A DNA stretch of 48,676 nucleotides. It comes from Geobacteraceae bacterium (GTDB lineage Bacteria; Desulfobacterota; Desulfuromonadia; Geobacterales; Geobacteraceae). The stretch covers positions 1-48,676 of the forward strand of contig JANXYN010000073.1 of assembly GCA_025356035.1 (NCBI GenBank), in the 5' to 3' direction. Positions 1-48,676 of this stretch are shown piece by piece. Every line of letters begins with the position of its first letter. Positions within the stretch are counted from its first letter, which is position 1. The notes beneath the pieces are model-generated. The model saw only the letters and a list, made by a program, of their open reading frames with translations. It did no database searches and was not told the DNA's origin. The translations under genes and the position numbers were made by a program.

Positions 1-135
1 GTTCATGGGTACCCTCCCGAAATAATGGGAAGATACCACCAAGACCAATTTCAAATCGAAAAAAGAACAATTGTATCAAAGAGCAATAAGAATCAAGTGG
101 TTACTGAAATACAATCAAAATTTACCGGACAGTAG
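1..135 (+). other. 3' end of an unidentified reading frame, or spacer
   Basis: Frame 1 is open from the window edge to a TAG at 133-135, directly followed by TGA. Its 44 residues are polar and match no family I recognise. The stop overlaps the GTG used by the Fic gene. It could be the tail of a gene cut by the window edge, or chance. It is not in frame with Fic, so it is not the missing Fic N-terminus unless a frameshift lies between them. Confidence 0.2.
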
Positions 136-1004
136 TGATAACGAGCAAGGATTTTCTGTGCTGGGTACATAAAGAGTTTTACGAAAGGATGCCAGAGGAA
201 TATCTCTATGTTCGTAGAGAAGATGGTACAACTGAAAAGGTGTTCCCTGGAGAGATCAGGGATACAGAGGTTGAGGTAGGCAGGCATTTGCCGCCTAAAT
301 CGGAATACCTGGACAGTTTTATGAATAAATTTGAAGAAGTCTATGATCCTCACAAGCTGAAAGGCTTGCAACAAGTTATCGCGGCAGCAGCATCTCACCA
401 TCGGCTTGCATGGATTCATCCCTTCCTGGATGGGAATGGTCGTGTTACGCGCCTTATGACCCATGCCTACTTGAAAAAGGCAAAAATTGACGGCCACGGA
501 TTGTGGACTGTTTCCAGGGGCTTTGCTAGAAATCGTGAAGGTTATCTTGGTGCTCTGACGGAAGCAGATCAACATCGCAGAGGAGACCTGGATGGCCGGG
601 GTAATTTGTCAAATTTGGGATTGTTGGGGTTTTGTAAATTTTTCCTAAAAACTGCTATTGACCAAATGGACTTTATGTCTGGTCTCTTGGATTTAGACGG
701 AATGCAGAAAAGAATCCAAAGCATCGTTAATCACCAAGTTTTATTGGGAGAAATGAGACCTGAAGCAGGTCATTTAATGAGGGATGTTTTTTTACGAGGG
801 GAAATAGCTCGTGGAGAAATCCCGAAAATAATGGGTATGCCCGAACGCTCAGGGAGAAGGGTTGTTAGTCATCTCTTGCAAAATAATTATTTGGTTTCTG
901 ATTCCGATAAAGGACCGGTGATGCTAGGTTTCCCAGCATCCATCGTGGGGTATTATTTCCCGCGCCTTTATCCTGAAGGAATTGAGGAAGGAATCGGTCA
1001 GTAA
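135..1004 (+). CDS. Fic family protein, N-terminally truncated
   Basis: Fic domain proteins usually transfer AMP from ATP to a hydroxyl group on a target protein. The catalytic motif is intact at residues 95-103 (HPFLDGNGR), with the invariant His. The C-terminal part (about residues 150-289) matches the long Fic family that carries a winged-helix-like tail. Such proteins normally have roughly 90-100 more residues at the N-terminus, including the region where an inhibitory helix often sits. Here an in-frame TGA at 105-107 closes the frame and the first usable start is GTG at 135, with no clear ribosome-binding site. It is probably a truncated remnant, or a short active form without N-terminal control. 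The AT-rich composition and position beside a tRNA suggest acquired DNA. The Fic assignment is strong; functionality is doubtful. Confidence 0.75.
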   Translation: MITSKDFLCWVHKEFYERMPEEYLYVRREDGTTEKVFPGEIRDTEVEVGRHLPPKSEYLDSFMNKFEEVYDPHKLKGLQQVIAAAASHHRLAWIHPFLDGNGRVTRLMTHAYLKKAKIDGHGLWTVSRGFARNREGYLGALTEADQHRRGDLDGRGNLSNLGLLGFCKFFLKTAIDQMDFMSGLLDLDGMQKRIQSIVNHQVLLGEMRPEAGHLMRDVFLRGEIARGEIPKIMGMPERSGRRVVSHLLQNNYLVSDSDKGPVMLGFPASIVGYYFPRLYPEGIEEGIGQ

Positions 1005-1080
1005 TAATAGCCTGCTGTCGTAGAGGGAGATTAGGGAGACGGAAATACTGATTTTAAAAATGAGGCCACGGAAAACACGA

Positions 1081-1110
1081 AAGGGGTTAGCTGCAAGCAG
1101 CTAACCCCTT
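1081..1110. terminator. Perfect hairpin between Fic and tRNA-Phe
   Basis: Two 14-base arms (1081-1094 and 1097-1110) pair perfectly around an AA loop. On the plus strand the hairpin is followed by GATTTTT and could end Fic transcription. On the minus strand it is followed by TCGTGTTTTCC and lies 8 bases past the tRNA 3' end, so it may act in both directions. Confidence 0.7.
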
Positions 1111-1118
1111 GATTTTTA

Positions 1119-1194
<76 letters not shown>

Positions 1195-1263
1195 GAAAAG
1201 AATTAACTTTATAGCGTTAATTCGGCCCATTGTCAATATATTTTTCCGGGCCGCCGCTGCTTG

Positions 1264-1827
1264 TCAGGCGCGGGAGACGAAGCGGCCATCGCGGGTATCG
1301 ACCTTTACCCGATCACCCACCTCCAGGTAAGGGGGGGCCTGGATGCGCAGGCCGGTTTCCAGCACGGCCTCTTTGGTCTGGGCAGTGGCCGTGGCGTTTT
1401 TCATGGCCGGGGCGGTTTCAGTGACAACCAGCTCCACGGAGAGCGGCAGGTCCACATTCACCATCCGCCCTTCGAAGAGCCCGAGGGTCACCTCGGTCCC
1501 CTCCAGCAGAAAGGGAGAAATTTCGTCGAAGTCTGCCTCTTCCATCTCGAACTGCTCGTAGTTCTCCAGGTCCATGAAGACCCCCTTGTCGGCAGCGGCA
1601 TAGAGAAACTGCCCCTTGTGCCGCTCAAAGTCGGCTTCATCCACCTTGTCGCCGGAACGGAAGGTCTTGTCGAGCACCTGGCCGGTGATGAGGTTGCGGT
1701 ACCTGGTTTTCACCATGGTGTTGGCGCCGCGGGCCGAAGGGGACTGGAAGGTGACGTCGATGAGGATGCAGGGGGCGCCGTCGAGCTGAATGACGAGCCC
1801 CCGCTTGAAATCGTTAGTCGTGAACAT
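1264..1827 (-). CDS. efpL: Elongation factor P-like protein EfpL (YeiP type)
   Basis: Translation factor of the EF-P family that enters the ribosomal E site and helps stalled peptide bond formation. The 187 residues contain the three beta-barrel domains of EF-P. The loop that carries the modified lysine in EF-P reads QSPSARGAN here. This matches the YeiP/EfpL subfamily, in which an unmodified arginine sits at the tip. The C-terminal part (ETAPAMKNATATAQTK) is also typical. The ATG at 1827 is chosen because an AGGAG sits about eight bases upstream; the frame opens earlier but without a site. It is transcribed divergently from the S4 protein gene. The subfamily assignment rests on the loop sequence; a canonical EF-P probably exists elsewhere in the genome. 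Confidence 0.9.
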   Translation of the reverse strand: MFTTNDFKRGLVIQLDGAPCILIDVTFQSPSARGANTMVKTRYRNLITGQVLDKTFRSGDKVDEADFERHKGQFLYAAADKGVFMDLENYEQFEMEEADFDEISPFLLEGTEVTLGLFEGRMVNVDLPLSVELVVTETAPAMKNATATAQTKEAVLETGLRIQAPPYLEVGDRVKVDTRDGRFVSRA

Positions 1828-1937
1828 GTGCACTGCTCCTTTGTCAAAAATTCTACTATGTTTAACAGAAAAACATGATAAATTCAACCGGCAGCTGACG
1901 GTCGGCCGCAAATGAGCAATCACCCGGAGGAGAACCC

Positions 1938-2135
1938 ATGAAGATAGATACCGAATACCTTAAGCTCGACAGCTTTCTCAAGGCGGTCAACGCCGTCTCA
2001 TCCGGCGGCGAGGCGAAGATCCTGATCACCGACGGCCAGGTCAAGGTCAATGGCGAAGTGGAGACGCGACGTGGCCGCAAGCTTTACCCCGGAGATAAGG
2101 TGGCCGTCGGGGCCAAGACCTTTGCGGTTGAGTGA
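1938..2135 (+). CDS. S4-domain RNA-binding protein (YbcJ-like)
   Basis: A 65-residue protein made almost entirely of one S4 RNA-binding domain (COG2501, YbcJ-like). The hallmark stretch is ITDGQVKVNGEVETRRGRKL at about residues 31-50, followed by PGDKVAV. Such proteins bind structured RNA; the target is not known from the sequence. A CGGAGGAG ribosome-binding site lies at about 1925-1932. It stands directly upstream of the SMUG1 gene on the same strand and may be co-transcribed with it. Confidence 0.88.
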   Translation: MKIDTEYLKLDSFLKAVNAVSSGGEAKILITDGQVKVNGEVETRRGRKLYPGDKVAVGAKTFAVE

Positions 2136-2168
2136 GCCTGCATGAGGGATGAGGGCCACGAGGAGCCA

Positions 2169-2879
2169 ATGAAACTTGTCGAAATAGCCAATGATCTGGC
2201 AAAGGAACTGGAGCGGTTGACGTTTTCGCCACCGGTCGTCCATGTCTACAACCCCCTGGTCTATGCCCGTGAACCCCATGAACTCTACCTGTCCCGCTAC
2301 GGCAAGGCGCCGAAGGAAGCGGTGTTCGTCGGGATGAATCCGGGGCCATGGGGAATGGCCCAGTGCGGAGTGCCGTTCGGCGAGATCGAGCTGGTGAGGG
2401 ACTGGCTCGGCATACTGGGGAAGGTGGGGAAGCCGCTGGCCGAGCACCCGAAAAAACCGGTGGAAGGGTTTGCCTGCCGGCGCAGCGAGGTGAGCGGGCG
2501 ACGGCTGTGGGGGTTGATCCGGGAACGGTTCGGCGAGCCGGCACCTTTCTTTGCCCGCTTCTTCGTCCTCAACTACTGTCCGCTTCTCTTCCTCGACCAG
2601 GGGGGGCGCAATATCACCCCTGACAAACTACCCCCCGCCGAACGTAAGTCTTTGCAGGCGGTATGTGACCAAGCCCTGCGCCGCTCTATTGAATATCTGC
2701 AGCCAAACCACGTGCTCGGGGTCGGCAACTTCGCTGCAGCCCAGGCAGAATGCGCACTGGCTGGGTTGAATATCCGAATCGGGCGGATCCTCCACCCGAG
2801 CCCGGCCAACCCGAGCGCCAACCGGAACTGGCGAGAAAAGGTGCTGGAGCAGCTGAAAGAGCAGGGCATCGAATTTTAG
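2169..2879 (+). CDS. SMUG1-type uracil-DNA glycosylase
   Basis: Removes uracil (and in bacterial relatives also some deaminated purines) from DNA to start base-excision repair. The first catalytic motif is GMNPGPWGMAQ at about residues 55-65, followed by GVPFGE. The second motif, HPSPANP, lies about 28 residues from the C-terminus. Both are diagnostic of SMUG1, a family common in animals but found in few bacteria; the Geobacter metallireducens enzyme has been studied biochemically. The length of 236 residues fits. ATG at 2169 has AGGAG close upstream. An ATG at 2142 in the same frame would add nine residues and cannot be excluded. The gene ends two bases before the convergent msrA. Confidence 0.92.
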   Translation: MKLVEIANDLAKELERLTFSPPVVHVYNPLVYAREPHELYLSRYGKAPKEAVFVGMNPGPWGMAQCGVPFGEIELVRDWLGILGKVGKPLAEHPKKPVEGFACRRSEVSGRRLWGLIRERFGEPAPFFARFFVLNYCPLLFLDQGGRNITPDKLPPAERKSLQAVCDQALRRSIEYLQPNHVLGVGNFAAAQAECALAGLNIRIGRILHPSPANPSANRNWREKVLEQLKEQGIEF

Positions 2880-2881
2880 CG

Positions 2882-3505
2882 TTATTGCCCTTCCCCCCAT
2901 AGCTCCCGTAGCCGCTGGTCGCGGCCGCAGTTGTAACGGTAGAACTTGTAGCGGAGTGGGTTCTTCCGGTAATAGTGCTGATGGTATTCCTCGGCGGGGT
3001 AGAACACGCCGGCCGGGACGATTTCGGTGACGATCCCCCCCTTGAATTTTGGCAGTTTCTCCAGCGCCGCCTTCGATGCCAGGGCCTGGCGCCTTTGCGT
3101 TTCACCCTGGTAGAAAATGGCAGACCGGTACTGGTGGCCCACGTCGCAGAATTGCCGGTCACGGGTGGTCGGGTCAATGTTGTGCCAGAACACCTCCAGG
3201 AGCTTTTCATAGCTGATCCGCGCAGGATCGAAGGTCATCTGGACCGACTCGGCGTGGCCGGTCCCTCCAGCAGAGACCTCCTCGTAGCTCGGGTTCCTGG
3301 TGGTTCCGCCGGTGTAACCGACCGTCACCCCAGTCACCCCTGGCAGCTCATCAAAGGGGTGCTCCATGCACCAAAAACAGCCGCCGGCAAAGGTGGCCTG
3401 TTCCAGCTGGCTTCCCCCCCCTTGGCCGGCCCCCTGGGCCGAAGCAACTACCGCGCTAAGCAACACGAAAACCGGCAGCAGTCCCACCAGAAATAACTGT
3501 TTCAT
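2882..3505 (-). CDS. msrA: Peptide methionine sulfoxide reductase MsrA, exported
   Basis: Reduces methionine-S-sulfoxide in oxidised proteins. The active-site motif GCFWCME lies at about residues 42-48, with the nucleophilic Cys43. The YHQHYY motif and a C-terminal Cys region complete the MsrA domain. Unlike cytoplasmic MsrA, the protein begins with a signal peptide (positive start, hydrophobic stretch to about residue 20, then ASA-Q), so it should work in the periplasm. Its ATG overlaps the stop of the upstream hydrolase gene by four bases (3502-3505), so the two are translated as an operon. Confidence 0.93.
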   Translation of the reverse strand: MKQLFLVGLLPVFVLLSAVVASAQGAGQGGGSQLEQATFAGGCFWCMEHPFDELPGVTGVTVGYTGGTTRNPSYEEVSAGGTGHAESVQMTFDPARISYEKLLEVFWHNIDPTTRDRQFCDVGHQYRSAIFYQGETQRRQALASKAALEKLPKFKGGIVTEIVPAGVFYPAEEYHQHYYRKNPLRYKFYRYNCGRDQRLRELWGEGQ

Positions 3506-4641
3506 GGCTTGCTCCTCCCGTATTCCAGATTTTCTTCAGCATTGTAAGACACCGTCTCGCCAAGCTTCGGCACTTCACATGCCAGCAGCGGCCGGGGAGT
3601 AAGACGCTCGGGAAGCCGAATCAGCGTGACCCCCGCCGGCATTTCCAGCTCCCCATAGAGGAGCCGGCCCTTTCCCAGATAAGACTTTGAGGCATGCACG
3701 GGCAGGACATATTTCGGCCGGAGCCGCTCAACCAAGTAAATAAGGTCGGCCGTGCAGAGATGATGGGAGTTGCGAGCCTTTTCCCGGTCTGCTGCCAGAA
3801 ACGAACATTCGCAGACGAGGAGGGTGACGCCCGCCATAAGGGAGCCGACCTTTGCCAGGTTTTCTTCGGTAAAGCCGAGATCGGTGACATAACCGATGCT
3901 GGCCGGGATCAAGTCCCGGCGGATGGTTTCATAGAGAGCCGTGACATCCTCCACCACCTCTTCGATGCTCCCTAAACCGCTGCTCCGCATGACTGCGAGC
4001 GGCCCCCTGGCGAGTGCGCCTTGATGGAAAAGCTTCTTCAGATCCCTCAGCCACCCTCCCCTGACCAGCCCGGCCCGCTCGATCTTCGCTTCGTCCAGCA
4101 GAAAGGCGGGTCGTTCGCTGACCCGAAAGATGAGCATCGGAATCTTGTGGTCACAGAGTTCGGCCTCCACCTGCAAGTAGTCATTCCCGTAAATATGCTT
4201 GTCTCTGCGGGGCCGGTCCCCTTCGAAGCGGCAGGTAAAACCCTCCGGTCCGGGAAGGAGATAGTCGGCAATCCGGTCCGCCTGGACTTCATGAACCCGG
4301 AAGGAACACCAGTAGGGCTCGGTCAGGTTCCAGTCGTAGCCCGCTAGTTTTGAAGCCAGTTTGTGCGCCAGTCCCGGCGGACCGAATATATCGATAGTTT
4401 TCGGCGCCACGTGATTATGACGAATAAAGGTGTCGATCCCCATGAAATGGTCCATGTGGGCATGGGAGATGAACAGGGCCGTCACCCCTTTCAGCACCCG
4501 CTTGGCCAGATGGTGGATCTGGCCGCAGTCGAACAGACAGCTCTTCCCCAGCGGCCGGATCTGGACAAGGAGCAGCGGGTCGTCGAACAGGCCGGCGAAA
4601 AAGACGGGCTCAAGATAGCGAAATGATAGTCGGTCGCGCAT
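3502..4641 (-). CDS. Metallo-beta-lactamase-fold hydrolase, RNase Z-like
   Basis: A 379-residue metallo-beta-lactamase-fold protein. The zinc motif SHAHMDH at about residues 59-65 is followed by FMGIDTF, as in the RNase Z/arylsulfatase branch. A late conserved PVHAS motif near residue 315 supplies another metal-ligand histidine. tRNase Z proper is about 300 residues and this one is longer, so it may act on another phosphodiester. No tRNA-binding exosite is obvious. The start at 4641 has only a weak ribosome-binding site. It is coupled to msrA downstream. The fold is certain and the substrate unknown. Confidence 0.8.
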   Translation of the reverse strand: MRDRLSFRYLEPVFFAGLFDDPLLLVQIRPLGKSCLFDCGQIHHLAKRVLKGVTALFISHAHMDHFMGIDTFIRHNHVAPKTIDIFGPPGLAHKLASKLAGYDWNLTEPYWCSFRVHEVQADRIADYLLPGPEGFTCRFEGDRPRRDKHIYGNDYLQVEAELCDHKIPMLIFRVSERPAFLLDEAKIERAGLVRGGWLRDLKKLFHQGALARGPLAVMRSSGLGSIEEVVEDVTALYETIRRDLIPASIGYVTDLGFTEENLAKVGSLMAGVTLLVCECSFLAADREKARNSHHLCTADLIYLVERLRPKYVLPVHASKSYLGKGRLLYGELEMPAGVTLIRLPERLTPRPLLACEVPKLGETVSYNAEENLEYGRSKP

Positions 4642-4819
4642 GGCTGATGGTTAATAGGATACACCATGCCAGGTCCCCACACAAAAATTTTTCCACGGGG
4701 GCCGACCGGGCGTTGTTCTCCCTTGCCCCCTTGCTTTTTGGCGAAACTGCCGTAAAAAGTAACTGACTGATCTCATCACTTGGCTTCGCATTAACTAACC
4801 GGAAGGGGAGGGTTCGACC

Positions 4820-4951
4820 ATGGGGAAGGGAGACAGACGTTCACGGCGCGGCAAGATCTGGCGAGGAACCACCGGCAAACGACGGCCGAAAGCGGTAAAG
4901 CCGGCAAAGGAAAAGGTGACGGTGATCGCCGCTCCCAAAAAGAAAAAATAA
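4820..4951 (+). CDS. 30S ribosomal protein Thx (bTHX)
   Basis: A 43-residue, very basic protein starting [20 protein letters not shown]. This is almost the same as the Thermus Thx peptide, which lies in a cavity at the top of the 30S head and stabilises it. After the conserved block the protein has a tail ending in four basic residues, longer than in Thermus. A strong AGGGGAGG site lies eight bases upstream. A bidirectional terminator follows four bases after the stop, so this is a single-gene unit. It is short enough to be missed by routine gene calling. Confidence 0.92.
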
Positions 4952-4955
4952 TCAA

Positions 4956-4985
4956 AAAAAGGCCTGCGCTAGCGCAGGCCTTTTT
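4956..4985. terminator. Bidirectional terminator between thx and hemB
   Basis: A perfect palindrome with arms AAAAAGGCCTGCGCT and AGCGCAGGCCTTTTT. It gives a GC-rich stem followed by a T-run on both strands, serving the convergent thx (+) and hemB (-) genes. Confidence 0.92.
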
Positions 4986-5002
4986 GCAAGGATAACGGCT
5001 TG

Positions 5003-6016
5003 CTACGGGCAGCCGCAGCGGGTCGCCCTGGCCATTTCGTACCCCTTCTGGAGCATCTTTGCCACTTCCAGGGCATGATACGTGAGTATCAGGTCGGCGC
5101 CAGCCCGTTTGAAGGAGAGCATGGTCTCCATGATCACGCGCTCTTCGTCGATCCACCCCATTTTGGCGGCAGCCTTGATCATGCTGTACTCACCGGAGAC
5201 GTTGTAGACCGCCACCGGCAGGTTGAATTCGTTGCGCATCTCCCGGACGATGTCGAGATAGGGGAGCCCCGGCTTGACCATGATGATGTCCGCCCCTTCC
5301 TCCACGTCCATGGCCGCTTCACGCAGCGCTTCCAGGCGGTTGGCAGGGTCCATCTGGTAGGAGCGGCGGTCGCCGAACTGGGGGGTGGATTCAGCCGCCT
5401 CCCGGAATGGACCGTAATAGCCGGAGGCGTACTTCACCGCGTAGCTCATGATCGGCAGATGGGCAAAGCCATTTTTGTCGAGGGTCTCGCGGATCGCAGC
5501 GATCCGGCCGTCCATCATATCCGAGGGGGCAACCATATCGGCGCCGGCCTGGGCATGAGAGAGGGCTTCCTTGCAGAGGAGCTCCAGGGTCGAGTCGTTA
5601 TCGACATCACCGTCCTTGATGATGCCACAGTGGCCATGGTCGGTATATTCGCACATGCAGACGTCGGTGATCACGGCAAGTTTCGGTAGCTGCTTCTTCA
5701 GCGCGCGGATGGTCTCCTGGATGATGCCGTGCTTGGCATAGGCATCGCTCCCCACCGCATCCTTTCGCTCCGGAATGCCGAACAGCAAAACCGCCGGGAT
5801 CCCGAGCTCATGAGCCTGCTGGGCCTCCGCCACAATATGCTCGATCGACTGCTGGTAGATGCCGGGCATGGAGGAGATCTCTTTCCTGATCCCTTTGCCG
5901 AAGACGGAAAACATCGGGTAGACGAGGTCATTGACCGACAGTGACGTCTCCCGGACCATATTGCGGAAGACCTCTTTGCCTCTGATGCGGCGGGCGCGGA
6001 AGGTGGGGAAGAACAT
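5003..6016 (-). CDS. hemB: Delta-aminolevulinic acid dehydratase (porphobilinogen synthase)
   Basis: Condenses two 5-aminolevulinate molecules to porphobilinogen, the second step of tetrapyrrole synthesis from glutamate. The 337 residues carry the zinc-binding cysteines at 120, 122 and 130 ([14 protein letters not shown]) and the two Schiff-base lysines at 195 (SYAVKYAS) and 248 ([10 protein letters not shown]). It is therefore a Zn-dependent type. A GGAGAAAG site lies just before the ATG. It is transcribed alone here, about 9 kb from the hemA-hemC-hemD cluster and separated from it by the restriction-modification block. Confidence 0.96.
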
Positions 6017-6215
6017 GGGGCTTTCTCCTTTTATCGATAAACTGTTTCGGTTAAGATTTTTGGACTTCTTATGATACCTCAGTAACGCCGACTGCTCAAA
6101 CCATTTTTCTCCTGGAATGCCGGTTCAGCCGCAGCCTTCGGTTTTTGTGAACACCCTACGGCCTCATATTGTATTGATGCAAAAACGGGGAATACTAGAG
6201 CAACCTCCAGTTCGC

Positions 6216-7052
6216 TTAGATACCAAGAACAACTTGCTCGTCAACTGACGGTGACAGGTAGCCAGCAAAACTCAGCAACAACAGACTTGCCAGTGTCATG
6301 TCACGCATAGCAAGGTCTCGCCGGACACCGGCAGGATTGCCTGCGTGTCGGATTCCAGGGTAGTCGGAGCAGAACTTATAAAGGCTCTTCAGTGCCTCTT
6401 TTACCTTGTCATGAGGCCAATCAGTGAGTTGATCGCATATAGCCCCAAGTGTTCCCGGAGTTCCGTGGGTAGTCGATGCCAGCCCTTCGGCATAGTTACT
6501 CGCCTTAGCGATGCAGGTTTTGAGATCGGTTGGATCGTAGGTGCGAGCATAACGATCAAATGCCTTCTCAAAGTCAGTGAGGAGGCCGGCGAGATGACCG
6601 TTGCCGACGTTCAGCCGGTGGAGTTCGGCATAGAGGTTGGTGAATGAGCCGGGAAGCAGAAAGCGTAGGGTGAAAGGCTCATCCAAGCGATAGCGCAGGT
6701 TGAACTTACGCAGCACATCACGTAGGAGGCGGCGGTAGAGGTCTTCGTAGCCGCTGATCTCGTAGTCAGCGATAACTTTGTTCGCTTCTTCCAAAAAATA
6801 TACGATGGCCGACTCGCTGACGAAATCGGTCCCTTTAAGGGCGAGGAACCGTTGCCGTGCCTTGTCGGGGTTGTTGCGGGCCTCCTCAAGCTCCGTGTCG
6901 GTTGGATGCGGGGAGAGAAAGTCGTCTGCAGTTTCAAACAGGTCGCTGAACAGGTCAGGCGGTGCAGCGGCATCCTTGGTGATATAGTCGGCGAGCGGCT
7001 CCCAGAGATCCGTTGTGAGATATCCCCATGTCTGGCGCAGGTTGCCACTCAT
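6216..7052 (-). CDS. Uncharacterised protein with Abi-like C-terminus, in type I RM operon
   Basis: A 278-residue protein of unknown function. The N-terminal two thirds are helical and charged with no motif I recognise. The last 60 residues contain KFCSDYPGIRHAGNPAG followed by a hydrophobic helix. This arrangement resembles the C-terminal domain of abortive-infection proteins (Abi_C-like, possibly a HEPN-type RNase fold). The likeness is by eye and is an inference. Its ATG overlaps the hsdS stop by four bases (7049-7052), so it is the last gene of the restriction-modification operon and probably serves the same system. There is no signal peptide or clear membrane segment. Confidence 0.6.
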   Translation of the reverse strand: MSGNLRQTWGYLTTDLWEPLADYITKDAAAPPDLFSDLFETADDFLSPHPTDTELEEARNNPDKARQRFLALKGTDFVSESAIVYFLEEANKVIADYEISGYEDLYRRLLRDVLRKFNLRYRLDEPFTLRFLLPGSFTNLYAELHRLNVGNGHLAGLLTDFEKAFDRYARTYDPTDLKTCIAKASNYAEGLASTTHGTPGTLGAICDQLTDWPHDKVKEALKSLYKFCSDYPGIRHAGNPAGVRRDLAMRDMTLASLLLLSFAGYLSPSVDEQVVLGI

Positions 7053-8203
7053 AGACCCCCCTGGAATGCACGGTGAAGCAGGGACTGGAACAGATCGCTA
7101 ATCCGTTTTCGACTGTTTGCTTGCGTGGTCTGTAATGCTTGAATATCATGAATATGATCAACAAATTTATTTTGTAATTCAAGGGAAGGGAGAGGAATTG
7201 GAATTTCTCGCAGAATTTCAAGGTTAAGGTTCGCGCGAGCTGCGTCTGGGGCCTGAGCTAAGAGAAGCGGGCGTCGGGCACGAAGAACAAATTCAACATA
7301 CTCGGTCAAACACAACTTCGGATTAACCCGAATTCCAATAATGCTGTCTGTGCAATAAACCGGAATCTGAAGGATGGCAGTAGCTCCAATTGTAGCGCCA
7401 ACAATGGCCATAACAATCGTTCCAACGGGGAATTCTTTACTTACCGCCTTGCCGCGCTCATTTAGAGTTTGCTTCCAAGTGGAAAGCAAACCACCACTGT
7501 CGCTGATATCTCCGGTCTGTATGAAAGGATATTCGCCGTCGAAATAGGCGGGGTCATTTCGTGGGCGTGGGGTAAATCTTCCTCGTTCGAGTTTAGCGAT
7601 ATCCCCAAGCTTCACGCTCGGTAGATTGTTTGTATTGGTCGTCGGGTCTCCAAACCATTCAAAAAAAGTTGCAGGTATTGTTGAAGCTGTTTTATGGTCC
7701 GCTTGAGCCCGAAGTTGGCAAAGCACATCCACCTCATCCAGAATCTTCACAAGTCGTTTTTGTTCAGAGAGAGGTGGGAGAGGAATTGTCAATTCGCGTA
7801 TTCCATCATTGGTTATCGCTTTTTGAGTAGCACCTGTACAAAGTGCGTCCTTACGCTCAATAAACGGTTGGGAGCGTAGCCAGTACCGCAACCAACCGCT
7901 GCTTGTGTATAATTTCGGTCGGAGAGCAGCAAATCCTGTTGACCAAAGGTATTGTTGCGTCTCATTCGTAACTAGAACAACCTTGTCGGTAGCTTGCATT
8001 CGTGCAAAAAGGACATCTCCCTCTTTAGCATTAAGATCGGCTCGTGACGGCCGTTCATCATATGTGACCGACTCTGGACAGATGATGCATGTTGTGTCAA
8101 CGTTCCCTGTAGACACATAATACCTTGAACCGATGAAGGCGCCCGTACGAGTATTCACCAGATTGCATGATTCGAGAATTGGATAGATGGGCCACCTACT
8201 CAT
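7049..8203 (-). CDS. hsdS: Type I restriction-modification specificity subunit HsdS
   Basis: Provides the DNA recognition of a type I restriction-modification complex. The 384 residues hold two target-recognition domains. The first is about residues 1-150, ending with IPLPPLSEQKRLVKILDEVD. The second is about 195-345, ending with IPIPLPSLELQNKFVDHI. Each is followed by a helical spacer. The two PLP-containing repeats are the HsdS hallmark. Two different domains imply a bipartite recognition site. The gene overlaps hsdM by four bases upstream and the Abi-like gene by four downstream. The recognition sequence cannot be read from the protein. Confidence 0.93.
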   Translation of the reverse strand: MSRWPIYPILESCNLVNTRTGAFIGSRYYVSTGNVDTTCIICPESVTYDERPSRADLNAKEGDVLFARMQATDKVVLVTNETQQYLWSTGFAALRPKLYTSSGWLRYWLRSQPFIERKDALCTGATQKAITNDGIRELTIPLPPLSEQKRLVKILDEVDVLCQLRAQADHKTASTIPATFFEWFGDPTTNTNNLPSVKLGDIAKLERGRFTPRPRNDPAYFDGEYPFIQTGDISDSGGLLSTWKQTLNERGKAVSKEFPVGTIVMAIVGATIGATAILQIPVYCTDSIIGIRVNPKLCLTEYVEFVLRARRPLLLAQAPDAARANLNLEILREIPIPLPSLELQNKFVDHIHDIQALQTTQANSRKRISDLFQSLLHRAFQGGL

Positions 8204-9729
8204 TTTGTGCTTACCTTCTCAAATAATGTCTTAGCTCTTTCTGTTATCTCCATCTCCATACGAATCACCTCCGCCAGGATGTCCTCTGGGGTGTCGTGCT
8301 CCACCTTATCAAGTCTCACTGGCTTATAGCGGCCCGGCATGAGCTGCCAGCCGTTTTCGCGGATTTTCTCAACAGGCACGCGGAAGCTGTTGGGACCTTC
8401 CTCACGTGTGGGCCACTTGGCAAGTATGTCGGGAATGTCATTGGCCTCGATGGGCGCACGCTTGTCGTCAAGTGAAAGGCCATCAGCGGTGATTTCGTAG
8501 AACCAGACCGATTCGGTGGGGCGGCCCTTCTGGAAGATGAAGATGGCAGTGCCAACGCCGGAGTAGGGCTTGAAGACACCTGACGGTAAGGCAATGACGG
8601 CCTGGAGTTCGCAGGTGGTGAGGAGCAGCTCGCGCACTTTCCGGTCAGCCTTTCCGGAACCGAAGAGGACACCGTTGGGGACAATGACGCCGGCACGGCC
8701 GGTGTCGGTCAGGTGATCAAGAAACCACTTAAGAAAAAGCAGTTCAGTGTCGCGGGTGTCGAGGCCGATGTCGGCGAGGATGCTCTCCTTCTGCACCCGG
8801 CCAGCAAACGGGGGATTGGCGAGGATGATGTCGTAACGCGGACCGGGGTACTGCCCACCCTGGGTGGTAGTAAGCGGGTTGTGGTGTTCGATGCGGACTT
8901 TTTCCAGCTGATGCAGATAGAGGTTGAGAATGGCGATCTTTACCATGTTGGCGTTGTTATCGAAGCCGGTGAAGGCGTGGCTCTCAAGGAAGTCCCATTG
9001 CTTAGGCTTGAGCTTACTTCCGTCCACAATACCACGGGCAAGGTCGGCGGACTTTGTGTGGTTCCGCAAAATATAGGAGTAGGCAGAAATCAAGAAGCCT
9101 GCCGTTCCGCAAGCGGGATCACAGATGCGCAGGCCCGGCTGCGGGTCCACCAGCGCGACTATAAGGTCGATGATGTGGCGAGGGGTGCGGAACTGGCCGT
9201 TGGTGCCAGACTGGGAAAGCTTGTTGAGCAGGTACTCGTACATGTCCCCCTTGAGGTCGTGGCCCTCATGGGGCGCAAGGTCCATTTTGTGGATCGCCTC
9301 GATTACCGCCTTGAGGGTGGGAGGATCATAAATCTTCAGGTAAGCGCCCTTGAAGAGCATCTTGCCGGTTGCGGAGAGACCCGGCAATTCATGAAACTTT
9401 TCGATGGCGCCGCGAACGGCATCAAAAAGTTGTTGGCCGGTCAGAGTTACAAAATTCCCCCAGGCAAATTTAGCCCATTTATCGGAAAATATACGTTGGT
9501 AGCCCTTTTCGATGAGCGCCGCCTGTTCGTCCCGATCAGAGAGCATTCGCAGAAACAAAAGATAAGAGAGCTGTTCGATGGAATCCATCGGATTGTTCAC
9601 GCCACCCGCATACAGGACGTTCATGAGCTGGTCCACCTTTTGGCGGAGCCCGGAAGAGTAAAAATTTGCGCCATTGCTCTGATTCGTTTTGGCAACGGCT
9701 TTATTATTTTGTGTCTCGAGGTTAGACAT
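8200..9729 (-). CDS. hsdM: Type I restriction-modification methyltransferase subunit HsdM
   Basis: N6-adenine DNA methyltransferase of the type I system. The 509 residues include the S-adenosylmethionine motif DPACGTAGF at 204-212 and the catalytic NPPF at 305-308. The N-terminal HsdM helical domain (about residues 25-150) precedes them. With HsdS it forms the protective methylase, and with HsdR the restriction complex. It overlaps hsdR by eight bases and hsdS by four, indicating tight translational coupling. The length is as expected for the family, with no damage seen. Confidence 0.96.
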   Translation of the reverse strand: MSNLETQNNKAVAKTNQSNGANFYSSGLRQKVDQLMNVLYAGGVNNPMDSIEQLSYLLFLRMLSDRDEQAALIEKGYQRIFSDKWAKFAWGNFVTLTGQQLFDAVRGAIEKFHELPGLSATGKMLFKGAYLKIYDPPTLKAVIEAIHKMDLAPHEGHDLKGDMYEYLLNKLSQSGTNGQFRTPRHIIDLIVALVDPQPGLRICDPACGTAGFLISAYSYILRNHTKSADLARGIVDGSKLKPKQWDFLESHAFTGFDNNANMVKIAILNLYLHQLEKVRIEHHNPLTTTQGGQYPGPRYDIILANPPFAGRVQKESILADIGLDTRDTELLFLKWFLDHLTDTGRAGVIVPNGVLFGSGKADRKVRELLLTTCELQAVIALPSGVFKPYSGVGTAIFIFQKGRPTESVWFYEITADGLSLDDKRAPIEANDIPDILAKWPTREEGPNSFRVPVEKIRENGWQLMPGRYKPVRLDKVEHDTPEDILAEVIRMEMEITERAKTLFEKVSTK

Positions 9730-12133
9730 GGGATGAAGCTCCTGATTTTAAAGCATGGCGGGAACACTCGACAAGGGACGACTGTCGAAGCGCCTCGAAT
9801 ACGTTATCACGTTCGTTAAAGCGGGTTAGCGCGGACAGTCCACCCAAAGTGCGGAACTGGCTCCGCTCGAATAGCCGGTTGTAGCGGCCGGAGAGAAAGT
9901 CGGCGAGGGCTTGGGAATCCTCGCTTACCAGTTCGGCGGTGGCGTTCAGCCATTTCTGGTCGCTGTAACGGAGGTTGAAGCGGGCGGCGATGGAGTCCAC
10001 GGTATCCGTGACCACCTTGTCCTTGGTTGGGAGAGGCCGCTTGCCCAAGACGTTATAAACGAAGGCCGGCGTCGGGGCCGGTACGCCGTAGGAAATCATA
10101 AGTTTGTCCGGTGCATAGAACATCTCCGGGCGGTGATAGAAACGCTCCTGGAGAATCGTCTCGATAGCATCGTCGTCCTCGGTTGCAACGGCTTCTTGCA
10201 GATCGGGATTATCCTCGGCAAATTCTTTGAGATCATGCTCAAAGGAGCCGCGGAAGGTCATCGCATCCACCTTTTCGCCGTTCGGCCCGACGATGCGGAC
10301 CTCCTGGCTGACGATGCGGTCGGTCCCATCCCAGACTGGAATCTCTCGGCGCGTCTCGCCTCCTTGCTCGCCACCATAAGTTGTTTCAGGCTCTCGTACA
10401 TCGCCCGGCTCATAACGTGCCGGAGCGCCCCGACGGCCATCCTGTGGCACTTTCAGCGGCGCGGCATAGTCGTAGGTTTCCTCGAAGTATTCGGCAACAG
10501 CGCAGAAATCGAGCAGGAAGTAATGCTTCTTCTCGTACTCGGTATTGCCGACCACGAAGGTGAAACGGCGCGTACCCCGCCCCTTGATCTGGATATATTC
10601 TGTCGGCGAAAAGATGGGGCGCATGAGGACGACGTTCAGCAGGTCGCGGCAGTTGTAGCCGGTGGAGAGCATATCGACCGAGACCGCGATACGCTCCTGG
10701 CGCTTGCCGTCGCGGAACTCCTTGGCGAGCGAGGATGCGTCCGGTATGCGCGAGGTGATGGTAAGCGCTATTCCCGGCTTGAGTTCGTTCAGGATTTTGG
10801 TGAGCGAAGTGGCGTGGGTCTGGTTGACGGCAAAGATGATGGATTTGCCGATCTCTCCCGTGGGGTCGCGCTGGGCTTCTTTCAGGAATGCCTCGCACAT
10901 GACGCGGTTACGGTGCGGTGTGAATATCTTCCGCTCCAAGTCCTGGATTTTGAAATTTTCCTCCTGCTCGTTGATGACCACGGTCCAGCCGGCTTCCTGT
11001 AGCGCCTGGGTGGTGATGTCCGAGCGGCAGTCGATGATCTTGGGGAGGCAGAGGAAGGGGCCTTCCGGGTCCTGGACGGCATCAATGATGTCATAACGGA
11101 AGGTGGGAAGACCGGGCTCACAGCCGAAGTAGTGATAAGTATCGCGGAGCTGACGCGCCTCCAGCGCCTTCGGCTCTTCCGCTGCAAGCTGCTCGATGTT
11201 GACGTTCTTGAGATAGGCTTTAGGCGTAGCGGTCAGCCCAATGCGTGTTGCCTGAAAGAACTGTACAGCCTCGCGGGCGTCACCGTAGATTGAGCGGTGC
11301 GCCTCGTCGTTGATGACGAGATCAAAGTAGAAGGGCGTGAACTCTTCGCGATAGCGGCGATCCATCATTAGGGACTGGATGGTGGCGATCACCACCGATG
11401 AGCCGAGTAGTTCGCCGGTACGACGGGCAGTCTTATAGATCACTGGCTTGAATTCACCGAGGATTACGTTGAAGTCTTCCATGGTCTGCTTCGCTAGCTC
11501 GATACGATCAACGATAAAGAGCACCCGTTCGGCATTTCGGGTGACGAGGAAGCGTCGAATCAAGGCAGCACAGAGAAGCGTCTTGCCCGTACCGGTCGCC
11601 ATTTCCAGGAGAAATTTGCGGCGCCCCGCCTCGTCGTAACCCTTGGCGATCTCGTCCAGTGCGCGGATCTGGTAACCGCGCAGGGTGAGGTCGTGGCGCA
11701 GGGGACGCAGGGATTCCGGGCGAATGACTTCGGTCTGAAGCGGACGCGGAGGCTGGAGATTCTTCAGCCGTACCCGCTCCAAGTCCTCCCGTGATGGTAA
11801 GCGTTCAATGCGATAAGCGTCGCGTTGATCGGCTCGCTCGTAGTTCCAGAACCAGTGTTCACGGCCGTTGGAAAGGATGATGAACGGTGCGTTGCGATTC
11901 TCGGCATAGCCCCGGGCTTGTTCCTTGGCGTCATAGGGATCGAGGTCTTCGCGCTTCGCCTCAAGAACGCACAGCACCCTACCAAGGCTGTCTTTAAGAA
12001 GATAGTCTGCACGACCGCTTGCCGAGTGGTGCTCGAACAATATCTGCTGAGGGTCCAGCAGGTTCCAGCCACTCGCTTCAAGCGCCTTGTCAATTAGGAT
12101 TCGGGAGAAGGCTTCGTTATGGCCGGTGGTCAT
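9722..12133 (-). CDS. hsdR: Type I restriction endonuclease subunit HsdR
   Basis: DNA-translocating nuclease of the type I complex. The order is an N-terminal PD-(D/E)xK nuclease (Asp43 and Glu58-Ala-Lys60), then a superfamily 2 motor with Walker A ATGTGKT at 179-185, DEAH at 276-279 and the GLTATP motif. The C-terminal domain resembles that of EcoEI-type HsdR. Length is 803 residues from the ATG at 12133; a GTG at 12142 would add three. AAGGG about ten bases upstream favours the ATG. The NYN gene ends about 70 bases upstream on the same strand with no terminator between, so hsdR may be read from the NYN promoter. All catalytic motifs are intact. Confidence 0.95.
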   Translation of the reverse strand: MTTGHNEAFSRILIDKALEASGWNLLDPQQILFEHHSASGRADYLLKDSLGRVLCVLEAKREDLDPYDAKEQARGYAENRNAPFIILSNGREHWFWNYERADQRDAYRIERLPSREDLERVRLKNLQPPRPLQTEVIRPESLRPLRHDLTLRGYQIRALDEIAKGYDEAGRRKFLLEMATGTGKTLLCAALIRRFLVTRNAERVLFIVDRIELAKQTMEDFNVILGEFKPVIYKTARRTGELLGSSVVIATIQSLMMDRRYREEFTPFYFDLVINDEAHRSIYGDAREAVQFFQATRIGLTATPKAYLKNVNIEQLAAEEPKALEARQLRDTYHYFGCEPGLPTFRYDIIDAVQDPEGPFLCLPKIIDCRSDITTQALQEAGWTVVINEQEENFKIQDLERKIFTPHRNRVMCEAFLKEAQRDPTGEIGKSIIFAVNQTHATSLTKILNELKPGIALTITSRIPDASSLAKEFRDGKRQERIAVSVDMLSTGYNCRDLLNVVLMRPIFSPTEYIQIKGRGTRRFTFVVGNTEYEKKHYFLLDFCAVAEYFEETYDYAAPLKVPQDGRRGAPARYEPGDVREPETTYGGEQGGETRREIPVWDGTDRIVSQEVRIVGPNGEKVDAMTFRGSFEHDLKEFAEDNPDLQEAVATEDDDAIETILQERFYHRPEMFYAPDKLMISYGVPAPTPAFVYNVLGKRPLPTKDKVVTDTVDSIAARFNLRYSDQKWLNATAELVSEDSQALADFLSGRYNRLFERSQFRTLGGLSALTRFNERDNVFEALRQSSLVECSRHALKSGASSHV

Positions 12134-12204
12134 AGCTATCACATCCCTTACAGTGATATAGCCCGGAGATCAGGCACTTTGGGTAGAAGATGATTTTTTC
12201 GATT

Positions 12205-12864
12205 TTACACTCTTCTTTGCGGGTTCTGACATTTGGATTCAAGGCCATCAATATGTTCATGTAAATCGGGGTGAATATGAGTCCACATGGGGTCGAGAAC
12301 GAAATCAATCCCTTCGCGCCGGGCCAGTTTGGCTGCAGGAACAAAGTCGGCATCCCCGGCAATCAGGATAACTTTGCCGACAAGTTGTTTAAACGCAAGC
12401 GTGGCTATGTCGATCCCGATTTTCATATCCACGCCCTTTTGCTTCATCTCGTAGGTCACATCGCCTTCCTGAAGCTTGGTCGGATCAATCTTACCGGTAA
12501 CAATATCCTTAGTCAGGTGGGGGCGAATTCGCCATTCGGCAAAATCACTCAAGTGGCCGAGCCTAAGAGCCATCTTTCTCTTGCGCTTCAGCTCTTCCAG
12601 GTAATGGTTCATGTAAATGGCTTGGGGTTCTTTTGAGAAATCAACAGCCCGACCGGTTACTGGATTATGGGCCTTTTTACTGAGAGGAGGGCAGTCATAG
12701 TAAAAAATGCGGTAGAGGTCGTCCATATTTCCGGCATGGGCCATGGCCATGCCGTACAGCTTTTTTGCCAGGTCTTTCGGGTTGGCCGGGAGCCCTTTGT
12801 AAATCTCGCGGTAGCGCTTGCGGAAAAAACCACCGTCAATAAGGACAGCAACCCTTTTGTGCAT
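12205..12864 (-). CDS. NYN (PIN-like) domain protein, LabA/DUF88 family
   Basis: A 219-residue single-domain NYN protein. This fold is related to PIN and FLAP nucleases and is thought to cut RNA with metal-bound aspartates. Candidate acidic residues are Asp10 (VLIDGGFF), Asp147 (KGVDMKIGID) and Asp171/Asp173 (AGDADFVPA), all in the places expected for the family. The middle region (about 60-140) is basic. ATG at 12864 has AGGAGGA six bases upstream. It precedes hsdR on the same strand, which suggests a function tied to the restriction system. A general RNA-processing role is the alternative. RNase activity is inferred from the fold only. Confidence 0.85.
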   Translation of the reverse strand: MHKRVAVLIDGGFFRKRYREIYKGLPANPKDLAKKLYGMAMAHAGNMDDLYRIFYYDCPPLSKKAHNPVTGRAVDFSKEPQAIYMNHYLEELKRKRKMALRLGHLSDFAEWRIRPHLTKDIVTGKIDPTKLQEGDVTYEMKQKGVDMKIGIDIATLAFKQLVGKVILIAGDADFVPAAKLARREGIDFVLDPMWTHIHPDLHEHIDGLESKCQNPQRRV

Positions 12865-12887
12865 GGATTCCTCCTGGAAAATCAAAA

Positions 12888-12942
12888 GCCCCTGGGCTCG
12901 GCATACCTACGATTAAGTTAGGGCATGCGTACTGCCAGGGGC
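12888..12942 (-). promoter_or_regulatory. Large hairpin in the NYN leader, possible attenuator
   Basis: On the minus strand, downstream of the likely promoter and before the NYN ribosome-binding site, an 8-base-pair outer stem (GCCCCTGG/CCAGGGGC) encloses a second stem. That inner stem pairs GCATGCCCTA with TAGGTATGC, with one bulged base and a 9-base loop. The outer stem is followed by TTTTGATTTT and then AGGAGG. This layout could be a transcription attenuator, a protein-binding site or a small riboswitch-like element. No known riboswitch consensus is recognised. Confidence 0.55.
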
Positions 12943-12963
12943 GGCATAACGAAAAGTGATGAA

Positions 12964-12992
12964 AATATATACTATACTATATCTCATAGCAA
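12964..12992 (-). promoter_or_regulatory. Probable sigma-70 promoter of the NYN-hsd operon
   Basis: Minus strand: -35 TTGCTA (12987-12992), 17-base spacer, -10 TATATT (12964-12969). The predicted transcript starts near 12957, about 93 bases before the NYN ATG, which places the 12888-12942 hairpin at the start of the leader. The spacer contains repeated TATAG units. Confidence 0.5.
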
Positions 12993-13058
12993 ACATTTTT
13001 TCAATTCCCGGTAAATTCGGAACATGGTTCTCCGATTTCCGGAATTTCGCATTCATAA

Positions 13059-13451
13059 CTACCCCGCCGTTACCTTTACCCCCGCCACCTGCTCGAAATG
13101 CCGATCGACGGTCAGGATGGTCAGGTCGTTCTCCAGGGCAAGCAGGGCAATGAGGATGTCGGAAAAGGGAATGGTCACCCCTTTCTTGCGCAGGGCGCCG
13201 GAGAGCCGGCCCGCTTTTATCCAGAGAAGTTCGGTCATCTCCAGGTGGGTGACGGCCTGCAGCGCATGAAGCAGGGTCTTCTCCTCAGCGCCAGTCCTTA
13301 CCCCCTGGACCAGTTCATACTTCACCGCCCCGCATGTGTAAACCTCCCCCTGTACGAGGAGCCGCTCGAGGGCGATTGCCAGTGGTGTCTGGCGGTTGTT
13401 GAAGAAATCGATCCAGACGCAGGTGTCGGGGAGGAATCGCTCAGCTTTCAC
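13059..13451 (-). CDS. vapC: PIN-domain ribonuclease toxin VapC
   Basis: Toxin of a type II toxin-antitoxin pair; family members cleave tRNA or other RNA with a Mg-dependent PIN active site. The 130 residues carry the expected acidic set: Asp9 (LPDTCVWID), Glu46 (KYELVQG), Asp98 (PFSDILIA) and Asp116 (TVDRHF). Its start overlaps the antitoxin gene by 11 bases, the normal coupled order with the antitoxin first. It lies directly beyond the NYN-hsd operon on the same strand and extends the defence block. Confidence 0.93.
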   Translation of the reverse strand: MKAERFLPDTCVWIDFFNNRQTPLAIALERLLVQGEVYTCGAVKYELVQGVRTGAEEKTLLHALQAVTHLEMTELLWIKAGRLSGALRKKGVTIPFSDILIALLALENDLTILTVDRHFEQVAGVKVTAG

Positions 13452-13674
13452 TGTAACGCTCCCGCTGTTCGGCCGCCTTCATCTCTTCGGCCTCAGCCTT
13501 TTGCCAATCGTAATCGATCCTGATTTTGCCTTTAAGCGCCAGGAGCTCTTCCATTTTTTTCTGTTTCACGTAGCTCTCCATGACCGTGATGATCGCCCTG
13601 GTCTTCGATTTCTCGCCGGAAAGCGCCTGCACCTCAAGAATCAGTTCATCAGGTATGTTCAATGTTGCACGCAT
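13441..13674 (-). CDS. vapB: VapB-type antitoxin
   Basis: Partner of VapC. The 77 residues begin MRATLNIPDELILEVQALSG, a ribbon-helix-helix-type DNA-binding segment (DUF2191-like). The basic and acidic C-terminal tail would wrap around and inhibit the toxin. The ATG at 13674 has AGGAGGTG six bases upstream; an in-frame start further upstream lacks this. The promoter and an operator-like palindrome are immediately upstream, consistent with autoregulation. Confidence 0.9.
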   Translation of the reverse strand: MRATLNIPDELILEVQALSGEKSKTRAIITVMESYVKQKKMEELLALKGKIRIDYDWQKAEAEEMKAAEQRERYSES

Positions 13675-13693
13675 TAAATACACCTCCTTGGTA

Positions 13694-13729
13694 TGCATAT
13701 ATTATGTGCAGATTTATACACCATGTCAA
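13694..13729 (-). promoter_or_regulatory. vapBC promoter with operator-like palindrome
   Basis: Minus strand: -35 TTGACA (13724-13729), 17-base spacer, -10 CATAAT (13701-13706). A near-perfect palindrome TGCACATAATATATGCA (13694-13710) covers the -10 box, the expected place for VapBC to bind and repress its own promoter. Confidence 0.7.
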
Positions 13730-13754
13730 GATGAGCATTGCGGATTCGAAGGGT

Positions 13755-13789
13755 AAAAAAACGCCGTGCCTGCAGAGAGTGGCAGAGCG
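13755..13789 (-). terminator. Terminator of the tetrapyrrole operon
   Basis: Read leftward after the cobA-hemD stop: the arms CGCTCTGCC (13781-13789) and GGCACGGCG (13762-13770) pair with one mismatch and one G-U, followed by seven Ts (13755-13761). Confidence 0.7.
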
Positions 13790-13817
13790 GTTTATTCAAT
13801 GGCTGTATATAAGGGGA

Positions 13818-15359
13818 TCAAGCCTTGTCGTGGAAATATCTCAAGAGCTCTTCAGTCAAGGCGGTAAGGGTATATTCCTTGGGCTCGATGGCTACTTCCA
13901 GCCCGAGTTCGCGGCAGGACCTAGCCGTAACCGGACCGATGGCCGCCACCGCCACCTGGTCGAGGAGTTGGAGGAAGCGGTTTTCGCCAAGCATGGCGGC
14001 GAGGTGCTCGACGGTGGAGGAAGAAGTGAAGGTGACACAGTGGATGCGCCCCTCTTCCAAGGCCTGCAGGGCTTCTTCGGGGAGACGATCGGGGCTCACA
14101 TTGCGGTAGGCGACCGGCGCCACCACCTCCGCCCCCATCTCCGCCAGCACCTTCGGGATCAAGTCACGGGCCTTGTCAGCCCGGGGGAAAAGGATACGCT
14201 TCCCCGCCACTGGGATCTTCCTGAACTCCTCCACCACCCCTTCGGCCTTGTAGTCGGCCGGCACCAGATCGGCTCTGAGACCGTGGGCTTCGAGGGCCGC
14301 GGCGGTCTTCGGGCCGACGGCGCAGACCCGGCAAGCACCGATGGCGCGGGTGTCGAGGCCTTTGGCGTGAAGCTGGGCGAAGAAGTATTTGACGGCATTG
14401 AAGGAGGTAAAGATCAGCCAGTCGTAGCGCGCCAGCCCATCGAGCGCAACGGCCAACTCTTCTGGAGACTCCGGCGGCACGATGCTGATGGTGGAGCATT
14501 CGAAGACCTGTGCCCCAAGCTCGGCAAGCATCTTGCTGAACTCCCCCACCTGATCGGCGGCGCGGGTGACCAGAATGCCCCGGCCAAACAGGGGGCGGCT
14601 GTCGAACCAGCGCAACCTCTCTCGCAGCCGGACCACCTCGCCCACGACAGTAATGGCCGGCGGCTTGAAACCAACTTTGTGCGCCGTTTCGGCTATGTCG
14701 GCCAAGGTGCCGGTTAGCACCTGCTGATCTGGCCTGGTTCCCCAGCGGATCAGTGCCACTGGCGTCTCCGGGCTGCGACCGTTGGCCATGAGATTTGCGG
14801 CGATCTGCGACAGGTTTTTCATCCCCATATAGAAGACCACGGTACCGCTCCCCAGCGACAAGCTCTGCCAGTCAATGGCCGAAGCCTCTTTGCCGGGGCT
14901 TTCATGGCCGGTGACAAAAGCGACCGAGGTGGTAAAATCACGGTGGGTAAGGGGAATTCCAGCATAGGCGGGGGCGGCGATCCCAGCCGTGATGCCGGGA
15001 ATGATCTCGAACGAAATGGCGGCCGCTACCAGCGCTTCGCACTCCTCGCCGCCGCGGCCAAAGACGAACGGGTCACCCCCCTTGAGCCGGGCCACCACGT
15101 TCCCCGCCAGGGCCTTTTCCACCAGCAATTCGGTGATCTGCCACTGCTCCCGGTTATGGCTGCCCCCCACCTTGCCGGCATAGATCAGCTCCGCACCGGG
15201 TCGCGCGTGCTGTAGGAGAGCATCATTGGCCAGATAGTCGTAGAGGATCACGTCAGCGCGGCCAATGCAGTCGCGCCCCTTGACGGTGATCAGGCCAGGG
15301 TCGCCGGGACCGGCGCCTATCAAGTAGACGTAGCCTTTGTTGTCTCTGGTAGGGTTCAT
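13818..15359 (-). CDS. cobA-hemD: Uroporphyrinogen-III C-methyltransferase / uroporphyrinogen-III synthase fusion
   Basis: Bifunctional protein of about 513 residues. The N-terminal half (about 1-245) is a CobA/SUMT methyltransferase: YLIGAGPGDPGLITVKG near the start, then LKGGDPFVFGRGGEE, VVFYMGMK and a final VVGEVV. It makes precorrin-2 for siroheme and cobalamin. The C-terminal half (about 260-513) is HemD, which closes hydroxymethylbilane to uroporphyrinogen III; GILVTRAADQ, IFTSFNAVKYF and FTSSSTVEHL are its landmarks. The fusion lets one polypeptide make uroporphyrinogen III and methylate it. ATG at 15359 is chosen because the conserved fold begins ten residues later; upstream in-frame starts exist. 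It is the last gene of the operon. Confidence 0.94.
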   Translation of the reverse strand: MNPTRDNKGYVYLIGAGPGDPGLITVKGRDCIGRADVILYDYLANDALLQHARPGAELIYAGKVGGSHNREQWQITELLVEKALAGNVVARLKGGDPFVFGRGGEECEALVAAAISFEIIPGITAGIAAPAYAGIPLTHRDFTTSVAFVTGHESPGKEASAIDWQSLSLGSGTVVFYMGMKNLSQIAANLMANGRSPETPVALIRWGTRPDQQVLTGTLADIAETAHKVGFKPPAITVVGEVVRLRERLRWFDSRPLFGRGILVTRAADQVGEFSKMLAELGAQVFECSTISIVPPESPEELAVALDGLARYDWLIFTSFNAVKYFFAQLHAKGLDTRAIGACRVCAVGPKTAAALEAHGLRADLVPADYKAEGVVEEFRKIPVAGKRILFPRADKARDLIPKVLAEMGAEVVAPVAYRNVSPDRLPEEALQALEEGRIHCVTFTSSSTVEHLAAMLGENRFLQLLDQVAVAAIGPVTARSCRELGLEVAIEPKEYTLTALTEELLRYFHDKA

Positions 15360-15393
15360 TTTGCTTCTATCCGCCGATCTATGCATTTTGGCC

Positions 15394-15456
15394 GGCAAAA
15401 GGCAAAGGGCCAAGGGCGCAAGGAAATAGAAAAACCTTTAGCCTTCAGCCCTTCGC
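15394..15456. repeat. Imperfect palindromic intergenic repeat (AAGGC/GCCTT type)
   Basis: Between hemC and cobA-hemD. A purine-rich arm with repeated AAAGGC/AAGGGC units (15394-15423) is partly complementary to a pyrimidine-rich arm with CCTTTAGCCTTCAGCCC (15435-15456). A related half-arm appears at about 43397-43435. It looks like a dispersed non-coding repeat, possibly forming a hairpin in the operon mRNA. Confidence 0.5.
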
Positions 15457-15471
15457 CATCAGCCTGATTGT

Positions 15472-16428
15472 TTAGACCGGAATCTCCTTCTCCCGTGACA
15501 CTTCCCGCTGATATACCTCACTCAGGATTTCATGGCCGCCATCCTTGAGGAGTTTCTCCGCCAGGGTGATCCCGAGCTTTTCGCAATCGGTCGCCGGGCC
15601 GCTGATGCTCCCCTTCACCGACCGTTTGCCATCCACCGAGGCGATAAACCCGGTCAGCTGCAGTTCGTTACCGGTAACGGTACCGTGGGCGGCAATGGGG
15701 ACCTGACAGCCGCCTTCGCAGCGCCAGAGGAGGGCTCGCTCAGCCCGGACCGCAAAGCTGGTGGCCGGGTGGTTGAAAAAGTCGATGGTGGCCATCACTT
15801 CCTTGTCATCGAGGCGGCACTCGATGCCGAGTGCCCCCTGGCCGATGGCTGGGATAGAGAGCGTAGTGTCGAGATATTGGGCCACCTTGGCGGTGAAACC
15901 AAGTCGCTTCAGGCCAGCTGCGGCGAGGATCACCGCATCGAGATTATCCGTCTCCAGTTTGTTGATGCGGGTCTCCACGTTGCCGCGGATGATGACCATC
16001 TGCAGGTCCGGACGAACCTTCAAAAGCTGGGCCTGGCGGCGTAGGGCGCTGGTGCCTATTTTAGCCCCCTGGGGAAGGTCGGCGAACTTGACCCCCCTGG
16101 AGATTACAGCATCGCGAGGGTCTTCCCGCTCGGTGATGCAATGCAGCCCAAGTCCATCGGGAAACTCGGTCGGCACATCCTTCATGCTGTGCACGGCGAT
16201 GTCGATCTCACCCCGCAGCATTGCCTCCTCGATCTCCTTGACGAACAGCCCTTTCCCCCCCACCTGTGCCAGCGGCACGTCGAGGATCTTGTCGCCGATG
16301 GTCTTGATCTTGGTGAGGGTCACCGTCATGCCGGGGTACCGCTTCTCCAGCTCGCTCTTCACCCAATTTGCCTGCCAGAGCGCCAGCTGGCTGGCACGGG
16401 TACCTATTCGCAGTTGTTTCAAAGCCAT
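15472..16428 (-). CDS. hemC: Hydroxymethylbilane synthase (porphobilinogen deaminase)
   Basis: Polymerises four porphobilinogen units into hydroxymethylbilane, the substrate of HemD. The 318 residues start with RIGTRASQLALWQA. Catalytic Asp84 lies in VHSMKDVPTE. The dipyrromethane cofactor cysteine is Cys241 in CEGGCQVPIAAHG. It lies 34 bases after hemA and before cobA-hemD on the same strand, so enzyme order follows pathway order. Length is normal. Confidence 0.97.
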   Translation of the reverse strand: MALKQLRIGTRASQLALWQANWVKSELEKRYPGMTVTLTKIKTIGDKILDVPLAQVGGKGLFVKEIEEAMLRGEIDIAVHSMKDVPTEFPDGLGLHCITEREDPRDAVISRGVKFADLPQGAKIGTSALRRQAQLLKVRPDLQMVIIRGNVETRINKLETDNLDAVILAAAGLKRLGFTAKVAQYLDTTLSIPAIGQGALGIECRLDDKEVMATIDFFNHPATSFAVRAERALLWRCEGGCQVPIAAHGTVTGNELQLTGFIASVDGKRSVKGSISGPATDCEKLGITLAEKLLKDGGHEILSEVYQREVSREKEIPV

Positions 16429-16462
16429 TTGATCTATGTCTCCTTCAAAATGAGATGGGCGA

Positions 16463-17767
16463 TTATTCTTCCAACTCTCCCAGGTCCTCAGGTACCGGCC
16501 CGCCGGTGTTCAGGTCAAAGAGGCTGCGCAGCGCATCCACATAGAGGTCATTGCGGTTCCCCTGGCCAGTCTGCTTCAGGACGGTGGTGGGTGTGTGGAG
16601 TAGCTTGTTGACGATCGCGGCAGTGAGCGCCTCCAACCGTTTTTGCTGTTCGGGGGCGAGATCCTTCCAGTTGGACAGCGTCTTGGCCAGCTCTGCCTGG
16701 CGTGCCTCCTCGAATCTGGCGCGTAGGGCAACGATGGTCGGGGTCACCTCCAGGGACGAGAGCCATTTGAAGAACTGGCCAATCTCCTGGTTGACGATCT
16801 GCTCGGCCTTGGTTGCCTCCTTGCCGCGCTGTTCCAGGTTGGTGGCCACTACTCCCTGCAGGTCGTCCATGTCGTAGAGATAGACGTTCTGCACATCGTT
16901 CACCTTCGGGTCAATGTCGCGGGGGACGGCGATATCGATGAAGAACATCGGTTTCAGCTTGCGCCGGCGGATTACCTCGGTCACATCCTTGGGCGTGATG
17001 ATGAAATGGGGGGCGCCGGTGGAGGAGAGGATAATGTCCGCCTTGTGCAGCTGATCGAACAGATCTTCAAAATTGACCGCCTTGCCGCCAAATTCCTCGG
17101 CAAGCTTTGCCGCCCGCTCAAAGGTGCGGTTGGTGACCATCACCCCGCGCACGCCGTTATTGATGAAATGCTTGGCGGCCAGTTCGCACATCTCTCCGGC
17201 GCCGATCAGCATAACCGTTTTATCGGAGAGGTCGCCGAAGATCTTTTTGGCCAGCTCCACCGCCGCAAAGGAGACGGAGACGGCCGACGAGGCGATTTTG
17301 GTCTCGGTGCGGACCCGCTTGGCCACGGAAAAGGCCTTATGCAGGAACCGGTTCAGGATAATGCCGGACGATTTGAACTCCGCGGCAAAACCATAGGAGG
17401 TCTTGATCTGGCCAAGGATCTGCGGTTCCCCGACCACCATCGAGTCGAGACTGGCGGCGACCCGGAACACGTGGCGGATCGCCTCCTCGCCGTGATAATT
17501 GTAGAGGTGCGGCTCCAGGGTTTCAAGCGAGAGATGGTGATAATCGGCGAGAAAGCGTTTGAGCCGGGCAATGCCGCCGGCGATGTCATGGGTGGTAGCA
17601 TAGATCTCCACCCGGTTGCAGGTGGAGACAATCACTGCTTCGGTGATGTCAGGAAGGGCCACCACTTCCCGCAGCGGTTTTTCCATCTGGGTCGGGGCAA
17701 ACGCCACCTTCTCCCTTATTTCGACAGCGGCTGTCTTGTGCGACAGCCCCACAACCACGATATTCAT
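16463..17767 (-). CDS. hemA: Glutamyl-tRNA reductase
   Basis: Reduces glutamyl-tRNA to glutamate-1-semialdehyde, the committed step of C5-pathway heme synthesis. The 434 residues contain the catalytic Cys50 in [10 protein letters not shown], the substrate-binding [14 protein letters not shown] near the N-terminus, a Rossmann domain ([13 protein letters not shown], about 190-202) and a helical dimerisation domain at the end. It follows ccsB after about 120 bases in the tetrapyrrole operon. Confidence 0.97.
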
Positions 17768-17886
17768 AATCGGTCAGCCCTTCTCATAATCTGGTAAGAA
17801 GCTTTATAACTGATTTGTGCAGAGCACCCACACTATCAAGACCTATGACATCTTTCCGTGTAGCCATTAGGGTCTAGCGCCACCCT

Positions 17887-18702
17887 TTAGATGTAGCTGT
17901 GCAGACCTTTCAACAGCAGATTCACCCCAAGGAAGGTAAACAGCAAAATGAAGAAACCGATGATGGCAAGGATTGCGGCCTTCCTCCCCCGCCAGCCAGT
18001 GGTAAGCCGACCGTGAATAAGGGCGGCGTAGACGAACCAGGTGATCAACGACCAGGTTTCCTTCGGGTCCCAGCTCCAGTAAGTACCCCAGGCGGTCTCT
18101 GCCCAGATGGCGCCGGTGATGATGGCGAAGGTGAGGAGCGGAAAACCGAAGGTCAGGCTCCGGTAATTGATTTCATCGAGGGTATCGAGGGAGGGAAGCT
18201 TGTGATACATGGCCCCCAGCCGCTTGCTCTTGAGGAAATGTTCCTGGATGAGATACATGATGCCGGCGCCAAAGGCGATGGCAAAGGTGGCATAACTGAT
18301 AAAGGCCAGGGTGGTATGGACCAGCAGCCACTGGCTTTTCAGTGCAGGGTTAAGCGGGACCACCGCGGAGGGAAACGTGGAGGACGCGGCCATCAGCAGT
18401 AGAGCCAGCGGGATGACGAAGGATCCGAGAATGAATATATGATATTTCCGTTCGAAGGCGATAAATACCCCGACGATGGCAAGGGCAAAGAAAGAGAGGG
18501 CTTCGTGCAGATTGGTGATTGGCGTGTAGCCGGCTTCATGGTAACGGAACGCAGTGAACACCAGATGCAGGACGAAACCGGAGGAGATGAGCCAGTGCGA
18601 TAGCCGGCCAACCAGGTCCCTCGGTTTGAGCAGATAGACCAGATACATGACGGTGGCGATGAAGTAGAAACCGATGGTAATCTTGAAGAGCAGGGCGTTC
18701 AT
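17887..18702 (-). CDS. ccsB: Cytochrome c biogenesis protein CcsB/ResC-like (CcsA/HemX family)
   Basis: Integral membrane protein of system II cytochrome c maturation, or the related HemX group. The 271 residues form about eight hydrophobic helices. The tryptophan-rich heme-handling motif WGTYWSWDPKETWSL lies at about residues 207-221, with conserved histidines in neighbouring helices. The start overlaps the stop of the precorrin-2 dehydrogenase gene by four bases and hemA follows. Placement next to hemA is also typical of HemX. System II needs ResB as well, which is not in this window. Confidence 0.88.
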   Translation of the reverse strand: MNALLFKITIGFYFIATVMYLVYLLKPRDLVGRLSHWLISSGFVLHLVFTAFRYHEAGYTPITNLHEALSFFALAIVGVFIAFERKYHIFILGSFVIPLALLLMAASSTFPSAVVPLNPALKSQWLLVHTTLAFISYATFAIAFGAGIMYLIQEHFLKSKRLGAMYHKLPSLDTLDEINYRSLTFGFPLLTFAIITGAIWAETAWGTYWSWDPKETWSLITWFVYAALIHGRLTTGWRGRKAAILAIIGFFILLFTFLGVNLLLKGLHSYI

Positions 18703-19373
18703 GTCCGTTCCTTTTCCCCCACCCCCAGCTCATCCAGGCTGAAACCCAGGCCGAACAGCTCAAGCAGGAGGTGGTTTAGTGCTGCCACTGAATTATTCTT
18801 GTACAATTCCGGCAAGTTATGCCTGACAAGCTCGTTCAAAAGCTTCTTATTGTAAGCGCTGTCCCCCTGCAGTGTCAACAGCTTTTCACGCACTGCCCCC
18901 AACAGTTCCAGCGCCATTTCGTACTCTTCACCGAAACGGCCTGCCAGTTCTTCCCTGATCTGCCGCGCCAGAGCAGGGCTTTTACCGCCGGTGGAAACCG
19001 TGATGAGGAGCTCTCCCCGGCTGACGATTGCCGGCGAGGTAAAGCTGCTAGCGGCCGGAGCATCGGCAACGTTAAGCAGAATGCCGCGCTGGCCGGCCTC
19101 TGCGGCCACGGCTCGGTTGATCTCAGGCTGATCGGTGGCGGCAAAGGCGAGCAAGGCCCCAGCAAGGTCACCATACCGGTAATCCCGGGGCAGATGCCTG
19201 AGTGAACCGACGTCGCGAAGCTGCTGGAGGCTCACCTCGAGCTGTGGGGCAATCACCGTGACCAGGGCCCCCGCTTTGATGAGCATGGGGCATTTCTGCC
19301 CGGCTACGGCGCCCCCGCCGATCACCACAGCCGTTTTCCCACAGATATCCAGATTGATTGGAAAGTAGCGCAT
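18699..19373 (-). CDS. Precorrin-2 dehydrogenase / sirohydrochlorin ferrochelatase-like
   Basis: Met8p/CysG N-terminal-type enzyme that oxidises precorrin-2 to sirohydrochlorin with NAD and may insert iron to give siroheme. The 224 residues open with MRYFPINLDICGKTAVVIGGG, a Rossmann nucleotide-binding motif. ATDQPEINRAV, NVADAPAASSFTSPAIV and ISTGGKSP-like (here VSTGGKSPALARQIRE) follow. It uses the precorrin-2 made by the CobA domain at the end of the same operon. It is the first gene of the operon, with a promoter near 19460-19490. Confidence 0.92.
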   Translation of the reverse strand: MRYFPINLDICGKTAVVIGGGAVAGQKCPMLIKAGALVTVIAPQLEVSLQQLRDVGSLRHLPRDYRYGDLAGALLAFAATDQPEINRAVAAEAGQRGILLNVADAPAASSFTSPAIVSRGELLITVSTGGKSPALARQIREELAGRFGEEYEMALELLGAVREKLLTLQGDSAYNKKLLNELVRHNLPELYKNNSVAALNHLLLELFGLGFSLDELGVGEKERT

Positions 19374-19399
19374 GACGCCTCGTTTGTCACCGTAATCAG

Positions 19400-19491
19400 C
19401 CCCGGGAAACAGCCGGGGACGGCTACAGTTGATGACGGCTGGAACCTCACTTTAGCCCGGAATTATACGCCGTTTAAGCGGCAGAGTGCCA
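19400..19491 (-). promoter_or_regulatory. Promoter and leader hairpin of the tetrapyrrole operon
   Basis: Minus strand: a perfect TATAAT -10 box (19462-19467) with TGGCAC 18 bases upstream (19486-19491). Between them lies the palindrome GCCGCTTAAACGGC, a possible operator. In the leader, CCCCGG and CCGGGG (19400-19418) form a hairpin 27 bases before the first start codon. The rest of the 19374-19642 gap holds the trxA promoter and no gene. Confidence 0.45.
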
Positions 19492-19566
19492 CTAATTTTT
19501 CCCGGAGTCACGCCTGCCGATTGACTGCCGGTTAATCGCATCCGGCCGCCCTGCGCCATTTATCCC

Positions 19567-19594
19567 TTGATTTTTTTGCCAGCTCGTCTATATT
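19567..19594 (+). promoter_or_regulatory. Probable trxA promoter
   Basis: TTGATT (19567-19572), a 16-base spacer, then TATATT (19589-19594), about 48 bases before the trxA ATG. Confidence 0.5.
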
Positions 19595-19642
19595 TATAAC
19601 GCATTTCATATCTATGGAAGGTTTGTAAAGGAGAGACTGCTC

Positions 19643-19972
19643 ATGGCCAGCGACAAGGTTCTCACTTTTGGTGATGACAATTTTGAAGCGGACGTATTGA
19701 AATCAGCGGTACCGGTTCTCGTTGATTTTTGGGCGACCTGGTGTGCCCCCTGCCGGGCCATCGCCCCCCTGGTTGATGCGATCGCCGAAGAATATGAAGG
19801 CAAGATCAAGGTTGGCAAGGTAAATGTGGATGAGAACCCAGGCACCCCCGCCAAGTATGGAGTAAGAGGGATTCCGACCCTGATTCTGTTTAAGGACGGC
19901 AAGGTTTTTGATCAGGTCGTCGGCGCCGTTCCCAAGGCGCAGCTTGAGGCGTTGATCGCAAAGGCCCTCTAG
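19643..19972 (+). CDS. trxA: Thioredoxin with CAPC active site
   Basis: Cytoplasmic thiol-disulfide reductant of 109 residues. The active site [10 protein letters not shown] places Cys34 and Cys37 as usual, but the residue between the first Cys and Pro is Ala instead of the common Gly (CGPC), which may shift the redox potential slightly. The cis-Pro loop [13 protein letters not shown] is normal. GGAGAG precedes the ATG by about eight bases. A TlpA-like lipoprotein gene follows after 18 bases, so the pair is co-transcribed up to the terminator at 20535. Confidence 0.95.
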
Positions 19973-19990
19973 GCCAGCAAGGATTTATTT

Positions 19991-20503
19991 ATGCAGAGAG
20001 CAACTTTCAACAAGTCTTTTGGCCTGGCAGTCGTCTGCTTCATGCTGACCCTGCAGATCTCCTGTAAAGCTAACCAGACCGAACATAAGGTTCCGCCTCC
20101 GTTTAAGGCAGTGACCGTTGCCGGACAAAGTATCTCCCTGGAGCAGTATAAGGGGCAGGTGGTGGTACTCGATTTCTTTGCCACCTGGTGTTCCCCCTGT
20201 CGGGAATCGATCCCGCACCTGGTGGCACTCGATGGCAGATATCGCAAGCAGGGACTGCGGGTGGTGGGGCTGAGTGTCGATGATGACGCGCCGACCTTGC
20301 AGGAATTCATTGGCCAGCAGAAGATCGGTTATCCTGTGGCGTTTGCGGACAAAAAACTGAAGGTCGCCTATCGCATCAGCTCGATCCCACAGATTATCAT
20401 CATCGACAAACAGGGGTTCATCGTCGATAAATTCCTCGGTTTCGATGAATCGGCCGGTGGCGATATGGAAAAGACCATAAAGCGACTGCTGGCAGCAAAA
20501 TAA
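19991..20503 (+). CDS. TlpA/ResA-like thioredoxin-fold lipoprotein
   Basis: A 170-residue extracytoplasmic thiol-disulfide oxidoreductase. The signal peptide ends in the lipobox LQISC, giving a lipid-anchored Cys25. The redox-active pair is Cys67/Cys70 in FFATWCSPCRESIPHL, followed by the GLSVDDD and SSIPQIIIIDKQG elements of the AhpC/TSA-like TlpA fold. Such proteins reduce apocytochrome c or other periplasmic thiols. The ccsB gene across the divergent promoter region makes a role in cytochrome c maturation plausible, but this is inference. Confidence 0.88.
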   Translation: MQRATFNKSFGLAVVCFMLTLQISCKANQTEHKVPPPFKAVTVAGQSISLEQYKGQVVVLDFFATWCSPCRESIPHLVALDGRYRKQGLRVVGLSVDDDAPTLQEFIGQQKIGYPVAFADKKLKVAYRISSIPQIIIIDKQGFIVDKFLGFDESAGGDMEKTIKRLLAAK

Positions 20504-20534
20504 CCGTCCCACCCAAGGACGCACCAGTAAACCT

Positions 20535-20572
20535 AAAAAGAAAGGCCGCATGCAGATGCGGCCTTTCTTTTT
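20535..20572. terminator. Bidirectional terminator between tlpA-like gene and lipA
   Basis: Arms of 17 bases pair around the loop GCAG (the GGCCGCAT core is flanked by AAAAAGAAA and TTTCTTTTT). It has T-runs on both strands and ends the thioredoxin pair (+) and the gcv-lip operon (-). Confidence 0.93.
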
Positions 20573-20586
20573 AGCCGTTCTGGTTT

Positions 20587-21447
20587 CTACTGAGGCTCTG
20601 TGCGCTCTCCATACTCCCCAGCATGGTAGGAGCTCCGCACATAGGGGGCGCTTTCCACATGGGCAAAGCCCATGGCCAGGGCCTGTTGCCGATAGTGCTC
20701 GAACCGGTCCGGTGCGAGGTAGAAACTGACCGGGTAGTGGTTGCGGCTCGGGGCAAGGTACTGGCCGATGCTCACGTAGCGGCAACCAACCCTCCGCAGA
20801 TCAGCCAGCACCGTCAACACCTCCCCATCCTCTTCGCCCAACCCCACCATGATTCCCGATTTAGTCGGGAGCTCCGGGGCCAGCTCACTGGCCATCCTGA
20901 GCACCGCCAATGACCGCTGATAGTCGGCCCCGAGCCGGATCTGGTAAAGGCGCGGCACGGTTTCCAGATTGTGGCCGAGGATGTCGGGCGCTGCCTGCAC
21001 CACCGCTTCGATGCTGCGACCTTCCCCCTGGAAATCGGGAATGAGGAGTTCGATCCTGGTGGCGGGCGCCAGGCTGCGAATCGCCGCTACCGTCCGGGCG
21101 TATAACTCAGCGCCGCCGTCTGGCAGATCATCACGGGTGGGGCTGGTGATCACCACGTGGGCAAGGTTGAGACGCCACACCGCCGCCGCCACCCGTGCCG
21201 GTTCTGCAGGGTCCACCGGGAGCGGCGTCTGTTTCGTCACATTGCAGAAAGAGCAGCGACGGGTGCAGATCCGGCCGAGAATCAGGAAGGTGGCCTGTTT
21301 TGCCCGGAAGCACTCGGTAATGTTCGGGCAGAGCGCCTCCTGGCAGACTGTATGGAGTTGCAAATCTCCGAGCATTCGCTCCATCTCGGCATGGGCGGCC
21401 GGTGTGATCTTTTTCTGCAGCCAGTCTGGCTTGCGGGTGATGTTCAT
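20587..21447 (-). CDS. lipA: Lipoyl synthase
   Basis: Radical SAM enzyme that inserts two sulfurs into protein-bound octanoyl groups. The auxiliary cluster cysteines are Cys35, Cys40 and Cys46 (CQEALCPNITEC). The radical SAM cluster is Cys61, Cys65 and Cys68 (CTRRCSFC). A late conserved arginine-serine near the C-terminus (YVRSSYHAGE) completes the set. Length is 286 residues. Its ATG overlaps the stop of the octanoyltransferase gene by four bases. As the last gene of the gcv operon it supplies the lipoyl group for GcvH. Confidence 0.96.
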   Translation of the reverse strand: MNITRKPDWLQKKITPAAHAEMERMLGDLQLHTVCQEALCPNITECFRAKQATFLILGRICTRRCSFCNVTKQTPLPVDPAEPARVAAAVWRLNLAHVVITSPTRDDLPDGGAELYARTVAAIRSLAPATRIELLIPDFQGEGRSIEAVVQAAPDILGHNLETVPRLYQIRLGADYQRSLAVLRMASELAPELPTKSGIMVGLGEEDGEVLTVLADLRRVGCRYVSIGQYLAPSRNHYPVSFYLAPDRFEHYRQQALAMGFAHVESAPYVRSSYHAGEYGERTEPQ

Positions 21448-22262
21448 GAAACCACTCCCTCCCGCTGCCAGCCATCGTTTCCGTACTTCTGCTCACGCAG
21501 CCGGCCGGCAGCCCCCGCCTCCTCCACAGTCAACCCGCCCTGGACCAAGGGACCGCTCAGCTCCTCACCGAACGCCGCAACCAGCGCCTCCTTCAGCCAT
21601 AAACTGCCCGCCACCACCCCCAGCTCCTCCAGGCACGTGGTCTTCCCCTCAACACCGGCCGGCCTTTTCCGCAGAAATCCAAGACCCGTAGCGACGGAGT
21701 CGCGCAGTGGGATTGACCCATGCTGGAAGATCGCACTCCTTGTCCTGCGCTGGGCATTGCCACCGAGCTTCTTCCCGTTGATCAGGATATCGTAGTTTTC
21801 CTTCCCGGCAAAGCAGAAGTCGGCCCGCTCCCCCAGGCAAGTGCCATGGGGCACATGGTCAACCGCATAGGCGGCGTCGAGCCCAAGCTCTTGGTAAAAA
21901 CGGAGAAGAAAGGAGGTGAGGACCCGGAACGACGCCTTGACCGAGTCGGCAGCGGGAATCTGCTGGGGGGCGCAGACGAGGCTGTAGGTGAGTTCGTCGC
22001 AGTGGTAGATAACGCCACCGCCGGTGATGCGGCGGACCACCGGGACATTGGCCTTCGCGCAGCGACCAAGATCGAGGACCTCCACCGCCGATTGGAAACG
22101 CCCCAAGGAAAGGGCAGACGGCTGCCAACCGTAGAGGCGGAGTACCGGCTGGGATGTTACCGGGTTGAAGTTGAGCAGCAGCGCCTCGTCGATCGCCATG
22201 TTGGTCGTGCCGTCCAGGGGGCCGGTGTCGACAAGGCGCCATTTTGTAGGAATCTGTTTCAT
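21444..22262 (-). CDS. lipM: Octanoyltransferase, LipM type (BPL/LPL_A family)
   Basis: Moves octanoate from acyl carrier protein to a lipoyl domain. The 272-residue protein belongs to the lipoate-ligase fold family, not classical LipB. RRITGGGVIYH lies at about 78-87, the candidate acyl-thioester Cys150 in DFCFAGKENYDI, and the conserved lysine near 165 in NGKKLGGNAQ. Cys at 150 and the length match LipM. A lipoate-protein ligase is the alternative, but pairing with lipA in one operon favours octanoyl transfer. The ATG at 22262 follows the gcvPB stop closely with GAGAG upstream. Confidence 0.82.
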   Translation of the reverse strand: MKQIPTKWRLVDTGPLDGTTNMAIDEALLLNFNPVTSQPVLRLYGWQPSALSLGRFQSAVEVLDLGRCAKANVPVVRRITGGGVIYHCDELTYSLVCAPQQIPAADSVKASFRVLTSFLLRFYQELGLDAAYAVDHVPHGTCLGERADFCFAGKENYDILINGKKLGGNAQRRTRSAIFQHGSIPLRDSVATGLGFLRKRPAGVEGKTTCLEELGVVAGSLWLKEALVAAFGEELSGPLVQGGLTVEEAGAAGRLREQKYGNDGWQREGVVS

Positions 22263-22273
22263 GCAGGCTCTCT

Positions 22274-23719
22274 CTACCACCGCGCGTAGCAGACGTTCTG
22301 CTCCCGCGCCGCCTTGGTCTCATCGAGGCGGGTCACCGGCATGGTGACCGGTGCCTGCAGCAGCGCGGCCGGGTCCTTTTCGGCAAGCTCGGCCGCCTCT
22401 CGCATCACCGCGATGAAGGCGTCGAGGGTCTCTTTGCTCTCCGTTTCGGTCGGCTCGATCATGATCGCCTCTTTGACGATCAGCGGGAAATAGACGGTGG
22501 GGGGATGGTACCCCTGGTCGATCAGATATTTGGCAATATCGATGGCGTGCACCCCCTGCTTGAGCTGGCGGCTCGCGGAAAAGACACATTCATGCATACA
22601 GCTCTGGTCATAGGGAAGGTCGTAGTAATCCTTGAGCTGCGCCATTACGTAGTTGGCATTCAGCACTGCTTGCTCGCTCACCTTGATCAGCCCTTCCCGG
22701 CCGAGCATGATGATGTAGGCGTAGGCCTTCACCATAACCCCGAAGTTGCCGAAGAAGTTGGCAACCCGGCCGATGCTCTGGGGGTTCTCTTGGAGCAGGG
22801 CAAAACCGCCGGCACTATCTTTGCTGATCCGCGGCAGGGGAAGAAAGGGGATCAGCGCCTTTTTCACCCCCACCGGTCCGCTCCCCGGCCCACCACCACC
22901 ATGGGGGGTGCCGAAGGTCTTGTGCAGGTTGACATGGATCACGTCGAACCCCACATCGCCGGGGCGCACCTTGCCGAGAATGGCGTTCAGATTGGCGCCG
23001 TCGTAGTACATGAGGGCGTCATGGCTGTGGGCGATGTCGCAGATCTCCTTGATATGCGGGTTGAACAGGCCGAGGGTGTTGGGGCAGGTCATCATCACCG
23101 CCGCCACTTCGCCGTTCATGGCCTGCTTGAACGCCTCCAGGTCCATGTCCCCATAGGGGGCGGTAGGGATGGTGACGATCTCATAACCGACCATGGCGGC
23201 GCTGGCCGGGTTGGTGCCGTGGGAAGAGTCCGGCACGATCACATACTTTTTCCGGTTCCCCTTGGCCTTGTAATAGGCGGCCACCAGCATGATGCCGGTC
23301 ATCTCGCCATGGGCGCCGGCCAAAGGCTGGGTGGTCACCTCGTCCATGCCGGTGATCTCAGCCAGGAGCCCCGCCAGGTCGTGGAGCATGGCAAGCCCCC
23401 CCTGGGCCAGCTTTTCCCCCCCCGGCAGCAGAGGGATCATGGGGTGGGCATGGGCAAACAGGCCGGCAGCGTTCTCCAGCACCTTGGCATTGTACTTCAT
23501 GGTGCAGGAGCCGAGCGGGTAGAAGTTGGTGTCCACCGAGAAGTTGCGCCGCGACAGGTTGGTGAAGTGGCGCACCACGTCCAGTTCGCTAAGCTCCGGC
23601 AGCTGGGCCGGTTCGCTCCTTTGCAGGTTTGGTGGCAGGGCTCTGGCTTGGGGCACATCGCTGGCAGGGAGCCTTACCCCGCGCCGGCCGGCCATGGATT
23701 TTTCATAGATCAGTTCCAT
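22274..23719 (-). CDS. gcvPB: Glycine dehydrogenase (decarboxylating) subunit 2
   Basis: C-terminal half of the split P-protein; with subunit 1 it decarboxylates glycine and loads the aminomethyl group on lipoyl-GcvH. The pyridoxal-phosphate lysine is Lys267 in [21 protein letters not shown], preceded by [12 protein letters not shown]. Length is 481 residues, normal for the two-subunit form. Its start overlaps gcvPA by ten bases, as expected for subunits made in equal amounts. Confidence 0.97.
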
Positions 23720-25056
23720 AATGCCACCTCCATCGCTGTTGCCAGGGCGTCAATCTCTTCCCTGCTCCGCTTTTCCGTCACCGTCACCACCAGACAGTGG
23801 GCCAGCTCCTGGTAATAGCTGCCAAGCGGCACCCCGGCGGCGATTCCCTGCTGAAGCAGCTTTTCCACCAGAGCCGCGGCATCCTGCGGCAGCGCCAGGG
23901 TGAATTCGTTGAAGGTCGCGGCGATGTTCAGCACCGCCACCCCTTTGATGGCGCCCAGCTTCTCCTTGGCATACTCTGACTTGTCGTAGTTGAGCCGAGC
24001 CAGTTCCACCAGCCCGTCTTTGCCGAGGCTGGACAGGAAAATCACCCCGCGTAAGGCGCAGAGACTCTGGTTGCTGCAGATGTTGGAGGTCGCTTTGTGC
24101 CTTTTAATGTGCTGCTCCCGGGCCTGGAGAGTGAGCACAAAGCCGCGGCGGCCGGTTTTGTCGACGGTCTCACCGATGATGCGGCCGGGGAGGTTGCGGA
24201 TATACTCCTTGCGGGTGGCGATAAAACCGAAAGACGGGCCGCCGAAGCTGAGCGGATTTCCCAGACTCTGGCCGTCGCCCACCACGATATCAGCCCCCAT
24301 TGAGGCAGGACTCTGCACCAACCCCAGCGCAATCGGGTAGACCGAGGCGATGAGGAGCGCCCCTTTGCCATGCGCCTCTTCCGCAATATCGCTCAGATCG
24401 TCGAGGCTGCCGAAGAAATTCGGGTTCTGCACCAGGATAGCAGCGGTCTGATCGGTAAGCGCCGCCAGCAGGGCGACCCGGTCGGTCACCCCCTGCTGCT
24501 GGTCGATTTCCACAAACTCCACCGCCAGGTTTGCCAGATAGGTCTTAACGATCTGCCGGGAAAAGGGGCTGATCCCGCCGTCTATCACCAGCCGGTTCCG
24601 CCCGGTAATGCGCAAGGCCATCATGGCTGCTTCCGCCAGGGCCGTGCCGCCGTCATAGAGGGAAGCATTGGCGACCGCCATCCCGGTCAGGCGGCAGATT
24701 GCAGTCTGGTACTCATAGAGCCCCTGCAGGGTCCCCTGCGAACACTCGGGCTGGTAAGGGGTGTAGGCGGTGTAGAATTCAGCCCGGCTGGCGAGATGGT
24801 CCACCACGGCCGGAATCAGGTGGTCGTAGTAACCGCCGCCGATGAAGCTGCTGAGTTTTTGCGCATTCTTCCCGGCCAGCTCCGCCAGTCGCTGCAAAAG
24901 CTCGAATTCGGACATCCCCTCCGGCAGATCGAACGACTTGGCCCGGAGCGCCTGCGGAATCGGGCCGAACAACTCCTCGACACTGTTGACGCCGATGGCG
25001 GCTAGCATCTCCCGGATCTCTGCCTGGGTATTGGGGCAGTAATCCGCTGCACTCAT
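23710..25056 (-). CDS. gcvPA: Glycine dehydrogenase (decarboxylating) subunit 1
   Basis: N-terminal half of the split P-protein of the glycine cleavage system, 448 residues. Conserved segments include [39 protein letters not shown] and [19 protein letters not shown]. It carries no PLP lysine and forms the active unit with GcvPB. Its start overlaps the gcvH stop by four bases and its end overlaps gcvPB by ten. Confidence 0.97.
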
Positions 25057-25427
25057 GCCAGCCCCTTGACGTAAGCATCGTACTGGCTTCTGGTCATGAG
25101 GTTCTTCACCTCCAGCGGATCGGCAACCTCGAGCCAGGCCAGCCAGCCGGCATCTTCGGCCGCCTCGTTGACGATCTCCGGTGTGTCGTTCAGCGCCTCG
25201 TTCACCTTCACTACTTTTCCCGACAGCGGCGCGTAGATGTCGCTCGCTGCCTTGACCGACTCGATGCCGGCCAGCAAATCAAACTGCTTCACCACCTTCC
25301 CCAGCTTGGGGAGGTCGACAAAGGTAATGTCGCCCAGCTGGTGAGCCGCATACTCGGTAATACCGACGCTGGCGACCCCCTCCTTGATCTTGACCCACTC
25401 GTGTTCCTTGCTGTAATAGGTTTCCAT
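25053..25427 (-). CDS. gcvH: Glycine cleavage system H protein
   Basis: Lipoyl carrier that shuttles the aminomethyl group between GcvP, GcvT and the L-protein. The 124 residues begin [14 protein letters not shown]. The lipoylated lysine is Lys59 in [17 protein letters not shown]. The ATG at 25427 has AGGAGG about five bases upstream. It is separated from gcvT by about 212 bases that hold a long palindromic repeat, and is coupled to gcvPA by a 4-base overlap. Confidence 0.97.
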
Positions 25428-25449
25428 AAATCCTCCTAAAAATTCATTT

Positions 25450-25624
25450 GCCACAGACACAGATCTCAGTCAACTTCATAATAACTGGGATATTCATGAT
25501 ATACAGGATTGAAGGCTTTTAGGTTCGCATACCCCACAAGGAAGTTGGTTTTTATCCTGTCCATCCTGAATATCCGTGTGAATTAAGTTTTTGTTTTTCC
25601 TCAGTGTCTCCGTGTCTCTGTGGC
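25450..25624. repeat. Long imperfect palindrome, repeat family A copy 1
   Basis: This fills the gcvH-gcvT gap. The outer arms GCCACAGACACAGATCTCAG (from 25450) and the complement of the CTCAGTGTCTCC...TGTGGC stretch (to 25624) pair imperfectly. Inner arms contain GGGATATTC...ATACAGGAT and ATCCTGTCCATCCTGAATATCC. The same organisation recurs at 30683-30846. No reading frame is credible. It probably folds as a long hairpin in the gcv mRNA. Confidence 0.7.
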
Positions 25625-25639
25625 AGGTTTCTATGCCGT

Positions 25640-26728
25640 TTAGACCCGCAACGAACCGCCCCTGTAAAACGGCAGCTCCACCACGGTCGCTTCCATGCTG
25701 ACATTTTCGTGGCGGATGGTGAGCGGCGCGCCAAGCACCCCCAGATGAGGCTTGACGTATCCCATTCCTACGCCGCAGCCGAGCATGGGAGAAAAGACCC
25801 CGCTGGTGACCGAGCCGACCGACGCCCCTTCGCAACAGATTTCATAGTGGTGGCGCGGCGAGCGGCGCGAATTGGCCCTGAACGCCACCTTAAGCCGAGA
25901 CACACCTTCCTGCCGTTGCTTCAGCAGGGCGGCTTTGCCGATGAATTCCTTGTCGAAGTTGACAAACGCTCCGAGTCCGGCCTCCAGCGGCGTGGTAGTC
26001 TCGTCGATATCGCTGCCGTAGAGGCTGTACCCAACTTCCAGGCGCAACACATCACGTGCGCCAAGCCCGGCAGGCTTCACCCGCTCATCGGCAAGGAGCA
26101 GCTGCCACAGCTCCAGCACCTTGGCCGCTGGCAGAAAGATTTCGTAGCCGAGTTCGCCGGTGTAGCCGGTCCGGCTGACGATTGCCTCCACCCCGAGGAT
26201 CGTCATGTTGCTGAATTTGAAGTAGGGTAGCTGACCGATTGCCGGGCCGAATGCCTTGACGAGCACCTCGCGAGACAATGGCCCCTGCAGATCGAGCTTG
26301 CCGGTGGTGGTGGAGATGTTCTCCAGGCCCCCCCCCCGGAGCCGCCCCTTGATCACCGCATAATCATTGGCAATGGTGGCGGCGTTGACCACGATCATCA
26401 CCCTGTCATCCGCCAGGCGGAAGACGATCAGGTCGTCGATGATCCCCCCGTGCTCATTGAGGAGAAAACCGTAACGGGAACGGCCGACCGGTATGGAATT
26501 GACGGAAAAGGTAAAAACCTCCTCAAGGCCGCTCCCCTGGGTATCCCCGCGGAACAGGAATTCGCCCATATGGCAGATATCGAACAGCGCCGCCTGTTCC
26601 CGGCACCACTTATGCTCGGCAATGATCCCCGCGTACTGGATCGGCATCTGCCAGCCGCCAAAAGGGGCCATGAGCGCCTTCATCCGCTGATGTTCCTGGC
26701 ACAGGGGGGTCATATTCAAATCAGCCAT
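25640..26728 (-). CDS. gcvT: Aminomethyltransferase (glycine cleavage T protein)
   Basis: Transfers the one-carbon unit from aminomethyl-lipoyl GcvH to tetrahydrofolate and releases ammonia. The 362 residues open with TPLCQEHQRMKALMAPFGGWQMPIQY. DICHMGEF and GTGEDGFE-like (here SRTGYTGELGYEIF) follow, with a C-terminal GCGVGMGYV motif. ATG at 26728 is chosen for GGGAG seven bases upstream. It is the first gene of the gcv-lip operon and its promoter lies within a pair of direct repeats at 26759-26797. Confidence 0.96.
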   Translation of the reverse strand: MADLNMTPLCQEHQRMKALMAPFGGWQMPIQYAGIIAEHKWCREQAALFDICHMGEFLFRGDTQGSGLEEVFTFSVNSIPVGRSRYGFLLNEHGGIIDDLIVFRLADDRVMIVVNAATIANDYAVIKGRLRGGGLENISTTTGKLDLQGPLSREVLVKAFGPAIGQLPYFKFSNMTILGVEAIVSRTGYTGELGYEIFLPAAKVLELWQLLLADERVKPAGLGARDVLRLEVGYSLYGSDIDETTTPLEAGLGAFVNFDKEFIGKAALLKQRQEGVSRLKVAFRANSRRSPRHHYEICCEGASVGSVTSGVFSPMLGCGVGMGYVKPHLGVLGAPLTIRHENVSMEATVVELPFYRGGSLRV

Positions 26729-26758
26729 GGCGCTCTCCCATTCTTCCAACCATCACTA

Positions 26759-26797
26759 TGTGACCTAAATGTAAAATAATTGTCTCCTAATGTAAAC
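26759..26797 (-). promoter_or_regulatory. gcv operon promoter embedded in direct repeats
   Basis: Minus strand: -35 TTTACA (26791-26796), 17-base spacer, -10 TACATT (26768-26773). Both boxes lie in two near-identical plus-strand units, TGTGACCTAAATGTAAAA (26759-26776) and TGTCTCCTAATGTAAAC (26781-26797), spaced about 22 bases start to start. That is two helical turns, the layout of tandem regulator sites. The regulator is unknown. Confidence 0.55.
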
Positions 26798-26814
26798 ACT
26801 CTTCTGCTCAAAGT

Positions 26815-26868
26815 CCCCCGTTGACATCAACGGGGTATCCCAACGACGAAGAGGCGCAACGGGATACC
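26815..26868. other. Two overlapping strong hairpins upstream of the gcv promoter
   Basis: Plus strand: CCCCGTTGA CA TCAACGGGG (26816-26835) is a perfect palindrome. It overlaps by two bases a second hairpin with arms GGTATCCC (26834-26841) and GGGATACC (26861-26868). There is no T-run on either side. It lies between the terminator at 26891 and the gcv promoter and belongs to no gene. It may be a structured non-coding element or a site for a DNA-binding protein. Confidence 0.45.
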
Positions 26869-26890
26869 TGGAAGATCCCGATCGCGGAAT

Positions 26891-26926
26891 AAAAAAAAGA
26901 TACCCGGTTGCAGCCGGGTATCTTTT
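26891..26926 (-). terminator. Terminator of the TPR protein gene
   Basis: Arms AAAAGATACCCGG and CCGGGTATCTTTT (26895-26926) form a perfect stem. On the minus strand it is followed by eight Ts. It lies 24 bases after the stop of the upstream minus-strand gene. Confidence 0.9.
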
Positions 26927-26950
26927 CTGCCAAAGCCGGGCCCAGAGAGA

Positions 26951-27394
26951 TTACCTGAGCCCGAATTTCTTGTAGAGGATACCGAATAATCTGTTGACAA
27001 CATTCTCCCGCGCCAAAAAGGAAAAGACCGGCTCTTTCCTTAGGCCGAGCGCGTTCAGTTCCTTAACGATCTGCTGGTTTTTGCCGAACTTCAAACCTTT
27101 GCGGAAGGTATCGATGGCCTGCTGCTTCTTTTTTGCCAGCAGATAGATCCGGCCAAGGTTCAGGTAGTGCACCGTATTGCGTGGCTCGGCAAAGATCGCC
27201 TCATTGCAGAGAATAACCGCCTTTTTGATGGCCCCCCGTTCCTTTGCCAGACAGTAGGCGAGATAGGAACAGATAACCGGGGTCGGCGCCAGCTGGGCCG
27301 CCTTTTCAAAAGCCAACAGGGCAACCAGTGTGTTGCGACTGTTGACCGCCTTGATACCTTCTTCACAGAATTTTTCCGCTTCCGGATTCGCCAT
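26951..27394 (-). CDS. TPR-repeat protein
   Basis: A 147-residue protein with about three tetratricopeptide repeats. Recognisable units are NTLVALLAFEKAAQLAP, GAIKKAVILCNEAIFAEP and NTVHYLNLGRIYLLAKKKQQAIDTFRKGLKFG (residues about 20-115). Such repeats bind other proteins. The basic C-terminus (NRLFGILYKKFGLR) has no known domain and there is no signal peptide. ATG at 27394 has GGGGGAGAG upstream. The neighbours give no clear function. Confidence 0.75.
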   Translation of the reverse strand: MANPEAEKFCEEGIKAVNSRNTLVALLAFEKAAQLAPTPVICSYLAYCLAKERGAIKKAVILCNEAIFAEPRNTVHYLNLGRIYLLAKKKQQAIDTFRKGLKFGKNQQIVKELNALGLRKEPVFSFLARENVVNRLFGILYKKFGLR

Positions 27395-27538
27395 TACTCT
27401 CCCCCTACTGCTGCACAAGGTCTACTATCTACAATTTACATGAGGGCTTGCCGCTACACAGAGAGGGAGTTCGTTGCTGGCATGCATTAATAAAAAGTTC
27501 AAGCTGTCAGATCTCAAGCGCCAGCCGCCCTCGCTGGG

Positions 27539-28354
27539 TCATTTGCCGTCGCCAAACAGCCCCTTGGACGGGGTGAGGAGCGTCATTATGTCATCGAACA
27601 CCCCGTAGTAACGCCGGGACACCCTCAGCTCCCGGCTGAGCACGTCTTTTTCCTTTTTCTGTAAGGCCCTGGTTATCCCCGCAATGGTCTTGAATTTGAG
27701 CTCCACCTTGTCGGTTTCGTTGGCCGCCGCCTCGTCGAAGTCGGGATACTGCAACGGCAACAGGCCCTGGTAGGATCTGCCGGACTGGCGGAAGTTCGGG
27801 TACTCCCAAAGGAGGGTATTATCCGCATCGAGGATCTGGGCGGTAATAATCAAGTCGTTGTAGTTCGTCTCCAGGTAAGAAAAAAGATTGCTGGACGAAA
27901 CCTTGTCCTGCTTGGATATGCCGCTTACCACCAGTAACAGCAGCGCATCAACGCTATTGTCCGTAATCAGCTGGCGTACTTCCTGGGGCTGAAAGAAATA
28001 TTTGTTATAGACGACCCCCGCATCATCCCGCTTCTCCTTGCGGGCCAGGAGTTTGGTGAACAGCAGGTCGGCATCCCCCTCGACGAACCGGACGGAAAAG
28101 TATTTGCCGCTCTCCTTGAGCATCCTGACCAGCTCCCGTTCATTCTGCCGATCAGCCTCCTTCACGACGGTAAGCAGCGCCTCTTTCTCCGGATGCTTGA
28201 TGTCGGAATCGGCGTCGACAAAGATCGGCGCCACACCCAACACCCGCACTTTCTTCTCATAGGTCTCCTTCGGAATGTTGTAGAAATTCTGGGCGCAACC
28301 GAAGGTAACGATTGCAACGATGCTCATGGTGACAAGTTTCAGAACTCTTTTCAC
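27539..28354 (-). CDS. Putative lipoprotein of unknown function
   Basis: A 271-residue predicted lipoprotein. The signal peptide ends at the lipobox VTFGC (Cys20). The mature part has the pattern KVRVLGVAPIFVDADSDI, then DNSVDALLLLVVSGI and ITAQILDADNTLLWEYPNF. This looks like periplasmic lipoproteins that combine a beta-sheet sensor fold with a statement of cell-envelope assembly, but no family is certain. GTG start at 28354 is supported by GAGGAGG seven bases upstream. It stands alone between the TPR gene and the MFS gene. Confidence 0.65.
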   Translation of the reverse strand: MKRVLKLVTMSIVAIVTFGCAQNFYNIPKETYEKKVRVLGVAPIFVDADSDIKHPEKEALLTVVKEADRQNERELVRMLKESGKYFSVRFVEGDADLLFTKLLARKEKRDDAGVVYNKYFFQPQEVRQLITDNSVDALLLLVVSGISKQDKVSSSNLFSYLETNYNDLIITAQILDADNTLLWEYPNFRQSGRSYQGLLPLQYPDFDEAAANETDKVELKFKTIAGITRALQKKEKDVLSRELRVSRRYYGVFDDIMTLLTPSKGLFGDGK

Positions 28355-28503
28355 AGCCTGTCCTCCTCAAAAAAAATTCACGGTTGTGACTGGTTCGTTA
28401 TTGCCTTCTTATAGCAAATGTGGGCGGAATTGGCCATATAAATCATGGTGGAGTCGTGCAAGTGGCTGAGAAGTGGCGTGATTTAAAAAGAGGAGGGGCT
28501 TGA

Positions 28504-29778
28504 CTACGCGTCAACCGAACGATCTGCCAGGTTATCGCCGACCGGTCCGGTTTCGCCTGCGAAAATAAACAGGGAGATGGCAACCGCCAGGCCAACGATC
28601 GACAAAAGGAACGCCCCATGATAGGCCGCTGCCGGATAGCCGGTGGCCGTGCGGGGAAATCGTTCGATATACCAACCGGTCAGCTGCTGGGCGACGGCTG
28701 CTCCCGTCAGGACGAAGAAGTTTACGGCGGTCATGGCGGTGGCAGAGATGGTGACAGGAAACATCTCCTTGGCCATCGGGTAGATCATCACCCCGGAGGA
28801 AACAACCAGGCCGATCAGGAAGAAGACCACCGACAATACTGTCCGGGAAAGATGTTCGGCAGGGCCGAGCATCAGGGTCATCAGGGCCAGGAACAGGCCC
28901 TGCCCCACCAGAAGCGTCATTTTGCGGGACTTCAGCAGCTCGTTGCTCACCCGGCCGATCAGCAGCGAGCCGACGATATAGCCAAGTGCGGTGCAGAGGA
29001 GCAGGCTCCCCGCGGCGCTGCGGCTCAGTCCCATCACCTCCATCAGGTACGGCCCCCCCCATAATCCTTGCAGCACCATGTAGTTCGCATACCAGAAAAA
29101 GGCAAGCAGAGCCAAAAGCCAGAACGAACCACGGCTAAAGACTACCAGCCACCCCTGCAGGGTGTCAACCGGGGGGGGTGTAGCACTGTAACTAGGCACC
29201 CCCTCCGGCGCCTCATCGGCAGCAGGGGAGTCACGCACCAGCAGAAAGACCAGTACAGTCACCGCCGCCGGCAGGATGCCGACCCCCAGAAACGCTCCGC
29301 GCCAGCCGAACTTCCCCACCAGCAGAGCCAGCGGGGCGGTGGCGGAGAGATTACCGAGGTTGCCAACCGCCATGATCAGCCCGGCAACCACCACGAACTC
29401 GCGAGCAGTGAACCAGTTGATAAAAATCTTGTAGGATCCCATCAGCACGCATGAGGTGCCGATACCGAGCAGTATCCGGGCGGCCAGGGCAGCGGGATAG
29501 CCAGGGGCAAAGGCAAACAACAGTGAACCAACCGCGGTGATCACCCCGGCGATGCTGATCAGCCTCCTCCCACCAAACCGGTCAAGGAGGGGCCCCAATG
29601 GCAGCTGGGACAGGGCAAACGCGTAGAACAGTACTCCGGAAAGGGTGCCGAGCTGAGTGGCGCTGAGCGCCAGACTATCGGTGAGGTCATGGGCAATGAC
29701 CGCCATGGAGACCCGGTAGAAATAGGCGAGGATATAGAGGATGGCGAGCGCCGCGAATATTTGCCAGCGTTTGGTCAT
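28504..29778 (-). CDS. Major facilitator superfamily transporter
   Basis: A 424-residue inner-membrane transporter with 12 hydrophobic helices. The MFS loop motif is present as GPLLDRFGGRRLIS after helix 2, and a second-half equivalent as GRVSNELLKSRK. The sequence YFYRVSMAVIAHDL in helix 1 is typical of the anion/organic-acid (ACS-like) or hexuronate-type branch, but the substrate cannot be named. The start at the ATG 29778 is preferred over an upstream TTG. It is followed by no clear terminator. Confidence 0.85.
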   Translation of the reverse strand: MTKRWQIFAALAILYILAYFYRVSMAVIAHDLTDSLALSATQLGTLSGVLFYAFALSQLPLGPLLDRFGGRRLISIAGVITAVGSLLFAFAPGYPAALAARILLGIGTSCVLMGSYKIFINWFTAREFVVVAGLIMAVGNLGNLSATAPLALLVGKFGWRGAFLGVGILPAAVTVLVFLLVRDSPAADEAPEGVPSYSATPPPVDTLQGWLVVFSRGSFWLLALLAFFWYANYMVLQGLWGGPYLMEVMGLSRSAAGSLLLCTALGYIVGSLLIGRVSNELLKSRKMTLLVGQGLFLALMTLMLGPAEHLSRTVLSVVFFLIGLVVSSGVMIYPMAKEMFPVTISATAMTAVNFFVLTGAAVAQQLTGWYIERFPRTATGYPAAAYHGAFLLSIVGLAVAISLFIFAGETGPVGDNLADRSVDA

Positions 29779-29859
29779 ATTTGGCAATTCAAAGCCTGGC
29801 TTGAGGTTAGTTGTAAATGGTGGACTCCAGAGGGAATTCTGTACCGTCCTGAGCGAATA

Positions 29860-30657
29860 TCACTTCAACATGATGAAACCCATCTGTCGCCCGGTATCGC
29901 CGCCGTCACGCCGATAGGAAAAAAACTGCTCCTGATTGCAGGAGACGCAGAGCTCGTTGGCTTCGATATTCTGTTCCGCGATGCCAGCGTCCCGGAGCTG
30001 CTGGACGTTGGCGGCGGCTAGGTCAAGCTGCCATTTCCCCTTCTCCTTCGCTAGGGCGAAGCGTTCATACCCGTTTCCCTGCTTACGGAAGGCATCCAGC
30101 ACCGGCTCGTCCACCTCATAACAGCAGGGACCGATGCCGGGACCCACCGCAGCCAGGATATCGGTCGGCTGGGAGCCAAACAGACCGACCAGGGCCTCCA
30201 CGCCTTTCCGGCTGATCTCGGCGGCGGTCCCTTTCCAACCGGCATGCAGTGCGGCCACCACCCCCTTGACCGGGTCAAGGAGAAGGACCGGCAGGCAGTC
30301 CGCTACGCAGATACCGATCATTACCCCAGGCTGGTTAGTGATGATGCCATCGCACTGGAGCTTCAAGAAATGGGCATAATCGGGGTTCGGTGCGTCGATG
30401 GCAAGGATATCAACCCCATGCACCTGGTTGACGGTCACCAGCTGGTCGAGTCTGGTGCCGAAAGCTCTGGCCAGGAGGCTGCGGTTCCCCTCCACATTGT
30501 GTGGGGAATCAAGCGTGTTGCTCCCGAGGTTCAGTGAATTGTAAGGAGGACGCGACACCCCTTCGTGGCGAGTGGTGAACCCTTGAACCGATACCGCTGC
30601 CGCAGCTAACAGCTGGGGCTCCAGGTAGTGAACCTTGCCGGTTTTTTTCATTTCCAT
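29860..30657 (-). CDS. pgeF: PgeF/YfiH-type multicopper-like purine nucleoside enzyme
   Basis: A 265-residue member of the YfiH (laccase-domain, LACC1-like) family. Proteins of this family act as purine nucleoside phosphorylase/adenosine deaminase and can influence peptidoglycan editing. Zn-ligand motifs are present: QVHGVDI, CVADCLPVLLLDP, AALHAGWKGT and GPGIGPCCYEV. The ATG at 30657 has AGGAG seven bases upstream. It follows rluD after a gap filled by a palindromic repeat; the rluD-pgeF order is common in bacteria, supporting an operon. Confidence 0.9.
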   Translation of the reverse strand: MEMKKTGKVHYLEPQLLAAAAVSVQGFTTRHEGVSRPPYNSLNLGSNTLDSPHNVEGNRSLLARAFGTRLDQLVTVNQVHGVDILAIDAPNPDYAHFLKLQCDGIITNQPGVMIGICVADCLPVLLLDPVKGVVAALHAGWKGTAAEISRKGVEALVGLFGSQPTDILAAVGPGIGPCCYEVDEPVLDAFRKQGNGYERFALAKEKGKWQLDLAAANVQQLRDAGIAEQNIEANELCVSCNQEQFFSYRRDGGDTGRQMGFIMLK

Positions 30658-30682
30658 GGAAAGACTCCTGATTCGAAAATCC

Positions 30683-30846
30683 GCCACAAAGGCACAAAGG
30701 AAACAAACCTATTTAACAAGGATACACAGGATGGGCAGGATAAAACCGAAAACCTTTTTCGGGTTTAAAACAAAAAGGATTTAATCCTGTATATCCTGTC
30801 CATCCTTGTTAAAGTGGGTTTTAATGTTTTCCTGTGCATCTGTGGC
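30683..30846. repeat. Long imperfect palindrome, repeat family A copy 2
   Basis: This occupies the rluD-pgeF gap. Outer arms GCCACAAAGGCACAAAGG (from 30683) and the complement of TTTTCCTGTGCATCTGTGGC (to 30846) match. Inner arms TTTAACAAGGATACACAGG (from 30712) and ATCCTGTCCATCCTTGTT (to about 30810) match, and the centre AACCGAAAA/TTTTTCGGGTT also pairs. Almost the whole 164 bases is one near-palindrome. It shares motifs and layout with 25450-25624. Confidence 0.75.
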
Positions 30847-30851
30847 AGAGG

Positions 30852-31814
30852 TTATTTTGTCTGCAATGAATTTTCCAGGTAACTTAAAACCCGCGCCATG
30901 TCATCCGGCAGCTCCGTGTCGAACTCCAGATATGCGCCGCTGGCCGGATGAACAAAACCGAGACTCTTGGCATGGAGCGCCTGCCGATCGAGCTCCTTGA
31001 TCAGCTTGCGCAACAGCGGGTCCTGGATATTGGCCAGCCGCCCGCTCCCCCCGTAAACCTCATCACCCACAAGGGGAAACCCGGCTTCGGAGAGGTGGAC
31101 CCTGATCTGGTGGGTGCGGCCGGTCTCCAGCCGCAGTTGCATGAGCGATATCCCCTTGTAACGGCCGAGCACCCGCCAGTTGGTCACTGCTTGCTTACTG
31201 TGCCGGGCCTTGCCGGACATCTTTTTTCGGTCCACCGGATGACGGCCGATGGCCGCATCGATTTTCCCCCTATCCTCCCGGGGCGAACCGAAGACCAGGG
31301 CCAGATAGACCCGTTTCACGGTGTGCTCCTTGAACTGGCGAGACAGGGACTGATGGGCCCGGTCACTCTTTGCCACCACCAGGAGGCCGGTGGTATCCTT
31401 ATCGATCCGGTGCACGATGCCAGGGCGCAGTTCACCGCCAATCCCTGACAAGTCAAGGCAGTGCCCGAGCAGCGCATTGACCAGGGTGCCAGTGAAATTT
31501 CCCGCTGCCGGGTGAACCACCATGCCGGCGGGCTTGTTCACCACCACCAGATCGGCGTCTTCGAAAAGGATCTCCAGAGGAATTGCTTCCGCAATCGGTT
31601 CCGCTGGGAGCGGTGGCGGGATTTCAAAGATCACCCGCTCCCCCCCCTTAAGCTTCAGGGACGATTTCTGCGGAACTCCGTCCACCAGGACGTGGCCGGT
31701 TTCAATGAGGCGCTGGGCGCCTGCGCGGGTCAGTTGTTCCGCAGTGCGGGAGAGGAAGAGATCGAGCCTCTCTGGCTCAGTTTCCATGGGGAATATCAGT
31801 TCAATTTTCTGCAA
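30852..31814 (-). CDS. rluD: Ribosomal large subunit pseudouridine synthase, RluD family
   Basis: Converts uridines in 23S rRNA helix 69 to pseudouridine. The 320 residues contain an N-terminal S4 RNA-binding domain (about 15-75: RLDLFLSRTAEQLTRAGAQRLIETG) and the catalytic domain. Asp138 lies in HRIDKDTTGLLVVAK. RTHQIRVHLSEAGFPLVGDEVYGG confirms the RluA/RluD family. RluD is favoured over RluC by its length and the rluD-pgeF gene order. Confidence 0.92.
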   Translation of the reverse strand: MQKIELIFPMETEPERLDLFLSRTAEQLTRAGAQRLIETGHVLVDGVPQKSSLKLKGGERVIFEIPPPLPAEPIAEAIPLEILFEDADLVVVNKPAGMVVHPAAGNFTGTLVNALLGHCLDLSGIGGELRPGIVHRIDKDTTGLLVVAKSDRAHQSLSRQFKEHTVKRVYLALVFGSPREDRGKIDAAIGRHPVDRKKMSGKARHSKQAVTNWRVLGRYKGISLMQLRLETGRTHQIRVHLSEAGFPLVGDEVYGGSGRLANIQDPLLRKLIKELDRQALHAKSLGFVHPASGAYLEFDTELPDDMARVLSYLENSLQTK

Positions 31815-31831
31815 TGGTCACCTTACTTGAT

Positions 31832-31902
31832 GAATTCAGGAGTCAGGAGCCAGAATCCAGAAGATTTACATTCTGACTTCTGACTCCCGACTCCTCAGAT
31901 TC
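31832..31902. repeat. GGAGTC-type palindromic intergenic repeat (family B)
   Basis: The left arm AGGAGTCAGGAGCCAGAAT (from 31838) pairs with the right arm reading CTGACTTCTGACTCCCGACT (to about 31895), and GAATTC/GATTC extend the ends. Upstream of rluD. It resembles dispersed hairpin repeats known from related genomes. Confidence 0.65.
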
Positions 31903-31922
31903 TTCCATTTCCATAATAAGCA

Positions 31923-31946
31923 AAGGCGCGATATTGACCGCGCCTT
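31923..31946 (-). terminator. Hairpin after the 87-residue protein gene, weak terminator
   Basis: Arms AAGGCGCG and CGCGCCTT around an 8-base loop. On the minus strand it is followed by TGCTTATTATGG, a poor T-run, so termination is likely partial and rluD may still be reached. Confidence 0.4.
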
Positions 31947-31975
31947 GCTGTCGGCAGCCTTGGATTACTAGCCGG

Positions 31976-32239
31976 TTACCAGATCGAGGACTCGATTTTC
32001 TCCGATCTTTTGATGAGGACATCGACGATGGCCAGCTCGAAGATATTGGACGCAGCCAGTTCTGGCACCACCCGCGAGGCGAAGTGCTGCCGACCCTCGG
32101 CGAGCTGGTCCTGCAACACTTCGAAAAGGTTGTCATTTTTTATCCCTTCCACCACCTTTTCCGGGTTGTAGATGGCCACATCGGAGATGATGGCCCGGGC
32201 GAGCCGTTTTGCCTGGTCGGCATTGTCAATTAAAGTCAT
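31976..32239 (-). CDS. Conserved small hypothetical protein
   Basis: An 87-residue soluble, mainly helical protein (for example KRLARAIISDVAIYNPEKVVEGI) with no known domain. The shape recalls small conserved proteins of Geobacter relatives, but I cannot assign a function. GCAGGA precedes the ATG. It lies 36 bases after the htrA stop on the same strand and before rluD, so it is probably in the htrA operon. Confidence 0.7.
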   Translation of the reverse strand: MTLIDNADQAKRLARAIISDVAIYNPEKVVEGIKNDNLFEVLQDQLAEGRQHFASRVVPELAASNIFELAIVDVLIKRSEKIESSIW

Positions 32240-32275
32240 TCCTGCCCCCGCCGTGCATTGATGGTGTGGAAAAAG

Positions 32276-33715
32276 CTACTTTACTCTGAACGCGAAATAT
32301 ATACTGGCATCGCCCCGCTTCACGAGAAGCGCCACCGAACCTGTTTTTTCGGCTTCACGGGCCGCCTTCTTAAAGTCCGTGAGACTGGCAATCGGTCGCT
32401 GATTGATGGAGACTATGATGTCGCCCTGCTGCAGCCCCCCCTCGTCAGCGATGCTCCCAGCTTCAACGTCGGTGACCACCACGCCGCTGACTCCTTGCGT
32501 CTGCATGCTCGGCGGCAATGCATCCACGGTGAGCCCCATCCAGTTTGATGGTTCCATTTCTCTTTGTTTAGTTGGTTTCGGCTGAGCGCGCTCTGCGCTC
32601 CCCATGGTCAAGGAAAGCTTCACCAGCTTGCCTTTGCGAAACACTTCAACTTCTACGCTTTTACCCGCAGGGGTTTCCGCTGCCATCCGCTGCAGGTGCT
32701 GGACATCCTTGACCTCGTTACCGGCAAACCGGGTGATGATATCCCCCTGCCGAATGCCGGCTTCGGCGGCAGGGCTCCCCCCAATGACATCGCTGACCAG
32801 CGCCCCCTTACTCTTGTTGTAGCCAAAGGAGCGAGCAATCTCCTGGGTCACCGGCTGGATGCTTACTCCCAGCCAGCCGCGGGCTACATGTCCTTTCTGG
32901 ATCAGCTGGGGAAGTTCATGCTTTGCCATGTTGATCGGAATGGCGAAACCGATCCCCTGGCCGGCAGCGACAATGGCGGTATTGATGCCGATCACCTCGC
33001 CATAGATATTTAACAGCGGTCCGCCCGAGTTGCCCGGATTGATGGAAGCGTCGGTCTGGATGAAATCCTCATAGGTTTCAATCCCCATGTTGGACCGGCC
33101 GGTTGCCGATATCACCCCGACAGTGAAGGTCCTGTCAAGGCCAAAAGGGTTGCCGATGGCGATGGCCCATTGCCCCACCAAAAGCTTGTCAGAGTCTCCC
33201 AGCACCGCAAAGGGAAGGTCTTCACTGGCATTGATCTTGACCACCGCAATGTCCGTCTTCGGGTCCGCGCCAACGACCTTGCCTTTGTAGACCTTTTCGT
33301 TGGAGAGTTTTACCTGGATGCTCTCGGCATCACGTACCACATGGTCGTTGGTGAGAAGATACCCTTCCTTGTTGATGATAAAACCCGAACCAAGGCTCTT
33401 TTCCCGGCGGTATTGGGGCCGCCCACGCCGCCCGCCAAAGAAATCCTCAAACAAGGGGGAAGATTCAAAGAATGGCTCGATAATCTTTTTTTTGCTGATG
33501 GTGGATATATTGACTACCGCTGGGGTAACCTTTTTGGCAAGCTCGGTAAAGGCCTGCTGGGTGGCCAGCACGTCCTTGGGAACTTCCTTTACCGGCGCCT
33601 CTGCCGTCCCTCGCCGGGCCGATTCGGAGAAGAACGGCGGCGCCTTCTTTTCACAGGCAACAATCACCGTTAGGATGGCAAAGACAAGCAGGAAAAGCCA
33701 GGGCCTTTTCATCAT
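32276..33715 (-). CDS. HtrA/Do-type serine protease, predicted lipoprotein
   Basis: Envelope quality-control protease of 479 residues. The catalytic triad is His125 (TNDHVV), Asp155 (TDIAVVK) and Ser230 (NPGNSGGP). Two PDZ domains follow (about 290-380 and 395-470). The N-terminus MMKRPWLFLLVFAILTVIVAC has a lipobox IVAC with Cys21, so the protein is probably lipid-anchored in the periplasm. Most Do/DegP proteins are soluble or have an N-terminal membrane helix. GAGGG lies seven bases before the ATG at 33715. Upstream in-frame codons are ignored because they lack a ribosome-binding site and would hide the signal peptide. Confidence 0.93.
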   Translation of the reverse strand: MMKRPWLFLLVFAILTVIVACEKKAPPFFSESARRGTAEAPVKEVPKDVLATQQAFTELAKKVTPAVVNISTISKKKIIEPFFESSPLFEDFFGGRRGRPQYRREKSLGSGFIINKEGYLLTNDHVVRDAESIQVKLSNEKVYKGKVVGADPKTDIAVVKINASEDLPFAVLGDSDKLLVGQWAIAIGNPFGLDRTFTVGVISATGRSNMGIETYEDFIQTDASINPGNSGGPLLNIYGEVIGINTAIVAAGQGIGFAIPINMAKHELPQLIQKGHVARGWLGVSIQPVTQEIARSFGYNKSKGALVSDVIGGSPAAEAGIRQGDIITRFAGNEVKDVQHLQRMAAETPAGKSVEVEVFRKGKLVKLSLTMGSAERAQPKPTKQREMEPSNWMGLTVDALPPSMQTQGVSGVVVTDVEAGSIADEGGLQQGDIIVSINQRPIASLTDFKKAAREAEKTGSVALLVKRGDASIYFAFRVK

Positions 33716-33846
33716 GGGGGAACCCTCGTGAACAGCTGGTAAATAACGGAGAACCAGTGAAAGAGTAGCCAAATCAAGGGGGAATGTCAATGGATTTGAG
33801 CGGGAGGCCAGTCCCGGCACGCGTGCAGAACCGGCGGACAGCTAGG

Positions 33847-34176
33847 TTAACCCTTTCGCTGTCCCTGCAGCATGATGGCAAGCTGGGCAAGCAGCAAGGC
33901 AGCCCTGCTCTCCTCGCCGAGAAACTTGAGCCCCATCCCGGACACCTGTTGGTCATGTCGGCTCCAGACCACTTTGGCATCGACCGTTATGGCCTTGGCG
34001 GAATGGGGGGTGTAGAATTGCAGTATTACCAGCTTTCCTTCGGGGAGTGGCTCGTCGGTAGCAAGACAGATGCCGGTGCTGGAAATATCGAAGCTATGAA
34101 AGCAGGAGACGTCGTCTCCCTGCAACAACCAACACCCAACCTCTGCCGGCATCCGCTTGCTTCTGCGCTCATCCAC
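33847..34176 (-). CDS. PilZ domain protein
   Basis: A 109-residue single-domain PilZ protein, a likely c-di-GMP receptor. The ligand motifs are visible: RRSKRMP near the N-terminus (RxxxR) and DISSTGICLAT (D/NxSxxG) at about residues 30-40, with GMGLKF near 80. GTG at 34176 is used, with GGGGAG six bases upstream. It is followed downstream by htrA on the same strand. The output is unknown; motility or surface polysaccharide are common targets. Confidence 0.85.
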   Translation of the reverse strand: MDERRSKRMPAEVGCWLLQGDDVSCFHSFDISSTGICLATDEPLPEGKLVILQFYTPHSAKAITVDAKVVWSRHDQQVSGMGLKFLGEESRAALLLAQLAIMLQGQRKG

Positions 34177-34279
34177 ACAAATCTCCCCTTCTCCGGAAGT
34201 TCCTCCGCCGCCGCGAATGCAGCGCCAGACTACGCCGGAGATCTGCCGCGATCAGCGAACCGTTGGCATAACTAACAAG

Positions 34280-34471
34280 CTAAAGTTCTTCACACTCTGC
34301 CGGTTCCCAGCTGTCCAGCTGGCCGTTTTCCAGTTCCACCTGGATGGTTTCCCCTTCCATGGTGCAGCCGGAGGTGAGGCCGATTTGGCCAGTCTTGATA
34401 TTTCTCAATTTTACCCGCTCATCCTTCCGTTCTGTTCTATCACAGACCTCGGTAAACTGGGATTCTCTCAT
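34280..34471 (-). CDS. Small conserved hypothetical protein
   Basis: A 63-residue protein with alternating beta-type segments (RVKLRNIKTGQIGLTSGCTMEG and TIQVELENGQLDSWEPAECEEL). This recalls a small SH3-like or PilZ-like beta fold, but no family is certain. A strong AGGAGGG site lies seven bases upstream of the ATG, supporting that it is expressed. It sits upstream of the PilZ gene on the same strand. The 34472-34645 gap holds no gene. Confidence 0.65.
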   Translation of the reverse strand: MRESQFTEVCDRTERKDERVKLRNIKTGQIGLTSGCTMEGETIQVELENGQLDSWEPAECEEL

Positions 34472-34645
34472 GGAAATTCCCTCCTCTCTTGTTAAAATGT
34501 ATCATGGCGCATCCTGTTTGCAAGGGGCGCCGAGCGGAGAAAACTTGCTGCATCGCCGTGAAATTTAGGTTATGCTTAGCTGTAGAAGCGGCGGCAGCCG
34601 ATCACCCTGCGACGCTTTCCCCTGGGGACAGCCATTGGGAGGACC

Positions 34646-35518
34646 GTGGACAAGGTAGTCCTGATCATCAGCATCTTCTTCACCGCCATGGCTCTACGCA
34701 AGGCCGGCCTGGTCCGTGGCAAGCACGTGGCCGTAATTACCGATTACGTGGTGAACGTCTCCCTCCCCTGCCTGAGCGTCGTTACCCTCGCCCGGCTCGA
34801 TCTCAAAGGGGCCCACCTGGAAGTGGCAGTTATCGCCTGGGGGATGATTCTTGCCGGGGCGGGGCTTGCCTATGCGGTCGGGAGGATAACCGCTCTGACC
34901 GACAGAAATCTGCGCGCCTTTGTCCTGCTCAGCGCATTCCCTAACACCGGCTTCCTTGGTTACCCCCTCGCCTATGCCATTTTTGGCAGCAGCGGCCTCA
35001 GCTACGCCATCATCTATGACCAGATCGGCATGTTTCCGCTGTTTCTCACCCTCGGTTTTTTTGTCGCCGGCGGGCGGGAGAGCCTCGGTAGCGCCCTCCG
35101 CTTCCCGCCATTCATCGCCCTGCTGGCCGGCCTGATATTCAATGTGACGGCGTTGCCGCTCCCTCAGCTGGTCGCCACGTCCTTAACCGTCCTCGGCTGG
35201 ACTACCTTGCCACTGACCATCTTTCTGATCGGGGCGAAGATCACCTTCAAGGCCAACCATGATTTCCGCTATATCGCCACCGCACTGGCGCTCAGGATGC
35301 TACTCCTCCCCCTGACGCTGTGGCTTGTATTGCAGATGCTGGGGATGCACGGTCTCCCTTACCAAGTGGCATTGATGGAAACGGCGATGCCACCGGCGCT
35401 TTCCATCAGCATCCTTGCCCTCAAATATGATCTGGATGAAGAGCTGACGGTCTCCTGCATCGGTGCCGGGACAGTGCTTTGCATCCTGATTTTTGCCGGC
35501 TTCATGGCCATGCGCTGA
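34646..35518 (+). CDS. AEC family transporter (auxin efflux carrier-like)
   Basis: A 290-residue membrane protein with about ten hydrophobic helices and an AEC-type fold. It includes NVSLPCLSVVTLARLDL near the start, SAFPNTGFLGYPLAYAIFG mid-protein, and ALMETAMPPALSISILALKYD near the end, the family's most conserved segment. AEC transporters move organic acids or other small anions. GTG at 34646 follows GGGAGGACC. It ends 20 bases before the convergent next gene. Confidence 0.88.
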   Translation: MDKVVLIISIFFTAMALRKAGLVRGKHVAVITDYVVNVSLPCLSVVTLARLDLKGAHLEVAVIAWGMILAGAGLAYAVGRITALTDRNLRAFVLLSAFPNTGFLGYPLAYAIFGSSGLSYAIIYDQIGMFPLFLTLGFFVAGGRESLGSALRFPPFIALLAGLIFNVTALPLPQLVATSLTVLGWTTLPLTIFLIGAKITFKANHDFRYIATALALRMLLLPLTLWLVLQMLGMHGLPYQVALMETAMPPALSISILALKYDLDEELTVSCIGAGTVLCILIFAGFMAMR

Positions 35519-35538
35519 AAAAATGCGGTGACGGTTAC

Positions 35539-36123
35539 TCATAGCTCTTCCCCCTCCCGCTCGTGCGCCTTGACCAACTCAATGGAAACTGGCTTCCCCG
35601 CCAATTCCCGGAATACCTTCCCCAGAAAGCCGACCGTGACGAAACGATGCAGATAGGCTTGGGTCAGACGATACAGCCATTTCCGCGCCTTTGAGGGGGG
35701 GGAACTCCCCAGGAGGAGCGGGCAGTAATCTGCCAAACGGACGGTCACCCTGGTTCCCTCCGGCAAATGCTCCGTCCCGAAGGAGAGCTCTCCCCTGTGG
35801 CACTCTGTCGGCTGGACCAGCATACCGCCACAGATGCGAAGTGCCATAATCCCGTCTGCTTTCCCCAGATCCGGGGTGCTGAAGCTCAACAGGCTCAAGT
35901 TGGACCAGAGCAGTCTGAACTCCACTCCGTCGGCGCGCTGCACCGGCCTGATCAAAGAGAGCGTTACGCGCCTGATGTGCGCCAAATAGCGTTGCAGAAG
36001 GAAATAGGGCGCAAGCTGGCAGGCAAACTCTTGCGGGATAACCGTCCACTGCACGGAAAAGACTGTATTATCCTCCATGAGCAGTTGCTGGCAGACGATT
36101 TTTTGGCGCATCACAGTATGCAT
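35539..36123 (-). CDS. Hypothetical protein
   Basis: A 194-residue soluble protein of unknown function with scattered beta-type segments (EFRLLWSNLSLLSFSTPDLGK, GTRVTVRLADYCPLLLG). No motif is recognised. The length and position between the AEC transporter and the SDR gene suggest an independent unit. An alternative ATG at 36078 would shorten it by 15 residues; neither start has a convincing ribosome-binding site. Confidence 0.6.
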   Translation of the reverse strand: MHTVMRQKIVCQQLLMEDNTVFSVQWTVIPQEFACQLAPYFLLQRYLAHIRRVTLSLIRPVQRADGVEFRLLWSNLSLLSFSTPDLGKADGIMALRICGGMLVQPTECHRGELSFGTEHLPEGTRVTVRLADYCPLLLGSSPPSKARKWLYRLTQAYLHRFVTVGFLGKVFRELAGKPVSIELVKAHEREGEEL

Positions 36124-36263
36124 AGGAGTCTCGTCTCATACCATAGCACGCCACACGCATTTTGTCCCGTGGAACCAACGGGTTTCCCCAGCCACCCCCT
36201 TGTTTTTAGGCGGGAATGTGTAAAATAGAGAAGGATGGAAGATTTCGCTGCTGGAGTGAACCA

Positions 36264-37175
36264 ATGGCCACGGAAAGACGAATCGTTCTGGTTACCGGAG
36301 CCACCGGCTTTATCGGGTCACGGTTGGTGCAAGCCCTTCTCGATGAAGGGTCCTCCGTCCGCTGCCTGGTCAGGAGAGCCGATGCCAGTTTGCCAGCTGG
36401 GGCGGAGAAGGTCGTAGGCGATCTGCTGGAGCCTTTGACCCTGTCTGACGCGTTCCGGGATATCGATACCGCCTACTATCTTGTTCATTCCATGGCTGGC
36501 GGCAGAGCCGGTTTTGAGCGGCGTGATCGGCAGGCTGCGCAATATTTTGTCAATGCCGCAAACCTGGCTGGTCTGCGCCGCGTCATGTATCTTGGCGGCT
36601 TGGGGGAAAACGGCCCCGGTCTGTCGGAACATCTGGCGAGCCGCCAGGAGGTTGCTGGCATCCTTAAGCGCGGAGCATTTCAGACAACTTTTCTGCGGGC
36701 CGCCGTCATCATCGGGGCGGGGGGCGCCTCATTTGAGATGATCAGGGCACTGGTGGAGCGGCTGCCGATTATGATTGCCCCGCGCTGGGTGACGACACGC
36801 TGTCAGCCCATTGCGGTGGGAGATGTGATCCGCTACCTGGTTGGCTGTCTGCACAATGAGCGGACCACCGGCGACACCTTTGACATTGGCGGACCGGAAA
36901 TCCTCAGCTACCGCGAGATGATGGAACGCTTTGCCAGAATTGTGCACCGGCCGCTCTTTATTATCACGGTACCGCTCCTGACTCCCCAACTTTCATCATT
37001 ATGGGTGGGGCTAATCACCCCGGTCAAGCCATCCATTTCCATGCCGCTGATCGAGGGATTGGCGAATGAGGTGGTCTGCCGTGATCGACGCATTGCCGAT
37101 TTGCTTCCTTTTTCGCTCACCCCCTTCGACGCGTCGGTCCGGCTGGCACTTGCAGAAGAAGCGGATTCTGGGTAG
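36264..37175 (+). CDS. NAD(P)-binding SDR-type protein (NmrA/complex I assembly-like)
   Basis: A 303-residue atypical short-chain dehydrogenase. The Rossmann motif is VLVTGATGFIGSRLVQALL at about residues 8-26, followed by a D(I)DTAYYLVHSM segment. The YxxxK catalytic pair of classical SDRs is not evident, so it may be a regulatory or assembly protein of the NmrA-like group. GGAGTG lies upstream of ATG 36264; an in-frame ATG at 36216 is less likely. It is read alone. Confidence 0.8.
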   Translation: MATERRIVLVTGATGFIGSRLVQALLDEGSSVRCLVRRADASLPAGAEKVVGDLLEPLTLSDAFRDIDTAYYLVHSMAGGRAGFERRDRQAAQYFVNAANLAGLRRVMYLGGLGENGPGLSEHLASRQEVAGILKRGAFQTTFLRAAVIIGAGGASFEMIRALVERLPIMIAPRWVTTRCQPIAVGDVIRYLVGCLHNERTTGDTFDIGGPEILSYREMMERFARIVHRPLFIITVPLLTPQLSSLWVGLITPVKPSISMPLIEGLANEVVCRDRRIADLLPFSLTPFDASVRLALAEEADSG

Positions 37176-37310
37176 TATAAGCGCCGCTCCCTACATGAAC
37201 TGGTTCGTTCCCGAGAGCAACTGGTAGCCTGACTCGAAATAACGACCTGCTTGCCCCTTGCTACTCGCCGTAAGAAACAGCATTTTCAATACCCTGCAAA
37301 GGAGGTAGCA

Positions 37311-37967
37311 ATGAAAAAGAGGATCGGCGTAATCCTCTCCGGCTGCGGAGTCAAGGATGGCAGCGAAATCCACGAGGCGGTCCTGACCCTGCTCGCCATC
37401 GACCAGCAAGATGCGGAGGCGGTCTGCCTCGCCCCGGATATGGATCTCAACGAGATCAACCATCTCACCGGCGCAGAGACCGGCGCCAAACGTAACGTCC
37501 TGGTGGAGTCGGCACGGATCGCCCGCGGCAAGATCAGGAACATCCGGGAAGTGAAGGCTGCCGACCTGGATGCCATCATCTTCCCCGGTGGCTTCGGCGC
37601 AGCCAAGAACCTCTGCAACTTTGCTGCAAAGGGGGCGGCCGCCACGGTCCAGCCGGAGGTGGCCCGCCTGCTCAGGGAGATGGCCGCAGCCAGAAAGCCG
37701 ATCTGCGCTATCTGTATCGCCCCAGCCTTGGTGGCCGCTACCTTGGGGAAGGAGTATGGGCCAAAGCTGACTATCGGCAGCGAACCGGGCACGGCCCAAG
37801 CGATCAATGCGACCGGCAGTAAGCATCTAGATTGCCCCGTCACCGAGATTGTGGTGGACAAGGAGCACAAGATCGTTACCACTCCGGCCTACATGCTCGC
37901 CGAACGGATCTCCGAGACGGCCGCGGGGATCGATAAGGCGGTGCGGGCGACCATCGGCCTGATCTGA
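37311..37967 (+). CDS. elbB: ElbB, DJ-1/PfpI-like isoprenoid-associated glyoxalase
   Basis: A 218-residue protein of the ElbB branch of the DJ-1/PfpI superfamily. Conserved are VILSGCGVKDGSEIHEAV at the start, DAIIFPGGFGAAKNLC mid-protein, and AICIAPAL with the nucleophile-position cysteine near residue 134. Members have glyoxalase activity and are linked to isoprenoid synthesis. A near-consensus AGGAGG lies seven bases upstream of the ATG. Confidence 0.9.
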   Translation: MKKRIGVILSGCGVKDGSEIHEAVLTLLAIDQQDAEAVCLAPDMDLNEINHLTGAETGAKRNVLVESARIARGKIRNIREVKAADLDAIIFPGGFGAAKNLCNFAAKGAAATVQPEVARLLREMAAARKPICAICIAPALVAATLGKEYGPKLTIGSEPGTAQAINATGSKHLDCPVTEIVVDKEHKIVTTPAYMLAERISETAAGIDKAVRATIGLI

Positions 37968-38023
37968 GCGGCGTCCCAGTACTAACTAAACAACATCACT
38001 ACGACACAGGGAGGAAACAACAC

Positions 38024-38644
38024 ATGAAAAAACTCTTGGTTTATCTCTGCGCTGCGGCGCTACTCTCATTCGCCGCCGGCAGCGCCCTGGCGGAGGATAT
38101 CTCCGGCCGGTTCGGCGTTACTGGCAGGATTGGCTTTCTGATCCCTGCCGATAGTGAGGCGGTAGTCGGGGGAACGATCAGTCCAATCGATACCGATCTC
38201 ACCTTTGTCGGCGGCGGTGGTTTCATCTTCGGCATTGACAAGAATCTCGCCGCCGAACTGGATATTACCTATACCGAGTTCGATGCCCATCATTCCGGCT
38301 TTAATGGTGATTTTGCGATGACCAATATCTCCCTCGGGGGCCAGTACCGTTTTGAGGTCGCCCTCCAGGAGCTGACTCCCTATGCTGGCGCCGGCCTGGA
38401 TATCCTGATCAACGACTTTTCCGGCATTAGCGGGGAGCAGCTAGATGTTGATACCGTCGTGGGTATCCACCTCAGCGGTGGCGTCGATTACTTCTTTCGG
38501 AAAGACCTTGCCCTCAATGCTGAGCTAAAGGTGGTCATTGCGCCTAACGCGGACATCACCGACGCCGCGACAGGGGCAAAAGTCGGCAATTACGACCCGA
38601 TGAACGTGAATGGCACCTTTGGCCTTCGCTACTTCTTCAACTGA
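38024..38644 (+). CDS. Outer-membrane beta-barrel protein
   Basis: A 206-residue exported protein. The signal peptide ends at about residue 23 (ALAED). The mature part is rich in alternating hydrophobic-polar strands and Gly (FGVTGRIGFLIP, TFVGGGGFIFGI, AMTNISLGGQYRF, FGLRYFFN), as in eight-stranded OmpX/OmpW-like or porin-family barrels. GGGAGG precedes the ATG by eight bases and a terminator follows. Substrate or partner unknown. Confidence 0.8.
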   Translation: MKKLLVYLCAAALLSFAAGSALAEDISGRFGVTGRIGFLIPADSEAVVGGTISPIDTDLTFVGGGGFIFGIDKNLAAELDITYTEFDAHHSGFNGDFAMTNISLGGQYRFEVALQELTPYAGAGLDILINDFSGISGEQLDVDTVVGIHLSGGVDYFFRKDLALNAELKVVIAPNADITDAATGAKVGNYDPMNVNGTFGLRYFFN

Positions 38645-38668
38645 CCTCGCCCCTGAGAGTGGATAGGG

Positions 38669-38695
38669 AAGGCGGCCACCCGGCCGCCTTTTTTT
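38669..38695 (+). terminator. Terminator of the beta-barrel gene
   Basis: Arms AAGGCGGCC and GGCCGCCTT around ACCC, then a run of seven Ts on the plus strand. Confidence 0.88.
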
Positions 38696-38817
38696 GCCTC
38701 ACGTTACGAGCTGATCGAACCTTTTCTCCTTGCCCGTCACCGTCTTCTTCTTCTATACTACCTTTTGCAAATGCGATTCGACAGTCGTCTCCCGTTACCA
38801 TTTCAAGGCAGGTTACC

Positions 38818-41800
38818 ATGTTTGATTCAAGCCGGTCCGGCCCGCTTGCCACCCTGTCTGTTGCCGATCTGAAGGGGCAACTGGCAACGCTGCTGCAGGA
38901 TGCCAAGGCGATCACCCCTTTGCAGCGCGCTTTCAGCTGGGCAGTCAACCGTCTTGATCCGGCTGCACCCCTGCTGGTAGTCTGCGGCCATGTTTGCAGT
39001 GGCAAATCTTCCCTGATCAATGCTTTGCTTGGCGATGACATCATGCCGGTTTCACCGGTCCCCCTTTCGGCGATTCCTGTTTTTATAAGCTACGGAGATG
39101 CCGCAGCGGTAGCCTATTTTCTGGACGGAACCGCTATAGCCCTGGATGGTGCCGGGCTTTACGAGGCAGCAGCCGGCAAAATCAATGGTGTTACCCATTT
39201 GCACGTCACGCTTCCTTCACCATTTCTCAAACAGGGGGTGGTGCTCGTTGATTCCCCCCCCCTCGACCATCCCCTCCAGTCGGTGCGAGAAACTGCGGTG
39301 CTGCTGCAGGAACAGGCCGATATTGCTTTCCTGCTGATGGATTATAAGCGGGTTCAAACTGAAGATAATCAGCATGCCCTGCAACAATTCAATGAGCTCG
39401 GCATCCCGGTGATCCCGCTGGTCACCCAGATGGACAAGCACTCTGCTGCAGAAACCCCGCTGGCAGAGTACAAGGCCGCGTCTATGGAGTGGCTGGCGGA
39501 TGCGGGCGGGCGGAGACAACTGTCGTGCTTTGTCAGCCTGCGCATGATTAACGGCGTTGACGGCATTCAGGAGGCCCTGCGGACCATCCTCTTCTCTGCC
39601 ACCCTTGCTACCAGAATGAGACGGGACCAGTCCATCCAGCGGCTTCTTGCCAGGCTTGCTGCAGCAATCGGCATTGACGAATACCAGCAGCTCGCAGCCG
39701 CTGTCGACCACTGCCGGCGGAAAAAGGGCGAGCTGGCCGATGAACTGATGCGCCTGCGGAAACTGCCCGACACTGCGGCGACCAGGGTGCTAGATGCTAT
39801 GGAAGGGGTGCTGTCCGGCGCTGCTAGCAGCAATTTGTTGCGGGCATACGGCGAAAGCCTGGTGGAATCGGGCCTCCCCAGCTTCAGTATCGGCATTTTC
39901 AACCTGCGCCGGGCCAGGGAGAGGGAACGTCAACAGCGGCTCGACCTCTTCATGGAGGAGTTCGCGCGCCTGGCGGAACATGCTCTGGTAAGGAAGGCCC
40001 GTGACATCTTTACCGAACAGATAGCGCCGCTATACGAGCCTGGTCCCACCGGGAAAAGGGCGATCAACGGGATTTCCCTCCGCATTCCTCCGGCTGCCGT
40101 GCTGCATCTGGCGCTGCAGAACAATGGGGTAGGCGAACCCGTCAGCTACTTTTTCAGCAAGTTTTCCACGATGACCAGCAATACCCTGCGCACCGCCGTG
40201 CGCCAGGCGCTGGGCATCCTGCAGGCCGAGATGGGCGAATACTGTGACGCCCGCACAGCTCCACTGGAAAGTGAACTGCACAACGTCACCAGCGACCTGC
40301 AACTCAAGTCGGCGGAAATGAACAACTACGCGGCGGGACACCAGCTGGTCGAGCGGATTGCCGCCTTGCTCGTTGCGCTCAACGGCTTGCCAGCCTCGGC
40401 TGATGAGAAGCCCGCACATCCAATCAAGCCTCTGACACCCTATAGGACTCCACCCCCTGCGGCAACGGCAATGCAGACGACAGACGATACGGCGGTGCCT
40501 CCCCCGATTTCGTCTGGGGCAGCGTTGCAGGTCCTGCGGCAATACAGACAAAGGAAAACCGCCCTGCTTGCGGCGCTGGAAGCAGCCGGTGCGATTATCA
40601 CCCGCACCGGTGCGCCGGCAGATGCAGCCCCACTGCGTCGCCTTGCCGGTGACATAGGCGGCGACCAGCTGCGAGTCGCTATCTTTGGCGCTACCTCGTC
40701 CGGCAAGAGCACCCTGGCCAACGCCCTCATCGGCCGCCGCTTGCTCCTTTCATCGCCAAATCGTACCGCCACGCTCCCCACGCATCTGGTTGCTGCGACG
40801 CACGGCGCGGAACGGGTGGTGGCCCACTTCAAGTCGCTGCCGGAGCTGGCCATGGAGGTCGAAAGCGTCCTGCTGGTGCTGGGCTACCAGGGGAGAGAGA
40901 TCAATCTGGCGGACCCTGACGGGGCAAAGACCTTGCTGGCCGTTGCCCATGAGTTATCCCAAACCGCCACCGCCAACGGCCGGCAAGCAGCCGATTTTCT
41001 CGGAGCCGTCGCAAATGCCCTGCTTACTGGCGTCGACCGCCTGGGGAGCAGCACGGAACTCCCCTTGGAGCAGTTCCGGGAAGCGCTCGCCATGGCTGAG
41101 GAGACCGCGCTGGTGCGTGAGATCCAGCTGGAGATCGCAGCAGAATTTCTCGCTGGCGGCGTTCATCTGGTGGATACTCCCGACATCGGCTATTTCGACG
41201 GCAGGCATGCCGAGACCGCGTTTCAGTTGCTTCTTGACAGTGATGCGGTCATCTTCGTCAGTTATTACAACCAGGGCATTTCCCGGGCGGATCTGCAATT
41301 CCTGCAACGGCTGCAGAGGATCAATCGGATTTTTGGCCGGGACAACATTTTTTTCGTGGTGTCTGCCGCCGACCTGGCGGGTGCCAATCCCCAGGAAATA
41401 TCCGAGGTCACGGCGCATCTCCGGCAGATGCTGCACGAACTCGGCATGGCAGACCTGCGCATCGACCCCCTGTCAGCCGATCTCTTTTTATTGACTGCTG
41501 CCGTCGACCGGGCAGCTATAGAGCCAGACCTGCTAGACCTCTATAAACGCCGGGCCATGATCGACCGTTTCGCAGCACTCCCCGATCCCGGACTGAACCG
41601 GACCGCTTCCGGTATTCCGGGTTTTGTCGACAAGCTCGAGACGTTTTTAGTTTCCCGCAGGACGCCAACCCTCGCCAACAGCAAAGCAGCGACGGTTGCC
41701 GCCCTGACTGAACTACTCTTTGTCAAGGCCCGGACTCTCAACCTGATGGGACAGGACCCGCCTGGTTATTTGTACCAGTACCAGTTATACCGCGAGTCGA

Positions 41801-42654
41801 TGCAGGAAGCACGGGAGGCGTTTGCCGAATTGGTCGATGAACTCGGGAGTTCCGTGGAAGGAGCCCTTGCCAGGGTCACCAAGGAAAGGGCTAAGGTCCT
41901 TCACCTGGCGCGGCTGCAGCTTGAGGCAGAGTTGCCGCTGCTTCTGACCGAGCTGTTGACCCCCATTGACCCAGCCAGGCTATTGCCGGAACAGTTCAAA
42001 CAGGAACTGCTGCGTGCCGCCCACGAGTTTTTCGTCCGGGTAGCGGCAGAGTGCGCCCTGGAGCAGCGGCTCGCCGCGCTCCAGATGTTCCAGATGTTCG
42101 TTCGCGAAGCTGCTGCAATCGAAGGTCACGGCGCCTCACGGATTGCGGCGATCAAGGGGAGCTTGGCCAAATCCGCCCTGGCAGAAGAGCGGCAATTCGC
42201 CAGGCATGAGCCAGGACTGGCCGGGAAACTGGCTTTCGCCGGTTTTGGTGCCAAGGAATTCGAAGCAGGGGAATTGGCAAAACAGGTGAGTTCGGCGATT
42301 GACCTGGTGAAGCGGGGGGACGAATTGAAATCGACGCTCCGCCAGGCACTGCAGGTCACCGTTACGGCAGAACTGGCAGACTTGTTCGTCGCCATGGAAC
42401 TGGATCTGGAAGATGTTTTGGATAGCCGGAGTGCAGAATTCTACAGTCTGCTCTGCAAGGAGCTGGAAGGCCACCTGGAGCTATATCTGCAGCAATGCAG
42501 GGCGGGTTTTGTGCGCCTGGAGCGGTTCCACGCCCTGGATGCGGAGGGGCAGGCGGCCGAACGACGGGCGCTGGAGCGGGAAATCGCCGATATTGCCGGG
42601 GCGGTTGCCGCGGTGGAGCGAGCGGCCACCCCGGATTCACCTATCTCCCCTTAG
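38818..42654 (+). CDS. Tandem dynamin-like GTPase
   Basis: A 1278-residue protein with two GTPase domains in one chain. Module 1: P-loop GHVCSGKSSL at 57-66, the serine/proline switch-I region near 78-87, the G3 segment DSPPL at 146-150, and TQMDK at 203-207. Module 2: P-loop GATSSGKSTL at 624-633, DTPD at 786-789, and VSAADL at 848-853. Long helical stretches follow each. This is the layout of fused bacterial dynamin-like proteins such as Bacillus DynA, which bind and fuse membranes and help cells survive phage. The G4 of module 2 (AAD) departs from NKxD. ATG 38818 follows AAGGCAGG. It is read alone. Confidence 0.88.
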   Translation: MFDSSRSGPLATLSVADLKGQLATLLQDAKAITPLQRAFSWAVNRLDPAAPLLVVCGHVCSGKSSLINALLGDDIMPVSPVPLSAIPVFISYGDAAAVAYFLDGTAIALDGAGLYEAAAGKINGVTHLHVTLPSPFLKQGVVLVDSPPLDHPLQSVRETAVLLQEQADIAFLLMDYKRVQTEDNQHALQQFNELGIPVIPLVTQMDKHSAAETPLAEYKAASMEWLADAGGRRQLSCFVSLRMINGVDGIQEALRTILFSATLATRMRRDQSIQRLLARLAAAIGIDEYQQLAAAVDHCRRKKGELADELMRLRKLPDTAATRVLDAMEGVLSGAASSNLLRAYGESLVESGLPSFSIGIFNLRRARERERQQRLDLFMEEFARLAEHALVRKARDIFTEQIAPLYEPGPTGKRAINGISLRIPPAAVLHLALQNNGVGEPVSYFFSKFSTMTSNTLRTAVRQALGILQAEMGEYCDARTAPLESELHNVTSDLQLKSAEMNNYAAGHQLVERIAALLVALNGLPASADEKPAHPIKPLTPYRTPPPAATAMQTTDDTAVPPPISSGAALQVLRQYRQRKTALLAALEAAGAIITRTGAPADAAPLRRLAGDIGGDQLRVAIFGATSSGKSTLANALIGRRLLLSSPNRTATLPTHLVAATHGAERVVAHFKSLPELAMEVESVLLVLGYQGREINLADPDGAKTLLAVAHELSQTATANGRQAADFLGAVANALLTGVDRLGSSTELPLEQFREALAMAEETALVREIQLEIAAEFLAGGVHLVDTPDIGYFDGRHAETAFQLLLDSDAVIFVSYYNQGISRADLQFLQRLQRINRIFGRDNIFFVVSAADLAGANPQEISEVTAHLRQMLHELGMADLRIDPLSADLFLLTAAVDRAAIEPDLLDLYKRRAMIDRFAALPDPGLNRTASGIPGFVDKLETFLVSRRTPTLANSKAATVAALTELLFVKARTLNLMGQDPPGYLYQYQLYRESMQEAREAFAELVDELGSSVEGALARVTKERAKVLHLARLQLEAELPLLLTELLTPIDPARLLPEQFKQELLRAAHEFFVRVAAECALEQRLAALQMFQMFVREAAAIEGHGASRIAAIKGSLAKSALAEERQFARHEPGLAGKLAFAGFGAKEFEAGELAKQVSSAIDLVKRGDELKSTLRQALQVTVTAELADLFVAMELDLEDVLDSRSAEFYSLLCKELEGHLELYLQQCRAGFVRLERFHALDAEGQAAERRALEREIADIAGAVAAVERAATPDSPISP

Positions 42655-42717
42655 CAAATTTATTTTTTGCCTATCACCCGGCACTTTGCTATTATTGCCT
42701 CAATAAAGGAGTTTCCC

Positions 42718-42924
42718 ATGAACGAAATATTTTTCCTTGTTGAAGAAGCCTCAGAAGGCGGCTACGCGGCCAAGGCGCTCGGGGAGTCGATTTTCACCGA
42801 GGCAGACAGCCTCGAAGAGCTCCATGCCAATGTTCGGGATGCGGTTCGGTGCCACTTCGATGAAGGGAAAGCGCCGAAGATGATTCGCCTTCACTTTGTC
42901 CACGAAGAAGTTCTCGCGGTATGA
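42718..42924 (+). CDS. HicB-like small protein (orphan)
   Basis: A 68-residue protein of the HicB/DUF1902-like fold (IFFLVEEASEGGYAAKALGE...SLEELHANVRDAVRCHFDEG). Such proteins are usually antitoxins encoded just before a HicA RNase toxin. AAGGAG precedes the ATG. The stop overlaps an ATG (42921) in the usual position of a hicA start, but that frame gives only about 45 unrecognisable residues, so the toxin appears lost. Database entries often label this family, probably wrongly, as a branched-chain dehydrogenase subunit. Confidence 0.7.
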   Translation: MNEIFFLVEEASEGGYAAKALGESIFTEADSLEELHANVRDAVRCHFDEGKAPKMIRLHFVHEEVLAV

Positions 42925-42947
42925 AGCTGCAGGTCGCCCTCATTTTC

Positions 42948-43145
42948 CTACCTGGATGGCTTCTGCCGCGGAGGAAGGTATTCAGTCTGTCGTTCCGCCA
43001 CATTGACGATCTTTCCATCCTTGACCACATAGCAAGGCGTATGGGTCTTCCTGGCCAGTGACCGCGCTGTCTTGGCGGCCCGCTTGAGGGCTTTCTCGAC
43101 ACTGGCAAGATCGGAGTCTTTCGGCGATGCTTTCTTTCCACTCAT
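42948..43145 (-). CDS. Small basic conserved hypothetical protein
   Basis: A 65-residue lysine-rich protein with no recognised domain. The central part SVEKALKRAAKTARSLARKT is an amphipathic helix followed by TPCYVVKDGKIVNV, a short beta hairpin as in several small regulators. GGGGAG lies seven bases before the ATG at 43145. It converges with the HicB-like gene. Confidence 0.55.
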   Translation of the reverse strand: MSGKKASPKDSDLASVEKALKRAAKTARSLARKTHTPCYVVKDGKIVNVAERQTEYLPPRQKPSR

Positions 43146-43148
43146 CAT

Positions 43149-43530
43149 TTTTCTCCCCATTCCAACAATCGAGGTACACTGCCGGAATTGTCGTAGAGTA
43201 TCCAGGCGTCTACGACGCAACTTGGAAAACATCTACAAACCTCTCGGTCCAGCAATGATGACGACTTTCAGTTCGTTGATCATACAACGTTTTCTCCACA
43301 AATGAGAATTATGTATGTCCCCCGAACCTTAATCCCGACTGAAAACGAGTATATTCTGTTTTGGCATCTTGCGCAATCAGGAATAAGGCATGGACGGCCC
43401 TTACAGCCTTCGGTCTTCAGCCTGAACACCTGAAAGCTGGGTGGCGTGGTATTTGGGGACGACGAAGCGGGGCATTTATCCCTTCAGTTGTCTTTAATCG
43501 TTGGAAATTGGGAAGTATCCTTATTTTGCT
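43149..43530. other. Gene-free stretch with repeat fragments
   Basis: About 380 bases without a credible gene. It contains a half-arm of the CCTTCAG-type repeat (43397-43435). It also has two motifs of opposite sense, ATTATGTATGTCCCC near 43310 and TATTTGGGGACG near 43450, which recall REP-type sequences of RAYT transposases, although no transposase is present. The rest shows no structure I can name. Confidence 0.35.
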
Positions 43531-44166
43531 TTAGCTCTTGAACTCCAGAATCTTGATCCCTTTCGGCGGCTGGAACAGTTCCCAGTTAGGTTTCAGGTTT
43601 TCCTCGTAGGTTTCATAGCGCACTGCGAACGTTTCCCCTCCCTCCTCAAGCTCCACTTGCAAGGGCTTGCCATTGCTGCGGAGATAGAGTTTCAAGCGGG
43701 TATTACCAAGTGAGAGGGTGTAAAGAGTTGTGGAGATGCCATCCAACGTGCTGTTGCCAGATGGTTTGGCCTGTCGCTCTTTGAAAAAGGCGGTCTCGTG
43801 CCCCATCTCGAGTTTCAGTACCTGTGGACTCTTAGAGAATGGGAACACTTGGGCATGGACGTCGATGCTTGGACCTGGATCGAGGATATGTCGCCCCTCT
43901 TTCTGGTAGAGGTTGATCATCCAACTGTCCGGAGCTTTTGCAATGATGAGGCCGTGAATACCTCTCTTTGGGTCGGGCTGCTCCTGCATGCGCATATAGC
44001 GGAATCCCACGCGCCAGAGTTCCCGTGTGGTCGCTTCGAAGCTTGTTGGTTCGATCCGTGCTGAAACAAACCGGAAGACGAGGTGTGTCATCGTTTCTTC
44101 GGCAATGCCAGCTGCGGGGGCCAGACAGAAAACCGCCAGCAGTATTGCGGACAAAAATCGCTTCAT
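43531..44166 (-). CDS. Exported protein of unknown function, LolA-like beta fold possible
   Basis: A 211-residue protein with an N-terminal signal peptide (MKRFLSAILLAVFCLAPAAGIA, cleavage about residue 22). The mature part alternates short beta-type segments (GLIIAKAPDSWMINLYQKEGRHILDPGPS, YTLSLGNTRLKLYLRSNGKPLQVELEEGG) of the kind seen in LolA/outer-membrane lipoprotein-sorting folds, which is an inference only. AGGAGG precedes the ATG. It is read alone. Confidence 0.65.
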   Translation of the reverse strand: MKRFLSAILLAVFCLAPAAGIAEETMTHLVFRFVSARIEPTSFEATTRELWRVGFRYMRMQEQPDPKRGIHGLIIAKAPDSWMINLYQKEGRHILDPGPSIDVHAQVFPFSKSPQVLKLEMGHETAFFKERQAKPSGNSTLDGISTTLYTLSLGNTRLKLYLRSNGKPLQVELEEGGETFAVRYETYEENLKPNWELFQPPKGIKILEFKS

Positions 44167-44274
44167 ATTTTCCTCCTTGGAGTTCTAACAGAGCATTGGG
44201 AGATACGTTGCCAGTACAGCGGTTCTCTTTCGGGTCGGACCTTATGTTGAGAATTCACCCTTATTTACGGTGGT

Positions 44275-45192
44275 TTAAGTATTGATGTCCCCGGAATTCC
44301 CCGCAATGGGCAAGATACCGTTGCATTTCGGATAGGAAGTACACCCCCAGAATTCATTGCCAGCGTTGCTCCCCTGGCGAGCCACGCGCTTTTTCATTTC
44401 TGCTCCGCATTTCGGGCATACCGGAGCAACCGGTGCAACAGGCGGCTTTCTGGAATCCGCTGCAACCGGCACAGACAACACAATATGAGAAATCCTGGGA
44501 TCCGCCGCGACACGAGACGGCACAGCCTGTTGCGCAATATCTATCATTCCCCTGAGCTTCCGTCCGTCCACCAGTTCGACGTTGAGCCCTTGGGCAAAAG
44601 TCACCGCCTCGTTGGTGTACTCGCCGGAAGTAACGAAATAGCCGCCCGCAACACCCCGTGACGCCATAACCCCGTAAAACTCGCGCACCGGTTGCACCCC
44701 GACCTTGTACGCTTTCCACTGTTTGCACTGCACCAGATAGGTTTCGCCATTCTGGCGAAGTACCAGATCGATACCGCCATCGGGACCATTGCCACCCTCA
44801 CGTGTCACCTGGAAACCTTTGCGCCGATAGTACTCGCTCACCAGGCGTTCGAAATCGCCCCAACTCATCTCATTCAGAGCAGCGACACCGGGACGCTTTG
44901 CCACCGTGTTGTAGAGCTTTTTCTGGTTGGTGGCATTGAACGCCGAGATTAGGGCTCCGAGGCCAAAGACAAAGGAAAGAACGTACTGGCCGAACATTGC
45001 CAGTGTCGTTGCGAGCCCTCTTACTGCGGCATCGCCCACCTGCCCAGGCCCGGCAACGTGTAGCGGCGGGCGTGAGGCGAGAGCATGCAGCACCAGATAT
45101 GACACCAGTGCCAACGTGATCCCGACCCACCACGGCAGCTTACTTATCACTAGGATCAAATCTTCTACAGGGCTTTTCTTTTGTCGAGCCAT
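44275..45192 (-). CDS. Membrane-anchored Mrr-type restriction endonuclease with zinc ribbon
   Basis: A 305-residue protein with three parts. Two hydrophobic helices (about 20-38 and 66-86) anchor it to the membrane. An Mrr-like PD-(D/E)xK domain (about 105-220) has Asp142 in GPDGGIDLVL and Gln155-Cys-Lys157 in YLVQCKQWK. A C-terminal topoisomerase-type zinc ribbon follows (CPKCGAEM, then FWGCTSYPKC). Mrr nucleases restrict modified or foreign DNA; a membrane anchor suggests action on incoming DNA at the envelope. The ATG at 45192 has AAGGAG upstream. Confidence 0.85.
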   Translation of the reverse strand: MARQKKSPVEDLILVISKLPWWVGITLALVSYLVLHALASRPPLHVAGPGQVGDAAVRGLATTLAMFGQYVLSFVFGLGALISAFNATNQKKLYNTVAKRPGVAALNEMSWGDFERLVSEYYRRKGFQVTREGGNGPDGGIDLVLRQNGETYLVQCKQWKAYKVGVQPVREFYGVMASRGVAGGYFVTSGEYTNEAVTFAQGLNVELVDGRKLRGMIDIAQQAVPSRVAADPRISHIVLSVPVAADSRKPPVAPVAPVCPKCGAEMKKRVARQGSNAGNEFWGCTSYPKCNGILPIAGNSGDINT

Positions 45193-45288
45193 AAATTCTC
45201 CTTGACTTGTGTTGCGCGCCGTGTAGCGCACCCAGCTGATACGGATACATCCGCGCCTCTGATTTCGATATTTTCATCTAAAACAAAG

Positions 45289-46281
45289 CTACAACCGCCA
45301 TTCCCGCCGATGTTCGGCAAGGTAGTGCCGGGCCGGCCAGAGATCGCGGTCCGCTGGCCCGATGATGCTACGGCTGGTGAGTGTCAAAAGAAAACCGGGC
45401 ACATTTGGATTGGCGGCGATCTGGCGCGAGGTGATGACGTTGTAGTTGTCGGATATCCCCATCATTCCCTCGTCAAACGCCCAGTGGCAGAGTTTGCAGA
45501 GGGCCATGCCGTTGCGGATGTCATCGTTCTTGCTTCTGCTCCAGGGGATGATGTGGGCGGCATCCACCACGGTGTGCCCTTCCGGCGTGATGATCCGTAC
45601 CCCGCACAGGGCGCAGCGGTGGTCGTAAGTGGTGACCACGATGCGCCGGAAGCCCTGGTCCCGGACGGCAGGTTTGTAGGCGTCTGCCTCCAGCGTTTCC
45701 TGGACCAGCGGCAGGTGGGCCTTCTGCTCCAGCTCTAGGCTGTAGCTGTAGGCTTCGGCATTGATGGTTGCCTGCTCTTCAAGGGCAGCCCGACCCTCTT
45801 CCGAGAAGCACGAACGCAGCAGCGCCTCGCGCAGGGCATTGCGGCTTGCGGGCTCTTGCAGGTAATGGAAGAGGTCTTCATCCATGCGAGCACCCAACGC
45901 GACCGTGCGGAGCTGGCTGACCGAGGCGATGTTGTTGATGGATGCCGGTGTGATCTTTTGCCCTGGCAGCGGCACCAGTTCCCAGAACGGTTCGTTGTGC
46001 AGGCGGGAGAAGGGAAAGGAGATGCTGCTGGTTTGGCCAAGCGGGATGATGCGCCGCCAGTAGAGGTTGAACAGTTCGTTCAATTCGACCAGGTCAACCG
46101 TGACAGCGATGAATGGTGAGGTGATGACGCCACGGGCCATCAGGTCCAGCACCGCCAGGAGCAGGATTGGTTTGTGGGGGGCGCGATTCTTCGTGCTCTC
46201 GGTCCAAACTCGCCCTGGTGCCCTGTTGAGACTGGAAAACTGCCGTATGTAGGTTTCGAGCTCGGTCATGGGCTCTTCCAT
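45289..46281 (-). CDS. HNH endonuclease, COG3440/McrA-like
   Basis: A 330-residue predicted restriction nuclease. The C-terminal HNH domain has CALCGVRI, DAAHIIPWS and NGMALCKLCHWAFDEG (about 220-265), with paired zinc cysteines. The N-terminal domain has APHKPILLLAVLDLM and LHNEPFWELV, a pattern found in COG3440 nucleases and reminiscent of the sulfur-binding domain of ScoMcrA-type enzymes that cut phosphorothioated DNA. That is an inference and methylation-dependent cutting is also possible. Its start overlaps the HIT gene stop (TAATG), so the two are coupled. Confidence 0.83.
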   Translation of the reverse strand: MEEPMTELETYIRQFSSLNRAPGRVWTESTKNRAPHKPILLLAVLDLMARGVITSPFIAVTVDLVELNELFNLYWRRIIPLGQTSSISFPFSRLHNEPFWELVPLPGQKITPASINNIASVSQLRTVALGARMDEDLFHYLQEPASRNALREALLRSCFSEEGRAALEEQATINAEAYSYSLELEQKAHLPLVQETLEADAYKPAVRDQGFRRIVVTTYDHRCALCGVRIITPEGHTVVDAAHIIPWSRSKNDDIRNGMALCKLCHWAFDEGMMGISDNYNVITSRQIAANPNVPGFLLTLTSRSIIGPADRDLWPARHYLAEHRREWRL

Positions 46282-46664
46282 TACGCCGCCTTCTTGGGCA
46301 TGATCCAGCGTACTCCGCCGCGCGGGTCGTCCGTGTCGCCGGCATAGCGGGGGATCAGGTGGATATGCAGGTGCATTACAGTCTGACCGGCGGCTGCGCC
46401 GTCGTTGATACCGATGTTAAAGCCGTCGGGGCTTCGTTCTGCCTGTAGATGCTGGCGCATTCCGGCCAGCAGGTCGAGCAACGCCGTCTGCTCTTCTCTG
46501 GTTGCATCGAAGAAAGAGTCAATGTGGCGCTTCGGGACGATCAGGCTGTGGCCGGGGGTGACGGGGAAGCCGTCGGGGAAGGCCACCGCGTGGTCGTTGG
46601 CCAGGATGACCCTGGATTTGTCCAGATTGCAGAAGGGGCAAGCGGGTTGATTGGTAATCTCCAT
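46281..46664 (-). CDS. HIT family nucleotide-binding protein
   Basis: A 127-residue histidine triad protein. The triad is MHLHIHLIPRY (about 97-107); an N-terminal CPFC pair may bind zinc. HIT enzymes hydrolyse or transfer nucleotide monophosphates (AMP-lysine, dinucleoside polyphosphates). GGGACATAACG precedes the ATG. It is the first gene of a two-gene unit with the HNH nuclease, a pairing that suggests a defence role rather than the usual housekeeping one. Confidence 0.87.
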   Translation of the reverse strand: MEITNQPACPFCNLDKSRVILANDHAVAFPDGFPVTPGHSLIVPKRHIDSFFDATREEQTALLDLLAGMRQHLQAERSPDGFNIGINDGAAAGQTVMHLHIHLIPRYAGDTDDPRGGVRWIMPKKAA

Positions 46665-46733
46665 CGTTATGTCCCTTGCGGGGGCTCCCTCTGACAGGCT
46701 AGGATCTAAAGGGTGCTACCAGAGAGTATATAT

Positions 46734-48530
46734 TTATTCAGTCTTTATGTTGGTAACCACAGGCCCTCGATAATTGAAGGCAAGCTCAAAAACAACTCGT
46801 CTTTCGGTTTTAAGTTGATCCCAAAAACCTCTGTTGCCATTGTAACGATATGCAAATATTTTATCTCCTGTACCGTCTTTTACGATAAAGGCATGGGAGT
46901 GCTCAACTTTAAAAACTTTCCCATGGTAAACCTTCGGCTTGTTATTTTCCATTACAGTAGCTTGTGATTCCTTTTTTAGGATCAGGCTTGCCTTCGAATC
47001 ACCTAGTGCTTTAAAAACACGCAAAGCCTCATCAATTTCACCAGCCAAATATAGACTCCGAGCATAAAAGAATTGCGCGTTGTAATTTACATCACCTTGA
47101 GTAAAAGATCGCCTTAAATGATGAATAATGTCTCCGGCGCTGTCAGGTTTGACATCTATGAGATATTTTGCTAGAGTGAAGTGTATGTCCTTACTAGAAG
47201 GGTTTATATCTAAGCATTCTTTCAGAACACGTATTGCTTCATCAACCTGGCCCATATCTTTATACACCTTAGCTAATCGGCTTGCAATGTAAGGACTCTT
47301 TTTATTTGAAGCAAAAGCTTTTTTGATAGATTCAAATGCCTTCGGTTCAGATCTTATTAAATGACAGAATTGTGACTCTGCATCAAGAATAAAACTATCA
47401 GACGGAAAGGCTTGAAGCGCTCTAAATATATATTCCTCAACTTCCTTCACTTTCCGCTCAAAAGAAACATCATCTCCTGTATGCATAGCATCTTTAATTT
47501 CATCGATTCCGAGCTTTATTATGGTATGAAATGGATGCGAAGAACTGGAGTCAGTTACTGTCAATTCGGATGATATTTTTTTGGCCTGTTCTCTTAACTT
47601 AATTCTCTCTGCTGGATTAGTTGCACAATCTGCTTGCTTTATTAAAAGCATAGCTACTGAATGTGTGATGCTTTTTCTCTGAGCTGTAAATGCTAACTTA
47701 TAACTCTTATCTAAGAGCTCCTTTGCTTTTTCTAGACTTCCGCCGTCTACATTCATCTCAAATATTGCTTGCTGCTGAAGAAGCATAGGATCGTCCGGGC
47801 ACCTGCTCCCTGCAACCACATATATATTCCTAATCATTTCATTATTAGGGAAGATAGAAAGTAACCTTCTGGCAGATACAAGGCCCTTAAATCCATCCCT
47901 ATCGGCGTTATAATCAATATCTAGATGGTTCAGTATCCTGATATACTCGTCGTACCTGCTTTGCAAGTCAACCAGTGCTCGCTCAAATATTATTTCTGCA
48001 ATATTTTGGTGACGCGTAAGGTAAACATGGTCTTTAATAATTGCATCATTTATGGCAAAGACTATGTATTCAAGAGGTCTAAAGAGTTTATCCATGAACT
48101 CACTAAAAGGGATACCATGTACCCTAGAAATTAGACCTGCGCGGGTGTGAACACCAAGTCTATGCATTATTGCAACGGTAAGGTATAACGATTGAGCTTG
48201 AGGATTTGAAATGGACTTATACTCATCGTAAATAATATCCTCAAAAGGCTTGCCAGACGTTGCTTCATGCAATGCAACCAATAGCTGTCTTCCTGCTTTT
48301 TGAGTTAGCAGCTCTTTTTGCTGCTGAGGCAACATGCCATCCATGTAGCCAAGAGAATTGTTCTTTCTAAGAAGATCCAAGAGTATCCCTATCTCTTTAG
48401 AGCTTAGGTACCTTAGTTCATACTCAGTGGATAGATATGGATGCAGCTCTGTACAATATGTATTCCATTCGTTGCTCCTCTCGCAGGTGATGATACTAAG
48501 CAACATTTGATCTTTTCTTGCACGATCCAT
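46734..48530 (-). pseudogene. STAND-like NTPase with TPR repeats, 5' part lost to an IS30 element
   Basis: The remaining part (about 598 residues from ATG 48530) matches the second half of a STAND-type P-loop ATPase. ITCERSNEWN (sensor-type segment) is at its start, followed by a helical region (RQLLVALHEATSGKPFEDII). TPR-like repeats follow (about 380-520, e.g. SPYIASRLAKVYKDMGQVDEAIRVL), then a C-terminal OB/cold-shock-like segment (GKVFKVEHSHAFIVKDGTGDKIFA). Walker A/B are absent because the sequence upstream of about 48530 is the 3' end of an IS30 transposase. The region is AT-rich, suggesting transfer. Such proteins are common sensors in antiphage systems. It ends at a normal stop and has no internal stops, so it is a truncated rather than decayed gene. 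Confidence 0.75.
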
Positions 48531-48544
48531 GAACAGGGTGAATT

Positions 48545-48675
48545 CAAATTGCAAGTGCACCATGTAGAGCTTTGGTGAAAACCTCATGTGGAGTCTGGTA
48601 ACTGAGACATTTACGAGGTCTGTGGTTCAGCCGTTCAACAGCCTCTGCAATTGCTTCGCCTGTAATCTCCCGAAA
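48545..48675 (-). mobile_element. IS30-family transposase, 3' end
   Basis: On the minus strand the last 43 codons before a TGA (48545-48547) read FREITGEAIAEAVERLNHRP, then RKCLSYQTPHEVF and KALHGALAI. This is the conserved C-terminus of IS30-family transposases (RLNxRPRKCLGYxTPxEVF). The rest of the element lies beyond the window. The IS end must fall between 48545 and about 48515, just before the STAND-like coding sequence; I could not place the terminal inverted repeat with confidence. Confidence 0.9.
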
Positions 48676-48676
48676 G

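Follow-up and report, generated by a model that had tools for sequence, protein, structure and literature searches.

The architecture of the gene analysed here has two precedents, Avs5 and SAMD9. In the case of Avs5, the activated SIR2 domain hydrolyses NAD+, recognition of phage ligands has been ascribed tentatively to the C-terminal repeats (PMC12931631), and both Avs5 and ThsA have been described as acting in the form of filaments (PMC12700824). In STAND proteins with C-terminal repeats, the TIR effector has been reported to be replaceable by SIR2 (PMC9122126). In the case of the human antiviral protein SAMD9, a family core consisting of SIR2, P-loop, TPR and OB domains was described in 2017 by Mekhedov, including bacterial members, many of which carry a kinase domain (PMC5445408).

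We describe a gene that, with good confidence, was inactivated when a 1.1-kb element of the IS30 family inserted just past its Walker B motif, and that in its intact form most likely encoded a single-gene SIR2-STAND-TPR-cold-shock immune protein. The analysed stretch of DNA, in the following called the window, comprises 48,676 nt from a Geobacteraceae bacterium (GCA_025356035.1, contig JANXYN010000073.1, positions 1-48,676 of the forward strand) and corresponds to one entire contig, C49, of a 3.40 Mb genome in 227 contigs.

The last frame of the window (46734-48536, minus strand) represents ~58% of the disrupted gene, namely its C-terminal part. It has 600 codons between the IS junction and its own stop, none of them a stop, and contains the later STAND module, the TPR array and the cold-shock domain. 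The initial annotation had reported a 598-residue frame with TPR repeats at this place; both were found, the frame running from ATG 48530 to the stop at 46734 on the minus strand and the core of the TPR array (47004-47339, minus strand) being matched by Pfam, while in the AlphaFold model the helical repeats reach further N-terminally. The same annotation had seen in this frame the second half of a STAND-like ATPase, which holds as far as a STAND part is retained; the fragment begins past both Walker A and Walker B and thus keeps the later part alone. An intact gene starting from ATG 48530 was considered and rejected, because 15/15 homologs run ~430 residues further upstream, so that the truncation reading stands.

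The C-terminal domain of the fragment (46737-46964, minus strand) had been annotated as an OB-like tail. Its signal is weak by sequence, with Pfam CSD values of E 0.005-0.095 (0.005 for the domain alone), all below cut-off, and clear by fold. The AlphaFold model of the fragment has a mean pLDDT of 81.7, is poor near the junction (pLDDT <50 at residues 1-5, 8-26 and 32-41) and ends in a five-stranded barrel. In VIA comparisons this tail matched the cold-shock domain of YBX1 (6ktc) with Z 11.8 and an rmsd of 1.7 Å over 71 residues, and CspA (1mjc) with Z 10.8.

The upstream edge of the frame is at the same time an assembly break, as C49 ends inside a repeated element. The 140 bp of this element that lie in the window (48537-48676, minus strand) represent its right end and include the C-terminus of the transposase, with its stop at 48544-48546. 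The right end could be set at 48537 by a 25-bp end sequence that matches the window once (48537-48561, minus strand) and that gave 0 matches in 100 shuffles. Transposase and frame had been proposed to meet within about 30 bases, and indeed the transposase stop lies ~14 bases ahead of ATG 48530, while only 7 bases separate the end of the element from this ATG, which is not far off. Between the element and the ATG lies the triplet CTG in minus-strand reading (48534-48536).

When the N-terminal part of an intact homolog was used as a query against this genome, a single match was obtained, located on contig C219 (107-1399, E 3.3e-106, 40% identity, stop-free). The corresponding frame starts with a TTG behind AGGAG and has 437 codons, the final three of which are within the element; the contig C219 itself ends 97 bases inside the left end of the same element found on C49. 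This half consists of the SIR2 domain plus Walker A and B, and retains LGSGAS, TTNYD, KLHGC, GHAGSGKT and RIYLFVD. The other half of the gene was thus found beyond the element, as the initial annotation had proposed to look for, and so was a target duplication: the triplet adjoining the element is CTG on both C219 and C49. When the two flanks were joined computationally with CTG present once, a single uninterrupted frame of 1,039 codons resulted, ~1,033 of them from the TTG. Kept separate, the two halves tile all 15 intact homologs and break at the same place in each, 11 residues past the conserved LFVD of Walker B. It should be added that no contig links C219 to C49 across a whole element, so that adjacency rests on the duplication and the frame.

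The disruption would leave an N-terminal product ending 3 residues into the element, and a C-terminal product devoid of the NADase and nucleotide-binding motifs. As SIR2 and Walker A/B are severed from both the sensor and the remainder of the NTPase, the function of the protein, and with it defence, is expected to be lost. Neither half shows an internal stop, in line with the earlier statement that the frame is otherwise undamaged. Since no other damage was found in ~1,033 codons and the copies of the element are near-identical, the insertion is probably recent. The population may be mixed with respect to it. The disruption of a defence gene by an insertion sequence is in itself ordinary genome decay.

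The element, which we take, with the initial annotation, to belong to the IS30 family, is present in at least 17 copies. The first ~140 minus-strand bases of C49 recur, whole or in part, at 16 other places of the genome (97-100% identity), and the left end gave 17 matches (99-100% identity). The sequences of its two ends, GGTAGAATCTAGTTCAAAGTGCACC and GGTGAATTCAAATTGCAAGTGCACC, form an imperfect inverted repeat. The only copy lying whole within one contig, on C59, has 1,110 bp and encodes a 328-residue transposase with HTH_38 and rve. The element therefore shows a DDE integrase-core (rve) transposase with an N-terminal HTH, terminal inverted repeats and a short target duplication, and the HTH_38 and rve transposase, the inverted repeats and the 3-bp duplications are shared with IS30-family insertion sequences without a notable difference. 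At the fetched junctions, 9/14 distinct left-flank triplets also occurred among the 13 distinct right-flank triplets, compared to ~3 expected at random, which indicates that 3-bp duplications are normal for this element.

Other copies of the element showed further details. The complete copy on C59 (L005:531-1640) is flanked by unlike triplets, CCG and TTT, which fit the ends on C182 and C75; this suggests either recombination between copies or a false assembly join. A second right end followed by CTG was found on C51, its flank being a different sequence. On C181 (L054:6728-9862, minus strand) a right end abuts an open frame of 1,045 codons that contains an nSTAND1 domain and weakly matches AP2, apparently a second STAND protein cut by the same element. 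Element ends also abut an AbiTii-like frame (L062:78-638, plus strand; 20.7 bits against a cut-off of 27.6), a NERD nuclease-related frame (L073:1025-1498, minus strand), and frames for a histidine kinase, a DUF4424 protein and a HlyD-type protein. Domain scans covered 10 of the 16 located frames that abut the element, and on this basis no preference for defence genes is claimed.

To describe the intact protein, 15 intact homologs of 1,027-1,051 residues were compared, originating from two genome contigs, five plasmids and eight viral contigs. All 15 are single chains. The order of domains is SIR2, nSTAND5 NTPase, TPR array and C-terminal cold-shock/OB domain, and the effector that had been sought in intact homologs is therefore the SIR2 domain. 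The Pfam scan comprised eight homologs, with six of the eight viral reading frames outside it; SIR2_2 and nSTAND_NTPase5 were above curated cut-offs in 8/8, followed by TPR matches. Regarding motifs, the P-loop GxxGxGK[ST] and K[LI]HG[CS] occur in 15/15 homologs, LG[AS]GA[LS] in 14/15, and Walker B as written in 12/15. TTN[YF]D was likewise found in 12/15, the pattern as written being absent from the other three. All scored motifs are present in the N-terminal half on C219.

The cold-shock tail is a feature of the family. Pfam CSD was detected in 10/16 tail segments at E <= 0.01, the best value being 7.6e-11. Among PDB sequences, a tail profile matched the cold-shock domains of Unr, CspA, CspB and Y-box proteins. 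For the full-length family profile, the PDB matches listed were TPR and SIR2 proteins, plus one cold-shock match. The view that a cold-shock-like segment is an unusual ending for such sensors was consequently not borne out, as it is the rule in this family and has a parallel in the published account of SAMD9 (PMC5445408). More distant SIR2 proteins of about 1,030-1,100 codons were also seen in the same phylum (L082, L083 and L084). None of the P-loop patterns tried was found in L082 and L083, so by motif content the family may grade into forms lacking a standard P-loop.

At the structural level, the homolog L039 was modelled over its full length (mean pLDDT 80.3, pTM 0.47) and compared to solved structures. 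In Foldseek the closest match was Avs5 (9jap, E 7.8e-23), followed by SAMD9 (9zjr, 1.4e-17), another Avs5 filament (9nc9, 2.4e-16) and DSR2 (4.5e-12). For the SIR2 domain of L039 the best VIA-align match was ThsA (8btp; Z 24.3, rmsd 2.6, 246 residues). Residues 1-841 of the 1028 in the model could be aligned to Avs5 by VIA-align (Z 21.9, 707 residues), with a large rmsd of 30.1 that reflects differently placed domains. Similarly, a profile of the STAND region found Avs5 as its best match among PDB sequences (E 8.9e-7), the next being at 0.018.

The family thus shares with Avs5 an N-terminal SIR2_2 domain, a central STAND module and C-terminal helical repeats. The N-terminal SIR2 expected of an Avs5-like NADase was found as SIR2_2 in 8/8 scanned homologs, for which this activity is predicted. 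There are also differences. The STAND module of the family is Pfam nSTAND5, above cut-off in 8/8, whereas that of Avs5 is described as nSTAND3 (PF20720; PMC12931631); nSTAND3 was seen in 1/8 scanned homologs (L043), with 22.2 bits against a cut-off of 27.2. Moreover, the TPRs are succeeded by a cold-shock domain lying outside the stretch alignable to Avs5, and Avs5 does not have this end. With DSR2, the family has in common the SIR2 domain and a large helical C-terminus. The NCBIfam models gave low scores for both systems, the homolog L041 reaching 27.3 bits with the Avs5 model NF041814 in the SIR2 region only (cut-off 1000) and 34.8 bits with the Dsr2 model NF041819 in the SIR2 part (cut-off 1400). 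The Dsr2 model matched 4/10 members at E <= 1e-3 (best 5.1e-12), and the Avs5 model was not among the 20 NCBIfam families matched by the 10 members at this threshold. Membership in Avs5 or DSR2 was rejected, as the scores are far under the NCBIfam cut-offs and the STAND module is not the nSTAND3 of Avs5.

In the case of SAMD9, the core order of SIR2, P-loop STAND, TPR and OB/cold-shock is the same as in the family. VIA-align placed residues 1-1027 of the L039 model on residues 390-1589 of SAMD9 (9zjv; 818 residues, Z 13.2), the large rmsd of 19.8 again being due to differently placed domains, and among the best 50 matches of the model only SAMD9 entries span from the SIR2 domain to the OB end. 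With the C-terminal fragment, SAMD9 (9zjz) came first (Z 14.4, rmsd 9.8, 469 residues), though plain TPR proteins scored equally, and because of this tie the likeness of the fragment alone is weak. The STAND profile matched 55 PDB sequences at E <= 1, with no SAMD9 among them. Altogether this indicates that the family resembles SAMD9 in its domain order and its fold.

Two features separate the family from SAMD9 proper, membership in which was rejected. Firstly, the P-loop lysine is kept, with GK[ST] in 15/15 homologs and in the N-terminal half of the window gene, whereas the SAMD9 family is described as having GGT/S with the lysine lost (PMC5445408). Secondly, Pfam detected neither AlbA-type nor SAM domains in the 8 scanned homologs; AlbA_2 is a domain of the SAMD9 family that is lost in some of its members. 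The family therefore differs from both precedents, with nSTAND5 in place of nSTAND3, the lysine kept and no AlbA domain found. One could go further and regard the intact family as a fully active bacterial counterpart of the SAMD9 core, with a working SIR2 NADase and P-loop and a cold-shock RNA sensor of phage or stress RNA, a proposal that we consider doubtful. If it were true, such a counterpart would link SIR2-STAND immunity of the Avs5 type to SAMD9, and it could resemble the ancestral form, from which animal SAMD9 would have departed by losing the P-loop lysine and acquiring a tRNase. The family is useful in that it offers the domain order of SAMD9 in a compact single SIR2-STAND-TPR-cold-shock gene, found on plasmids and prophages and in some cases testable in E. 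coli. This testability is helpful because predicting what the bacterial relatives of SAMD9 do has been described as difficult (PMC5445408; PMC13245274).

Homologs of the gene are rare, scattered single genes, many of them on plasmids and prophages. Matches were found in 14/72,556 plasmid records, in 1/50,697 phage records (N-terminal part only), and in 1/5,426 E. coli genomes with one query and 0/5,426 with another query at a different sensitivity. Viral contigs gave 8 near-full-length homologs among the 80 loci kept, the rest being partial and mostly SIR2. Within the phylum, 7/395 genomes matched at E <= 1e-20, partial matches included: the genome of the window itself, one full-length match (G583), three long ones (G594, G462, G364) and two of the SIR2 part only (G317, G311). 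Searches with the C-terminal fragment reached more widely, and the 108/293 own or related genomes matching at E <= 0.001 were treated as TPR matches and not as relatives; beyond the own genome the best match in these 293 genomes (E 8.9e-8) covers the TPR region only, as do nearly all other matches listed. The homolog of E. coli N18-04097 (L185:5980-9084, plus strand; WP_097725118.1) is located between the polarity suppression gene and the integrase of what looks like a P4-like satellite, and we take this psu-integrase interval to be a P4 hotspot. A further homolog, that of L093, lies in a P2-like prophage, where it is flanked by the portal gene (phrog_68) and by the gene for a P2-type replication protein (phrog_91); in P2-like phages, this site has been reported to be a hotspot of defence genes (PMC9122126).

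By homology to the described systems, the function of the intact family is likely NAD+-depleting abortive infection. In such a mechanism, the TPR array and the RNA-binding-type cold-shock domain would sense a phage product, the STAND module would bind ATP and oligomerise, and the clustered SIR2 domains would degrade NAD+, so that the cell stops before the phage multiplies. Given the cold-shock domain, RNA or single-stranded DNA is a candidate trigger. The literature searched, which included few subscription papers and no bioRxiv, contained no test of a family member for defence and no bacterial SIR2-STAND-TPR-cold-shock defence protein described as such. The same search, in which no phage assay of the family was found, would also fit a host regulatory NADase/STAND protein that has no part in defence. 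We consider this improbable, as the patchy occurrence described above (14/72,556 plasmid records, 1/5,426 E. coli genomes and 7/395 phylum genomes including partial matches), the location of homologs on viral contigs, within the P2 hotspot and in a P4-like satellite, and the presence of the anti-phage proteins Avs5, DSR2 and ThsA among the nearest solved folds speak against it.

Regarding the disruption itself, the ends of C49 and C219 might not be neighbours, the gene having been split by a rearrangement, through recombination between insertion sequences or by the assembler, and not by simple insertion; the C-terminal fragment would then have been joined to a copy of the element that has nothing to do with it. 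The number of copies, at least 17, and the mismatched flanks of the C59 copy, which fit two other contigs as recombination or a false join would give, are compatible with such a scenario; nevertheless, C49 and C219 share CTG, and their halves run on in one frame and meet at an identical position in 15/15 homologs, which makes it quite unlikely. Moreover, even after a rearrangement the gene would be interrupted by the element. It is also conceivable that the split gene continues to work as two proteins, one with SIR2 and the P-loop and one with the remaining STAND part, the TPRs and the cold-shock domain, or that an IS-driven C-terminal product has a role of its own, since both frames are open and undamaged and ATG codons are available in the flank (48530) and inside the element (48587). 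However, the cut falls inside the NTPase fold, past Walker B, and none of the 15 homologs departs from a single chain, so that we hold a working split gene to be very improbable. Inactivation by insertion of the element remains our preferred explanation.

Finally, the surroundings of the two halves were inspected. On C219 the broken gene is near an ATP synthase operon, whose AtpC, AtpD and AtpG names are our own reading of the sequence; the AtpC frame was matched in 48/48 family genomes. Synteny was assessed by comparing the genes of C49 and C219 to ~20 kb downstream of atpC in 12 relatives. AtpC was matched in 12/12 and the window region 32279-33841 (two overlapping frames) in one relative, and the comparison provided nothing for or against adjacency of the two contigs. 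Elsewhere in the window, a dynamin-like GTPase of about 1,282 codons (38806-42651, plus strand) matches the PADLOC LeoA model (E 8.6e-21); when the other 47 genomes of the family were searched, none contained a match to it at E <= 1e-50. On C49 the broken gene is followed by HIT, HNH and Mrr-type genes: adjoining it, a HIT protein, an HNH endonuclease and an Mrr-type endonuclease with a topoisomerase zinc ribbon stand in a row (44275-46664, minus strand). The HIT and HNH genes are also found together on an Aromatoleum plasmid.
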